Source: Lotus japonicus (taxonomy: Eukaryota > Streptophyta > Magnoliopsida > Fabales > Fabaceae). Taken from it: 64,000 nt of DNA. Below are positions 1-64,000 of this stretch, piece after piece. The notes beneath the pieces are model-generated. The model ran no database searches, was not told the DNA's origin, and was given only the letters and a program-made list of their open reading frames with translations. A program made the position numbers and the translations under genes. The stretch is taken from NCBI RefSeq assembly GCF_012489685.1, contig NC_080046.1:26294223-26358222 (forward strand), in the 5' to 3' direction. Within the stretch, counting starts at the first letter, position 1; each line of letters opens with the position of its first letter.

Positions 1-610
1 TCGCCTAACTCTGATTCTTGCATCGTTTTCATTTCCTTTAAACTTAGACCTTCTCTAAGGGGGAGTACCTTGTACTTCAAGCTAAGTTTTTCACACCCCA
101 AGCTTTTTGCTTATGACAAAAAGGGGGAGTAAACCCAGTTTTTGATGTGTAAGATGTGTTAGTGTGATTTATTTTTCTTTTGGAGATTATAAGAGTTCCA
201 CCTTCATGACCATAGATGTGTCACTGGGCAAATACAAGGAATACATTTCACTTCTTCTGAAGTGATTATAAGTTGACTCTGATACCCAAGACTCTGATAC
301 CTTGTCCATGACTCTGATTACTTATGCGCTCTGATTACTCGATTTTCATCTATGTCATAAGTTTTTCACTCTGAACTCTTATATTATTTAGCTCAGAATC
401 TAGACTTTACTAACGTTTTCATCAAGTATTAGATTCAGGGGGAGCTAAGCTCAGAATCAAGCAGTGACTTGAATTCAGAATGAGCAAGATAAACTATTCA
501 CATCAGGATAAGTCTTATTCTATATCTCTAAACTCTGAGTGAATTCAGTTTAATGTTTAAGAATTGTTCATCAAAAATCTTAGTTTTGTCATCATCAAAA
601 AGGGGGAGAT
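1..610 (+). mobile_element. Sirevirus Z, 3' internal non-coding region with repeated polypurine tracts
   Basis: This is the 3' untranslated interior of a Ty1/copia Sirevirus whose coding part lies left of the window. It matches 13371-13976 of element A nearly base for base. It holds four G-rich polypurine tracts (about 57-66, 119-130, 438-446 and 598-610), of which the last abuts the LTR at 611 and is the likely primer for plus-strand synthesis. Multiple tracts upstream of the 3' LTR are a published hallmark of Sireviruses. No ORF is present. Confidence 0.85.
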
Positions 611-1781
611 TGTAAGATCAAGTTTTGATCTAGTAGTACAACTCTATGTTTTGATGATTACAAGTTAACCTTTTGATATGAACAATTGTGGTACTCTAAC
701 GTGTTTTTCTGAGTGTGCTATTTGCAGGTTCTGACCTCAACTCAATCTCACACGAATCAGAAGCACTGTGTATAAAGAGTGACCCAAGCAACGCTTTCGC
801 ATTCACCATGTTCAGTATGAACAGTGGAAAAGCTTCAGAAGTTCTGAAGTTATACAAACTCTGATGTGGACTCAGTCACTAGAAGCTCTGAAGATCCAGA
901 AGTTCTGATAACCAAGAAACACTGAAGGTTCAGATGTTCTGATGGTGTAGAAGACTCTGAAGATCCAAAAGCTGAATAGTGGAAACTCTGAAGTCCAGAA
1001 GCAAGAAACTCTGAAGGCCATGTTCTTCCCTCTGAGTTTAGAATCAGAAGATACAATGGTCAGAGGATCTGTGCTTTCCCTCTGACTCTGATCAACCGGC
1101 TTCACAAGTTCCAATATGAAGCATTCCCCTGATCAGAAGTCTCCTAGGTTTAAAGGTCGCGTCGCTATCCAAGTACAAAAGCAACTGTACCTTCCTGACG
1201 ACCTACCTAACGTTCTCAGCCACAGCAGAAGCTGGATTTTCCAGAACTGCCCTCCAACGGTAGCATTTCCCATGCATCGCTCAACCCTAATCCTTGGAGT
1301 ATATAAAGAGGCTGAAGGCTGAAAGAAACGACTAGAAGCATTCACATACGCAAGACATATCAAAAATCTTCTAAGTTTTCTTTCATCTGAAATTCATTGA
1401 GTTTACTATTAGCTTTTTAGAAGCAAATCTCTTGTAAACAATTCTTTGATAAACAGTTTGTTTAGTTCCTTTAGGAGATCAAGGTTGATCGGATCCTAGA
1501 GAAGACTAAGAGAGTGAATCTTAGTGTGAGCTAAGTCAGTGTAATTGTTAGTCACTTGTAGGTTTCAAGTGCAGTTGTAACTCTTACCTTATTAGTGGAT
1601 TGCCTTCATTCTAAGAAGGAAGAAATCACCTTAACGGGTGGACTGGAGTAGCTTGAGTGATTTATCAAGTGAACCAGGATAAAATCCTTGTGTGCTTTTC
1701 TATCTCTTATCTTTGGCACTTAAGTTCTCGAAAGATTTGTCAAAATCTTTAAGGTGGAAGTTTTATACTGAAAACGTTATT
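611..1781 (+). repeat. Sirevirus Z 3' LTR, right end missing about 35 bp
   Basis: The LTR starts TGTAAGATCAAG directly after a polypurine tract and matches the 3' LTR of A (13977-15182) throughout. It stops at ...aaaacgttatt, whereas the A and B LTRs continue about 35 bp to ...catacctTCA. A TATA-like box (TATATAAA) lies at 1300-1307. A 17-bp palindrome CTTCAGAAGTTCTGAAG lies at 833-849 in the U3 part. Sequence variants place Z closer to A than to B. Short ORFs here occur in every LTR copy and are not considered genes. Confidence 0.9.
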
Positions 1782-2382
1782 AATGTTACTTCATAGCCCG
1801 CCATTGTTGTACTCATTCATCGCCATTTCGTTGTTTGCTGACATGACGCCATTTTTATGTTTCGCCTCGTAGATATATCGCCATTGTCATAACCGTCAAT
1901 CACGTCTTTTCAACTGACGCACGTAATCCTTGTTTTCCGGGATTTCGTCATCATTTGCCATAAATGCGGTTGTGCGTCTCGAGGAGTTACATCTTTTCAG
2001 TTCATGCCTTTTCAAATTTCGAATCCCACGTCTCTTCACGATCTTCCCCCACTCATTCTCTCTCCTCCTTCACCTTCTATAAAAACCCTTTTTTACTTTT
2101 CACTTTTCACTTTTCTGAAACTCTTTCCTGAAAACTTTCTCTGCAGTTCTTCACTTTTCTCTCTTCAAACTCCGGCGAACCTCCCTCGCTCCGGCCGTCG
2201 TCATTGCGCGGTGCTCCCCCATAGCCGACGTCCTCTTTACTCAATCTTGCAGTTCATCCTCCGGTTGGTTCTTCCTCTTTCTTGAAACTCTTCACTTACT
2301 TCTGTTTTCTTCTTGAATCTGTTCCTCTTCTCTCTTTTTTTTCTTTTCTTCTTGAGTCAATTCATCTTCCCTTTTCTTTTTT
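1782..2382 (+). promoter_or_regulatory. Upstream region of the antisense gene of element E, with TATA box at 2078-2085
   Basis: This stretch has no convincing ORF. TATAAAAA at 2078-2085 is followed by a CT-rich leader (about 2110-2380), the usual make-up of a plant promoter and 5' UTR, and then by ATG at 2383. It therefore looks like the promoter of the plus-strand gene inside the minus-strand element E. Start-site position is inferred from the TATA box. Confidence 0.6.
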
Positions 2383-4535
2383 ATGAAACTGCCCCGTATG
2401 TCGTTGCAAAACACCAGCATTTCTTCCCTGGAACTTTCTTCACCCTCTACGGAGGAGGAAGTTCTTGCCCCCACCGTTATCGAGATTCATTCCTCGCCTT
2501 CCACTCACGAGGATTCCGGACCCGCCGGCTCGGTAGATTCCATTCTGTCTTCCAATGGAGACTTGTCCTCGCCCGAATGGCGCTCGAACGCGCATTTGGT
2601 TGAAGATAAATGTCTTTGGCGATCCATCTGGGGCAGCATAGGGAGCATCAACTCGCTTCGAATATCTGCCCAGGGGTTTACCAAGATAAATCCCGCCACT
2701 TCTAATAATGAAGACCTTCAGTTGAATGTTCTTCCATGTGGCGAGGAGGATTGTGTTCTTTTACGCAAAGAGCCGACCGATGAATCGCCCGATTTCTTTT
2801 ATGTTTATGGTTATTTTTTCTTAGACTTGAATTTCAAACTCCCGTTCTCGCCTTTTATATGTCACGTTCTTTCCTTTCTGAACGTGGCGCCTTGTCAACT
2901 TCAACCCAACGCCTGGGGTTTCATCCGCTGCTTTGAAATTCTCTGCGAACACTTGAGTTTCACTCCCACCTACCCCTTGTTTTTCCTTTTTTATAAGTTA
3001 GTCACCACAAAACCAACGTCCGTTAAGTGGGTTCCCCTTTTAGCCCGCAAGAACATGAGCCGATTCACCGACCTAAAAAGCCACTACAAAGTGTGGCAGA
3101 AAAAATACTTCAAAGTTATGGAGTCGCCCGAAATAAAGAACTTGTTCCGGGATTCCGACAATAATCCTCTCTTCCCCTTTTACTGGACAAAAAACCCTCG
3201 CCGAAAAATATCCGTTTCATATGACGCCTTAGATGACTCTGAGCAAGGCATCGCCAATTATCTTCGCACACTACCAGTAATCTCTGGTCATGACTTGATT
3301 GAGGCGTCGAAATCCAACACTTTAAATCAATTTTTTAGTAAGTTTATAATCTTTGTACATAACTTGTTTTTCTTTTTGTTCATGTATCTCGTCTAATTGA
3401 TGCTTTCCATGCAGCTACGATGGGAAAGAGCAAGGTTGACGCAAACCCAATCAAGATGAAGGAATACCTCGCCCAGTCTGCTGCGGCGGCGAAGAAAAGG
3501 GCCGCCGAAACTGAGCAAAAGAAGAAGAACGAAGGTGCTTCGGGCTCTGATAACGTCAGGGTCCCTAAGCGCCAAAAGACCTCAGGCGCTGCTGGTGGCA
3601 AACCTCTTCACCAGTCCACTCTCGATCCAGCCGGTTTGGCTTCCAAAAGTCAACCGGAGAAAAAGAAGGGAAATGAAAATTTCCCGCCACCCCACCAGGA
3701 CTCAAGCATGCTAATCAACCGCCCACCGACTCCATTTAACCAAGCTGGCCCTAGTTCAGCCATTGGTGGCGAGGCTCCACCCCCTTTGCTGAGCTTATCT
3801 GATCCTCGCTTCAATGGGTTGGACTTCATGACCCGCACTTTTGACAACCGGATTCACAAGGATATTTCCGGTCAAGGCCCCCCCAACATTGCTTCTCTGG
3901 CGATTTATCACGCACTCTTTGCCGCCAGCACTGTGGCGGGAATGGCTCAGTGTGTGAAGGAATTGATCTCAGCCAAGAATCGTTTCGAGAAGAAGGCAGC
4001 CGATTATAAGACTGCATATGAGCGAGCCAAGGTTGATGCTGAGACCGCCAACAAGAATCTGAAATCTGCTGAGGAGAAGTGCGCTAAGTTAACTGATGAC
4101 TTGGCGGCCTCTAACCTGCTTCTTCAGAAGACCTAGTCTCTGAAAGAAGCCATCAACGACAAACACACTGCTGCTCAGGCCAAGTGCCAAAAATTGGAGA
4201 AGAAGTATGAACGCCTAAATGCTTCCATTTTAGGGCGCGCCTCTCTCCAATTTGCTCAAGGCTTTCTGGCGGCTAAGGAGCAAATAAGTGTTGTTGAGCC
4301 GGGCTTTGACCTTTCCCGTATTGTGTATATGAAGGACATCAAGGATGGTCAAGTGGTTGGCGATGATGACGTTAGCCTCGACCTCCTTCCTCAATTCGAT
4401 GATGAAAGTGAGCCTGAAGAAGAAGAAGATGGCGGGGATGGAAATGACCAGAACAAGGCTGAGGATCAAGGAAAGGAAGACCCTCAAGCTGTTGCAGGCC
4501 AGGGAAACAGCGCCAACAACGAGAATCTGCCTTGA
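2383..4535 (+). pseudogene. Antisense two-exon gene of element E, gypsy-type transposase (Transposase_28-like) protein with a premature stop
   Basis: Two ORFs join in frame across a 77-bp intron (3338-3414; donor GTAAGT, acceptor TGCAG), giving a 692-codon reading frame from exons 2383-3337 and 3415-4535. Exon 1 holds a block with FYVYGYFFLDLNF, LPFSPF and PNAWGFIRCFE, which I recognise as the putative gypsy-type transposase domain common in plant genomes; its real function is unknown. Exon 2 has a basic start (MGKSK), a long heptad-rich coiled coil (about 3950-4290) and an acidic tail. An in-frame TAG at 4134-4136 (codon 559) breaks it, and the frame then stays open to TGA at 4533-4535. It lies antisense between integrase and the missing 3' LTR, an arrangement known for antisense ORFs in Tat elements. 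ATG 2398 is an alternative start. Confidence 0.7.
3338..3414 (+). other. Intron of the antisense gene of element E
   Basis: The donor reads TTA|GTAAGT and the acceptor CCATGCAG|CT, with a CTAAT branch-like motif near 3393. Removing these 77 bases joins codon 319 (A|CT) in phase with the downstream ORF and skips the stop that would otherwise end exon 1 at 3396. Phase-perfect joining of two ORFs with the same coding character is the evidence; no transcript was examined. Confidence 0.7.
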
Positions 4536-5025
4536 ATTTGTTCTGTTTTTTATTTTATGAAGTCAACATTTTGCTCTGGGCGTTGCCTTTTTGTTTATTG
4601 TTATTTCAAGTCGTGTATGGGCTTCGCCCCTTTCTTACCTTTAATGAAGTCTGTTTGAGTTTATTTGTTGTTACCTTGGGGTTATTACCACACTTTAATG
4701 TTATTTAGGTTTACATACCTTAGCCGATTTTTCGACGAGGCTTGGTTTCTAGTGGCCACTAGAATTGCCAAGGCTTGTAATATTTGGTGGCGATACTTTC
4801 TTATTCCGAAAGGTTCATTCGCGGTAGTATATACCTTGATACGATTTACCTTGCATAAACTCATAATATAAATTAAAAAATAACAATTCTGTTGAAATGA
4901 TCTTTTCATTACTTTTTCATACATGGGAACAATTGTCCCTTCATTATTTACACATGCCGCCTCATTAAAAACCTCTCCAAAGAAAGGAAAAAAGAGTGCG
5001 GCTTCATTCACCTTTGTTGTTTCTT
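4536..5025. other. Non-coding spacer of element E between antisense gene and pol
   Basis: This AT-rich stretch separates two convergent genes: the plus-strand antisense gene ends at 4535 and the minus-strand pol ends at 5026. It probably contains both 3' UTRs. I see no ORF with family resemblance and no repeat. Confidence 0.6.
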
Positions 5026-5300
5026 TTAACTAAAATACTGCTTCAGATGAGAGGCGTTCCATGTTCGTGGAACCTTTTGACCGTTTAGTTGTTCCAACTT
5101 ATAAGCTCCTCCTCCAACGTCGCCTATAATCCTGTAAGGCCCGCCCCAATTGGGCGAAAGTTTGTTGTGCTTGTCAGGTATTGTATATTTTCGGAGCACT
5201 AAGTCTCCTACCCTCATCTTTCTTGGCACTACTTTCGTTGAGAATTTTCTTGCAACCTTCACTTTCCCCGCCTCGTTCCTTATGTGTGCTTCACGTTGTT
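5026..5300 (-). pseudogene. pol: Element E integrase C-terminal end
   Basis: About 90 residues on the minus strand contain VARKF, GDLVLRK, a GPY-type motif (NWGGPYRI) and a terminal WNASHLKQYF, then a stop. This is the usual C-terminal DNA-binding end of Ty3/gypsy integrase outside the chromoviruses; no chromodomain follows. The upstream part of the same protein lies at 15183-15709, and insertion of A between them broke the reading frame. The 5 bp cctca flanks both sides of A. Confidence 0.85.
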
Positions 5301-5305
5301 CCTCA

Positions 5306-5883
5306 TGTAAGATCAAGTTTTGATCTAGTAGTACAACTCTATGTTTTGATGATTACAAGTTAACCTTTTGATATGAACAATTGTGGTACTCTAACGTGTT
5401 TTTCTGAGTGTGCTATTTGCAGGTTCTGACCTCAACTCAATCTCACACGAATCAGAAGCACTGTGTATAAAGAGTGACCCAAGCAACGCTTTCGCATTCA
5501 CCATGTTCAGTATGAACAGTGGAAAAGCTTCAGAAGTTCTGAAGTTATACAAACTCTGATGTGGACTCAGTCACTAGAAGCTCTGAAGATCCAGAAGTTC
5601 TGATAACCAAGAAACACTGAAGGTTCAGATGTTCTGATGGTGTAGAAGACTCTGAAGATCCAGAAGCTGAATAGTGGAAACTCTGAAGTCCAGAAGCAAG
5701 AAACTCTGAAGGTCATGTTCTTCCCTCTGAGTTCAGAATCAGAAGATACAATGGTCAGAGGATCTGTGCTTTCCCTCTGACTCTGATCAACCGGCTTCAC
5801 AAGTTCCAATATGAAGCATTCCCCTGATCAGAAGTCTCCTAGGTTTAAAGGTCGCGTCGCTATCCAAGTACAAAAGCTACTGT
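5306..5883 (+). repeat. Element A 5' LTR, 3' half deleted
   Basis: It matches 13977-14554 of the same element's 3' LTR with few differences. The match stops in CAAAAGC.ACTGT at about 5883, after which the sequence jumps to the gag region corresponding to about 17968 of B. The TATA box, transcription start, end of the LTR and PBS are all lost, so this copy lacks its own normal promoter. Confidence 0.9.
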
Positions 5884-6821
5884 TGAAGAAGCACTTCAAG
5901 ACGAAGAAGAGTCTGATGGTGACATTTGATGAATCAGAGTCAGAGGATGTTGACTCTGATGGTGAAGTCCAAGGACTCATGGCTATTGTCAAAGACAAGG
6001 AAGCAGAGTCAAAGGGAGCTGTTGACTCTGACTCAGAATCAGAAGGAGATCCTAACTCAGACGATGAAAATGAGGTATTCGCTTCTTTCTCTACCTCTGA
6101 ACTGAAACATGCATTGTCTGATATTATGGATAAGTATAACTCCTTATTGTCTAAGCATAAGAAGCTTAAAAAGAACTTATCTGCTGTTTCCAAGACTCCT
6201 TCTGAACATGAGAAAATTATCTCTGATTTGAAAAATGATAATCATGCCTTGATCAATTCTAACTCTGTGCTTAAGAACCAGATTGCTAAGTTAGAAGAAA
6301 TTGTTGCCTGTGATGCCTCTGATTATAGAAATGAATCTAAGTATGAAAAGTCTTTTCAAAGATTCCTAGCTAAAAGCGTGGATAGAAGCTTAATGGCTTC
6401 AATGATCTATGGCGTAAGCAGAAATGGAATGCATGGCATTGGCTATTCTAAACCAATTAGAAATGAGCCCTCTGTGTCTAAAGCTAAATCCTTGTATGAA
6501 TGCTTTGTTCCCTCTCGTACCATATTGCCTGATCCTGTACCTGCTAAAGTCGCTAAAAACCCTCTTAAAAAGGGATCCTTCTCTATGACTAAATATCATG
6601 CAAATATTCCTTTAAAATATCATGTTGAGACACCCAAGGTGATCAGAACCTCTGGGGTAACTAACAAGAGAGGACCCAGAAAGTGGGTACCTAAGGACAA
6701 GATTATCTATGTTGCAGATATCCTTGATAGCTCCACTGAAACACCAATCATGGTATCTGGACAGTGGATGCTCGCGTCACATGACGGGAGAAAGGCGTAT
6801 GTTCCGAGAGCTGAAACTTAA
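5884..6821 (+). pseudogene. gag: Element A gag C-terminal remnant
   Basis: From about 5886 the protein matches residues about 326-636 of the B gag ORF ([19 protein letters not shown] onward): the acidic Ser/Asp/Glu-rich region and heptad-rich coiled coil are kept. The N-terminal UBN2-type capsid domain and the CCHC knuckle are missing. By chance the deletion leaves the gag frame open into the LTR, so an ORF of 336 codons starts inside the LTR at 5811. It ends at 6821 in the same +1-offset overlap with pol that is seen in B. Confidence 0.85.
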
Positions 6822-9381
6822 GCCTGGAGGTGAAGTTGGCTTTGGAGGAAATGAAAAGGGTAAAATTGTTGGTACTGGTACTATTTGTGTAGATAGTAGT
6901 CCATGCATTGATAATGTGTTATTGGTAGACGGCTTAACACATAACTTATTGTCTATAAGTCAATTAGCTGACAAGGGTTATGATGTTATATTCAATCAAA
7001 AGTCCTGCCGGGCTGTAAGTCAGATCGATGGCTCTGTTCTGTTTAACAGCAAGAGGAAGAACAACATCTATAAGATCAGATTATCTGAGTTGGAGGCTCA
7101 TAATGTGAAGTGACTTCTGTCTGTTAATGAAGAGCAGTGGGTATGGCATAGACGGTTAGGGCATGCCAGTATGAGAAAGATTTCTCAGCTGAGCAAGCTA
7201 AACCTTGTCAGGGGCTTACCCAATCTGAAGTTCGCTTCAGACGCTCTTTGTGAAGCATGTCAGAAAGGCAAATTCACAAAAGTCCCTTTCAAGGCAAAGA
7301 ATGTTGTCTCAACCTCAAGGCCGTTGGAACTTCTGCATATCGACCTTTTTGGACCAGTGAAAATTGAGTCTATAGGTGGCAAGAGATATGGGATGGTTAT
7401 CGTTGATGATTATAGCCGCTGGACATGGGTAAAGTTTCTAACCCGCAAGGATGAGTCTCATGCTGTGTTCTCTACCTTCATTGCTCAAGTGCAAAACGAG
7501 AAGGCTTGTAGGATTGTGCGTGTCAGAAGTGACCATGGTGGAGAGTTTGAGAATGACAAGTTTGAGAGTCTGTTTGATTCCTATGGAATTGCACATGATT
7601 TCTCTTGTCCCAGAACTCCTCAACAAAATGGTGTTGTTGAGAGGAAGAACAGAACTCTTCAGGAGATGGCTAGAACCATGCTCCAAGAAACTGGCATGGC
7701 TAAGCACTTTTGGGCAGAGGCAGTAAATACAGCATGTTACATTCAGAACAGAATCTCTGTGAGACCAATTCTGAATAAGACTCCTTATGAATTGTGGAAG
7801 AACATAAAACCCAACATTTCTTATTTTCATCCTTTTGGCTGTGTTTGTTGTGTTCTCAATACTAAGGATAGATTGCATAAATTTGATGCTAAGTCTTCTA
7901 AGTGTCTATTACTCGGTTACTCTGAGAGATCTAAAGGTTTTAGATTTTATAATACTGATGCTAAGACTATTGAAGAATCTATTCATGTTAGATTTGACGA
8001 TAAGCTTGACTCTGACCAGTCAAAGCTAGTTGAAAAGTTTGCAGATTTAAGCATTAATGTTTCTGACAAAGGCAAAGCTCCAGAGGAAGATGAGCCAGAG
8101 GAAGATGAACCAGAGGAAGAAGCTGGTCCCTCTAACTCACAAACTCTGAAGAAGAGCAGAATCACTGCAGCTCACCCTAAGGAATTGATTCTGGGCAACA
8201 AAGACGAACCAGTCAGAACCAGATCTGCCTTCAGACCCTCTGAAGAGACCTTGCTCAGTCTAAAAGGATTGGTGTCCTTAATTGAACCCAAGTCCATAGA
8301 TGAAGCTCTTCAGGACAAGGATTGGATTCTGGCCATGGAAGAAGAACTGAATCAATTTTCCAAGAACGATGTTTGGAGCTTAGTGAAGAAGCCTGAGAGT
8401 GTCCATGTTATTGGAACGAAGTGGGTATTCAGAAACAAGCTGAATGAGAAAGGAGATGTAGTCAGAAACAAGGCAAGGCTAGTTGCTCAAGGCTACAGCC
8501 AGCAGGAAGGAATAGACTACACTGAAACATTTGCTCCAGTAGCAAGACTGGAGGCAATCAGACTGTTGATCTCTTTTTCAGTAAATCACGACATAGTTCT
8601 ACATCAGATGGACGTAAAGAGTGCCTTCCTAAATGGTTATATCTCAGAGGAAGTCTATGTTCATCAACCCCCAGGTTTTGAAGATGAGAAGAAACCAGAC
8701 CATGTGTTCAAATTGAAGAAATCACTCTACGGTCTGAAGCAAGCTCCCAGAGCATGGTATGAGAGACTTAGCTCATTCCTTCTGGAGAATGAGTTTGTAA
8801 GGGGTAAAGTAGATACAACTCTTTTTTGCAAGACTTATAAAGATGATATCTTAATTGTGCAAATTTATGTTGATGATATTATATTTGGTTCTGCTAATCA
8901 ATCTCTATGCAAAGAATTTTCTGAGATGATGCAGGCTGAATTTGAGATGAGTATGATGGGAGAATTAAAGTACTTTCTAGGAATACAAGTTGATCAAACA
9001 CCAGAAGGAACATATATCCATCAGAGCAAGTACACTAAAGAACTTCTGAAGAAGTTCAATATGCTGGAATCTACAGTGGCCAAGACTCCAATGCATCCTA
9101 CATGCATTCTGGAGAATTATCAGATCCTTGAGAGCAATATCCCAATCTATTGTGATAACACTGCTGCAATCTCATTGAGTAAGAATCCTATCTTGCATTC
9201 AAGGGCAAAGCACATTGAGGTAAAGTATCACTTTATTAGAGATTATGTACAGAAGGGCGTACTTCTTCTGAAGTTTGTTGATACTGACCATCAATGGGCA
9301 GATATCTTTACAAAGCCCTTAGCAGAGGATAGATTTAATTTTATTCTGAAAAATCTAAACATGGACTTTTGTCCAGAGTGA
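6709..9381 (+). pseudogene. pol: Element A pol (protease, integrase, RT, partial RNase H) with stop and deletion
   Basis: Domains in order: aspartic protease ([13 protein letters not shown]), GAG-pre-integrase ([10 protein letters not shown]), integrase core ([25 protein letters not shown]), an acidic [10 protein letters not shown] spacer, and Ty1/copia RT ([20 protein letters not shown]). A TGA at 7111-7113 replaces the TGC found in B. An in-frame 432-bp deletion at about 9113, with TGGAG at both breakpoints in B, removes the RT/RNase H link and the RNase H core (DADYAGD, STAEAEY in B). The C-terminal tail (ADIFTKPL) is intact here, unlike in B. The start given is the first ATG of the open frame; true translation would be by frameshift from gag. 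Confidence 0.9.
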
Positions 9382-9824
9382 AGATGGATCAGAACCTCTG
9401 ACTATGATACTTCTTGATCAGAAGATGTCTAGTCCAGAAGGTAACTCAATCAGAGTGTGTGTACCCACTGGTACTGACTCTGAAGCTGAGACAACAACAC
9501 GTGTGTCAGTATTTCTGATGCATAGTTCCTTGTGCCCGTGTGACAGTCTGTTATGATTGCGTGTAGATGTGCTTCTCTCCTGTGTGTGATTTGTGTATTT
9601 ACTGTTACTATCTATCTTTAATTTTCAACCGTTGATCTTAAAGTGCTTTTTTAATCAACAACGGTTATTTGTTAAAACCCACTATACACACACGATCTCT
9701 TTCACTTCCGGTTTTTACTCTCGCTCTCTCTGCTTTTCAAAAACCGCTTTTCTCGATTTCTCTCTCGATCTCTCTTCATCTTCCAACCTTCATCTTCTAC
9801 CTCAAACCTTCAACTGCTTCAAAG
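9382..9824 (+). other. Element A pol-env spacer with CT-rich leader
   Basis: The 443 bp between the pol stop and the envelope-like ATG contain no conserved frame. The last 150 bp are CT-rich like a plant 5' UTR. Indels relative to B shift the reading frame in this leader, so an ORF that appears to extend upstream of 9825 is not conserved. How the env-like message is made (splicing, internal start or readthrough) cannot be read from the sequence. Confidence 0.6.
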
Positions 9825-12662
9825 ATGGTGAGTCAAACCAGAAGATCTACTGCAGATGCACCTCAGTTCCCTCACATGGTAGTTGGTCTAGCAACGGGTC
9901 AAAGGGGCCCTGAGAATCCGACACAAGATCAAGGTCAAGCTCAAGACCAGAGTGTTCCAATTGCAGAACGGGGCTGTGCCGTTCACTGTGTATATGCTCC
10001 TAAGGAACTCCAAGTCCTGGCAGAATGGAGATTCAACCTCGACAACCTGGCTACAAAAGGGTATGATCTTCGTCCTGAAGTCCAAGCTCAAGGTTGGGGA
10101 AATTACTTCAACAGACTTCGAGGACCGGTGTATGATGGATTAGTCAAGGAATTCTGGAAGCACGCCGACTGCGATGATACTCAGGTGGTATCTCACATTC
10201 TCGGAAGAAAGATCATCATCACAGAGAAGTCTTTCGTGAATTTGCTGGGTGCAGACACTGCTTATGGGTATCGTTTCCAACTCACGGAATCGAAGCTGAA
10301 ACCCAGCACCAAGGATACAATCAACCAGGCCCTGTACACCACTTACAAACCGGGCAAGACGAGTTACAAGGTGATGGACCTTCATCCCAAGCTCAGGATC
10401 TGGCACAAAATTTTGCTACACTGCATAAACCAGAGACCAAAGGGCAGTTCTCCAGACTACATCAACTTCAACCAGAAGGTGATGTTGTTCTTCATCCAAG
10501 ACCAGAAGAAGATCTGCCTTCCCTACTTCCTGTTCTCCTACTTGAAGGAATGCATCCGGAAGTCTCGCACCACTGCCTCCATCAAGTCAGCAATCAAATA
10601 TATCCCCTTTGGGAGACTGCTCTCAGACTTTCTCATTGAAAGCAACCTGGTGCAAGATCTGGTCAATGCTGGATGTGTAGAGGATCTGAGCACCATGGTC
10701 AGTGATGTCTTCACTGCAAATTCTCTGAAGAAGATGGGTTTGGTCCAGAAGAAGATTGCTCCTGCTCGTGAAGACACATCTTCTGAGATCAGAAGTAGAA
10801 GGATGCCTCTGAATGACTACCCTCTGTGGACACAGGCAGACAATCCTGACGCCATTAGGTGCTATGTTGATGACCTACGGGCTCAAGGATTCGAAATTGA
10901 TCTTGATGATTTCGTCAGCAGACTGCCGCCAGCTCCAGAGTTTCCTTCTCCTCCCAAGAAGAAAGCTCAGAGGAAGATGATACTGGACGAATCTTCTGAG
11001 GAATCCGATGTCCCTCTGGTCAAAAAGAAGAAGAGAAAGCCTGATGATGGTGATGATAGTGATAATGAGGATGGTCCTCCTAAGAAGAAGAAGAAGCAGG
11101 TCAGAATCGTGGTGAAGCCTACTCGGGTGGAACCAGCTGCTGAAGTGGTCAGAAGGACTGAACCTCCTGCCAGAGTGACTAGATCATCAGCACATTCAAG
11201 TAAGCCTACACTTGCTTCTGATGATGATTTGAATTTACTTGATGCACTCCCTATATCTGCCATGCTCAAACACTCCTCAAATCCCCTCACTCCTATTCCT
11301 GAATCCCAACCAGCTGCACAAACCACCTCTCCACCACATTCCCCAAGATCTTCATTCTTTCACCCTTCCCCTACTGAAGCACCTCTCTGGAATTTGCTTC
11401 AGAACCAACCCTCTAGGTCAGAAGAACCTACCTCTCCCATCACCATTCCATACAACCCACTCGAACAACCAGAGCCTACCCACACAGAACATGAACCCAG
11501 AACCTCTGATCACTCTGTCCCAAGAGCATCAGAACGTCTGGCTCTCAAACCCACGGATACAGACTCTTCCACAGCCTATACACCCGTATCCTTCCCAACC
11601 AATGTTGCTGATTCTTCTCCCTCCAATAACTCTGAATCCATTAGAAAATTCATGGAGGTCAGAAAAGAAAAGGTGTCTACCTTAGAGGAATATTACCTCA
11701 CTTGTCCAAGCCCTAGGAGATATCCTGGCCCTAGACCTGAACGTCTAGTTGACCCAGATGAACCTATCTTGGCCAATCCTTTACAAGAGGCAGACCCTTT
11801 GGCTCAACAAGCTCACCCTGCCCCTGACCAACAAGAGCCTATTCAACCAGAACCTGAACCCGAACAATCAGTGTCTAACCAATCCTCGGTTAGATCACCC
11901 CATCCTCTGGTTGAAACTTCAGACCCTCACCTTGGAACCTCTGAACCCAATACTCAAATGATTAACATTGGTTCTCCACAAGGTGCCTCTGAAGCTCATA
12001 GCAGCAATCACCCAGCCTCTCCTGAAACCAACCTCTCCATAATTCCTTATACTCACCTTCAACCCACATCTCTCTCTGAGTGCATCAATATTTTCTATCA
12101 TGAAGCCTCTTTGAGGCTCCGCAATGTGCACGGTCAGACTGACCTCAGTGAGAATGCTGAACGTGTGGCTGATGAGTGGAACAATCTGGGCACTTGGCTG
12201 GGGGCTCAAGTTCCAATTATGATGCAGCTCCTGCATACAGAGGGAAGTCAGAGGATTGAGGCTGCCAAGCAAAGGTTTGCTCGAAGGGTGGCTCTTCATG
12301 AACAAGAACAGAGACACAAGCTTCTTGAAGCTATTGAAGAAGCCAAGAGAAAGAAAGCTCAAGCAGAAGAAGCTGCACGTCAAGCAGCAGCTCAAGCTGA
12401 ACAAGCCAGACTAGAGGCAGAGCGACTTGAAGCTGAGGCTGAAGCTCTTAGATGCCAAGCACTTGCACCAGTTGTGTTTACTCCTGCTGCTTCTGCTTCC
12501 ATTCCAGATTCTCAAGCTGCTCAGAATGTTCCTTCCGGTTCTGCTCAGTCAAGCTCATCCAGACTCGACATCATGGAACAGCGTCTTGACATTCATGAAT
12601 CCATGCTCATTGAGATGAAGCACATAATGATGGAACTTCTGCGACGAACTGATAAACCCTAA
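9825..12662 (+). CDS. Element A Sirevirus envelope-like protein
   Basis: An intact 945-residue ORF downstream of pol, in the place of the envelope-like gene known from SIRE1-type elements. Start chosen at ATG 9825 (MVSQTRRST) because the upstream leader is not frame-conserved with B. The N-terminal third is globular (FNRLRGPVY, GRKIIITEKSF), followed by a basic nuclear-signal-like stretch (VKKKKRKP, PPKKKKK), a long Pro/Ser/Glu-rich region, then an Ala/Glu coiled coil (about 12240-12470) and a C-terminal heptad segment. I see no convincing signal peptide or transmembrane segment, so an actual envelope role is doubtful. About 90% similar to the copy in B by eye. Confidence 0.85.
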   Translation: MVSQTRRSTADAPQFPHMVVGLATGQRGPENPTQDQGQAQDQSVPIAERGCAVHCVYAPKELQVLAEWRFNLDNLATKGYDLRPEVQAQGWGNYFNRLRGPVYDGLVKEFWKHADCDDTQVVSHILGRKIIITEKSFVNLLGADTAYGYRFQLTESKLKPSTKDTINQALYTTYKPGKTSYKVMDLHPKLRIWHKILLHCINQRPKGSSPDYINFNQKVMLFFIQDQKKICLPYFLFSYLKECIRKSRTTASIKSAIKYIPFGRLLSDFLIESNLVQDLVNAGCVEDLSTMVSDVFTANSLKKMGLVQKKIAPAREDTSSEIRSRRMPLNDYPLWTQADNPDAIRCYVDDLRAQGFEIDLDDFVSRLPPAPEFPSPPKKKAQRKMILDESSEESDVPLVKKKKRKPDDGDDSDNEDGPPKKKKKQVRIVVKPTRVEPAAEVVRRTEPPARVTRSSAHSSKPTLASDDDLNLLDALPISAMLKHSSNPLTPIPESQPAAQTTSPPHSPRSSFFHPSPTEAPLWNLLQNQPSRSEEPTSPITIPYNPLEQPEPTHTEHEPRTSDHSVPRASERLALKPTDTDSSTAYTPVSFPTNVADSSPSNNSESIRKFMEVRKEKVSTLEEYYLTCPSPRRYPGPRPERLVDPDEPILANPLQEADPLAQQAHPAPDQQEPIQPEPEPEQSVSNQSSVRSPHPLVETSDPHLGTSEPNTQMINIGSPQGASEAHSSNHPASPETNLSIIPYTHLQPTSLSECINIFYHEASLRLRNVHGQTDLSENAERVADEWNNLGTWLGAQVPIMMQLLHTEGSQRIEAAKQRFARRVALHEQEQRHKLLEAIEEAKRKKAQAEEAARQAAAQAEQARLEAERLEAEAEALRCQALAPVVFTPAASASIPDSQAAQNVPSGSAQSSSSRLDIMEQRLDIHESMLIEMKHIMMELLRRTDKP

Positions 12663-12859
12663 TTTAGGATCTCTTCGTTTTTCTTTTTCTTTAACGTTGT
12701 TTTATTTTTGGTTAAACTCTGTTTCTTTTTATTTATTTATTCTACTTTATTCGTTTGTGATTCTATATGTATATATATATATTTGTGTCACATATGTTTG
12801 CAAAAATCTTTTTATTCATCATTTCTTTATGTTTACATCATACATTCTTTCCCTAAATT
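12663..12859 (+). other. Element A 3' UTR segment between env-like ORF and antisense ORF
   Basis: This T-rich, non-coding stretch separates the 3' ends of two convergent ORFs. It includes a short (TA)n run near 12770-12782. It is alignable with 25199-25398 of B, with indels. Confidence 0.6.
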
Positions 12860-13237
12860 CTAGAATGGAGGATCCCTCCTCATTCTTCTGCACTCCTGGC
12901 GCTGCTCTGACCTATCCTTCTCCAGACGCTCCAGTGCATGCTGGATGTTGTTGAGCCTGTCCTTTAGCTCATCCCTCTCCAGAATCTCTTCTGCAGTCTT
13001 GAGCTTCTCTTCCAAACTTTCTTTTTCTTCCAGCAGCTTGAGTTCAAGCCGGCTGAGTTCTTGCACCTCCTCCACGAAGGCAAGAAATTCCCTCAGGTCT
13101 CTCTTCACCTCTGGACGCAGGTCCTCTTCCAGCAGTGTCCGTGTCAGCTCCGCGATGGTCGTTGTACCCTCTGGATGCCTGATGTTCAGGAACAAGTCCT
13201 CCTCAAAGGCCTTCTTCCTCAGCTCTTCTAGTGCTAC
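12860..13237 (-). pseudogene. Element A antisense coiled-coil ORF, start deleted
   Basis: On the minus strand this encodes the same protein as 25399-25791 of B (111 residues from an internal Met at 13195, frame open to about 13237). Relative to B, roughly 75-80 bp are missing just upstream, removing the first residues with the start codon and the TATA box seen in B. The rest of the frame is uninterrupted. Function unknown; the sequence is a charged Leu/Glu/Lys heptad coiled coil ending RRMRRDPPF. Confidence 0.6.
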
Positions 13238-13976
13238 GATGCTTAACTTTCTCTCTGAAAGTTAATGCTCCTACGGTTTCTCGAGGTTAAGTTCTTGGTA
13301 ACTGACCCTTCTCTTTACTCACTTGACCGGTGGTAAACGTTCTTCTCTTGCATTAACTCTTCTATTTATTTCGCCTAACTCTGATTCTTGCATCGTTTTC
13401 ATTTCCTTTAAACACCTTCTCTAAGGGGGAGTACCTTGTACTTCAAGCTAAGTTTTTCACACCCCAAGCTTTTTGCTTATGACAAAAAGGGGGAGTAAAC
13501 CCAGTTTTTGATGTGTAAGATGTGTTAGTGTGATTTATTTTTCTTTTGGAGATTTTAAGAGTTCCACCTTCATGACCATAGATGTGTCACTGGGCAAATA
13601 CAAGGAATACATTTCACTTCTTCTGAAGTGATTATAAGTTGACTCTGATACCCAAGACTCTGATACCTTGTCCATGACTCTGATTACTTATGCGCTCTGA
13701 TTACTCGATTTTCATCTATGTCATAAGTTTTTCACTCTGAACTCTTATATTATTTAGCTCAGAATCTAGACTTTACTAACGTTTTCATCAAGTATTAGAT
13801 TCAGGGGGAGCTAAGCTCAGAATCAAGCAGTGACTTGAATTCATAATGAGCAAGATAAACTATTCACATCAGGATAAGTCTTATTCTATATCTCTAAACT
13901 CTGAGTGAATTCAGTTTAATGTTTAAGAATTGTTCATCAAAAATCTTAGTTTTGTCATCATCAAAAAGGGGGAGAT
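13238..13976 (+). other. Element A 3' non-coding region with four polypurine tracts
   Basis: G-rich purine tracts occur at about 13422-13432, 13484-13495, 13804-13810 and 13964-13976; the last is adjacent to the 3' LTR and is the likely functional PPT. AAAAAGGGGGAG is the shared core of the second and fourth. Repeated PPT copies are known for Sireviruses. No ORF. Confidence 0.8.
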
Positions 13977-15182
13977 TGTAAGATCAAGTTTTGATCTAGT
14001 AGTACAACTCTATGTTTTGATGATTACAAGTTAACCTTTTGATATGAACAATTGTGGTACTCTAACGTGTTTTTCTGAGTGTGCTATTTGCAGGTTCTGA
14101 CCTCAACTCAATCTCACACGAATCAGAAGCACTGTGTATAAAGAGTGACCCAAGCAACGCTTTCGCATTCACCATGTTCAGTATGAACAGTGGAAAAGCT
14201 TCAGAAGTTCTGAAGTTATACAAACTCTGATGTGGACTCAGTCACTAGAAGCTCTGAAGATCCAGAAGTTCTGATAACCAAGAAACACTGAAGGTTCAGA
14301 TGTTCTGATGGTGTAGAAGACTCTGAAGATCCAGAAGCTGAATAGTGGAAACTCTGAAGTCCAGAAGCAAGAAACTCTGAAGGCCATGTTCTTCCCTCTG
14401 AGTTCAGAATCAGAAGATACAATGGTCAGAGGATCTGTGCTTTCCCTCTGACTCTGATCAACCGGCTTCACAAGTTCCAATATGAAGCATTCCCCTGATC
14501 AGAAGTCTCCTAGGTTTAAAGGTCGCGTCGCTATCCAAGTACAAAAGCAACTGTACCTTCCTGACGACCTACCTAACGTTCTCAGCCACAGCAGAAGCTG
14601 GATTTTCCAGAACTGCCCTCCAACGGTAGCATTTCCCATGCATCGCTCAACCCTAATCCTTGGAGTATATAAAGAGGCTGAAGACTGAAAGAAACGACTA
14701 GAAGCATTCACATACGCAAGACATATCAAAAATCTTCTAAGTTTTCTTTCATCTGAAATTCATTGAGTTTACTATTAGCTTTTTAGAAGCAAATCTCTTG
14801 TAAACAATTCTTTGATAAACAGTTTGTTTAGTTCCTTTAGGAGATCAAGGTTGATCGGATCCTAGAGAAGACTAAGAGAGTGAATCTTAGTGTGAGCTAA
14901 GTCAGTGTAATTGTTAGTCACTTGTAGGTTTCAAGTGCAGTTGTAACTCTTACCTGATTAGTGGATTGCCTTCATTCTAAGAAGGAAGAAATCACCTTAA
15001 CGGGTGGACTGGAGTAGCTTGAGTGATTTATCAAGTGAACCAGGATAAAATCCTTGTGTGCTTTTCTATCTCTTATCTTTAGCACTTAAGTTCTCGAAAG
15101 ATTTGTCAAAATCTTTAAGGTGGAAGTTTTATACTGAAAACGTTATTCAAACCCCCCCTTTCTACCGTTTTTCATACCTTCA
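13977..15182 (+). repeat. Element A 3' LTR (complete)
   Basis: 1206 bp, TG...CA, preceded by a polypurine tract and followed by the target duplication cctca. A TATA-like box lies at 14666-14673 (TATATAAA). The U3 part is rich in CTCTGAAG and CCAGAAG short repeats and has the palindrome CTTCAGAAGTTCTGAAG. This is the most complete LTR of the Z/A subfamily and the reference for the truncated ones. Confidence 0.95.
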
Positions 15183-15709
15183 CCTCAGGCAGCATGATTA
15201 GATTTGCTATTAAATTTTCCCCGTTGTCATTCTCATTAAACTGAGCCACTCGCCAACTTTGGTTTTCAACTTCGACAGGGAGCATGGCATCAGTTCCATA
15301 AGTTAAACGATATGGGGTTTCCCTTGTGCTTGATTGCTCAGTGGTGTTATATGCCCATAGGACGCCTGGTAATTCTTCCGCCCAAAGTCCTTTCGCCTCA
15401 TCCAGCTTTTTCTTTAAGCCTTTTAAAATAACTTTGTTTGCTGACTCGGCCTGTCCATTGGTTTGTGGTTGTTCTACCGAGGCAAATCGCATTTCAATTC
15501 CCATTTCCGTGCAAAATTCCCGGGTAACATTACTTGTAAATTGGGTTCCATTGTCCATCACCAACGCCATAGGGACCCCGAATCTGCACACAATCCTTCG
15601 CCACAAGAAATTCCTGACCTTGGCGGCTGTGATAGTCGCCTTTGCCTCAGCTTCTATCCATTTGGTGAAGTAATCAACCGCCACGATGATATATTTCATT
15701 TGTGTCTTC
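15183..15709 (-). pseudogene. pol: Element E integrase core fragment
   Basis: On the minus strand: IIVAVDYFTKWIEAEA (first catalytic Asp), VMDNGTQFTS (second Asp) and PQTNGQAESANK (catalytic Glu), which are the DDE residues of Ty3/gypsy integrase, followed by LWAYNTTEQSSTRETPY. The N-terminal side is cut by B at 15710 and the C-terminal side by A at 15182. The segment that should join it to the zinc-finger part at 38691 is short by roughly 25-30 residues compared with the usual family spacing, so sequence was lost at the B junction. Confidence 0.9.
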
Positions 15710-16920
15710 TGTAAGATCAAGTTTTGATCTAGTAGTACAACTCTATGTTTTGATGATTACAAGTTAACCTTTTGATATGAACAATTGTGGTACTCTAACG
15801 TGTTTTTCTGAGTGTGCTATTTACAGGCTCTGACCTCAACTCAATCTCACACAAATCAGAAGCACTGTGTATAAAGGGTAACCCAAGCAACGCTTTCGCA
15901 TTCACCATGTTCAGTATGAACAGTGGAAAAGCTTCAGAAGTTCTGAAGCTATACAAACTCTGATGTGGACTCAGTCGCTAGAAGCTCTGAAAATCCAGAA
16001 GTTCTGATAACCAAGAAACACTGAAGGTTCAGATGTTCTGATGGTGTAGAAGACTCTGAAGATCCAGAAGCTGAATAGTGGAAACTCTGAAGTCCAGAAG
16101 CAAGAAACTCTGAAGGCCATGTTCTTCCCTCTGAGTTCAGAATCAGAAGATACAATGGTCAGAGGATCTGTGCTTTCCCTCTGACTCTGATCAACCGGCT
16201 TCACAAGTTCCAATATGAAGTATTCCCCTGATCAGAAGTCTCCTAGGTTAAAAGGTCAAGTCGCTATCCAAGTACAAAAGAAAGTGTACCTTCCTGACGA
16301 CCTACCTAACGTTCTCAGCCACAGCAGAAGCTGGATTTTCCAGAACTGCCCTCCAACGGTAGCATTTCCCATGCAACGCTCAACCCTAATCCTTGGAGTA
16401 TATATAGAGGCTGAAGATTGAAAGAAGCGGCTAGAAAAAAAAAATACACACGCGCAAGACATATTCAAAATATTCTAAGCTTTCTTTCATCTGAAATTCA
16501 TTGTGTTTACTATTAGCTTTTTAGAAGCAAATCTCTTGTAAACAATTCTTTGATAAACAGTTTGTTTAGTTCCTTTAGGAGATCAAGGTTGATCGGATCC
16601 TAGAGAAGACTAAGAGAGTGAATCTTAGTGTGAGCTAAGTCAGTGTAATTGTTAGTCACTTGTAGGTTTCAAGTGCAGTTGTAACTCTTACCTGATTAGT
16701 GGATTGCCTTCATTCTAAGAAGGAAGAAATCACCTTAACGGGTGGACTGGAGTAGCTTGAGTGATTTATCAAGTGAACCAGGATAAAATCCTTGTGTGCT
16801 TTTCTATCTCTTATCTTTAGCACTTAAGTTCTCGAAAGATTTGTCAAAATCTTTAAGGTGGAAGTTTTGTTCTGAAAACGTTATTCAAACCCCCCCTTTC
16901 TACCGTTTTTCATACCTTCA
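15710..16920 (+). repeat. Element B 5' LTR (complete)
   Basis: 1211 bp, TGTAAGATC...CATACCTTCA. The TATA-like box is TATATATA at 16399-16406, slightly different from the TATATAAA of A and Z. An A-run at 16436-16444 corresponds to the point where the 3' LTR of B breaks off. I count about two substitutions against the 737 bp of the 3' LTR that remain, so the insertion is fairly young. Confidence 0.95.
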
Positions 16921-16922
16921 GT

Positions 16923-16934
16923 TGGTATCAGAGC
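16923..16934 (+). promoter_or_regulatory. Element B primer binding site (initiator tRNA-Met)
   Basis: TGGTATCAGAGC follows the LTR end with a two-base gap and is the standard plant complement to the 3' end of initiator tRNA-Met, the primer used by most plant copia elements. A has lost this site. Confidence 0.9.
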
Positions 16935-16992
16935 GCAAGTTCTGATTACCACACCTAACAGTGTTCAGTGATCCGGGCCGGTGTGAAAAACA

Positions 16993-18903
16993 ATGGCTGC
17001 CACCACCAGTGAAACTCAAAGAGATGGTTACAACGCAAAGCCTCCTATGTTCGATGGTCAAAGGTTCGAATATTGGAAAGATAGACTGGAAAGTTTCTTT
17101 CTGGGTTTCGATGCAGATCTCTGGGATATTATTGTGGATGGCTATGAGCGTCCAGTTGATGCAGATGGCAAGAAGATCCTAAGGTCAGAGATGACTGCAG
17201 ATCAAAAGAAGCTGTACTCACAACATCACAAAGCAAGAGCAATTCTTCTAAGTGCTATTTCCTATGAGGAGTACCAGAAGATTACAGATCGTGAGTTTGC
17301 TAAAGGCATTTTTGAATCTCTGAAGATGTCTCATGAAGGAAACAAGAAAGTCAAAGAATCAAAGGCATTGTCTTTGATCCAAAAGTATGAATCCTTCATC
17401 ATGGAGCCAAATGAGTCCATTGAAGAAATGTTCTCCAGATTTCAATTGCTTGTAGCTGGCATACGACCTCTCAACAAGAGCTACACAACAAAAGATCATG
17501 TCATAAGGGTCATCAGGTGTCTTCCTGAAAGTTGGATGCCTTTGGTGACTTCAATAGAGCTCACGAGAGACGTTGAGAATATGAGTTTAGAAGAACTCAT
17601 CAGCATTTTGAAATGCCATGAGCTGAAACGCTCAGAGATGCAAGATCTGAGGAAAAAGTCCATAGCCTTGAAATCCAAATCTGAAAAGGCTAAGGTTGAG
17701 AAGTCAAAGGCTCTTCAAGCTGAAGAAGAAGAATCTGAAGAAGCATCAGAAGATTCTGATGAAGATGAGCTGACTCTGATCTCCAAGAGACTCAACCGCA
17801 TCTGGAAGCACAGGCAGAGCAAGTTCAAAGGCTCTGGAAAGGCAAAAGGAAAGTATGAGTCCTCAGGCCAGAAGAAGTCTTCAATCAAGGAAGTCACATG
17901 TTTTGAGTGCAAAGAATCTGGGCACTACAAAAGTGATTGTCCAAAGTTGAAGAAAGACAAGAAGCCAAAGAAGCACTTCAAGACGAAGAAGAGTCTGATG
18001 GTGACATTTGATGAATCAGAGTCAGAGGATGTTGACTCTGATGGTGAAGTCCAAGGACTCATGGCAATTGTCAAAGACAAGGAAGCAGAGTCAAAGGAAG
18101 CTGTTGACTCTGACTCAGAATCAGAAGGAGATCCTAACTCAGACGATGAAAATGAGGTATTTGCTTCTTTCTCTACCTCTGAACTGAAACATGCTTTGTC
18201 TGATATCATGGATAAGTATAACTCTTTATTGTCTAAGCATAAAAAGTTGAAAAAGAACTTATCTGCTGTCTCCAAGACTCCTTCTGAACATGAGAAAATT
18301 ATTTCTGATTTGAAAAATGAAAATCATGCTTTGGTAAATTCTAACTCTGTGCTTAAGAACCAGATTGCTAAGTTAGAAGAAATTGTTGCCTGTGATGCCT
18401 CTGATTGTAGAAATGAATCTAAGTATGAAAAGTCTTTTCAAAGATTCCTAGCTAAAAGCGTGGATAGAAGCTTAATGGCTTCAATGATCTATGGCGTAAG
18501 CAGAAATGGAATGCATGGCATTGGCTATTCTAAACCAATTAGAAATGAGCCTTCTGTGTCTAAAGCTAAATCCTTGTATGAATGCTTTGTTCCCTCTGGT
18601 ACCATATTGCCTGATCCTGTACCTGCTAAAATTGCTAAAAACCCTCTTAAAAAGGGATCTTTCTCTATGACTAAATATCATGCAAATATTCCTTTAAAAT
18701 ATTATGTTGAGACACCCAAGGTGATCAGAACCTCTGGGGTAACTAACAAAAGAGGACCCAGAAAGTGGGTACCTAAGGACAAGATTATCTATGTTGCAGA
18801 TATCCTTGATAGCTCCACTGAAACACCAATCATGGTATCTGGACAGTGGATGCTCGCGTCACATGACGGGAGAAAAGCGTATGTTCCGAGAGCTGAAACT
18901 TAA
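16993..18903 (+). CDS. gag: Element B Gag
   Basis: 636 codons starting 59 bp after the PBS. Residues about 15-230 resemble the UBN2/copia gag domain ([18 protein letters not shown]). A CCHC zinc knuckle lies at C303-x2-C306-x4-H311-x4-C316 ([14 protein letters not shown]). It is followed by an acidic Ser/Asp/Glu-rich region and a coiled coil (about residues 390-470). The product would form the particle and bind RNA. It ends at 18903, overlapping the pol frame (+1 relative), so protease is not in the same frame. The frame is intact. Confidence 0.88.
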
Positions 18904-21847
18904 GCCTGGAGGCGAAGTTGGCTTCGGAGGAAATGAAAAGGGTAAAATTGTTGGTACTGGTACTATTTGTGTAGATAGTAGTCCATGCATTGATAATGTT
19001 TTATTGGTAGACGGCTTAACACATAACTTATTGTCTATAAGTCAATTAGCTGACAAGGGTTATGATTTTATATTCAATCAAAAGTCCTGCCGGGCTGTAA
19101 GTCAGATCGATGGCTCTGTTCTGTTTAACAGCAAGAGGAAGAGCAACATTTATAAGATCAGATTATCTGAGTTGGAGGCTCAGAATGTGAAGTGCCTTCT
19201 GTCTGTTGATGAAGAGCAGTGGGTATGGCATAGACGGTTAGGGCATGCCAGTATGAGAAAGATTTCTCAGCTGAGCAAGCTAAATCTTGTCAGGGGCTTA
19301 CCCAATCTGAAGTTCGCTTCAGACGCTCTTTGTGAAGCATGTCAGAAAGGCAAATTCACAAAAGTCCCTTTCAAGGCAAAGAATGTTGTCTCAACCTCAA
19401 GGCCGTTAGAACTTCTGCATATCGACCTGTTTGGACCAGTGAAAACTGAGTCTATAGGTGGCAAGAGATATGGGATGGTTATCGTTGATGACTATAGCCG
19501 CTGGACATGGGTAAAGTTTCTAACCCGCAAGGATGAGTCTCATGCTGTGTTCTCTACCTTCATTACTCAAGTGCAAAACGAGAAGGCTTGTAGGATTGTG
19601 CGTGTCAGAAGTGACCATGGTGGAGAGTTTGAGAATGACAAGTTTGAGAGTCTGTTTGATTCCTATGGAATTGCACATGATTTCTCTTGTCCCAGAACTC
19701 CTCAACAAAATGGTGTTGTTGAGAGGAAGAACAGAACTCTTCAGGAGATGGCTAGAACCATGCTCCAAGAAACTGGCATGGCTAAGCACTTTTGGGCAGA
19801 GGCAGTAAATACAGCATGTTACATTCAGAACAGAATCTCTGTGAGACCAATTCTGAATAAGACTCCTTATGAATTGTGGAAGAACATTAAACCCAACATT
19901 TCTTATTTTCATCCTTTTGGCTGTGTTTGTTATGTTCTCAATACTAAGGATAGATTGCATAAATTTGATGCTAAGTCTTCTAAGTGTCTATTACTCGGTT
20001 ACTCTGAGAGATCTAAAGGCTTTAGATTTTATAATACTGATGCTAAGACTATTGAAGAATCTATTCATGTTAGATTTGACGATAAGCTTGACTCTGACCA
20101 GTCAAAGCTAGTTGAAAAGTTTGCAGATTTAAGCATTAATGTTTCTGACAAAGGCAAAGCTCCAGAGGAAGATGAGCCAGAGGAAGATGAACCAGAGGAA
20201 GAAGCTGGTCCCTCTAACTCACAAACTCTGAAGAAGAGCAGAATCACTGCAGCTCACCCTAAGGAATTGATTCTGGGCAACAAAGACGAACCAGTCAGAA
20301 CCAGATCTGCCTTCAGACCCTCTGAAGAGACCTTGCTCAGTCTGAAAGGATTGGTGTCCTTAATTGAACCCAAGTCCATAGATGAAGCTCTTCAGGACAA
20401 GGATTGGATTCTGGCCATGGAAGAAGAACTGAATCAATTTTCCAAGAACGATGTTTGGAGCTTAGTGAAGAAGCCTGAGAGTGTCCATGTTATTGGAACG
20501 AAGTGGGTATTCAGAAACAAGCTGAATGAGAAAGGAGATGTAGTCAGAAACAAGGCAAGGCTAGTTGCTCAAGGCTACAGCCAGCAGGAAGGAATAGACT
20601 ACACCGAAACATTTGCTCCAGTAGCAAGACTGGAGGCAATCAGACTGTTGATCTCTTTCTCAGTAAATCACAACATAGTTCTACATCAGATGGACGTAAA
20701 GAGTGCCTTCCTAAATGGTTATATCTCAGAGGAAGTTTATGTTCATCAACCCCCAGGTTTTGAAGATGAGAAGAAACCAGACCATGTGTTCAAATTGAAG
20801 AAATCACTCTACGGTCTGAAGCAAGCTCCCAGAGCATGGTATGAGAGACTTAGCTCATTCCTTCTGGAGAATGAGTTTGTAAGGGGTAAAGTAGATACAA
20901 CTCTTTTTTGCAAGACTTATAAAGATGATATCTTAATTGTGCAAATTTATGTTGATGATATTATATTTGGTTCTGCTAATCAATCTCTATGCAAAGAATT
21001 TTCTGAGATGATGCAGGCTGAATTTGAGATGAGTATGATGGGTGAATTAAAGTACTTTCTGGGAATACAAGTTGATCAAACACCAGAAGGAACATATATC
21101 CATCAGAGCAAGTACACTAAAGAACTTCTGAAGAAGTTCAATATGCTGGAATCTACAGTGGCCAAGACTCCAATGCATCCTACATGCATTTTGGAGAAAG
21201 AAGATAAAAGTGGTAAAGTATGTCAGAAGCTCTATCGTGGAATGATAGGTTCACTTCTATACTTAACTGCATCTAGGCCAGACATATTATTTAGTGTTCA
21301 CTTATGTGCTCGTTTCCAATCAGATCCAAGGGAAACCCACTTAACTGCTGTTAAGAGGATCCTAAGGTATCTGAAAGGCACCACTAACCTTGGCTTGATG
21401 TATAAGAAAACATCAGAGTATAAGCTTTCAGGTTATTGTGATGCTGATTATGCTGGAGATAGAACAGAGAGAAAAAGTACTTCTGGAAATTGTCAATTTC
21501 TGGGAAGCAATCTAGTCTCATGGGCAAGCAAGAGGCAATCAACCATTGCACTATCAACTGCAGAGGCAGAATATATCTCAGCAGCAATATGCAGCACTCA
21601 GATGCTCTGGATGAAACATCAGCTGGAGGATTATCAGATCCTTGAGAGCAATATCCCAATCTATTGTGATAACACTGCTGCAATCTCATTGAGTAAGAAT
21701 CCTATCTTGCATTCAAGGGCAAAGCACATTGAGGTAAAGTATCACTTTATTAGAGATTATGTACAGAAGGGCGTACTTCTTCTGAAGTTTGTTGATACTG
21801 ACCTATCAATGGGCAGATATCTTTACAAAGCCCTTAGCAGAGGATAG
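18791..21847 (+). pseudogene. pol: Element B pol (protease, integrase, RT, RNase H) with a late 1-bp frameshift
   Basis: 1018 codons from the first ATG of the frame. Protease [13 protein letters not shown], pre-integrase [10 protein letters not shown], integrase DLFGPV / SDHGGEF / [10 protein letters not shown], acidic [10 protein letters not shown] linker, RT with [11 protein letters not shown] and YVDD at about residue 720, and RNase H with DADYAGD (about 884) and STAEAEY. All catalytic motifs are present. Comparison with A shows one extra T at about 21804 (gacc[t]atcaatggg), which replaces the conserved ADIFTKPL tail with an unrelated end and stops early by about 15 codons. RNase H catalytic residues precede the shift, so loss of activity is not certain. 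Confidence 0.9.
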
Positions 21848-22339
21848 ATTTAATTTTATTCTGAAAAATCTAAACATGGACTTTTGTCCAGAGTGAAGAT
21901 GGATCAGAACCTCTGACTATGATACTTCTTGATCAGAAGATGTCTAGTCCAGAAGGTAACTCAATCAGAGTGTGTGTGCCCACTGGTACTGACTCTGAAG
22001 CTGAGACAACAACACGTGTGTCAGAATTTCTGATGCATAATTCCTTGTGCCCGTGTGACAGTCTGTTATGATTGCGTGTAGATATACTTATCTCCTGTGT
22101 GTGATTGTGTATTTTACTGTTACTATCTATCTTTAATTTTCAACCGTTGATCTTAAAGTGCTTTTTGAATCAACAACGGTTATTTGATAAAACCCACTAT
22201 ACACACACGTTCTCGTTCACTTCCGGTTTTCACTCTCGCACTCTCTGCTTTTCAAAACCGCCTCTTTCTTGATTTCTCTCTCGATCTCTCTTCATCCTTC
22301 AAACTTCATCTTCTACCTCAAACCTTCAACCTCTTCAAA
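21848..22339 (+). other. Element B pol-env spacer and CT-rich leader
   Basis: It contains the out-of-frame remains of the pol C-terminus to about 21894 and then a non-coding stretch ending in a CT-rich leader before ATG 22340. Small indels against A in the leader change frame and then restore it, which argues that it is untranslated. Confidence 0.6.
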
Positions 22340-25198
22340 ATGGTGAGACAAACCAGAAGATCTACTGCAGATGCACCTCAGTTCCCTCACATGGTAGTTG
22401 GTTTGGCAACGGGTCAAAGGGGCTCTGAGAACCCGGCACAAGAACAAGTTCAAGCTCAAGAGCAGATTGTTCCAATTGCAGAACGGGGCTGTGCCGTTCA
22501 CTGCGTATTTGCTCCTGAGGAACTCCAAGTCCTGGCAGAATGGAGATTCGACCTCGACAACCTGGCTGTAAATGGGTTTGATCTTCGTCCTGAAGTCCAA
22601 GCTCAAGGTTGGGGAAACTACTTCAACCGACTTCGAGGACCGGTGTATGAGAAGTTGGTCAAGGAATTCTGGAAGCACGCCGACTGCGATGATACTCAAG
22701 TGGTATCTCATATTCTTGGCAGGAAGATCATCATCACGGAGAAGTCATTCGTGAATCTGCTAGGTGCAGACACTGCTTATGGGTTTCGATTCCAATTCAC
22801 TGAGTCGAAGCTGAAACCCAGCACCAAAGACAAAACCAACCAGGCCCTGTACACCACTTTCAAACCGGGCAAGACAAGTTACAAGGTGATGGACCTTCAC
22901 CCCAAACTCAGGATCTGGCACAAGATCCTGCTCAACTGCATCAATCAGAGACCGAAGGGCAGTTCCCCAGATTACATCAACTTCAACCAGAAGGCGATGC
23001 TGTTTTTCATTCAAGACAAGAGGAAGATCTGCCTTCCCTACTTCCTGTTCTCCTACTTGAAGGAGTGTATCCGGAAGTCTAGGACTACTGCCTCAATCAA
23101 GTCAGCAATCAAGTATATCCCCTTTGGGAGACTGCTGTCTGATCTCTTCATTGAGAGTGGCCTCATTCAAGACCTGATCAATGCTGGTTGCACAGAGGAC
23201 TTGAGCACAATTGTCAGTGATGTCTTCACTGCCAACTCTCTGAAGAAGATGGGTTTGGTCCAGAAGAAGATTGCTCCTGCTCATGAAGACACATCTTTTG
23301 AGATCAGAGGAAGAAGGATACCTCTGAATGACTACCCACTGTGGACTCAAGCAGACAATCCTGAAGCCATCAGATGCTATGTTGAAGACCTCAGGGCTCA
23401 AGGATTCGAAATTGATCTTGATGATTTCTTCAGCAGACTGCCGCCAGCTCCAGAGTTTCCTTCTCCTCCCAAGAAGAAAGCTCAGAGGAAGATGGTTCTG
23501 GAAGAATCCTCTGAAGAATCTGATGTCCCTCTGGTCAAGAAGACAAAGAGAAAGCCTGATGATGGTGATGATAGTGATAGTGAGGATGGTCCTCCAAAGA
23601 AGAAGCAGAAGAAGGTCAGAATCGTGGTGAAGCCTACTCGGGTGGAACCAGCTGCTGCAGTGGTCAGAAGGACTGAACCTCCTGCCAGAGTGACTCGATC
23701 ATCAGCCCATTCAAGTAAGCCTGCACTTGCTTCTGATGATGATTTGAATTTATTTGATGCACTTCCTATTTCTGCCTTGCTTCAACACTCCTCAAATCCC
23801 CTCACTCCTATTCCTGAATCCCAACCAGCCGCACAAACCACCTCTCCACCACATTCCCCACGATCCTCCTTCTTTCAACCTTCTCCTACCGAACCACCTC
23901 TCTGGAATTTGCTTCAGAACCCAACCTCTAGGTCAGAAGATCCAACCTCTCTCCTTACCATTCCGTACGACCCATTATCTTCTGAACCCATCATCCATGA
24001 CCAATCAGAGCCCAACCAAACAGAACCACAACCCAGAACGTCTGATCACTCTGCTCCCAGAGCATCAGCACGTCCTGCTGCCAGAACCACGGATACAGAC
24101 TCTTCAACAGCCTTTACACCTGTATCCTTCCCAATCAATGTTGTTGATTCTTCTCCCTCCAATAACTCTGAATCAATTAGAAAATTCATGGAGGTTAGAA
24201 AAGAGAAGGTGTCTGCCTTGGAAGAGTATTACCTTACCTGTCCAAGCCCTAGGAGATATCCTGGCCCTAGACCTGAACGTCTAGTTGACCCAGATGAACC
24301 TATCTTGGCCAATCCTATCCAAGAGGCAGACCCCTTAGTTCAACAAGCTCACCCTGTCCCTGACCAACAAGAGCCCATTCAACCAGACCCTGAACCCGAA
24401 CAATCAGTGTCTAACCAATCCTCGGTTAGATCACCTCACCCTCTGGTTGAAACTTCAGACCCTCACCTTGGAACCTCTGAACCCAATGCTCCCATGATTA
24501 ACATTGGTTCTCCACAAGGTGCCTCTGAAGCTCATAGCAGCAATCACCCAGCCTCTCATGCACCCAACCTCTCCATAATTCCCTATACTCACCTTCAACC
24601 CACATCTCTCTCTGAGTGCATCAATATCTTCTATCATGAAGCCTCCTTGAGGCTCCGCAATGTGCACGGTCAGACTGATCTCAGTGAGAATGCTGAAAAT
24701 GTGGCTGATGAGTGGAACAATCTGAGCACTTGGCTAGTGGCTCAAGTTCCGATTATGATGCAGCTCCTGCATGCAGAGGGCAGTCAGAGCATTGAGGCTG
24801 CAAAGCAAAGGTTTGCTAGAAGGGTGGCTCTTCATGAACTAGAACAGAGAAATAAGCTTCTTGAAGCTATTGAAGAAGCCAAGAGAAAGAAAGAACAAGC
24901 AGAAGAAGCTGCACGTCAAGCAGCAGCTCAAGCTGCACAAGCCAGACTTGAGGCAGAGCGACTTGAAGCTGAGGCTGAAGCTCTTAGATGCCAAGCACTT
25001 GCACCAGTTGTGTTTACTCCTGCTGCTTCTGCTTCCATTCCAGATCCTCAAGCTGCTCAGAATGTTCCTTCCAGTTCTACTCAGACAAGCTCATCCAGAC
25101 TCGACATCATGGAACAACGTCTTGACACTCATGAATCCATGCTGATTGAGATGAAGCACATGATGATGGAACTTCTGCGACGCACTGACAAACCTTAG
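22340..25198 (+). CDS. Element B Sirevirus envelope-like protein
   Basis: Intact 952-residue ORF (start MVRQTRRST). Architecture as in A: globular N-terminal part, basic clusters (KKTKRKP, PPKKKQKK), a long Pro/Ser/Thr/Glu-rich middle, an Ala/Glu/Arg coiled coil (about 24780-25000) and a terminal heptad segment (MEQRLDTHESMLIEMKHMMMELLRR in two parts). Sirevirus second ORFs are called envelope-like by position; I see no hydrophobic membrane segment here. Retention of a frame of almost 3 kb in both A and B, despite substitutions, suggests recent constraint. Confidence 0.88.
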   Translation: MVRQTRRSTADAPQFPHMVVGLATGQRGSENPAQEQVQAQEQIVPIAERGCAVHCVFAPEELQVLAEWRFDLDNLAVNGFDLRPEVQAQGWGNYFNRLRGPVYEKLVKEFWKHADCDDTQVVSHILGRKIIITEKSFVNLLGADTAYGFRFQFTESKLKPSTKDKTNQALYTTFKPGKTSYKVMDLHPKLRIWHKILLNCINQRPKGSSPDYINFNQKAMLFFIQDKRKICLPYFLFSYLKECIRKSRTTASIKSAIKYIPFGRLLSDLFIESGLIQDLINAGCTEDLSTIVSDVFTANSLKKMGLVQKKIAPAHEDTSFEIRGRRIPLNDYPLWTQADNPEAIRCYVEDLRAQGFEIDLDDFFSRLPPAPEFPSPPKKKAQRKMVLEESSEESDVPLVKKTKRKPDDGDDSDSEDGPPKKKQKKVRIVVKPTRVEPAAAVVRRTEPPARVTRSSAHSSKPALASDDDLNLFDALPISALLQHSSNPLTPIPESQPAAQTTSPPHSPRSSFFQPSPTEPPLWNLLQNPTSRSEDPTSLLTIPYDPLSSEPIIHDQSEPNQTEPQPRTSDHSAPRASARPAARTTDTDSSTAFTPVSFPINVVDSSPSNNSESIRKFMEVRKEKVSALEEYYLTCPSPRRYPGPRPERLVDPDEPILANPIQEADPLVQQAHPVPDQQEPIQPDPEPEQSVSNQSSVRSPHPLVETSDPHLGTSEPNAPMINIGSPQGASEAHSSNHPASHAPNLSIIPYTHLQPTSLSECINIFYHEASLRLRNVHGQTDLSENAENVADEWNNLSTWLVAQVPIMMQLLHAEGSQSIEAAKQRFARRVALHELEQRNKLLEAIEEAKRKKEQAEEAARQAAAQAAQARLEAERLEAEAEALRCQALAPVVFTPAASASIPDPQAAQNVPSSSTQTSSSRLDIMEQRLDTHESMLIEMKHMMMELLRRTDKP

Positions 25199-25398
25199 TT
25201 TTAGGATCTCTTCTTTTTCTTCTTTTTCGTTACCTTTGTTTTCCTTTGTTAAACTCTGTTTCTTTTTATTTATTTATTCTCTTTTGTTCGTTTGTGATTA
25301 TATATGCATAACTATATACTTAGGTCACATATGTTTGCTAAACTCGTTTTATTCATAATTGTTTTGTGTTTACATCATATTTCTTTCCATCATATAAT
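25199..25398 (+). other. Element B spacer between env-like and antisense ORFs
   Basis: T-rich, non-coding, with convergent ORF ends at both sides (env-like stop at 25198; antisense stop at 25399). No other structure seen. Confidence 0.5.
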
Positions 25399-25791
25399 CT
25401 AGAATGGAGGATCTCTCCTCATTCTTCTGCACTCCTGGCGCTGCTCTGACCTATCCTTCTCCAGACGCTCCAGTACATGCTGGATGTTGCTGAGCCTGAT
25501 CTTTAGCTCATCCCTCTCCAGAATCTCTTCTGAAGTCTTGAGCTTCTCTTCCAAACTCTCTTTCTCTTCCAGCAGCTTGAGTTCAAGCCGGCTGAGTTCT
25601 TGCACCTCCTCCACGAAGGCAAGAAATTCCTTCAGGTCTCTCTCCAACTCTGGACGCAGGTCCTCTTCCAGCAGTGTCCGTGTCAGCTCCGCGATGGTAG
25701 TTGCACCCTCTGGATGCCTGATGTTCAGGAACAAGTCCTCTTCAAAGGCCTTCTTCCTCAGCTCTTCTAGTGCTACGTTGTATGATGCCAT
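25399..25791 (-). CDS. Antisense coiled-coil ORF of element B (function unknown)
   Basis: 130 codons on the strand opposite to gag, pol and env-like. The ATG has a strong plant context (AAAAAATGGC). The product is almost wholly an alpha-helical, charged heptad coiled coil (LSRLELKLLEEKESLEEKLK), ending with a basic tail RRMRRDPPF. A TATA box lies 54 bp upstream on the same strand. The same frame persists in A for more than 110 residues with mostly conservative changes. I do not recognise the family. A role in dimerising with Gag or the env-like coiled coils would be a guess. Confidence 0.55.
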   Translation of the reverse strand: MASYNVALEELRKKAFEEDLFLNIRHPEGATTIAELTRTLLEEDLRPELERDLKEFLAFVEEVQELSRLELKLLEEKESLEEKLKTSEEILERDELKIRLSNIQHVLERLEKDRSEQRQECRRMRRDPPF

Positions 25792-25844
25792 TTTTTCTTA
25801 CTGAAAATTATTCGAGGTGTGAAGCTTACCTTTCTCTCCAACGC

Positions 25845-25852
25845 TTTTTATA
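25845..25852 (-). promoter_or_regulatory. TATA box upstream of antisense ORF in element B
   Basis: On the minus strand CCTATAAAAAGC lies 54 bp before the antisense ATG, which would place transcription start about 25 bp before the ATG. The corresponding segment is absent from A, where about 75-80 bp including the start codon were lost. Promoter activity is inferred from sequence only. Confidence 0.45.
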
Positions 25853-25865
25853 GGCTTCACTTTCT

Positions 25866-26139
25866 CTCTGAAAGTTAATGCTCTTACAGTTTCTCGAGGT
25901 TAAGTTCTTGGTAACTGACCCTTCTATTTACTCACTTGACCGGTGGTAAACGTTCATCCCTTGCATTAACTCTTCTATTTATTTTCGCCTAACTCTGATT
26001 CTTACATCGTTTTCATTTTCTTTTAAACTTAGACCTTCTCTAAGGGGGAGTACCTTGTACTTCAAGCTAAGTTTTTCACACCCCAAGCTTTTTGCTTATG
26101 ACAAAAAGGGGGAGTAAACCCAGTTTTTGATTTGTAAGA
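25866..26139 (+). other. Element B 3' non-coding region, part 1 (two polypurine tracts)
   Basis: It aligns with 13248-13520 of A. Polypurine tracts lie at about 26042-26050 and 26103-26115. C interrupts the region 25 bp after the second tract. The rest of the region resumes at 37498. Confidence 0.75.
26135..26139. repeat. Target site duplication of element C (left)
   Basis: taaga at 26135-26139 is repeated at 37493-37497, directly flanking TGTAAGACCC and ...GTGTTACA. It fixes the borders of C to the base. Confidence 0.95.
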
Positions 26140-26831
26140 TGTAAGACCCGGATTTTCGGAACAAGTTAATTTCTGACTCACGCGTGGAATCAGTGTAAGC
26201 GTGACAGGAGTTTGATATTTGAGAAAGATTAATGAAGAAGAAAGTTCAGGAATTGCTCGAGGAATGTGGCGTTGTTTCTTTCGGAGCTAGTGCGAGTCGT
26301 CTGCACACCTGCCTTATGGCGAGCATGTCCAGAATAGGCTATTTCGCTCTTAAAGCAACGTTTTAAGTGAGATTTCGAACTCTTGGAAAATTTAAAGTTT
26401 CTCTTTATTTTTCCATCGACCAGCGTTTCATTTCGGAACTCTGGACTGTACGCACGATAGGTTTAACTTTTCGGATGTCCGCCGACGCTAATTTCTTTGC
26501 TTCGAAACCCTATTTTCGAGCAATGGATGAAGACTTTTTCTATTCGGGACTTCTAACGAAGATTCCGTCCGCGTTGCCAGATTTGTTTCGACGTTTCCAA
26601 TCTTTCTTCAGAAGGAAGTTTTGTCGTCCGGCGATCACAGCAAAAAGTAGTTTTTCGGGACAGATTTAACTTACACCGCTTTTGAGATTTTCGATATCGT
26701 TTTTCCCATATCATAGATATTTGTTTTGAGTTCTGGATTTCTGACGCCAGAATCTCTCTTAGAATTCCTTGGTGAACGTGCTGCAAAAATCGGAATCGCG
26801 AAATTTTCATTTTCCCGCGATTTCACCCGCC

Positions 26832-26839
26832 TATAAATA
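26832..26839 (+). promoter_or_regulatory. TATA box of element C 5' LTR, inside an inverted repeat
   Basis: TATAAATA sits in CGCCTATAAATAGGCG, where CGCCTAT and ATAGGCG are inverted around AA. It implies a U3 of about 720 bp and an R-U5 of about 3 kb, so the hairpin arrays would be transcribed as part of the RNA leader. The second copy is at 34383-34390. Confidence 0.7.
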
Positions 26840-28314
26840 GGCGAAAAAGCAAAAATATCTCCACAAACACCACACAAGGCCGCGAGTTTGGGGGAGCTTG
26901 GGGGAGGAGAGATTTTCGCGAAAACTTGACCAATCTCCGTGCAGTTCGTCCCTACTTCTAGGTATCAAGGTAACTAACACGATTCCTACCTCTGATTGTT
27001 GTTTCTGTTGCGTTTCTGAAGTCGTTTCTGTGCTCTAAGTTTTGAGTTTTTTCTAAAATTGTCCGATTTCTCTGATTTCTCGCTTGGGTTATGTTCCTTA
27101 TGTTCCCCTGAGTCTAAAACCTCTGTCAGTAAACTCTGATTGCGATTCAGTTGTCCAGGATCTGAAAAATTGACTCAAAACTCTTTTTGTCTCACATTTC
27201 GAAACTTTATTGTCGTAAAGCTATAATCTGACTTCGTGCCTTTAGGATTTGTTGTCACGGATGTCATGAGGATCGTTGCTGTCAAATCTGTTTTCAGAAC
27301 GGATAACTTTGAAGTTTTGAGCCTTTATTTTGGACCAAAATGCCCCTGCGTAGTCGTATTTCGGCCCGATTGTCCGAAAATTGTTCTGACAGTTTCTTTG
27401 CCTTAGTTTTACCCTAAAACTACCTTGTGAATTGATTTGATCAAAGAAAAAGAGCCGAAGCCCTTTTTCCTTTGAGGCCGTGGACTATTTCCTTTAGGGG
27501 GGAGTTTTTCGGTTTCGAAAACTTGTCTTTTCGTACCTGATTGTCCTATTCTGAAGCTTTAATGCTTTGTCTATCGTTTATGTATTGTTTTGCGATCGAA
27601 CTAATCGATTTTGTTTGGATTCTGCTTTGTTTTTCTCCGAGGTTCAGTTGAGGAAACTTTGGAAGACTCAGAGCAATTGTTTGAGGAGAACTTTGTTTGC
27701 GAAGCTGGAACAGCTCGAGGTTAGGGCAACTTACATATATATTAGCTATGATTTCATAATAGGCGTCGATAAATTCGACTTATGCTTTGCTATGATATTG
27801 ATTATGATGATGGTTTATTGTTATGAATGTTTTCATAACTTATGATGTTGATGTTGTGTTGGATTGAGCGTTTTGACGCGACTTCGGAGTGGAGATTCAT
27901 TGATCTGGTGATCTTTGACATTTCGGGTTGGATGAACAACCCTAGGCAAGTCCAAACGAGGGGTTTGAGGCTTAGCCATTTGTTGGGATTCGTTTGAATA
28001 CTTAGACTTTCCCCGGGAAACTTCTTTTGGAGGGTTTTTGGAAAACTTAGAATGATTAGAATTTCGAAAACTAGAGACTCTGGGAGACTTAGAATTTGAG
28101 AAGTAAACTCATAACTTGACTAATTCAATTCGAAACGTTTTTACTAAACGAATAATCATAGGAGAACTAAAGGGGAAAATATTTACGAAAGACGGGGAAA
28201 AGTCGGCTTTTGTTGTGGGTTTGGAGAGTTTTGGAATTGGGGAAAGCCACTAAGGTGAGCTATGGTGATGATTGAAAGTCACCGAGTACTCTAGTACTCT
28301 TGGGAGTGTTGTTC

Positions 28315-28402
28315 GAGTCGTGTTGTATTGACCGGCACAGACTCTGGGCTTTGTTTGTGGGTTTTGTGGTGGGAGTTGTGTTGTATTGACCGACACTAAC
28401 TC
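28315..28402 (+). repeat. Hairpin family 3 in element C (two copies)
   Basis: Two 30-nt hairpins at 28315-28344 and 28373-28402. Arms are GAGTC/GACTC in the first and GAGTT/AACTC in the second, with inner arms GTGT paired to GCAC or ACAC and one unpaired base on one side; the loop TGTATTGACCG is constant. Copies in the right LTR at 35866-35953. The same unit is amplified to about eight copies in D. Confidence 0.75.
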
Positions 28403-28486
28403 ATGGTTTTGTTGGATTGGGTTGTGAGCTAAACACTTCCGTGGTAAGGGCGATTCGTTGTTTGGCTAACCATATTGCATCAATCG

Positions 28487-28628
28487 GGTGAATAACGGGA
28501 ATGGTTCACCTGTGCATATCATATGGTGAATAACGGGAATGGTTCACCAAGGATGAATAACGGGAATGGTTCATCCAGGATGGATAACGGGAATGGTCCA
28601 TCCATAGTGAAGAACGGGAAGCTTCACT
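28487..28628 (+). repeat. Hairpin family 1 array in element C (five hairpins)
   Basis: Hairpins at 28487-28510, 28525-28548, 28551-28576, 28578-28603 and 28606-28628. Stems in order: GGTGAA/TTCACC, GGTGAA/TTCACC, GGATGAA/TTCATCC, GGATGGA/TCCATCC, AGTGAAG/CTTCACT. The loop TAACGGGAATGG is kept in the first four and shortened to AACGGGAAG-like in the fifth. Both arms change together. The right LTR copy is at 36038-36179. Confidence 0.85.
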
Positions 28629-28972
28629 GAGGCGTGAGACTTCGTGAAAGCATGGAACTTCACTGAAGCGTGAGACTTCGTGAAAGTGAGTAAGCTTCAC
28701 TGAGGCGTGAGACTTCGTGAAAGCAGAAACTTCACTGAGGCGGGAGACCTCGTGGAGACGGGAACCTTCGCTGAAACGGGAGATTTTGCGGAGGCGTACA
28801 CCTTTGCTGAAGCGGGAGACTTTGCGGAGGCGTGCAACTTCACTGAAGCGTGAGACTTCGTGAAGGCGCGAAACTTCACTGAAGCGTGAGACTTCGTGAA
28901 TGTGTGAGATTTCACTGAAGCGTGAGACTTCGTGAAAGCGTAAGACCCCATTGAAGCGTGAGACTTCATGGA
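28623..28972 (+). repeat. Hairpin family 2 array in element C (ten hairpins, 36-bp period)
   Basis: Units of 26 nt start at 28623, 28659, 28696, 28731, 28767, 28803, 28839, 28875, 28911 and 28947. Consensus: TTCAC, one unpaired T, GAAG, loop CGTGAGA, CTTC, GTGAA. Variants keep pairing: GAGG/CCTC (28731), TTCGC/GCGGA (28767), TTTGC/GCGGA (28803), CCAT/ATGG (28947). The right LTR copy is at 36174-36523. The family was not found in D. Confidence 0.85.
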
Positions 28973-29944
28973 AGCGTGAGATTTCATCGTCGTTTACCCT
29001 AGGGCAACGACAGGGAACATTGGTTTAGTTGGATACGGGTGTGTTGGGAGGACGATACATTGTTTGACTAACCTTATCACCTAACTTCATATGTTGAGAT
29101 TATGATGATTTGATGTTGATGAACATCGTTAGGTATTAATGATTGAACTGTGTAGGAGATTCGAGGACATGCCATGTATATACCTTAGAGTAGGCAATAC
29201 ATAACCTATATGTATATATATACAACATATGTATATATCCCCTTTATCACAAGTTGATTGTATATCTATTGTATTATGTAAGTTGACCCTAGCGCCTTGG
29301 CTTTGTTTGTATGTTTGTGTTTGGGCGGTCGGCCTGCTGCCAGGCGTCTGTCAGCCGGTTCGTGATGATGCGTTGTACGGGAAAGACCCGGAGCGGAACA
29401 ACTATTACTGAAGCTTTCGACGAGGACCCGGACTTCATGCCTGATCGAGGGAGGGTCGATGATAGTAGTGTGGGGTATGGGTGGTTAGAGTCTTTTGGAG
29501 TTGGTTGTTACTGTAATAGCTCTGATTCGTTTTGCTTTTGGGACAGGGTAGGTTCCCGATGCATGGCTTTTTGTGTGATTCTCTTACGGAGGGATCACAG
29601 TGAGTCAGTCGGACCATAGGGGTCTTTGCTTAGGCCATTTTGAGGCCGACTTTCTCCTGGTGGTTTGTAATTATACTTTTTCTCACTCACACTTCTGGAT
29701 CTGTAAATATTTGCCTACGGGCACACTACTTTGGAGTCACTGCGAGTGTGTGGGGCGTGGAAGTGCAGCTGAGGCTGTACATGTTTATATTTGATGTATA
29801 TTGGTTAGTTTAGTAGTTGTGTTTTGTCTTTACTTCTTTATCGTTTTGATTTAAAGGAATCAATCGGAAAAAAATTACCTGTTTTCCGCGTAAAGATTAT
29901 TTTTGGTTACTAAAGTGACACCTGGAAATCGGGGTGTTACATTG

Positions 29945-29956
29945 TGGTATCAGAGC
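29945..29956 (+). promoter_or_regulatory. Element C primer binding site (initiator tRNA-Met)
   Basis: TGGTATCAGAGC three bases after the LTR end. The bases that follow (GGGGAATAGGTCTTCTGTGC and onward) are shared with the leader of D, which supports a common origin. Confidence 0.9.
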
Positions 29957-30153
29957 TTGTCGAGTCTTTTGGGAGTCCTTGGGGAATAGGTCTTCTGTGC
30001 TAGGTTGTGTGACTCTGCAAAGAGTAAAAAATTGATTGTCTGCCAAGCGATCTTCGCTTTAATTGATTGAAGTTGCTACCTAATCATATTGTATAGTTAT
30101 GCATAATACTATCTTATGATTGGTACTGACTGTTTGCTAAACGAATACAGAAC

Positions 30154-31308
30154 ATGGTGAACGCGAACCAACTTGCTGAGATGGTGGCCACTTTGGTCCA
30201 AGCTATGACTGTACAGACGAATGACAATGCACATAGGCGTGCTACTGAGGATGCACGCGAGCTATACCGGCTTCAGAGAGAAGCAGCCCTGGACCAGAAC
30301 AGGGGATTGAATGATTTCAGAAGACAGAATCCACCCAAGTTCACGGGCGGGACTGACCCGGACGAGGCGGATCTCTGGATCCAAGAGGTAGAGAAGATTT
30401 TCGAAGTACTACAGACTAGTGGAGGGGCTAAGGTGGGCCTGGCAACTTATCTACTACTGGGCGATGCTGAGTACTGGTGGAGGGGCACCAGAGGGATGAT
30501 GGAGGCAAACCATGTTGAGGTGAACTGGGATTCTTTTCGTGCCGCCTTTCTGGAGAAGTATTTTCCTGATAGTGCTCGTGACGAGCGTGAGTCGCAGTTT
30601 CTGACTCTTCGTCAAGGGAGCATGACTATTCCGGAATATGCTGCTAAGTTAGAATCTTTGGCCAAACACTTCCGATTTTTCCGTGATCAGGTTGATGAAC
30701 CCTATATGTGCAAGCGCTTTGTGAGGGGACTGAGAGCTGACATTGAGGACTCAGTGAGACCGTTGGGGATTATGAGGTTTCAAGCTTTGGTTGAGAAGGC
30801 CACCGAGGTGGAACTGATGAAGAATAGGAGGATGGACCGGGCTGGAACTGGGGGACCAATGAGGTCGAGTTCCCGGAGCTATCAAGGAAAAGGAAAGTTT
30901 CAGATGAAGAAGCCTTATCAGCGTCCTGTGGGGGAAAGGTTTACCCCAGGATCGTACAAGCCTATGGTTACGGCTGCTGCTGGAGGAACGGGAAACCAGA
31001 TTGCAATCCAAGATGTGAAATGCTTCAGGTGTGGAAAGTTGGGGCACTATGCAAGTGCGTGCTCAGAACCGAAGCCCAAGTGTTTCAACTGCAACCAACC
31101 GGGGCACAACGCCAGTCAGTGTAGGGCACCCAAGGCGGAGCCGTCTGTCAATGCTGCAAGGGGAAAGCGCCCTGCTGCTAGAGGAAGGGTTTATATCATG
31201 GACGGTGAAGGAGCTGAGGGGTTAGCCAGAGGTGAGTGCAAGAACGATGGTAACCTTCTAACTATTCTTTCTCATTCTAGTACAACATGCTCATCATTAC
31301 TCTTGTAG
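30154..31308 (+). CDS. gag: Element C Gag with two zinc knuckles
   Basis: 384 codons. A retrotransposon gag (capsid) domain covers about residues 60-225 (FTGGTDPDEADLW, WDSFRAAFLEKYFP, QGSMTIPEYAAKLESL). Two CCHC knuckles follow: C290-x2-C293-x4-H298-x4-C303 and C310-x2-C313-x4-H318-x4-C323. The basic linker is RGKRPAARGR. The frame runs into a damaged protease start (GECKNDGNLLTIL) and stops where the active-site DSG would be expected, so the product is Gag with a short non-native tail. Intact ORF in an element with seemingly identical LTRs: likely able to make particles recently. Confidence 0.9.
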   Translation: MVNANQLAEMVATLVQAMTVQTNDNAHRRATEDARELYRLQREAALDQNRGLNDFRRQNPPKFTGGTDPDEADLWIQEVEKIFEVLQTSGGAKVGLATYLLLGDAEYWWRGTRGMMEANHVEVNWDSFRAAFLEKYFPDSARDERESQFLTLRQGSMTIPEYAAKLESLAKHFRFFRDQVDEPYMCKRFVRGLRADIEDSVRPLGIMRFQALVEKATEVELMKNRRMDRAGTGGPMRSSSRSYQGKGKFQMKKPYQRPVGERFTPGSYKPMVTAAAGGTGNQIAIQDVKCFRCGKLGHYASACSEPKPKCFNCNQPGHNASQCRAPKAEPSVNAARGKRPAARGRVYIMDGEGAEGLARGECKNDGNLLTILSHSSTTCSSLLL

Positions 31309-33386
31309 AATGTGCAACACACCTAACTTAGTTATACTGTTTGAGCTTTGACCTTACAGTTATTACACCTACTAAGAATTTATTTGACTGCCGCTCGTGT
31401 TTTAACTATAGAAGTTACACGAGGTTTAGAATAACACACTAAGTCTAGAAAGTAGTCTTCCACCGATGCGATTATGAGGAAGCTAGTAGCTGAAGAACGA
31501 ATCTTAGGGAGATTCCGTATGGGTAGTATACGTGTCATGTTGAGGGTGTGTAGTTCCGTAGCGGGATCATTAAAGGATTTAGTATCAGGATATTTGTGAC
31601 TACTGGAGGATAGGAACTCATTGACTGTTCCAGTGGGTTTTTCTAAATTTCCACCTTCGATGTATTAGGCCTGATCAACCTACTATTGAGGGGGTGATAT
31701 TCGGAATCACAGCTGGTTATGGACTTTGATAGAAGGACGGGTAAGATGAATTTGAATTGAATGAGGATTAGTCGGATTTGGGAGGAAAGTTCGTGTTAAG
31801 CATTTGATTGTAAAAGATTAAGTTGTGGAAGTCGACGAGTGTCGTATAGACATTGGTTGGTTAGTTCGTGTGATTACTTCAAGTAGAGGTAGACCAAGTC
31901 AAGAGATTTAGTGCTGGAAAAGTATTAAGTAGTTTCTCGGAAGTTATGAAGTCATAGGTTATGTGATTGCTGAGGGGAGTTGTTAGAGACTAAATAAGTT
32001 GGATTTAATCATGTTTTAGATGATACCTTGATGGTAGCGAGATTGAGAAGAATTAGCTCTAAACTAGATTGTTATAGTCGAGTTCGAGGAATAAGTTTTG
32101 CTAAGCGTTTGATTAATATGTGGAGACATTATAGTCTTAAGAGATGAATTTTCGCTTGAAAAGTGTTGAATTAATGATTAAGTTGGAGAAAGAAAGTTTT
32201 AGCATAAGTTGAATACTTGAGGTTGTTGATATGGATTCCAAGGAAATATGCTGAGATTACTAAGTGAGATTTACTAAGTTGGATTGAAATCTTAGGGTTA
32301 AGATTGAATCTTGAGAGCCGAGAATCACGTACGAGTAGGAGATCTTATGGTTGTAGGTGTGACAATAGGAGTTGAATCTTAGAAGATTGAAGACCCGAAG
32401 GTGAGTTTCGGGTTAAGACCATTGAGGTGTAGTATAAGAGGGATCTTGAAGTAAGGGAATTCTGGGTTGTGTGGAGTGTTAAGGTTGGTGATCGATTGAT
32501 GTTGATTATGAGGTTGCGGACATAATGACCATGTGATAAGATTTGAATGATGTTAGCATAATAAGTTGTGGATGTGAAAGCATGACGACACTGGTCAGGT
32601 CGTTTGGGTAAGTGAAGGAGTTATAGTTTTTAAGAAACTGATATTCATTTAAGAAGTATTGAAGGATTAAAGGTCATTAGAGGACCAAACTTGGTGAAGG
32701 TTTAGGTTTTAAATCTATGAATATCTGTCTAAGGTGTGTAGGACTTGAAGTTTGTCAGAATTTGATTGAGAAATTAAGAAGTTGATTGACGAGATGGTGA
32801 TTGAGTCACAAAAAGGAAGGTGTTAGTATTAAGACGAATATCTGAGGTTGTTATATTTTGACGAGTTTCGTAGAGTTTAAGAGTCAATGGCTAGTTAAGT
32901 CCCTTGAGGTATAGTTATGATGTAATCTTCTAGAGGATAAGTCTCGATTTGTGCGAAGGGTTAGGGATTTCAGTGAGTGTAAATAGGTTTGAGTGAGGGA
33001 AGTTTCGAGGAAGAAGACGGTAAAAACGGATTGTTAGATATTAAGAGGAGGATTATCTTATAAGTTGTTGATAAATTGATGTCGAAGGAGATAAGATTAG
33101 TGAAGGACAAGGAATAAGGACATAAGTCGAGTTTTAATTCGAATAGTGACTAAGTAGAAGTTTGATTACTTGGTGTGTGTAAAAATAGTTACGAAGTTAG
33201 AGGTGTTTTAATGGACTAGCGGTTTCCAAGGGGGAGGATTCGTTTAGAAGTTATCGAACGAACAAGTGGAGTTTTGGACTGTAGATAAAGATCACGAGGA
33301 CAAGTTGAGTATCTACTTTGAGATGACAGAGAGGCACTGAGTTTAAGAAGAATTCCGGACGACCGAAAGTAAAGAAGTAAGTGGCT
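31309..33386 (+). other. Element C non-coding interior in place of pol
   Basis: About 2.1 kb without a meaningful ORF. The first bases after gag give, in another frame, ITLVECAT, a faint trace of the protease region. The strand is rich in A, G and T and notably poor in C. Parts (for example around 31650-31740) match the D interior in reverse orientation, so this filler is shared between the subfamilies rather than random. No RT or RNase H motif seen. Confidence 0.7.
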
Positions 33387-33653
33387 AAGATTGTGCGACT
33401 TCACGGAATGCCAACCGGTATCATTTCAAGAAGAGATCCGACGCAAGTGATCGAGCCAGACGGCATGAAGTTGAATGATGGTTTGTCTTTTGAGACACCG
33501 ACAGTTAGCAGTGGGGATAGAAGAGTGAAACAGTTAAGGGGAAAACAACTGGCTTAAGTAAAGGTTATGAGGAACAATGACACGGGCAATGCTACAGGGG
33601 AATTGGAAGACCAGATCAAGGAACTGTATTCCGGACTTTTCTCAGAACTCTGA
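33387..33653 (+). pseudogene. pol: Element C ghost of integrase and pol C-terminus
   Basis: One frame reads KIVRLHGMPTGII then RRDP, which resembles the integrase core around the second catalytic Asp. It jumps directly to GMKLNDGLSFETPTV, QLRGKQLA, and then, past a TAA at 33555-33557, to a chromodomain-like end ELEDQIKELYSGLF before TGA at 33651-33653. So most of integrase is deleted internally while the last part stays in one frame. This marks C as a deletion derivative of a chromovirus. Confidence 0.65.
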
Positions 33654-33690
33654 GTTTCGAGGACGAAACTTTCTTTTTGGAGGGGAGTAT
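33654..33690 (+). promoter_or_regulatory. Element C pre-PPT hairpin and polypurine tract
   Basis: GTTTCGAGGACGAAAC at 33654-33669 forms a 6-bp stem with AGGA loop. It is followed by TTTCTTTTTGGAGGGGAGTAT, in which GGAGGGGAG is the plus-strand primer tract before the LTR at 33691. D has the same arrangement at 45238-45274 in reverse. Confidence 0.8.
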
Positions 33691-36600
33691 TGTAAGACCC
33701 GGATTTTCGGAACAAGTTAATTTCTGACTCACGCGTGGAATCAGTGTAAGCGTGACAGGAGTTTGATATTTGAGAAAGATTAATGAAGAAGAAAGTTCAG
33801 GAATTGCTCGAGGAATGTGGCGTTGTTTCTTTCGGAGCTAGTGCGAGTCGTCTGCACACCTGCCTTATGGCGAGCATGTCCAGAATAGGCTATTTCGCTC
33901 TTAAAGCAACGTTTTAAGTGAGATTTCGAACTCTTGGAAAATTTAAAGTTTCTCTTTATTTTTCCATCGACCAGCGTTTCATTTCGGAACTCTGGACTGT
34001 ACGCACGATAGGTTTAACTTTTCGGATGTCCGCCGACGCTAATTTCTTTGCTTCGAAACCCTATTTTCGAGCAATGGATGAAGACTTTTTCTATTCGGGA
34101 CTTCTAACGAAGATTCCGTCCGCGTTGCCAGATTTGTTTCGACGTTTCCAATCTTTCTTCAGAAGGAAGTTTTGTCGTCCGGCGATCACAGCAAAAAGTA
34201 GTTTTTCGGGACAGATTTAACTTACACCGCTTTTGAGATTTTCGATATCGTTTTTCCCATATCATAGATATTTGTTTTGAGTTCTGGATTTCTGACGCCA
34301 GAATCTCTCTTAGAATTCCTTGGTGAACGTGCTGCAAAAATCGGAATCGCGAAATTTTCATTTTCCCGCGATTTCACCCGCCTATAAATAGGCGAAAAAG
34401 CAAAAATATCTCCACAAACACCACACAAGGCCGCGAGTTTGGGGGAGCTTGGGGGAGGAGAGATTTTCGCGAAAACTTGACCAATCTCCGTGCAGTTCGT
34501 CCCTACTTCTAGGTATCAAGGTAACTAACACGATTCCTACCTCTGATTGTTGTTTCTGTTGCGTTTCTGAAGTCGTTTCTGTGCTCTAAGTTTTGAGTTT
34601 TTTCTAAAATTGTCCGATTTCTCTGATTTCTCGCTTGGGTTATGTTCCTTATGTTCCCCTGAGTCTAAAACCTCTGTCAGTAAACTCTGATTGCGATTCA
34701 GTTGTCCAGGATCTGAAAAATTGACTCAAAACTCTTTTTGTCTCACATTTCGAAACTTTATTGTCGTAAAGCTATAATCTGACTTCGTGCCTTTAGGATT
34801 TGTTGTCACGGATGTCATGAGGATCGTTGCTGTCAAATCTGTTTTCAGAACGGATAACTTTGAAGTTTTGAGCCTTTATTTTGGACCAAAATGCCCCTGC
34901 GTAGTCGTATTTCGGCCCGATTGTCCGAAAATTGTTCTGACAGTTTCTTTGCCTTAGTTTTACCCTAAAACTACCTTGTGAATTGATTTGATCAAAGAAA
35001 AAGAGCCGAAGCCCTTTTTCCTTTGAGGCCGTGGACTATTTCCTTTAGGGGGGAGTTTTTCGGTTTCGAAAACTTGTCTTTTCGTACCTGATTGTCCTAT
35101 TCTGAAGCTTTAATGCTTTGTCTATCGTTTATGTATTGTTTTGCGATCGAACTAATCGATTTTGTTTGGATTCTGCTTTGTTTTTCTCCGAGGTTCAGTT
35201 GAGGAAACTTTGGAAGACTCAGAGCAATTGTTTGAGGAGAACTTTGTTTGCGAAGCTGGAACAGCTCGAGGTTAGGGCAACTTACATATATATTAGCTAT
35301 GATTTCATAATAGGCGTCGATAAATTCGACTTATGCTTTGCTATGATATTGATTATGATGATGGTTTATTGTTATGAATGTTTTCATAACTTATGATGTT
35401 GATGTTGTGTTGGATTGAGCGTTTTGACGCGACTTCGGAGTGGAGATTCATTGATCTGGTGATCTTTGACATTTCGGGTTGGATGAACAACCCTAGGCAA
35501 GTCCAAACGAGGGGTTTGAGGCTTAGCCATTTGTTGGGATTCGTTTGAATACTTAGACTTTCCCCGGGAAACTTCTTTTGGAGGGTTTTTGGAAAACTTA
35601 GAATGATTAGAATTTCGAAAACTAGAGACTCTGGGAGACTTAGAATTTGAGAAGTAAACTCATAACTTGACTAATTCAATTCGAAACGTTTTTACTAAAC
35701 GAATAATCATAGGAGAACTAAAGGGGAAAATATTTACGAAAGACGGGGAAAAGTCGGCTTTTGTTGTGGGTTTGGAGAGTTTTGGAATTGGGGAAAGCCA
35801 CTAAGGTGAGCTATGGTGATGATTGAAAGTCACCGAGTACTCTAGTACTCTTGGGAGTGTTGTTCGAGTCGTGTTGTATTGACCGGCACAGACTCTGGGC
35901 TTTGTTTGTGGGTTTTGTGGTGGGAGTTGTGTTGTATTGACCGACACTAACTCATGGTTTTGTTGGATTGGGTTGTGAGCTAAACACTTCCGTGGTAAGG
36001 GCGATTCGTTGTTTGGCTAACCATATTGCATCAATCGGGTGAATAACGGGAATGGTTCACCTGTGCATATCATATGGTGAATAACGGGAATGGTTCACCA
36101 AGGATGAATAACGGGAATGGTTCATCCAGGATGGATAACGGGAATGGTCCATCCATAGTGAAGAACGGGAAGCTTCACTGAGGCGTGAGACTTCGTGAAA
36201 GCATGGAACTTCACTGAAGCGTGAGACTTCGTGAAAGTGAGTAAGCTTCACTGAGGCGTGAGACTTCGTGAAAGCAGAAACTTCACTGAGGCGGGAGACC
36301 TCGTGGAGACGGGAACCTTCGCTGAAACGGGAGATTTTGCGGAGGCGTACACCTTTGCTGAAGCGGGAGACTTTGCGGAGGCGTGCAACTTCACTGAAGC
36401 GTGAGACTTCGTGAAGGCGCGAAACTTCACTGAAGCGTGAGACTTCGTGAATGTGTGAGATTTCACTGAAGCGTGAGACTTCGTGAAAGCGTAAGACCCC
36501 ATTGAAGCGTGAGACTTCATGGAAGCGTGAGATTTCATCGTCGTTTACCCTAGGGCAACGACAGGGAACATTGGTTTAGTTGGATACGGGTGTGTTGGGA

Positions 36601-37492
36601 GGACGATACATTGTTTGACTAACCTTATCACCTAACTTCATATGTTGAGATTATGATGATTTGATGTTGATGAACATCGTTAGGTATTAATGATTGAACT
36701 GTGTAGGAGATTCGAGGACATGCCATGTATATACCTTAGAGTAGGCAATACATAACCTATATGTATATATATACAACATATGTATATATCCCCTTTATCA
36801 CAAGTTGATTGTATATCTATTGTATTATGTAAGTTGACCCTAGCGCCTTGGCTTTGTTTGTATGTTTGTGTTTGGGCGGTCGGCCTGCTGCCAGGCGTCT
36901 GTCAGCCGGTTCGTGATGATGCGTTGTACGGGAAAGACCCGGAGCGGAACAACTATTACTGAAGCTTTCGACGAGGACCCGGACTTCATGCCTGATCGAG
37001 GGAGGGTCGATGATAGTAGTGTGGGGTATGGGTGGTTAGAGTCTTTTGGAGTTGGTTGTTACTGTAATAGCTCTGATTCGTTTTGCTTTTGGGACAGGGT
37101 AGGTTCCCGATGCATGGCTTTTTGTGTGATTCTCTTACGGAGGGATCACAGTGAGTCAGTCGGACCATAGGGGTCTTTGCTTAGGCCATTTTGAGGCCGA
37201 CTTTCTCCTGGTGGTTTGTAATTATACTTTTTCTCACTCACACTTCTGGATCTGTAAATATTTGCCTACGGGCACACTACTTTGGAGTCACTGCGAGTGT
37301 GTGGGGCGTGGAAGTGCAGCTGAGGCTGTACATGTTTATATTTGATGTATATTGGTTAGTTTAGTAGTTGTGTTTTGTCTTTACTTCTTTATCGTTTTGA
37401 TTTAAAGGAATCAATCGGAAAAAAATTACCTGTTTTCCGCGTAAAGATTATTTTTGGTTACTAAAGTGACACCTGGAAATCGGGGTGTTACA
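33691..37492 (+). repeat. Element C 3' LTR (3802 bp)
   Basis: Copy of 26140-29941 at offset 7551, same length and no visible difference. It is followed by the target duplication taaga at 37493-37497, and B resumes. Hairpin arrays are at 35866-35953, 36038-36179 and 36174-36523. Confidence 0.95.
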
Positions 37493-37497
37493 TAAGA

Positions 37498-37953
37498 TGT
37501 GTTAGTGTGACTTATTTTTCTTTTGGAGATTTTAAGAGTTCCACCTTCATGACCATAGATGTGTCACTGGGCAAATACAAGGAATACATTTCACTTCTTC
37601 TGAAGTGATTCTAAGTTGACTCTGATACCCAAGACTCTGATACCTTGTCCCTGACTCTGATCACTTATGCGCTCTGATTATTCGTTTTTCATCTATGTCA
37701 TAAGCTTTTCACTCTGAACTCTTATATTTTTTAGCTCATAATCTAGACTTTACTAACGTTTTCATCAAGTATTAGATTCAGGGGGAGCTAAGCTCAGAAT
37801 CAAGCAGTGACTTGAATTCAGAATGAGCAAGATAAACTATTCACATCAGGATAAGTCTTATTCTATATCTCTAAACTCTGAGTGAATTCAGTTTAATGTT
37901 TAAGAATTGTTCATCAAAAATCTTAGTTTTGTCATCATCAAAAAGGGGGAGAT
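37498..37953 (+). other. Element B 3' non-coding region, part 2
   Basis: Continues the region interrupted at 26139. Polypurine tracts are at about 37780-37786 and 37941-37953, the latter touching the 3' LTR. No ORF. Confidence 0.75.
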
Positions 37954-38690
37954 TGTAAGATCAAGTTTTGATCTAGTAGTACAACTCTATGTTTTGATGA
38001 TTACAAGTTAACCTTTTGATATGAACAATTGTGGTACTCTAACGTGTTTTTCTGAGTGTGCTATTTACAGGCTCTGACCTCAACTCAATCTCACACAAAT
38101 CAGAAGCACTGTGTATAAAGGGTAACCCAAGCAACGCTTTCGCATTCACCATGTTCAGTATGAACAGTGGAAAAGCTTCAGAAGTTCTGAAGCTATACAA
38201 ACTCTGATGTGGACTCAGTCGCTAGAAGCTCTGAAGATCCAGAAGTTCTGATAACCAAGAAACACTGAAGGTTCAGATGTTCTGATGGTGTAGAAGACTC
38301 TGAAGATCCAGAAGCTGAATAGTGGAAACTCTGAAGTCCAGAAGCAAGAAACTCTGAAGGCCATGTTCTTCCCTCTGAGTTCAGAATCAGAAGATACAAT
38401 GGTCAGAGGATCTGTGCTTTCCCTCTGACTCTGATCAACCGGCTTCACAAGTTCCAATATGAAGTATTCCCCTGATCAGAAGTCTCCTAGGTTAAAAGGT
38501 CAAGTCGCTATCCAAGTACAAAAGCAAGTGTACCTTCCTGACGACCTACCTAACGTTCTCAGCCACAGCAGAAGCTGGATTTTCCAGAACTGCCCTCCAA
38601 CGGTAGCATTTCCCATGCAACGCTCAACCCTAATCCTTGGAGTATATATAGAGGCTGAAGATTGAAAGAAGCGGCTAGAAAAAAAAAAAT
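37954..38690 (+). repeat. Element B 3' LTR, 3' part missing
   Basis: It matches 15710-16444 of the 5' LTR and breaks off in an A-run right after ...GAAGCGGCTAG. About 475 bp of LTR are missing. The TATA-like box is kept (about 38643-38650). The next base belongs to E, whose integrase is also short at this point, so a single deletion probably removed both sides. Confidence 0.9.
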
Positions 38691-39499
38691 TTCACATTTC
38701 TTCCGGTTGTTAATTCTTCCGGTGGAGCCTTGTGTAAGTCAGAAAAGACTTGACATTTTTCACATTTCTTAACATACTCCAGACAGTCCTTCTTCATTGT
38801 TGGCCAATAAAATCCTGCTCTCAAAACTTTTACTGCCAAGGATCTCCCGCCGATATGACTGGAACACACACCTTCATGGACTTCCGCCATTATTCCGGGG
38901 GCGTCCTTGGTATCAACACATTTGAGCATAGGAGACATAATTCCCCGCCGATACAACTCACCATCCACCAGTGTGTAAAAACTGGCTTCCCTGCGTTTTG
39001 CTCTCGTGTTCAGATCATCATCCTTTGGAGGGTTCTCTAGGAAGATCTTGATTGACTCCATCCAAGAAGGCTCGCCCTCACTCACTGACTTTACTGCTTT
39101 CAACTTTATTTCTACCAAATCAATGCTCGGGCGAGGCAGGGTTTCCTGAATGACTGTTTGGTAATTGCCCAATCTCCCCGTGCTTGCCAATTTTGCTAAC
39201 ACATCTGCCCTCTCATTTTGACCTCTCGGGACATGCTCTATTTTAATGTCTTTGATCTCCATCATTAATCTACGCACCACTTCCAAGTATTTGGAAAGTT
39301 GCGGATCCTTTACCTGATACTCGCCTTTCACCTGTTTAACCACCAACTGCGAATCTCCTTTGATGAATAACTTTTGGACTCCTAACTCAATGGCTAGCCT
39401 TAAGCCGGCGATCAGAGCCTCATATTCGGATTGGTTGTTGCTCGCCTTGAACTCGAATTTTAGAGACTGTTCGATGATCATTTTATCTGGACTCTCAAT
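38691..39499 (-). pseudogene. pol: Element E RNase H C-terminal part and integrase zinc finger
   Basis: Minus strand: NNQSEYEALIAGLRLA and KGDSQLVVKQVKGEY of the RNase H fold, HVPRGQNERADVLAKLAS, a linker, then HEGVCSSHIGGRSLAVKVLRAGFYWPTM and CEKCQ, the HHCC zinc-binding N-terminus of integrase. The N-terminal RNase H part is at 52847 and beyond, separated by D. The other side is cut at the B junction. Confidence 0.9.
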
Positions 39500-40218
39500 T
39501 GTAACACCCCGATTTTCGGGTGCCACGGTAGTAACATGTTAAAGTAAATATGCAATCTTTTCCAAAAGGGATTTATAAATGTGAGTATTTATTTTTTTTT
39601 TCCTTTTCGAAGTGTTTCTAAAATATGTAATGCATACTCCCAGCCGTAAATAATTTACATCTGGCCTCGATCAAGGCATAGCATAGAGTACATGACAAAT
39701 AAACTAAGATCCAACAACGGACTCACTATGCAAAGACTCCATAAATCCGATATACTCCCTATGATTTCCACACTGGGTAACCATAGGAAAGCAATGCACC
39801 GGAACCTACCCGAAACCTTAAATACAAATCATAAAATGATCCTGCAAGCTTAAACCAATAACGGTAAGCTTTTCTATCCAAAGGCTCTAGCCCTACACCC
39901 GACTCTATTCTTCGAGTCTTCTATAGATCTTCCACGTGGAGTAGCATCTGCTCACATCACCTCCTTTCGTCGTCTGGCAGCAGGCCGACCGCCCAAACAC
40001 AAACATACAACCAAAGCCAAGGCGCGAGGGTCAACTCACAGTAATAAGTAGATATACACTCAACATGTGATATGGGGTATAGATATATGTTGATATATAT
40101 ATATATATAAACAATCCTAGCATGTTATTAGCTCTAACAATGCTTCAAATAAATCAAACAGCACACAATTCCAGTCAGAGTGAATGTATGCGTGAAATGC
40201 AATCATGAATCCGGATTT

Positions 40219-40444
40219 GTGACGCGTTCCCGTTCGCCACAAGTGAAGCATTCTCGTTCTTCACTATGGATGGACCATTTCCGTTATCCATCCTGGATGA
40301 ACCATTCCCGTTATTCATCCTTGGTGAACCATTCCCGTTATTCACCATATGATGAACCATTCCCGTTATTCATCATTTATGCAAGGTGAACCATTCCCGT
40401 TATTCACCATGATATGCACAGGTGAACCATTCCCGTTATTCACC
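40219..40444 (-). repeat. Hairpin family 1 array in element D (seven hairpins plus one weaker)
   Basis: Plus-strand hairpins at 40242-40265 (AGTGAAG/CTTCACT), 40268-40293 (GGATGGA/TCCATCC), 40295-40320 (GGATGAA/TTCATCC), 40323-40346 (GGTGAA/TTCACC), 40349-40376 (ATGATGAA/TTCATCAT), 40385-40408 and 40421-40444 (GGTGAA/TTCACC). The loop is CCATTCCCGTTA with few changes. A weaker unit is at 40219-40240. Second copy at 47821-48046. Confidence 0.85.
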
Positions 40445-40529
40445 CGATTGATGCAATATGGTTAGCCAAACAACGAATCGCCCTTACCACGAAAGTGTTT
40501 AGCTCACAACCCAATCTCAACAAACCCAT

Positions 40530-40878
40530 GAGTTAGTGTCGGTCAATACAACACAACTCGGAGTAAGTGTCGGTCAATACAACACAACTCCATCAACAAG
40601 AATACACAAGGGTCTAGTGTCGGTCAATACAACACAGCCCAAACAACAAGAGCACTAAGTGTCGGTCAATACAACACGGCTCCAACAACAAGATAACCCA
40701 AGGGATTAGTGTCGGTCAATACAACACAACCCCAACAACAAAACCCAAAATCAAAGCCAGAGTCAGTGTCGGTCAATACAACACGACTCGGAGTTAGTGT
40801 CGGTCAATACAACACAACTCCCACCACAAAACCCACAAACAAAGCCCAGAGTCTGTGCCGGTCAATACAGCACGACTC
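40530..40878 (-). repeat. Hairpin family 3 array in element D (about eight units)
   Basis: Units share CGGTCAATACA in the loop. Clear stems: 40530-40559 GAGTT/AACTC, 40760-40789 GAGTC/GACTC, 40791-40820 GAGTT/AACTC, 40849-40878 GAGTC/GACTC with inner arm GTGC/GCAC instead of GTGT/ACAC, and 40702-40733 GGG..TT/AA..CCC. Three others (40561-40590, 40611-40640, 40650-40682) pair less well. Second copy at 48132-48480. Confidence 0.8.
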
Positions 40879-43800
40879 GAACAACACTCCCAAGAGTACT
40901 AGAGTACTCGGTGACTTTCAATCATCACCATAGCTCACCTTAGTGGCTTTCCCCAATTCCAATAACTCTCCAAACCCACAACAAAGTCGACTTTTCCCCG
41001 TCTTTCGCAATTATTTTCCCCTTTAGTTCTCCTATGATTATTCGTTTAGTAAAAAAGTTTCGAATTGGATTAGTCAGGTTATGAGTTTATTTCTCAAAGT
41101 CTAAGTCTCCCAAAATCTCTAGTTTTCGAAATTCTATTCATTCTAGGTTTTCCGAAAACCAACCACCCAAAAGAAGTTTCCCGGGGAAAGTCTAAGTATT
41201 CAAACGAATCCCAACAAATGGCTAAGTCTCAAACCCCACATTTGAACTTGCCTAGGGTTGTTCATCCAACCTAAAATATCAAAGATCACCAGATCAATGA
41301 ATCTCCACTCCGAAGTTGCGTCAAAACGCTCAATCCAACAAAAGCACAACATCACAAGTTATGGAAAAGCATCATAACATCAACTCATCATCATAAACAA
41401 CATCAGATAAAGCATAAGTCGAATTTATCGACGCCTATCATGCAATCATAGATAAATATGTAAGTTGCCCTAACCTTAGGCGCTTTCCTTACTAAGTTGC
41501 GACTCAAATCAAATCCAGTCATATCTTTGCTTTCCCGTGTTGGCTCACTTCCGTCTGTTCTTTGGCTTCGTCGTCAAGCGCTTCCGTTATTCATACCCTT
41601 CATAAGTACACATAACATAATCACTAATTGAGCTACCTACTTTCCAAGTCTAAAGCTACACTCTCAAGCAATTGACTCGACGAAATCACAAGTTAAACTC
41701 AATCTCCTTAATGGTTATAAACCATCAAGATCAACCTCAGAAATTAAGATAAGTCATCATAATGACAACAAAGCAATAACAAAGCTTCAAAATCTTATGA
41801 CTTAGTAAATCAACTTTAAAACCAAATACTCATATGCTTGTCAAAATAGATAAGTACACATTACTAGTACTTACTCCTCTCATTTTCCTTAGAGATCTCA
41901 GTCTCTAATAGGATACTCATTGAGGTATTTTCGCAATACTACACACCACTTCCCGTTAAAGCAATTAACACAACATCTGCAATAGCATTCTCCTATCATC
42001 CTCCTTAAGTAATCTCTTCCCGTTTTCTATTCCATAATCCTCTTTATCCTCAATACTTACTTATCAAGTCACCTACAACAACTTAATGTCTCAACTCGCT
42101 CTCACGATCTATTCCTCAAGCCAACGTTGTATCATTATCAATTCTTATCAAAACCACTAACTCTTATCAAGTAATCCATAAACCATAGTTAACTTCCAAG
42201 GCAAACAACTCTTCTTATCTAATGATTATGTACTTATTCATGACTCATAAGCTCCTTCAAAACGATCGAATCATTTCTCTTAAACTTAAACTCGCGATAT
42301 CTCATTAGACACACAACCCTAGTTTCTTCGAAACTCCACTTTGGTTCTACAAAAATCCCAACTTATAGATAAGTCATCAATCTCTAAGAAATAACTTCTA
42401 GTCCTCAATCAATCCCTTAATCACTTCTAAGTCCTTGAACTTCCAAAGTTTCAAATCTAGACCTTCTAGAACCAAGTATTTATAGTAAAGCTCATAGACT
42501 TCTTGTAATTCAAGATTCAATCCTAAGTCATCTTCCAACATCAAGATTGCAATCACAACTTAATCCATTCTAATTAATACCTTTCGGAGTCTAATTCCTC
42601 ACTCGGAAATCCAAACTTAATTGCTCTAACTCCATCCAATCTTGTTATTCCTAAGCATCCATCGACTAGCGAGATAGTATCAATACGCTTATTCCCTAAC
42701 ACTCCGACAACTTGTTCGACTTTAAAACCTTTCGCAATCGCTTTCTAACGAATAAATGTGTGTGAACTCAAACGTTCTCTATTTTCATAAACGGATAAAC
42801 AACGTATGTAAGTAAGTTTAAAAATATGTTTTCCTACTCCAAGGCATTGCAATATCGATTAAAATAAAAGGTTTTCTCATCTTTTTCCCAAAGCAATTCT
42901 TTTCACTTGAAATAACTAATTTTGTCAAACGATTATAAACTGTACAGCGGCTTTAGCTAATTTTTAAATACGTCAAATGAACTCCGAAAAATCTACTATT
43001 TTTATCCTGGCTTCATCTACAGGTTTTGTAAATCCTCATAAATATTCAAGTCTAAATTCAAAGTACAAAATTCAGGAAAAATCGAATACTACAGCAGTTC
43101 GTGAGAAACGGGACAGCTTAACCCGTGCTCACCAAAATGCGTATAACTTGAGCTAGACAAATCAAAACGACACGAAACCAGTGGCAAAAGTTTTCTAACG
43201 GAAAAATCTACAACTATTATGAAGAACACAGTTCGAAAATCTTAACCGAAACATACGAGTTTAACAGAACAGCGGCTACTACTTTTGAAAACAACAACAG
43301 TTTTATGTGAGTTTTCGCAAAAGCTTTTCAAGCACATTAAGGCTTAAAACAAAATCCTTAAAACCCCCAAAACCACTTAACTCAAAGGAAACAACTTTTT
43401 AGAAAACTTAATACATTAACATAAAACTCTACTCAACCATTCAACCTTTGTAAAGAGATTAGTAAAACATATTACATTAGAAATATATATTTTCTTCAGC
43501 CAATTAGCAGTAGAAAGAGTTTCAAATATGTTTTATATTAAAGTAGACTCTTGGGGCTTTCTAAAAAGTGGTCATACACCTAAAACGGATAAAAGATGAG
43601 AGAGTTATGCAATTTTCAAGTTGGAGAACCGAAACAGGAAATTGTCCCCTGCAGGTTCTGTTAGTGACGGAAAAACAGAGCTTTGTGACGGAAAAACTGA
43701 TGTTTGTGACGGACTTCATAACAGAACGTGGTTTTGAAATTTCCAACATGTTCTCAGCACCAAAACACTATCTCAAACCATTTTGATTCATCTAAACCCC

Positions 43801-45237
43801 AGATAAATTTAGAAATCAAATATACAAACATACTAATCAAGAAATTAAGGCTTTTACCAAGGAAAATGAGAAGATGATGGTGGAGGAGCTTAAATCCCTA
43901 TTTCATGAAATGATCAGATCTTGTTCTAAGAATTTTGAAGCATGTAAATGAAGTTTATCAATTAGAGATAGCAAAGGAAAAGGTTTTACCACATGAGGAA
44001 GTAAAGTGGCATGGTGATGGTGTCTCCTTGTCATGATATGGAAGATGAAGCTTGAACAATACCATATGATGAATGGGGCTGTACGTTTGTGGTGCTGGCC
44101 TTCTCGTGGTGGCCATGGAGAGAAAGAAGAGGAACATGGTGGCTGCCATGGTGGCTTTCTTGCGTGAAGAAGGAGGGGCAGAACAAGAACATGTTTGTGG
44201 TGATGGTTTTCATGGTGGAAAGGAGAAGAAGAACGTGATTATGGTGGCCTCTTGGCTGGACTGTTGCCATGGTGAGGATGAGGGACGGTGGTGATGGTGT
44301 GGGTGCTGCACGTGAATGAAGAAGAAAGGAAAACCATGGTGGTGATGGCTGGCTTCGTTGTGGCCATGGAGAGGATTGGTGGCGGCTTGAACATGAAGGA
44401 AGAAGCAACTCGTGATGATGGTGAGGTGCTGTACAAGAGAGAAAATAAGAATTTGGTGTTGGTGATGAGGAGAAGAAGAGAACAAGAAAGGAGAAAACAT
44501 GAAGAAGAACAAATGAAATGGGTATGCAGCAAAAGAAAGAAAAAAAACGTGAAGGAAGAAAGAAATGAGAGTGAGCCGAGGATGAGGTGGACGGAGGGAT
44601 AAGGATGGTGAGATATTTTCTAAAGATACTTTGAGAAGATATATATTTTTTTAAAATCGGTACGAATTGATTTAGACACTGAATGATTTAGCTCATAAAG
44701 TTAAGAGAAAAATATATGAGTGATATATTATTATCCCAAAAATTATGGGGAACTCTATGAAATGATAAAATATAAATTTGAATCACTTTGAGCAAAATAA
44801 AATGATCCGTGAATCAAGAAATGAGTAGAAACTGAGCTAAAGAATAATTGTGAGATAATTAGAACAAATATGACGTTGTCATATTATGTGCCTAAGCTAG
44901 AATAATTTACAAGGAAAATGACAATAGTAACTATTATCATTTGAGAGGAACAGACAAACTTTAGATAGCTCACAGAGCGTTGAATTGAGTTTATCGAATA
45001 AAACAAAAGTTATGACTTATTAAAAATAAGAAGACTAATGATATTATTTCTATTTTCAATGAAACTATAGAAAATAAAATATTTTGAAACTAATTATCAT
45101 TTAAATGATTTCCTTGATTCTTAATTAAAATCAAGTCAGGAAAATAACTTTAAAAATATTAATAGATTATAAACACTCAATTAATTAATATAATGAAATT
45201 AAATAAATAATCTAGTTATTTATTTCAGGGTCTTACA

Positions 45238-47101
45238 ATACTACCCCCCAAAAAGAAAGTTTCGTCCTCGAAACTTAGTGTCAGAGAAAGCTCGGGAATA
45301 ACATTCCCTCACATTCCCTTCCACCCTAAGTAGTGTCAGAGCGCATCCCAAAACTGGGAGACGTCACAACGAATTCACCTCAAAGGTGACATACAAGACA
45401 AGAAGCACGACTTAGGTATCTACTAATCGTCCTCCACTAGATCTAGATATCATGCTCATACTAGTGTTCTAAGCACCTACATCAATCGCCTACATGAACG
45501 ACCTCACATGTATCGTCATGCTCTCCCGTTAATAGTTCAACCATAACACTAACAATCATAACATCATGCTAATACTATTCTAATCTCGTCACAAGTTTCT
45601 TCTACCCAAAAATCTCGCACTCAACATCCATTGACCAACAACTCTTAAGCAAATTCCCTTCTTAATTAGAATCTAACAATCCATCAACCTAATCTCCTTT
45701 CCGAACTACCCTTATTCAAACCATAAAGTCAACCTTCCTCTTAGTCACAAATCAAATCACAACTTATCTCAAGTCTTAACACTCTACACAACTCGAGACT
45801 CAAAATCTCTAGCTTGATTAGTCTCACGTCAAACAATCCTTAGTCTTTAAACCTCCGAAGATCTAACTGATGTCCTCAAAACTAAACCACTAACTCTCTT
45901 ATTCACCCATGATTCTCAACTTACAAAATCAATCTCGACCATAAGATTCCAGTTCAACTTATAAACTCTCAGTTGCTAACCTCGTCGTGTTCCTCTGAAA
46001 TCCAAAATCATTGTTTGATCATTACTTACTCCTCTAGAGTCTAACTAAGTGATAGTAAACCAACAAGTCTAGTCTCTCAGTGTATTTAGTACACAATCAT
46101 ATAACTTATGGTTTCATAACATTCGAAAGAATACTTAGGCATCTCCAACATTGAATCTATTGACTTAGACTATCTCTACTTAAAGTAATCATGCGAACTA
46201 ACCATTTAATGACTACACGACAATCATCAACTTCCAGAGATTTAGATCTTAATCCTCTACAATCAAGTGCTTAACATAACCTACTTACCAGCTCGACTAA
46301 TCATCGATCAAATCTAATCAATCCTCCTATCATAGCCCATGCCAGTTGTAATTCCAAATATCACCCCCTCAATATTCAGTTGATCAGGCTCAATATCTTG
46401 GCGATGGAAATTCAGAAAAAACCCACTAGTAAGGCCAATGAGTCTATCTCATCAAGTAGTCACATCTAATCTTAGATCATCTCTTAATCTATTCAATCTC
46501 TAACAATTTTGTCTTGAAAAAGACACAACCTTAATTCCTGGAATTCATACAACATCTCATTAGGATTCATTCTTAGCTTCTATCTCTCCTTACTAGCTTA
46601 TACCAGTCTAAGACAAACTTCAAGGCTTAACGAACTTCTCTAAACCCTATATAACTTCTATACTTAAATACAAACGACGGTCGAAGGAATGAGTCTCATA
46701 CTTATACCCTATTACTATCAGAAGAATAGCAATCTCAACTTGAAATACCACATGATAGTGCAGGAACTAACAATAACGGTTAAAGTTTTGGTGGAAGCAG
46801 TAACCACCAAGTCAAAGCAAGCAGTCAATGCTCAAAGCAGTGATAGCAAGCAAGAAGCTTTCTACTACGCTAAAGAAAGAAAACAAGCCGTCAACAGGAT
46901 TGCCCTCAGCAAGCAACCCTCAAATGATGCCCTAATAACTACACATTGTTTCCTTAGGAAACAATTCAAACGATCTATAAAGTAACACTCAGTCAATCGA
47001 CCAAAACCCAATTGATCGATTACAGAGTTCACACAACCTAGCACAGAAGACCTATTCCCCAACAAGCTCTGGTTATCGCAACCAAAGCTCTGATACCACA
47101 A
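45238..47101 (-). other. Element D interior: no coding capacity
   Basis: The minus strand carries the PBS (47087-47098), a leader shared with C, then 1.7 kb without meaningful ORF, then the pre-PPT hairpin (45259-45274) and purine tract next to the LTR. The plus strand is C-rich and G-poor, the mirror image of the C interior. One segment (46330-46450) matches the C interior near 31650-31740. A 98-codon plus-strand ORF at 46689-46985 has no recognisable features. Confidence 0.8.
47087..47098 (-). promoter_or_regulatory. Element D primer binding site (initiator tRNA-Met)
   Basis: The reverse complement reads TGGTATCAGAGC, three bases from the LTR end at 47102, as in C. Confidence 0.9.
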
Positions 47102-50100
47102 TGTAACACCCCGATTTTCGGGTGCCACGGTAGTAACATGTTAAAGTAAATATGCAATCTTTTCCAAAAGGGATTTATAAATGTGAGTATTTATTTTTTT
47201 TTTCCTTTTCGAAGTGTTTCTAAAATATGTAATGCATACTCCCAGCCGTAAATAATTTACATCTGGCCTCGATCAAGGCATAGCATAGAGTACATGACAA
47301 ATAAACTAAGATCCAACAACGGACTCACTATGCAAAGACTCCATAAATCCGATATACTCCCTATGATTTCCACACTGGGTAACCATAGGAAAGCAATGCA
47401 CCGGAACCTACCCGAAACCTTAAATACAAATCATAAAATGATCCTGCAAGCTTAAACCAATAACGGTAAGCTTTTCTATCCAAAGGCTCTAGCCCTACAC
47501 CCGACTCTATTCTTCGAGTCTTCTATAGATCTTCCACGTGGAGTAGCATCTGCTCACATCACCTCCTTTCGTCGTCTGGCAGCAGGCCGACCGCCCAAAC
47601 ACAAACATACAACCAAAGCCAAGGCGCGAGGGTCAACTCACAGTAATAAGTAGATATACACTCAACATGTGATATGGGGTATAGATATATGTTGATATAT
47701 ATATATATATAAACAATCCTAGCATGTTATTAGCTCTAACAATGCTTCAAATAAATCAAACAGCACACAATTCCAGTCAGAGTGAATGTATGCGTGAAAT
47801 GCAATCATGAATCCGGATTTGTGACGCGTTCCCGTTCGCCACAAGTGAAGCATTCTCGTTCTTCACTATGGATGGACCATTTCCGTTATCCATCCTGGAT
47901 GAACCATTCCCGTTATTCATCCTTGGTGAACCATTCCCGTTATTCACCATATGATGAACCATTCCCGTTATTCATCATTTATGCAAGGTGAACCATTCCC
48001 GTTATTCACCATGATATGCACAGGTGAACCATTCCCGTTATTCACCCGATTGATGCAATATGGTTAGCCAAACAACGAATCGCCCTTACCACGAAAGTGT
48101 TTAGCTCACAACCCAATCTCAACAAACCCATGAGTTAGTGTCGGTCAATACAACACAACTCGGAGTAAGTGTCGGTCAATACAACACAACTCCATCAACA
48201 AGAATACACAAGGGTCTAGTGTCGGTCAATACAACACAGCCCAAACAACAAGAGCACTAAGTGTCGGTCAATACAACACGGCTCCAACAACAAGATAACC
48301 CAAGGGATTAGTGTCGGTCAATACAACACAACCCCAACAACAAAACCCAAAATCAAAGCCAGAGTCAGTGTCGGTCAATACAACACGACTCGGAGTTAGT
48401 GTCGGTCAATACAACACAACTCCCACCACAAAACCCACAAACAAAGCCCAGAGTCTGTGCCGGTCAATACAGCACGACTCGAACAACACTCCCAAGAGTA
48501 CTAGAGTACTCGGTGACTTTCAATCATCACCATAGCTCACCTTAGTGGCTTTCCCCAATTCCAATAACTCTCCAAACCCACAACAAAGTCGACTTTTCCC
48601 TGTCTTTCGCAATTATTTTCCCCTTTAGTTCTCCTATGATTATTCGTTTAGTAAAAAAGTTTCGAATTGGATTAGTCAGGTTATGAGTTTATTTCTCAAA
48701 GTCTAAGTCTCCCAAAATCTCTAGTTTTCGAAATTCTATTCATTCTAGGTTTTCCGAAAACCAACCACCCAAAAGAAGTTTCCCGGGGAAAGTCTAAGTA
48801 TTCAAACGAATCCCAACAAATGGCTAAGTCTCAAACCCCACATTTGAACTTGCCTAGGGTTGTTCATCCAACCTAAAATATCAAAGATCACCAGATCAAT
48901 GAATCTCCACTCCGAAGTTGCGTCAAAACGCTCAATCCAACAAAAGCACAACATCACAAGTTATGGAAAAGCATCATAACATCAACTCATCATCATAAAC
49001 AACATCAGATAAAGCATAAGTCGAATTTATCGACGCCTATCATGCAATCATAGCTAAATATGTAAGTTGCCCTAACCTTAGGCGCTTTCCTTACTAAGTT
49101 GCGACTCAAATCAAATCCAGTCATATCTTTGCTTTCCCGTGTTGGCTCACTTCCGTCTGTTCTTTGGCTTCGTCGTCAAGCGCTTCCGTTATTCATACCC
49201 TTCATAAGTACACATAACATAATCACTAATTGAGCTACCTACTTTCCAAGTCTAAAGCTACACTCTCAAGCAATTGACTCGACGAAATCACAAGTTAAAC
49301 TCAATCTCCTTAATGGTTATAAACCATCAAGATCAACCTCAGAAATTAAGATAAGTCATCATAATGACAACAAAGCAATAACAAAGCTTCAAAATCTTAT
49401 GACTTAGTAAATCAACTTTAAAACCAAATACTCATATGCTTGTCAAAATAGATAAGTACACATTACTAGTACTTACTCCTCTCATTTTCCTTAGAGATCT
49501 CAGTCTCTAATAGGATACTCATTGAGGTATTTTCGCAATACTACACACCACTTCCCGTTAAAGCAATTAACACAACATCTGCAATAGCATTCTCCTATCA
49601 TCCTCCTTAAGTAATCTCTTCCCGTTTTCTATTCCATAATCCTCTTTATCCTCAATACTTACTTATCAAGTCACCTACAACAACTTAATGTCTCAACTCG
49701 CTCTCACGATCTATTCCTCAAGCCAACGTTGTATCATTATCAATTCTTATCAAAACCACTAACTCTTATCATGTAATCCATAAACCATAGTTAACTTCCA
49801 AGGCAAACAACTCTTCTTATCTAATGATTATGTACTTATTCATGACTCATAAGCTCCTTCAAAACGATCGAATCATTTCTCTTAAACTTAAACTCACGAT
49901 ATCTCATTAGACACACAACCCTAGTTTCTTCGAAACTCCACTTTGGTTCTACAAAAATCCCAACTTATAGATAAGTCATCAATCTCTAAGAAATAACTTC
50001 TAGTCCTCAATCAATCCCTTAATCACTTCTAAGTCCTTGAACTTCCAAAGTTTCAAATCTTGACCTTCTAGAACCAAGTATTTATAGTAAAGCTCATAGA

Positions 50101-52841
50101 CTTCTTGGAATTCAAGATTCAATCCTAAGTCATCTTCCAACATCAAGATTGCAATCACAACTTAATCCATTCTAATTAATACCTTTCGGAGTCTAATTCC
50201 TCACTCGGAAATCCAAACTTAATTGCTCTAACTCCATCCAATCTTGTTATTCCTAAGCATCCATCGACTAGCGAGATAGTATCAATACGCTTATTCCCTA
50301 ACACTCCGACAACTTGTTCGACTTTAAAACCTTTCGCAATCGCTTTCTAACGAATAAATGTGTGTGAACTCAAACGTTCTCTATTTTCATAAACGGATAA
50401 ATAAAGTATGTAAGTAAGTTTAAAAATATGTTTTCCTACTCCAAGGCATTGCAATATCGATTAAAATAAAAGGTTTTCTCATCTTTTTCCCAAAGCAATT
50501 CTTTTCACTTGAAATAACTAATTTTGTCAAACGATTATAAACTGTACAGCGGCTTTAGCTAATTTTTAAATACGTCAAATGAACTCCGAAAAATCTACTA
50601 TTTTTTATCCTGGCTTCATCTACAGGTTTTGTAAATCCTCATAAATATTCAAGTCTAAATTCAAAGTACAAAATTCAGGAAAAATCGAATACTACAGCAG
50701 TTCGTGAGAAACGGGACAGCTTAACCCGTGCTCACCAAAATGCGTATAACTTGAGCTAGACAAATCAAAACGACACGAAACCAGTGGCAAAAGTTTGCTA
50801 ACGGAAAAATCTACAACTATTATGAAGAACACAGTTCGAAAATCTTAACCGAAACATACGAGTTTAACAGAACAGCGGCTACTACTTTTGAAAACAACAA
50901 CAGTTTTATGTGAGTTTTCGCAAAAGCTTTTCAAGCACATTAAGGCTTAAAAAAAAATCCTTAAAACCCCCAAAACCACTTAACTCAAAGGAAACAACTT
51001 TTTAGAAAACTTAATACATTAACATAAAACTCTACTCAACCACTCAACCTTTGTAAAGAGATTAGTAAAACATATTACATTAGAAATATATATTTTCTTC
51101 AGCCAATTAGCAGAAGAAAGAGTTTCAAATATGTTTTATATTAAAGTAGACTTTTGGGGCTTTCTAAAAAGTGGTCATACACCTAAAACGGATAAAAGAT
51201 GAGAGAGTTATGCAATTTTCAAGTTGGAGAACCGAAACAGGAAATTGTCCCCTGCAGGTTCTGTTAGTGACGGAAAAACAGAGCTTTGTGACGGAAAAAC
51301 TGATGTTTGTGACGGACTTCATAACAGAACGTGGTTTTGAAATTTCCAACATGTTCTCAGCACCAAAACACTATCTCAAACCATTTTGATTCATCTAAAC
51401 CCCAGATAAATTTAGAAATCAAATATACAAACATACTAATCAAGAAATTAAGGCTTTTACCAAGGAAAATGAGAAGATGATGGTGGAGGAGCTTAAATCC
51501 CTATTTCATGAAATGATCAGATCTTGTTCTAAGAATTTTGAAGCATGTAAATGAAGTTTATCAATTAGAGATAGCAAAGGAAAAGGTTTTACCACATGAG
51601 GAAGTAAAGTGGCATGGTGATGGTGTCTCCTTGTCATGATATGGAAGATGAAGCTTGAACAATACCATATGATGAATGGGGCTGTACGTTTGTGGTGCTG
51701 GCCTTCTCGTGGTGGCCATGGAGAGAAAGAAGAGGAACATGGTGGCTGCCATGGTGGCTTTCTTGCGTGAAGAAGGAGGGGCAGAACAAGAACATGTTTG
51801 TGGTGATGGTTTTCATGGTGGAAAGGAGAAGAAGAACGTGATTATGGTGGCCTCTTGGCTGGACTGTTGCCATGGTGAGGATGAGGGACGGTGGTGATGG
51901 TGTGGGTGCTGCACGTGAATGAAGAAGAAAGGAAAACCATGGTGGTGATGGCTGGCTTCGTTGTGGCCATGGAGAGGATTGGTGGCGGCTTGAACATGAA
52001 GGAAGAAGCAACTCGTGATGATGGTGAGGTGCTGTACAAGAGAGAAAATAAGAATTTGGTGTTGGTGATGAGGAGAAGAAGAGAACAAGAAAGGAGAAAA
52101 CATGAAGAAGAACAAATGAAATGGGTATGCAGCAAAAGAAAGAAAAAAAACGTGAAGGAAGAAAGAAATGAGAGTGAGCCGAGGATGAGGTGGACGGAGG
52201 GATAAGGATGGTGAGATATTTTCTAAAGATACTTTGAGAAGATATATATTTTTTTTAAAATCGGTACGAATTGATTTAGACACTGAATGATTTAGCTCAT
52301 AAAGTTAAGAGAAAAATATATGAGTGATATATTATTATCCCAAAAATTATGGGGAACTCTATGAAATGATAAAATATAAATTTGAATCACTTTGAGCAAA
52401 ATAAAATGATCCGTGAATCAAGAAATGAGTAGAAACTGAGCTAAAGAATAATTGTGAGATAATTAGAACAAATATGACGTTGTCATATTATGTGCCTAAG
52501 CTAGAATAATTTACAAGGAAAATGACAATAGTAACTATTATCATTTGAGAGGAACAGACAAACTTTAGATAGCTCACAGAGCGTTGAATTGAGTTTATCG
52601 AATAAAACAAAAGTTATGACTTATTAAAAATAAGAAGACTAATGATATTATTTCTATTTTCAATGAAACTATAGAAAATAAAATATTTTGAAACTAATTA
52701 TCATTTAAATGATTTCCTTGATTCTTAATTAAAATCAAGTCAGGAAAATAACTTTAAAAATAATAATAGATTATAAACACTCAATTAATTAATATAATGA
52801 AATTAAATAAATAATCTAGTTATTTATTTCAGGGTCTTACA
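47102..52841 (-). repeat. Element D 5' LTR (right copy, 5740 bp)
   Basis: Second copy of 39500-45237 at an offset of 7602, rising to 7604 after two 1-bp T insertions near 50608 and 52250. Hairpin arrays at 47821-48046 and 48132-48480. It ends at 52841, followed by tcagt and the E RNase H. Confidence 0.92.
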
Positions 52842-52846
52842 TCAGT

Positions 52847-55708
52847 AGTTATCCCAGCCCCACTTCCAGTGTTATTGGAGGATCCATCCACAGATAGGAC
52901 CCATTCTCCTTGAGTCTTCTCGCCTTCCGTGGGCGTTAATTCCGCCACGAAGTCGATTAAACTTTGGATTGTGACTTGGCCCCTTGGCTCATATTGTATG
53001 TCATATTCCGATAATTCAACTGACCAGCTAACCAATCGCCCTGATAAATCAGGCTTCTGAAGTACCTGCCTTAGGGGAACATCAGTTTTAACTTTGACTT
53101 GGAAACTTTGGAAATAAGGCCTGAGGCGCCTTGCTATTTTCAGAATTGCCAAAGCCGCCTTTTCAATTTTTTGGTACCGCAACTCTGCCCCCTGCAAGGT
53201 ATGGCTCACGAAATATATAACCTTTTGTTTATTTCCTTCTTCCTGAATCAACACCGTACTCACCGCCTTGTTAGTGACTGCTAAATAGAGTATTAAGGGA
53301 ACGCCTGATGTTGGCTTGGACAGTACTGGCAGCGTTGCTAATGTTTCTTTTAACTTGGTAAAAGCTTGTTCACATTCCTCTGTCCACTGAAACTTTGCAT
53401 TCTTTTTTAGACAGGTGAAGAATGGGGCCGCTTTGTCACCCGCCATTGGCAGAAATCTTGATAAGGCGGCCATTCGTCCTGTTAATCGTTGAACCTCCTT
53501 TACACTTGTTGGGCTTTTCATTTCCAAGATCGCCCTTCCCTTATCAGGATTCACTTCTATTCCTCTTGACGTCAACATAAATCCCAAGAACTTCCCTCCT
53601 TGGATCCCAAAAGAACACTTCTCAGGATTTAACTTCATTTGATATGTTCTTAATTGAGTGAATGCTTCCTTAAGATCGCCGCCATGATCACCAGCCCTGG
53701 CGGACTTTACGATCATGTCATCCACATATACCTCCATATTCCTGCCTACTTGTCTTGAAAAAATTTTGTCCATGAGCCGTTGGTACGTAGCTCCTGCGTT
53801 CTTCAAACCAAAAGGCATTGTCTTGTAACAATAATTCGCCTGATTGGTCATAAATGTTGTACTTTCCTCGTCCGAGGGATGCATCATAATTTGATTGTAG
53901 CCCGAGTAAGCATCCATGAGACTTAAAAGTTCATTCCCGGAAGCTCCATCCACAAGCTTATCAACATTGGGAAGTGGGTACGAATCTTTGGGACATACTT
54001 TGTTCAAGCTTGTGTAGTCCGTGCACATTCGCCATTTCCCATTGGCCTTTTTGACCATCTCAACATTGGCGAGCCACGTTGGGTACTGCACCTCACGGAT
54101 GAAGCGAGCCTTGATTAGTTTCTCAGTCTCTAATTGTACGGCCTTATTCTTTTCATCACTCATTCTTCGCCTTGGCTGGATGACTGGGGTCGCCCCTGGT
54201 CGTATGGCCAGCTTGTGAGTGATCACATTGGGTTCAATCCCTGGTACATCATTAATGGTCCATGCAAAGAGATCCAGATTATCACCCAGGAGGGTGATCA
54301 ATCTTTCCTCTTGCTCCTTTGTTAAACTGCTGCCAATCTTTAAAAACTTATCCTTGACTTGCACCTGCTTGGTTTCTTCCAGAGGTTGTGGGCGGAAATC
54401 ATCAGCATCATCTCTTGGGTCTAAACTAAATCCCTCTTGTGGAAAGATTTCTGTAATTCGGTGGCTTTCCTTTGCGGCCTTACGCCCATAGAGCGCCACA
54501 CTTCTTAGATCACATTCTCTTGCTGCATTCTGGTCCACACGCAATACCCCGACCTTCCCATTGCAGGCTGGATATTTAACAGTTAAATGGGCAGTTGAAA
54601 TGATCGCACATAGCTTATTGAGGGTGTCTCGCCCCAAGAGTACATTGTAATTGGCTCTACACGCCAAGACTAAATACTTCACTTGAAATTTCTTAACGAA
54701 TTCTCCTTCGCCAAAGGCAGTTGGTATTTCCACATATCCCCGCACAGTGACACGGTCCCCTGTAAATCCTACCAAGGTTCCTTTATATGGCTTCAAGTCT
54801 GATTCCTTTAACCCCAGGCGATCAAAGGCATCTCCATAAATGATATCCGCTGAAGATCCCTGGTCTAAAAACACTTTCTTGGTCAGGTAATTGTTAACCC
54901 TGATTGTTACCACAATTGGGTCATTTTCATGGGGAATAACATGCGCAAAATCCTGAGGGGTAAATATAATAGGAGAATGGTTCACCCAACACTCGCCTTC
55001 ATACGCCTCATGTACTGAGTGTACTGCCGCCACATAACGCTTTTTAGCCTTGCTTGAAATTGCACCCCCTCCAAATCCTCCTGCAATAGATGAGCATTCC
55101 CCAACAGGATCGCCCAACTCTTCAACTATCTCCTTTCCTTTGCCTTTATCCCCTTGTGCTATCTTAGCGGCCTCTGGTGTTGTTGTGTCTTTTACAAAAT
55201 TTGCTAAATGACCAGCTTTAATTAGGCGATCAATTTCCCGCCTCAAGTTCCAACAATTATCCGTGGTATGCCCCAGAGCTTTGTGGTACTCGCACCATCT
55301 ATTTGTATCCACATTAGTTGGCGGCCACCGTGGAGGCGGGGGGTACTGTACAACATTTGTCTGCCCAACTGCTTTTAAAATAGTACTTAAGGGAGCATTC
55401 AACTTAGTAAGTGGAACTGGAGCTGGCGAAGCACCATGCTGACCAGTTGTGGCTGCAGTGGGACCTTGGGAATTTCTGTGCCATGTATTTTGAAATCCGG
55501 GTTTGGAGTTCTGATATGGTCCCGGTCTTGGTACACGGGGAGTTTGCGCTACCCTGGTTTCTTTCCCCGCCTTGGGTTTCTCCTGTGAAACACCGCCAGA
55601 TTGAGATTGCTTGCGTCCTTCCTCTCTTTCTTGTTTCTTCTGATCATCTTGTTCAATCAATATGAATTCCTGAACGCGAGCACGAAGATCCATCATATCT
55701 CTCGTCGG
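52847..55708 (-). pseudogene. pol: Element E pol: protease, RT, RNase H N-terminal part
   Basis: Minus-strand open frame of about 950 codons. In order: a knuckle-like WCEYHKALGHTTDNCW, protease with VFLDQGSSADIIYG, RT of Ty3/gypsy type (TDYTSLNKVCPKD, LMDAYSGYNQI, MEVYVDDMIVKS, GFMLTSRGIEVNPDK) and the start of RNase H (VLSVDGSSNNTGSGAGI). It is in the same frame as gag and separated from it only by the TGA at 55709-55711. D cuts it at 52842. The Asp of VDGSS would be an RNase H catalytic residue. Confidence 0.92.
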
Positions 55709-56638
55709 TCACCTTGTTAAGTCTCGATTCAAATCTCCCGCCCTAAGGCCATTTTTGAACGATGCCAAGCATACATCCGGGTTATCCTCCTCCAACTGTA
55801 CCGCCATCTTGCTGAAGCGTGCCATGTAGGTTTTTAATTTCTCGCCTGGTTGCTGATGTATGCTGATAAGATCAAACATTGTTGCTTTTGTGGTTTTATT
55901 GGCGGAGAATTGAGTCAGAAACTTAGTAGACAGATCAGTGAAATTATCGATGGAGAAGGGCGGTTGTCGGATGAACCACTGCATCGCCATGCCTTTGAAC
56001 GTGGAAGGCAATAATCGGCATTTTACCGCATCCGTTGCCCCGCCGATCACCATTTTGGTGTTGAAATACCTCAGGTGCTCCATAGGATCAGAGTCGCCCG
56101 AGAAGGCGTCTAATGCCATGGTTTGCAGGTGCTTTGGTATGTCCACCTTGGTAATGGCTGGAACGAAAGGTTGAAATTCGACTACGTCCTCCGCCTCCAG
56201 ACGTTGTCCTTGCTTAAAATCTTGCCTCTGAGTAAGATACTCAACTTGGGCTTGCAACTGCTCGTTTTGGGACTGCACCTTCTGCAAAGTATCTAACATT
56301 TGTTGCAAAGCCGCAGGCGTGATACCCGTCACTGCCTCCTGCGTTCTCCGTGGAGCAGTGGTTTTAAGGTCTTCTAAGTTCACATAGTCAGGCGGCGTTG
56401 ATCGCCGCCGAACGCCTGGATCTGATTTAGCGATCAGATCTGAAGGTCTTCCCGGAGCTGCATTCACCAGCGACGCTGGCGACGGCGCCACTGAGTGGAC
56501 CCCCTCCGAGGAAGCTTCCTGCTCTTGCTCTTCCAGTATAGGACGGTTGTTGTCCCGTCCGCCGCCGCGGCCGCCGTGTCGACCACCACCGCGCCGGCGA
56601 TGATCACGGCGGCCCACGCCGCATGAACGAGTCTCCAT
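55709..56638 (-). pseudogene. gag: Element E gag, ended by an in-frame TGA
   Basis: 309 codons to the TGA at 55709-55711. The Arg/Gly-rich N-terminus (GRRDHRRRGGGRHGGRGGG) is followed by a coiled coil and the retrotransposon gag domain (FSGDSDPMEHLRYFNTKM, FKGMAMQWF, FLTQFSANKTTKATMFDL). After the TGA the same frame continues directly into pol with related sequence, so the stop probably arose from CGA by a C-to-T change. Part of a single gag-pol ORF in its original state. Confidence 0.88.
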
Positions 56639-56685
56639 GGCTCGTAACTTCTACCTTCTACGTCACTGGAAGATCTAGGTCAGAG

Positions 56686-56700
56686 CCACAGACGGCGCCA
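56686..56700 (-). promoter_or_regulatory. Element E primer binding site
   Basis: The reverse complement reads TGGCGCCGTCTGTGG, one base from the LTR end. TGGCGCCG suggests a tRNA-Asp type primer, unlike the tRNA-Met site of A-D elements. The exact tRNA is not verified. Confidence 0.7.
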
Positions 56701-56701
56701 A

Positions 56702-57126
56702 TGTTCTGTACTAGGGAAAGCTTACGTAAGAGAATGACTGAAAGTAAACCCTAGCAGAGTACTCAGAATGGCAAAAATATCGTAAAATGAATATTCTCAT
56801 TAATGCTGAAAAAAGTTGTTTCGTACAAGCTGATGACCTTCCCTTTTATAGAGGGTGAAATCGTGACATGGACTTTTCCTATATTTGGGCCTGACAATCA
56901 GGGCTCAAATCCATGTACATATAAGACAAATCCAAAGGAATCTTCCAGCTGGCTCGTGGGTCCACTTAAGGGCGGGCAAAGAAGCTCGTTGTGCCATTGT
57001 TCCCGCCATGGCTGTCTTCGGTCAGTTATTGTTCATCTTGGGCGGGCATAAACATTCTGTATGTCCCGCCCAGTCCAACTATGATGTGAATTTTGTTGTC
57101 TCAAACATTATTGTCTCCCGTAAACA
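56702..57126 (-). repeat. Element E 5' LTR (425 bp)
   Basis: On the minus strand it starts TGTTTACGGGAG and ends TAGTACAGAACA. TATA box TATAAAAG on the minus strand at 56843-56850. No partner LTR is in the window, so the borders rest on TG/CA ends and the adjoining PBS. Confidence 0.75.
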
Positions 57127-57131
57127 TACGT

Positions 57132-57249
57132 GAGGTGAAAAAAAAAAGTACTAGATTTTGAAAATGAAGCATTCCAACTCCATAAGCAACTTTTAGTAGA
57201 TGCATGAGGTTAAATAGATACTTTAGTTATAAGTTATAACATTTGAATC
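57132..57249. other. Flanking AT-rich DNA right of element E
   Basis: No ORF or repeat recognised. It is the first DNA in the window not assigned to an LTR element. Confidence 0.5.
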
Positions 57250-57263
57250 AGCTTATTTTCTCT

Positions 57264-57656
57264 ATTTTTTTTTATACATCGGAAAACTACCAGCAAAATA
57301 AAACTAAGGAACTGACAAAGAGTCCTTCAACAGAAGGTATTCCACATCAGGGTCTGGGACATCAATGATCCAGGACCTTGAGGAACTAGCAGCTACCCCC
57401 CGCCTTACCAAGTGATCCACTACCGCATTGCTCTCCCGATGATTACAACTAAGCTTCACCTCCCAATCTCACCTCAACATTTGCTTGATGGTATACAACA
57501 CCAAGAAATCCGAGTGCAACTGAACAGCTACTTCATCCGCTAAGGTGGTCACAAGTGCAGCACAGTCAACCTCACAGATGACTCTCCGAAAGCCTCGATC
57601 CCACGCTAAACTGAGTACCTCCCGTAGCGCTACCGCTTCCGCCTTAAACGCACTAT
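57264..57656 (-). mobile_element. 5'-truncated LINE with RNase H-like domain remnant, TSD agcttattttNtct
   Basis: Minus strand: an RNase H (RVT_3-like) reading frame with AEAVALREVLSLAWDRGF and VICEVDCAALV, a TGA right after QMLR, then DWEVKLSCNHRESNAVVDHLVRRG. The tail is TTTTCCGATGTAT plus poly-A (plus-strand T-run at 57265-57273). Flanked by agcttattttctct (57250-57263) and agcttattttgtct (57657-57670). A plant L1-type LINE 3' end is the best fit. The frame is broken by the TGA, so it is dead. Confidence 0.75.
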
Positions 57657-57670
57657 AGCTTATTTTGTCT

Positions 57671-57696
57671 TTTTTTTTTTGATTCATCGGAAAAGT
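57671..57696 (-). mobile_element. Extremely truncated second LINE insertion at the same target
   Basis: A T-run (57671-57680) plus 16 bp gattcatcggaaaagt is bounded by agcttattttgtct on both sides (57657-57670 and 57697-57710). Read on the minus strand it is ACTTTTCCGATGAATC plus poly-A, the same tail as the neighbouring LINE. It looks like an independent insertion that carried only the last bases of the LINE. Confidence 0.65.
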
Positions 57697-57710
57697 AGCT
57701 TATTTTGTCT

Positions 57711-58136
57711 ATGAATCAATTCCGATATTTAAAAACTATTTAGAAAAATTTCTCGCCCAAATTGATTGAGTTTTGACTTTAGAATTATTTTAAGTTGTAA
57801 GTAACAAGATAGAAGAAACAATTAAAGCTGCCTAATAACATGCACATTGATTATGAGTTAAGAGCGTGCTTTTCTTTATTGATTAGCGGATATGAATAAA
57901 GGCCCTTAACTTGGGACACAAATGTTAGTGAGACATTTTTTATTCCTTATTTAGAAATCATTGAGGTACTTTCATGAAAAAGTTAATAAAGTTAATAAGT
58001 TCTTATTCACACTTCGATCAAATGAAATAAATGAAGAAATAAGAAGAAAAAAAGATACATGATATATAGTGTTATCTATAATCTATTTATCTATAATCTA
58101 TAATCTATCTATAATCTATAATCTATCTATCTATTA
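57711..58136. other. AT-rich DNA with TCTATAA tandem repeats before the Helitron
   Basis: No gene seen. From about 58064 to 58140 the sequence repeats TCTATAA/TCTATC units, so the exact left border of the Helitron within them is uncertain. Confidence 0.5.
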
Positions 58137-58252
58137 TCTATAATATATATAAAAGCAGAGTTTCTGCAGCCTTGAGGGCAAACATGTCATTCAACAATTA
58201 ATTTTAAAAACTATGAAGCTTGGCCATGGTTATTTTAGTAAAAATATCTCTT

Positions 58253-58312
58253 ATTTCACTTGGATTGAATCTCAGCCGTTGAATTTCACTTGGATTGAAT
58301 CTCAGCCGTTGA
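58253..58312 (+). repeat. Perfect 30-bp tandem duplication
   Basis: The 30 bases at 58253-58282, containing CTTGGATTGAATCTCAGCC, are repeated exactly at 58283-58312. It lies near the left end of the Helitron; function unknown. Confidence 0.85.
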
Positions 58313-58349
58313 TTCACAGTAAGTTATTAGTTAAGGATCAAATCTTGGC

Positions 58350-61170
58350 CATTGAAATCGAGCTACAATATTGATCTCCTTCAGTGTTTCGCTAACGCTT
58401 TCGTTTTCCTTCCGTTTTCATTTTTCAACCTTCTCGCGTTTCATTCTAATGTCCGCCTTTTCGGTTTCTTCAACTACGATTTCGTTAAACAGCAGCAGTT
58501 CACCTCTCATTCATTCTCTTCAAAATTTCTGGCCTTTCACTTCAATCTCCTCTCCCTCACTTTCTACCGCAATGGAACCACTCTGATTGCATCCTTCCCT
58601 GGCCCGCGAATCGTCACAAATTGCCCTCAGAAGCCAACACCTCCAGTCCTCCACCACGCCTGCAGCGGCACCACCGATTGAACAACAGAAGCTTTTCGAC
58701 TGCTCCAGACCCATCCCTCACTTTCTACCGTGTAGGATTCACAACTTCGCACGCCGCGGGATCCCTCAAGATCTCCACCTCATGGCTGATGCCTTCGCGA
58801 GCTTTACCATGCTGGTGAACCGTGGCTGCAAGCCGTGTGACCCAGCTCAGAATGGCTACCCAGAATCCTTTTTCTTCTTCCTTTCATCTTAACGCTAACC
58901 ATGGAGGTGAGATATTTTCTCTGCGTGTTCAATTTTTCATATTTCCTTATGAATTTGTTCTTTGTCAGTATCTCTATTCTAAATGAAAATCACTTTTATT
59001 TGCACATTCAGATGCTGTTTTTTTTCGTATTATAGAAACCCCTTTATTTACGGTCTCATCTTCTCTTTCTGTTCGCCAAGGTAAGAACTAAGCGCTATCA
59101 TGTTTGCTCAGTGTTCAATTGCTTTGTGTTTTTTTCTCCATCAGATTTTGTGTTTATAGGTCAACATGGACATCAACAAAGCAAATAAAGAGTGTGACGA
59201 TTGAAGGCTTCAAAGCAAGTTCAACATTGCTACCTATGTCGTTTAGAGAGTTTATCTTTGTATTCGTAAGTCTTCTTAATCTCTTATGACTATGAGAGTT
59301 GTGACATGTAATTGATAGGTGTTTGTTATCTTAAATCTTGCCATGAACTGTTTTTAATTTCATGTATCAACAATTAGATTCATTTTCCTTTTTTCTGTTG
59401 GTTAGATTGAATCAGAAGTATGGATTCATCAAGCCCGGTAAGTAACCTTCTATTTTTGTCTTCTATCATCCTTTTAGTTCTGCCTTTTCAGATCGAAAAT
59501 CTAATTTGACTGCCATTTCATGTACAGGTTCCTTTATAGGCAATGGTGATCTTCATTGCTCATGACACCGGTAAGGATGAGGGAAGGTGCAGCAAACTCA
59601 CAGTACATGTGGTGGCTGAGGAAGGAGATGTGCCAGCAGCCAAATTTATTTGGCTGAGCTCTCTGTCGTTTCAACCTTTATTGGACTTCAAGTGTGTTTC
59701 ATCTTCCTAAACTCTTCCCTTCCTTTATTTTATTGACTCTAATTGCTAATTTCTATTTAGGATTTGGCGAGCACCATTTCATTAGTCCTTCATTGGCAAG
59801 GCAATAATTTGAAACCGCTTGCAATTTTCATTCTCACAGGATGTTATTACTTCTAATATCATTCTTAGTGCCAGATAGCATGCCCAATTTCTAAGATTGT
59901 TAGCACCACTGAAAACAAGATACTCACCTGAAGAAGCTTAATTACACATTTTCAACTTGCTGCCATCTTGGGACAAGCTAAACATTTTCATAATAGGAAA
60001 GATCTGCAGCTTAAATAATTAAGCTGCCTAAATCAATGATTGGACATTTTATTGATGTGATATTTAACTAAATCTGTTAAATGCAATGAGAGATTGATGT
60101 CATCCTTGCAATAGCAATTGTATTATTGTTTCCAGTATAATTCTACATGTATATAAGAAATTGTTCATTTTGACCTTTATCTTATGGGCCACTTTCCATG
60201 TCTGAATGCATGGCATGGAAAAATCTATTTACTTTGTGGATCTGGGAGTATCCCTGTTTATGATCAACTTAGTGCATGTTTGCTTTTGAGTTGGGTGCCC
60301 TCAAAACCATGGTTTTTGCAAACACTATAAGTTATAGAAAAAAATCTAATAATACATGATACATTGTTAGTTTTATCCATCTGTTCTCATTCTGCATATA
60401 TCAAATTGGTTTTCCTTAGTATAGGAACTTTAGATGTGTTTATACTTTATATTATGGTTTGATATTTTACCCAATTAACACATTTATTTTCTTGGCACAG
60501 ATGACTATGAATGAAGAAGAGGAATTAAACACTAGACCACTATCTGTCCTGATGATGAGTAAATAATTTGATTTTTCTGAAACTGTTGCCGGTATTGAGC
60601 TTTTTAATACATGCCCCTTTTCTATGCTAACTTCGTGCATAACACAAGTAATCTCATTAAAGCCACATAGTCAAAGTAAATTTCAGATTCAATAGTGTTA
60701 TTCTCATTGTCATTTTTGCAGGATGCATGCTTATTAAAGGAAGTGCAGAATGGTTGGTGAAAATCATGTAGACAAGCAAGAGGATTAAAATGTTGAGAGA
60801 ACACGCAGGAGCAATAAGTTAGTATCTATCTATATCTTCTTTTTCTCTATTATAACTTTTTTCCTTCTCTTTTTTGCTATAAGTGTTACAATCTTGCATA
60901 ATTAATTCCATTCACTTTTCTATGACACCTTTCTGCATCTGTTTTAGAGGATGAAGTGAGATCTCAAACTGACTTGCTAGCTGCCAAAGACCAAGGTGAG
61001 TATTGTGTGATTCTTTGTCTTTATAAGAAGGAAACATTTAATATATCTTTGTATCTTTTTTTTTTGAGTGTCAAAATGCCTCAAAGTAATTTGTTTAGTG
61101 CCTTCTTTTCATTACTGAAAGTGTTTATTTTACTTGAAACTCTACACATTCTGTTATAAGTCTCCAAGCC
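58350..61170 (+). other. Helitron interior with exon-like segments of an unrecognised gene
   Basis: CT-rich leader-like sequence, short ORFs (58352-58681, 58587-58892) and repeated splice-like junctions: GTGAGA at about 58906, GTAAGA at 59081, TATAG at 59156 with GTAAGT at about 59267, TTAG at 59404 with GTAAGT at about 59437, ACAG at 59526 with GTAAGG at about 59570. Base composition changes at these points. It suggests captured host gene fragments, but I cannot name the gene and no long frame survives. Might instead be an old Helitron gene. Confidence 0.4.
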
Positions 61171-61923
61171 AAAATTGACAGCTAATCAAAATTGTATTTA
61201 CATTATAAAGCATGGCCATAAGTTCTGAAGATTGTATACCACTCAAATTCCTCTTCTCCATGTCCAAACTTGCAAAAATCATTCCTAAAACTTAGCATCA
61301 TTTGATTATTTTACTGAACATGAAAAAATCTGTTTTGCTGTTGTAAGTTGATGTCTTAGGGAACAACTATTATGCAGGAACTAGGGGGCTTCATTAGTAA
61401 TATGTTCTAAATTGGGAACAACACCAAGCCTCTCAAGTAAGAGACAAAGAGGAGATTCAAAATGGGTAGATCTTGGATGCTATAAACCATAGAGATTTTA
61501 ATTTGACAGGACTGAGGTTAGCCACACAAAAAAATCAGAGCTTGGTACAAGGAGAGAGCAACATCATAGTGGGATATGGATTTGACTATTAACATCAAGA
61601 AAGGATTGGAATATTAGGGTATAGTATCATTGTGATTACCTGTTGTGTGACCTCCCTGTCCTCCCCTTGAAAAAAAAAGAGAATTTGTTTAGCTTTTTAT
61701 GTTTTGTATTGCTATTGGTTGACACTTAGCCAGTGTTGTATAATAGAAAAATGTAATGATCCTTAATAAAGACTTTTGCGCTGTATAATGGATGGTACCA
61801 GGTTAACTGAAAAAGTGTATTGATCCTTATCGGTGATATTCAAATATTGTTTTGCACTACATGAATATACAATTTTTTTAATTATTTGCATATAAAAAGA
61901 AACTTTTTCTTGGGTACTGACTT
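61171..61923. other. Helitron interior without recognisable genes
   Basis: AT-rich, no frame over 60 codons with any family resemblance and no obvious repeat. Confidence 0.5.
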
Positions 61924-61932
61924 TTAGAATTT

Positions 61933-62044
61933 TTTATTTATTTTGGTACATTGGAAAAAAAAATTATACCCCAGCACATCTCTAAATCTTCCCCTTCCCA
62001 ACAACTCATCTTACCACTTGAGTTATCCTTTAGCGACAACCTCA
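61933..62044 (-). mobile_element. SINE, minus strand, with 9-bp TSD ttagaattt
   Basis: Perfect duplications ttagaattt at 61924-61932 and 62045-62053 frame a 112-bp unit. Read on the minus strand it has an A-box-like AACTCAAGTGGTAAGATGAG near its start and ends TTTTCCAATGTACCAAAA with an A-rich tail. The A box fits a tRNA-derived SINE. The B box is not clear, so it is diverged or internally shortened. Its 3' tail resembles the LINE tails at 57264-57696. Confidence 0.7.
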
Positions 62045-62492
62045 TTAGAATTTGAATAAGAAATAATCTATATATTCACTTTTAAAAAGTACAATTTGAA
62101 ATAATTAATTTAAATTTTAATATCTGGATATTATAATTTTTTTTAAGTTATATAGAATATATTAATTAATAATCTTAAAAAGTGAATTTCCATGAGATAA
62201 ATTCATTGGACATGATAAAATATTTTCTATTTATATAATATATTAATTAATCTTTATATTGATATTAATCGTCATCAATTCACAACCGTACCCTTTCACT
62301 TGCAATTTTTTTATTGTTTAGTTAATATTAGTTACGTACTAAATAAAAAAGTTAACATTACTTAGAACTCTATAGGACATGGTAAGTTATTTTTTAATAA
62401 TATAATAATTTAATTAATATTAATAATAATAGTTAAAAATTAAAGCTAGATGTTTAACATTTAATTTGATATGAATGTCAAAATAAATATTG

Positions 62493-62554
62493 GACTAACC
62501 CTTTCACCTTCACCAAACTTTGTTTTTAAGACTAACCCTTTCACCTTCACCAAA
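62493..62554 (+). repeat. 25-bp direct repeat
   Basis: The bases at 62493-62517, containing CTAACCCTTTCACCTTCACC, recur at 62530-62554, 37 bp apart. Surroundings are AT-rich and non-coding. Confidence 0.8.
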
Positions 62555-63229
62555 TAATGAGGTTACTATAAGTTAGTGAATTATATTGGATATGATCAAG
62601 TAATTGGGTTTTATTAAATATGTATTATTTAATTTTAATATTATACTTAAAAAAATTAAAATCAGATATGAAATACCTTAAGATATCATATCAGTTTAAT
62701 ATAATAAATTAAGTAATATTAATATTAATATTAAAGAAAATAATATCAGTTATGATTTCCATAAAAAATGATTAATTATTTTTATTTATACAATATGTTA
62801 CTAATATTTAAATTAATCTTCAGCAACTAAAGGTTGATATTCTACCTGATATAAATGAAAAAAATAATTTTTCACTGCCGCCACCACAAGTGACACTGTC
62901 GCTGGCCTTCACTGATGGCGGCAACGAAGGCAACCGTAGTGGTGATGGCAACGGAACATGATAAATTAATCCCAAAATGAAAATTCCAAATTTATTTTTT
63001 ATTATACTAAAATTAATTTTTTTCTTTAAATTTATAAAAATTTTATTTTTGGTGTATTAACTTGCGCTCGCAATTTTAACCTGGATGTGGTGAAAGCTAA
63101 AGGCTTCTCCATGAGTGTGACTCCTAAGGATCGAACACTCGACCCGAATTTGGTTCATTAACTTTCTTTTACTAAACGTAGAAAAAACACTTATTTTGAA
63201 AAAATTTCACGCTTAAAAGAAAGAAGAAT
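62555..63229. other. AT-rich Helitron interior with a GC-rich CGGC/GGCA patch
   Basis: Mostly AT-rich. At 62876-62960 there is a GC-rich patch with GGCGGCAACG and GGTGATGGCAACGG, possibly a captured coding scrap, without a readable frame. At 63131-63145 GATCGAACACTCGACC resembles an inverted pol III B box, but no A box fits. Confidence 0.35.
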
Positions 63230-63366
63230 GTCCCGAGGGTTAGGTCAAGTGGTAAGAGTTATGAGACATATGAGTTGTGAGGAATGAAAGGTGAGGGGCC
63301 ATGTTCAAACCCAGGTGAAAGAACTAATTACTTACATTACTAACAACTAACATTTTCCTATAAAAA
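63230..63366 (+). mobile_element. tRNA-derived SINE, plus strand
   Basis: It starts GTCCCGAGGG, has an A-box region TTAGGTCAAGTGGTAAGAG about 10 bp in, and a B-box GTTCAAACC about 60 bp further, the spacing of an internal pol III promoter. A-rich sequences flank both sides (approximate duplication around aagaat), so exact borders are uncertain. Confidence 0.6.
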
Positions 63367-63624
63367 AGAAAAGAATACCCTCGAATGTTGCACACGTCAC
63401 AAGACGAGGATAAATATGATAAAAAAGTAGTAACTAAAAAAACCAAAACAAACATTCAATAAAAATACTTTAAAATTTATGTTTTTTATATCTAAAATAA
63501 ATTTTCTCTTATTAATCCATAAAATATCTTAAAAGAAATAACACATATTTTAAAAAAGATAATAAAAGAAAAACCAAAAACAAAAATGGATATCCCCGTG
63601 CATCGCACGGGTAAAAAATACTAG

Positions 63625-63625
<1 letters not shown>

Positions 63626-63674
<49 letters not shown>
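63626..63674. repeat. (TA)n microsatellite next to the Helitron end
   Basis: About 24 TA units directly after the CTAGT Helitron end; Helitrons favour AT target sites. Confidence 0.95.
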
Positions 63675-63676
<2 letters not shown>

Positions 63677-63840
63677 AGATCAATGAGTGGAAATAAAATA
63701 AAAGAGAAAATTGAGTTCGAATGAATCAAAATAATCCAAAATGTTTAAGTGGAATGTTATATTTTTAATTCTTTTATTTAAGCTACTCAAATATGAATTA
63801 AATGTATAAAAAAATATGAATTAAATTCTTACAGCATGTT

Positions 63841-63925
63841 AGAGCATCTCCAATGAGAGTATGTAATGTCAAATACATACTCCCACCAATATCTATTACC
63901 ATTTGAGCATATTTTTAATTCCAAC
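63841..63925. other. Repeat-like sequence with 9-bp hairpin
   Basis: AGAGCATCTCCAATGAGAG is a phrase seen at ends of several plant repeats; family not determined. GAGTATGTA/TACATACTC form a perfect stem at 63857-63882 with an 8-base loop. The CACTA element starts 43 bp later. Confidence 0.4.
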
Positions 63926-64000
63926 CACTACAAAAAAATGTATTTTTAGTGGCATTGATATTGTTAAGTTGTGGCATTTATTAAATGCCCCAAGTGTTAT
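63926..64000 (+). mobile_element. Left end of a CACTA (En/Spm) DNA transposon, continues beyond the window
   Basis: CACTACAAAAAAATG is the classical CACTA terminus and is followed by TTTTTAGTGGCATT. GTGGCATT occurs twice within 30 bp, like the subterminal repeats that bind the transposase. The candidate 3-bp target duplication is aac (63923-63925); its partner is outside the window. Confidence 0.7.

Follow-up and report, generated by a model that had tools for sequence, protein, structure and literature searches.

Tandem arrays of covarying hairpins in the long terminal repeats of Lotus japonicus Ty3/gypsy retrotransposons

The long terminal repeats (LTRs) of a group of Lotus japonicus retrotransposons carry tandem arrays of sense-strand RNA hairpins in which the stems drift in sequence while remaining paired, whereas the loop, a bulged base and particular U.G pairs change little. 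The arrays were characterized in a window of 64,000 nucleotides (contig NC_080046.1, positions 26,294,223 to 26,358,222) containing two such elements, termed C and D, and in further LTRs sampled from the genome. They may constitute a packaging signal recognized by the Gag/NC protein, a reading that we put forward tentatively, at somewhat under an even chance.

Elements C and D and their hairpin arrays

The features of both elements are listed in Table 1. Element C is bordered on both sides by the target site duplication TAAGA, and its primer binding site is presumably of the initiator tRNA-Met type. Its gag product gave a Retrotrans_gag match above the cut-off and a Ty3_capsid match below it, the closest relatives being L. 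japonicus proteins, and its other internal ORFs are each of 103 aa or less (stop to stop). Element D consists of LTRs and a primer binding site with a 1.9 kb internal region, and its flanks (TCAAT/TCAGT) match at four of five positions. A motif scan of this internal region detected no gag and no CCHC knuckle, the longest sense ORF being 91 aa, and the reverse transcriptase (RT) motif [FY][VIAT]DD was not found in six frames of either internal region. By their LTRs and primer binding sites C and D are Ty3/gypsy LTR retrotransposons, with the TAAGA target site duplication and a Ty3-type gag in C and no gag in D, and by internal ORFs and RT motif neither is an autonomous gag-pol element.

Table 1. 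Features of elements C and D in window coordinates
Feature	Position	Strand	Remarks
Element C 5' LTR	26140..29941	+	termini TGTAAGACCC...GGTGTTACA; identical to 33691-37492
Candidate promoter TATA CTATAAATAGG	26832..26839	+	motif only; outside the parts common to D
Candidate 5' splice site AAG/GTAACT	26970..26975	+	predicted; top-scoring GT in the first 4 kb by matrix score
LTR module upstream of arrays, common to C and D	27718..28345	+	about 92% identity; predicted stems without retention
Element C array A, 2 hairpins	28315..28402 (28315-28344, 28373-28402)	+	loop UAUUGAC, fixed U.G, one-base bulge
Element C array B, 5 hairpins	28486..28629 (starts 28486, 28524, 28551, 28578, 28605)	+	loop AACGGGAAUG
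Array C, 10 hairpins	28623..28972	+	loop CGUGAGA/CGGGAGA, bulged U
TATA-rich block common to C and D	29207-29346		second promoter candidate
Element C primer binding site TGGTATCAGAGC	29945..29956	+	sequence
Element C gag ORF, 384 aa	30154..31308	+	Retrotrans_gag capsid and two CCHC zinc knuckles
Element C 3' LTR	33691..37492	+	same hairpin arrays, offset +7551
Element D LTR, about 5.7 kb	39500..45237	-	paired with 47103..52841
Element D second LTR	47103..52841	-	99.7% identical to partner LTR
Element D array B, 8 hairpins	47819..48047	-	second copy at about 40217-40445
Element D array A, 8 hairpins	48132..48480	-	second copy at about 40530-40878

Homology between the C and D LTRs begins abruptly at AG/GTTAGGG (27718; 49078 on the minus strand), with nothing matching before it, and this sharp start would be consistent with modular recombination of LTRs. 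Element C is itself nested inside another repeat (26135-26139), further occurrences of which lie in the window around 1-157, 13241-14703 and 37493-38680. Repeats of 17 bp (AGAAGCTCTGAAGATCC) were also observed in another repeat family of the window, at 881-973, 5576-5668, 14247-14339 and 38224-38316.

The array noticed first, array C, is the last of three sense-strand hairpin arrays (A, B and C) in the element C LTR. Numbers of A, B and C hairpins per LTR are 2, 5 and 10 in element C and 8, 8 and 0 in element D, array C being absent from the latter. A sequence-only reading had described ten units with a 36-bp period, and the array was present as described, with 89 of 90 stem cells paired and a terminal C.A mismatch in unit 28947 as the sole exception. 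Units of the form TTCAC-T-GAAG / CGTGAGA / CTTC-GTGAA start at 28623, 28659, 28696, 28731, 28767, 28803, 28839, 28875, 28911 and 28947, a spacing of 36 with one 37 and one 35, and each hairpin is 26 nt long. The four paired changes cited for units 28731, 28767, 28803 and 28947 were all found, with G.U pairs where these had been stated. The unpaired T and the loop had both been called fixed; the bulged T is indeed present in 10/10 units, but the loop is CGTGAGA in seven and CGGGAGA in three. RNAfold predicts that a C-G pair within this loop closes a four-base GNRA-type tip. The outer stem of array A is variable, and the last array B hairpin of element C has a 9-nt loop. When the whole window was scanned generically for words that recur between stems of differing sequence, nothing was recovered except the B arrays and the A arrays of element D; array C was probably missed because the bulge breaks its stem. 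Rfam cmscan of window positions 26000-53000 gave no matches at E values up to 5. A kissing-loop interaction was considered and dropped, as the reverse complement of the four loop words was found once in two LTRs (position 2133 of the D LTR).

Covariation of the hairpin stems

All three arrays display covariation above a sequence-only null, as is characteristic of structured RNA. Among 8, 10 and 6 distinct rows for A, B and C, two-sided changes were observed at 4 of 11, 6 of 8 and 4 of 9 pairs, respectively. The covariation score exceeded all 500 shuffles in each array, and the number of two-sided pairs was matched by 6, 12 and 2 of the 500; the number of pair types was not above that in shuffles, with 441, 41 and 277 of 500 reaching the observed value. 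When arms were swapped between units, pairing fell from 104/110 cells to a mean of 98.8 in array A (p 6e-4), from 102/104 to 82.9 in array B (p 2e-5) and from 89/90 to 84.3 in array C (p 7e-4). In neutral duplication trees matched for divergence (3000 runs per array), the two-sided changes observed over all rows (4, 6 and 5 pairs in A, B and C) were reached in 0/3000 runs; considered by itself, the percentage of paired cells was matched by 1.7% of runs for A and by no run for B or C. The suggestion that the paired changes of array C reflect a maintained structure is thus supported, both by this covariation in all three arrays and by the contrast of widespread with rare variants described below.

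The same simulations, together with that contrast, make it highly improbable that the arrays are a by-product without present function, left by an old hairpin that was duplicated in tandem, since simulated neutral duplication did not reproduce the data. Such an origin would agree with the varying presence of arrays among LTR variants, but of the changed pairs in minimum free energy (MFE) stems predicted outside the arrays, in the module common to C and D, only 11 of 26 were kept (C-based; 12 of 27 D-based). In an internal stretch common to C and D, 25 of 49 and 25 of 42 changed pairs were kept. The array stretches themselves, compared between C and D by regional MFE across arrays of unequal unit number, gave 1/3 and 0/3 kept pairs (C-based) and 2/3 and 1/3 (D-based); with so few changes between C and D here, the covariation is therefore between units and not between the two elements. 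RNAalifold was run on two rows, an alignment that is biased towards kept pairs. Whole-array MFE z-scores (20 shuffles each) were -2.3 sense and -3.5 antisense for C and -3.6 sense and -6.0 antisense for D; these values are modest and stronger on the antisense strand, and together with the sliding z-scores they are not decisive.

Array C provides an internal control, as each arm can pair with either neighbour. Arms around the kept loop covary, whereas around the variable spacer no signal was obtained (76/81 against 76.1, p 0.72). The two phases were also compared in 20 further stretches plus the window (21 loci). For arm combinations at two or more loci, Watson-Crick changes made up 12 of 32 changed cells in the loop phase and 2 of 44 in the other phase, and kept to broken cells numbered 26/6 against 28/16 (p 0.08). 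The difference gave p 0.05 at three or more loci and p 0.03 at six or more (15/1 against 8/6 kept/broken).

This asymmetry also bears on processes at the DNA level, namely template-switch palindrome correction, gene conversion or dyad DNA-binding sites. Such processes can rewrite both arms, and cis-regulatory repeats in LTRs are often palindromic (PMC2829016), but a copying process that rewrites both arms of array C, as the sequence-only reading had also envisaged, fits poorly. Besides the lack of covariation in the other phase, the bulged T of all ten C units persists uncorrected, as does a U.G pair at one array A position in 10/10 window units, which speaks against palindrome correction. The array A position is U-A in only 2 + 2 sampled loci, and one array B position is U.G in 10 of 13 window units. 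G.U outnumbers A.C by 9 to 2 (one-sided p 0.03) among the minor cells of the arrays in the window, and both kinds of intermediate persist in the genome sample. In addition, the conserved part is the loops and not the letters of the arms, and widespread variants differ from rare ones. An origin at the DNA level is accordingly given little probability.

Array-bearing LTRs and their internal regions across the genome

The array is not confined to one copy, and the possibility that other family members might lack it was not borne out. In the 554 Mb genome, the exact C unit had 2087 matches, the array 3' flank (up to one mismatch) 483 and a 16-base A core 9001, with 0 matches for the reversed-pattern control in each case. 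The array patterns occurred in 0, 2 and 1 stretches of viral contigs and in 2 of prokaryote genomes, about chance level. By means of these patterns, 100 stretches were picked among the matches listed on two contigs and, with C and D of the window, gave a sample of 102. C units were chosen by their loop (up to one mismatch to CGNRAGA) and an unpaired T five bases before it, so that conservation of loop and bulge in the sample is partly selected while stem pairing is not. An array was called where five or more such loops occurred, giving 79 of 102 stretches with array C and 800 units, of which 87 were distinct. With thresholds of at least two A hairpins, at least three B hairpins or a C array, 27 stretches contained A+B+C, 26 A+C, 26 C only, 15 A+B, 6 A only and 2 none, although short stretches may lose an upstream A. 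Two variants with array C and without A or B (L017 and L022) carry other hairpin-like upstream repeats (GAGTA..TACTC type, by eye), which look as if array modules had been swapped.

Two stretches (L095 and L107) are second LTRs of elements already sampled (99.6-99.8% identity) and a third (L050) is likely to be one (96-98% identity to L048). With these excluded, 99 stretches remained, 77 of them with array C. Changed stem cells in variants present at 10 or more loci were kept/broken in ratios of 17/2 for C, 9/0 for B and 1/0 for the inner stem of A, and in variants at one or two loci of 33/43, 8/9 and 6/10, respectively. The contrast was significant for C (Fisher, 2.4e-4) and B (0.008), array A alone giving no significant contrast (0.41). 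Pooled, 27 of 29 widespread and 47 of 109 rare cells were kept (p 4.6e-7), and all 102 stretches gave 27/2 against 48/62 (p 5.7e-7); these p values are guides only, because the cut-offs were set after the variant table had been seen and cells share ancestry. Variants at 3-9 loci, outside the contrast, gave 2/2 for C and 1/0 for A, with none for B, and an earlier contrast on 42 stretches was significant for C only and not for B or A. Most changes in rare variants probably arose recently or after insertion, so that these variants would provide a near-neutral yardstick. Since widespread variants mostly keep pairing and rare ones often break it, pairing is filtered during propagation. Among rare C variants G.U cells exceed A.C by 21 to 10. 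Intermediates seen in array C include A-U to G.U to G-C, U-A to U.G to C-G and C-G to C.A (5 loci) to U-A, and two widespread C variants (58 and 22 loci) retain an A.C cell.

The internal regions of 12 presumed array-bearing LTR pairs all contained CCHC knuckle coding, some with four knuckles, whilst a capsid motif was present in 2 and lacking in 10, and no RT motif was found in their sense frames. Five of these ORFs were analyzed by hmmscan, which identified knuckles in 5/5 and the capsid in the two where it was expected, the other seven being assigned by motif. Several of the knuckle ORFs are broken. The knuckle region of the 12 copies showed 8 synonymous and 15 other changes (0.54 per site), change counts that give at most a weak indication of selection on the ORF. 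A further copy has a predicted 204-aa ORF with four knuckles. Array copies with four-knuckle ORFs and no capsid match were also observed at L116 and L118 (G000:C2 7039600-7048490) and at L133, and the ORF of the L116/L118 element lies inside an exact 1978-bp duplication. Two LTR pairs were more widely spaced, at least in part through an antisense copia-type gag in one and an exact 1978-bp duplication in the other, and none of the eight listed ORFs scanned there was pol. Pairing of C1:28350912 with 28361248 as one wide-spaced element was ruled out, their arrays being just 82-89% alike, and L054/L055 are therefore not the internal region of that supposed element.

Possible roles of the arrays

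The lack of pol in both elements, and of gag in D, together with near-identical LTRs, indicates recent mobilization in trans and dependence on cis signals. The hairpins would then act as multivalent binding sites on the full-length element RNA for a trans-acting protein, the putative binder most likely being a Gag/NC zinc-knuckle protein, and the arrays would serve as an encapsidation or recruitment signal through which polymerase-less elements may be copied in trans. Guanosines exposed in loops are bound by NC knuckles, and a G is exposed in each of the three kinds of loop. Together with the covariation, the mobilization in trans and the knuckle coding, this leads us tentatively to favour a packaging signal read by Gag/NC, with other RNA roles next. 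A more elaborate proposal, which we consider unlikely, is that the arrays form a multivalent RNA 'barcode' of swappable modules, made of three kinds of hairpin whose loops are kept. Its reader would be a zinc-knuckle protein encoded by the element, without capsid and with doubled knuckles in many copies, and array and protein would jointly capture foreign particles so that copying can take place in trans.

The candidate TATA at 26832 would place the arrays in the leader, the position proposed in the sequence-only reading, and the TATA-rich block at 29207-29346 near the RNA 3' end, so that either candidate promoter would leave them inside the full-length RNA. The former TATA sits in a palindrome (CGCCTATAAATAGGCG, 26825-26845; sense fold z -3.7 for the stretch). 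A leader running from it to gag would contain 56 ATGs which, with the candidate splice donor at 26970, would make export or translation a real problem for the element. The hairpins may have been selected for another RNA role, in the nuclear export or stability of unspliced RNA, in translation across a long leader, or in recruiting an RNA-binding protein of the host. The same covariation and the same contrast between widespread and rare variants speak for it, but element D, which has no gag that could be translated, still retains arrays A and B, and such a role is regarded as possible though on the whole doubtful.

A host-facing role, with the arrays as sources or targets of small RNAs or as silencing decoys, appears improbable, as Dicer substrates usually have stems longer than the 7-11 bp seen here, and kept loops with drifting stems fit recognition of the tip and not of the duplex sequence. 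It finds some support in the association of Sirevirus LTR palindromes with small-RNA excess in maize (PMC10760457). Sireviruses (Ty1/copia) carry repeated palindromic motifs such as CACCGGACTGTCCGGTG in their LTRs and so resemble the present elements in having repeated short, hairpin-capable inverted repeats in the LTRs of abundant plant retrotransposons; the Sirevirus motifs are described as having conserved arm letters (CGG-CCG), lying 5' of the TATA box and serving as cis-regulatory sites in DNA, and maize Ty3/RLG elements as being generally without an obvious peak of such structure (PMC2829016, PMC10760457). In contrast, the Lotus arrays belong to a Ty3-type family, keep their loops while their arms covary, and lack conserved arm letters in A, B and C alike.

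The design also resembles that of the coat-protein hairpins of phages MS2 and PP7, in which the protein reads loop and bulge, stem letters are mostly free and binding becomes multivalent on repetition, a likeness of design only, without known sequence relation; tandem arrays of these hairpins are engineered. Known packaging signals consist of a few different stem-loops near the RNA 5' end, whereas elements C and D carry 16-17 hairpins in tandem, of two or three kinds, inside a long LTR. Retroviral and Ty1/Ty3 packaging likewise depends on cis-acting RNA for recognition of genomic RNA by Gag, and where proteins are supplied in trans a defective element requires nothing but its cis signals (PMC4974528), a likeness that would extend to the Lotus elements if the arrays act in packaging. 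In barley, RNA of the gag-defective BARE2 is packaged in particles of its relative BARE1, with separate RNA pools and splicing; these are Ty1/copia elements, and the available part of that report mentions no hairpin array (PMC3735527). The nearest legume lead, on enod40 stem-loops derived from transposable elements, describes no such arrays in the part available (PMC10578108), and searches of titles and abstracts in the open-licence literature turned up none on hairpin arrays that covary in LTRs.

The arrays bear on how defective plant LTR elements are recognized and copied in trans, packaging sequences not being precisely defined even for Ty1 and Ty3 (PMC4974528). The 800 sampled C hairpins, 87 of them distinct, with their drifting stems and kept tips, amount to an evolutionary mutational scan that names the letters possibly recognized. 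The signal can therefore be tested directly, as can the protein that partners it and whether it is dispensable.
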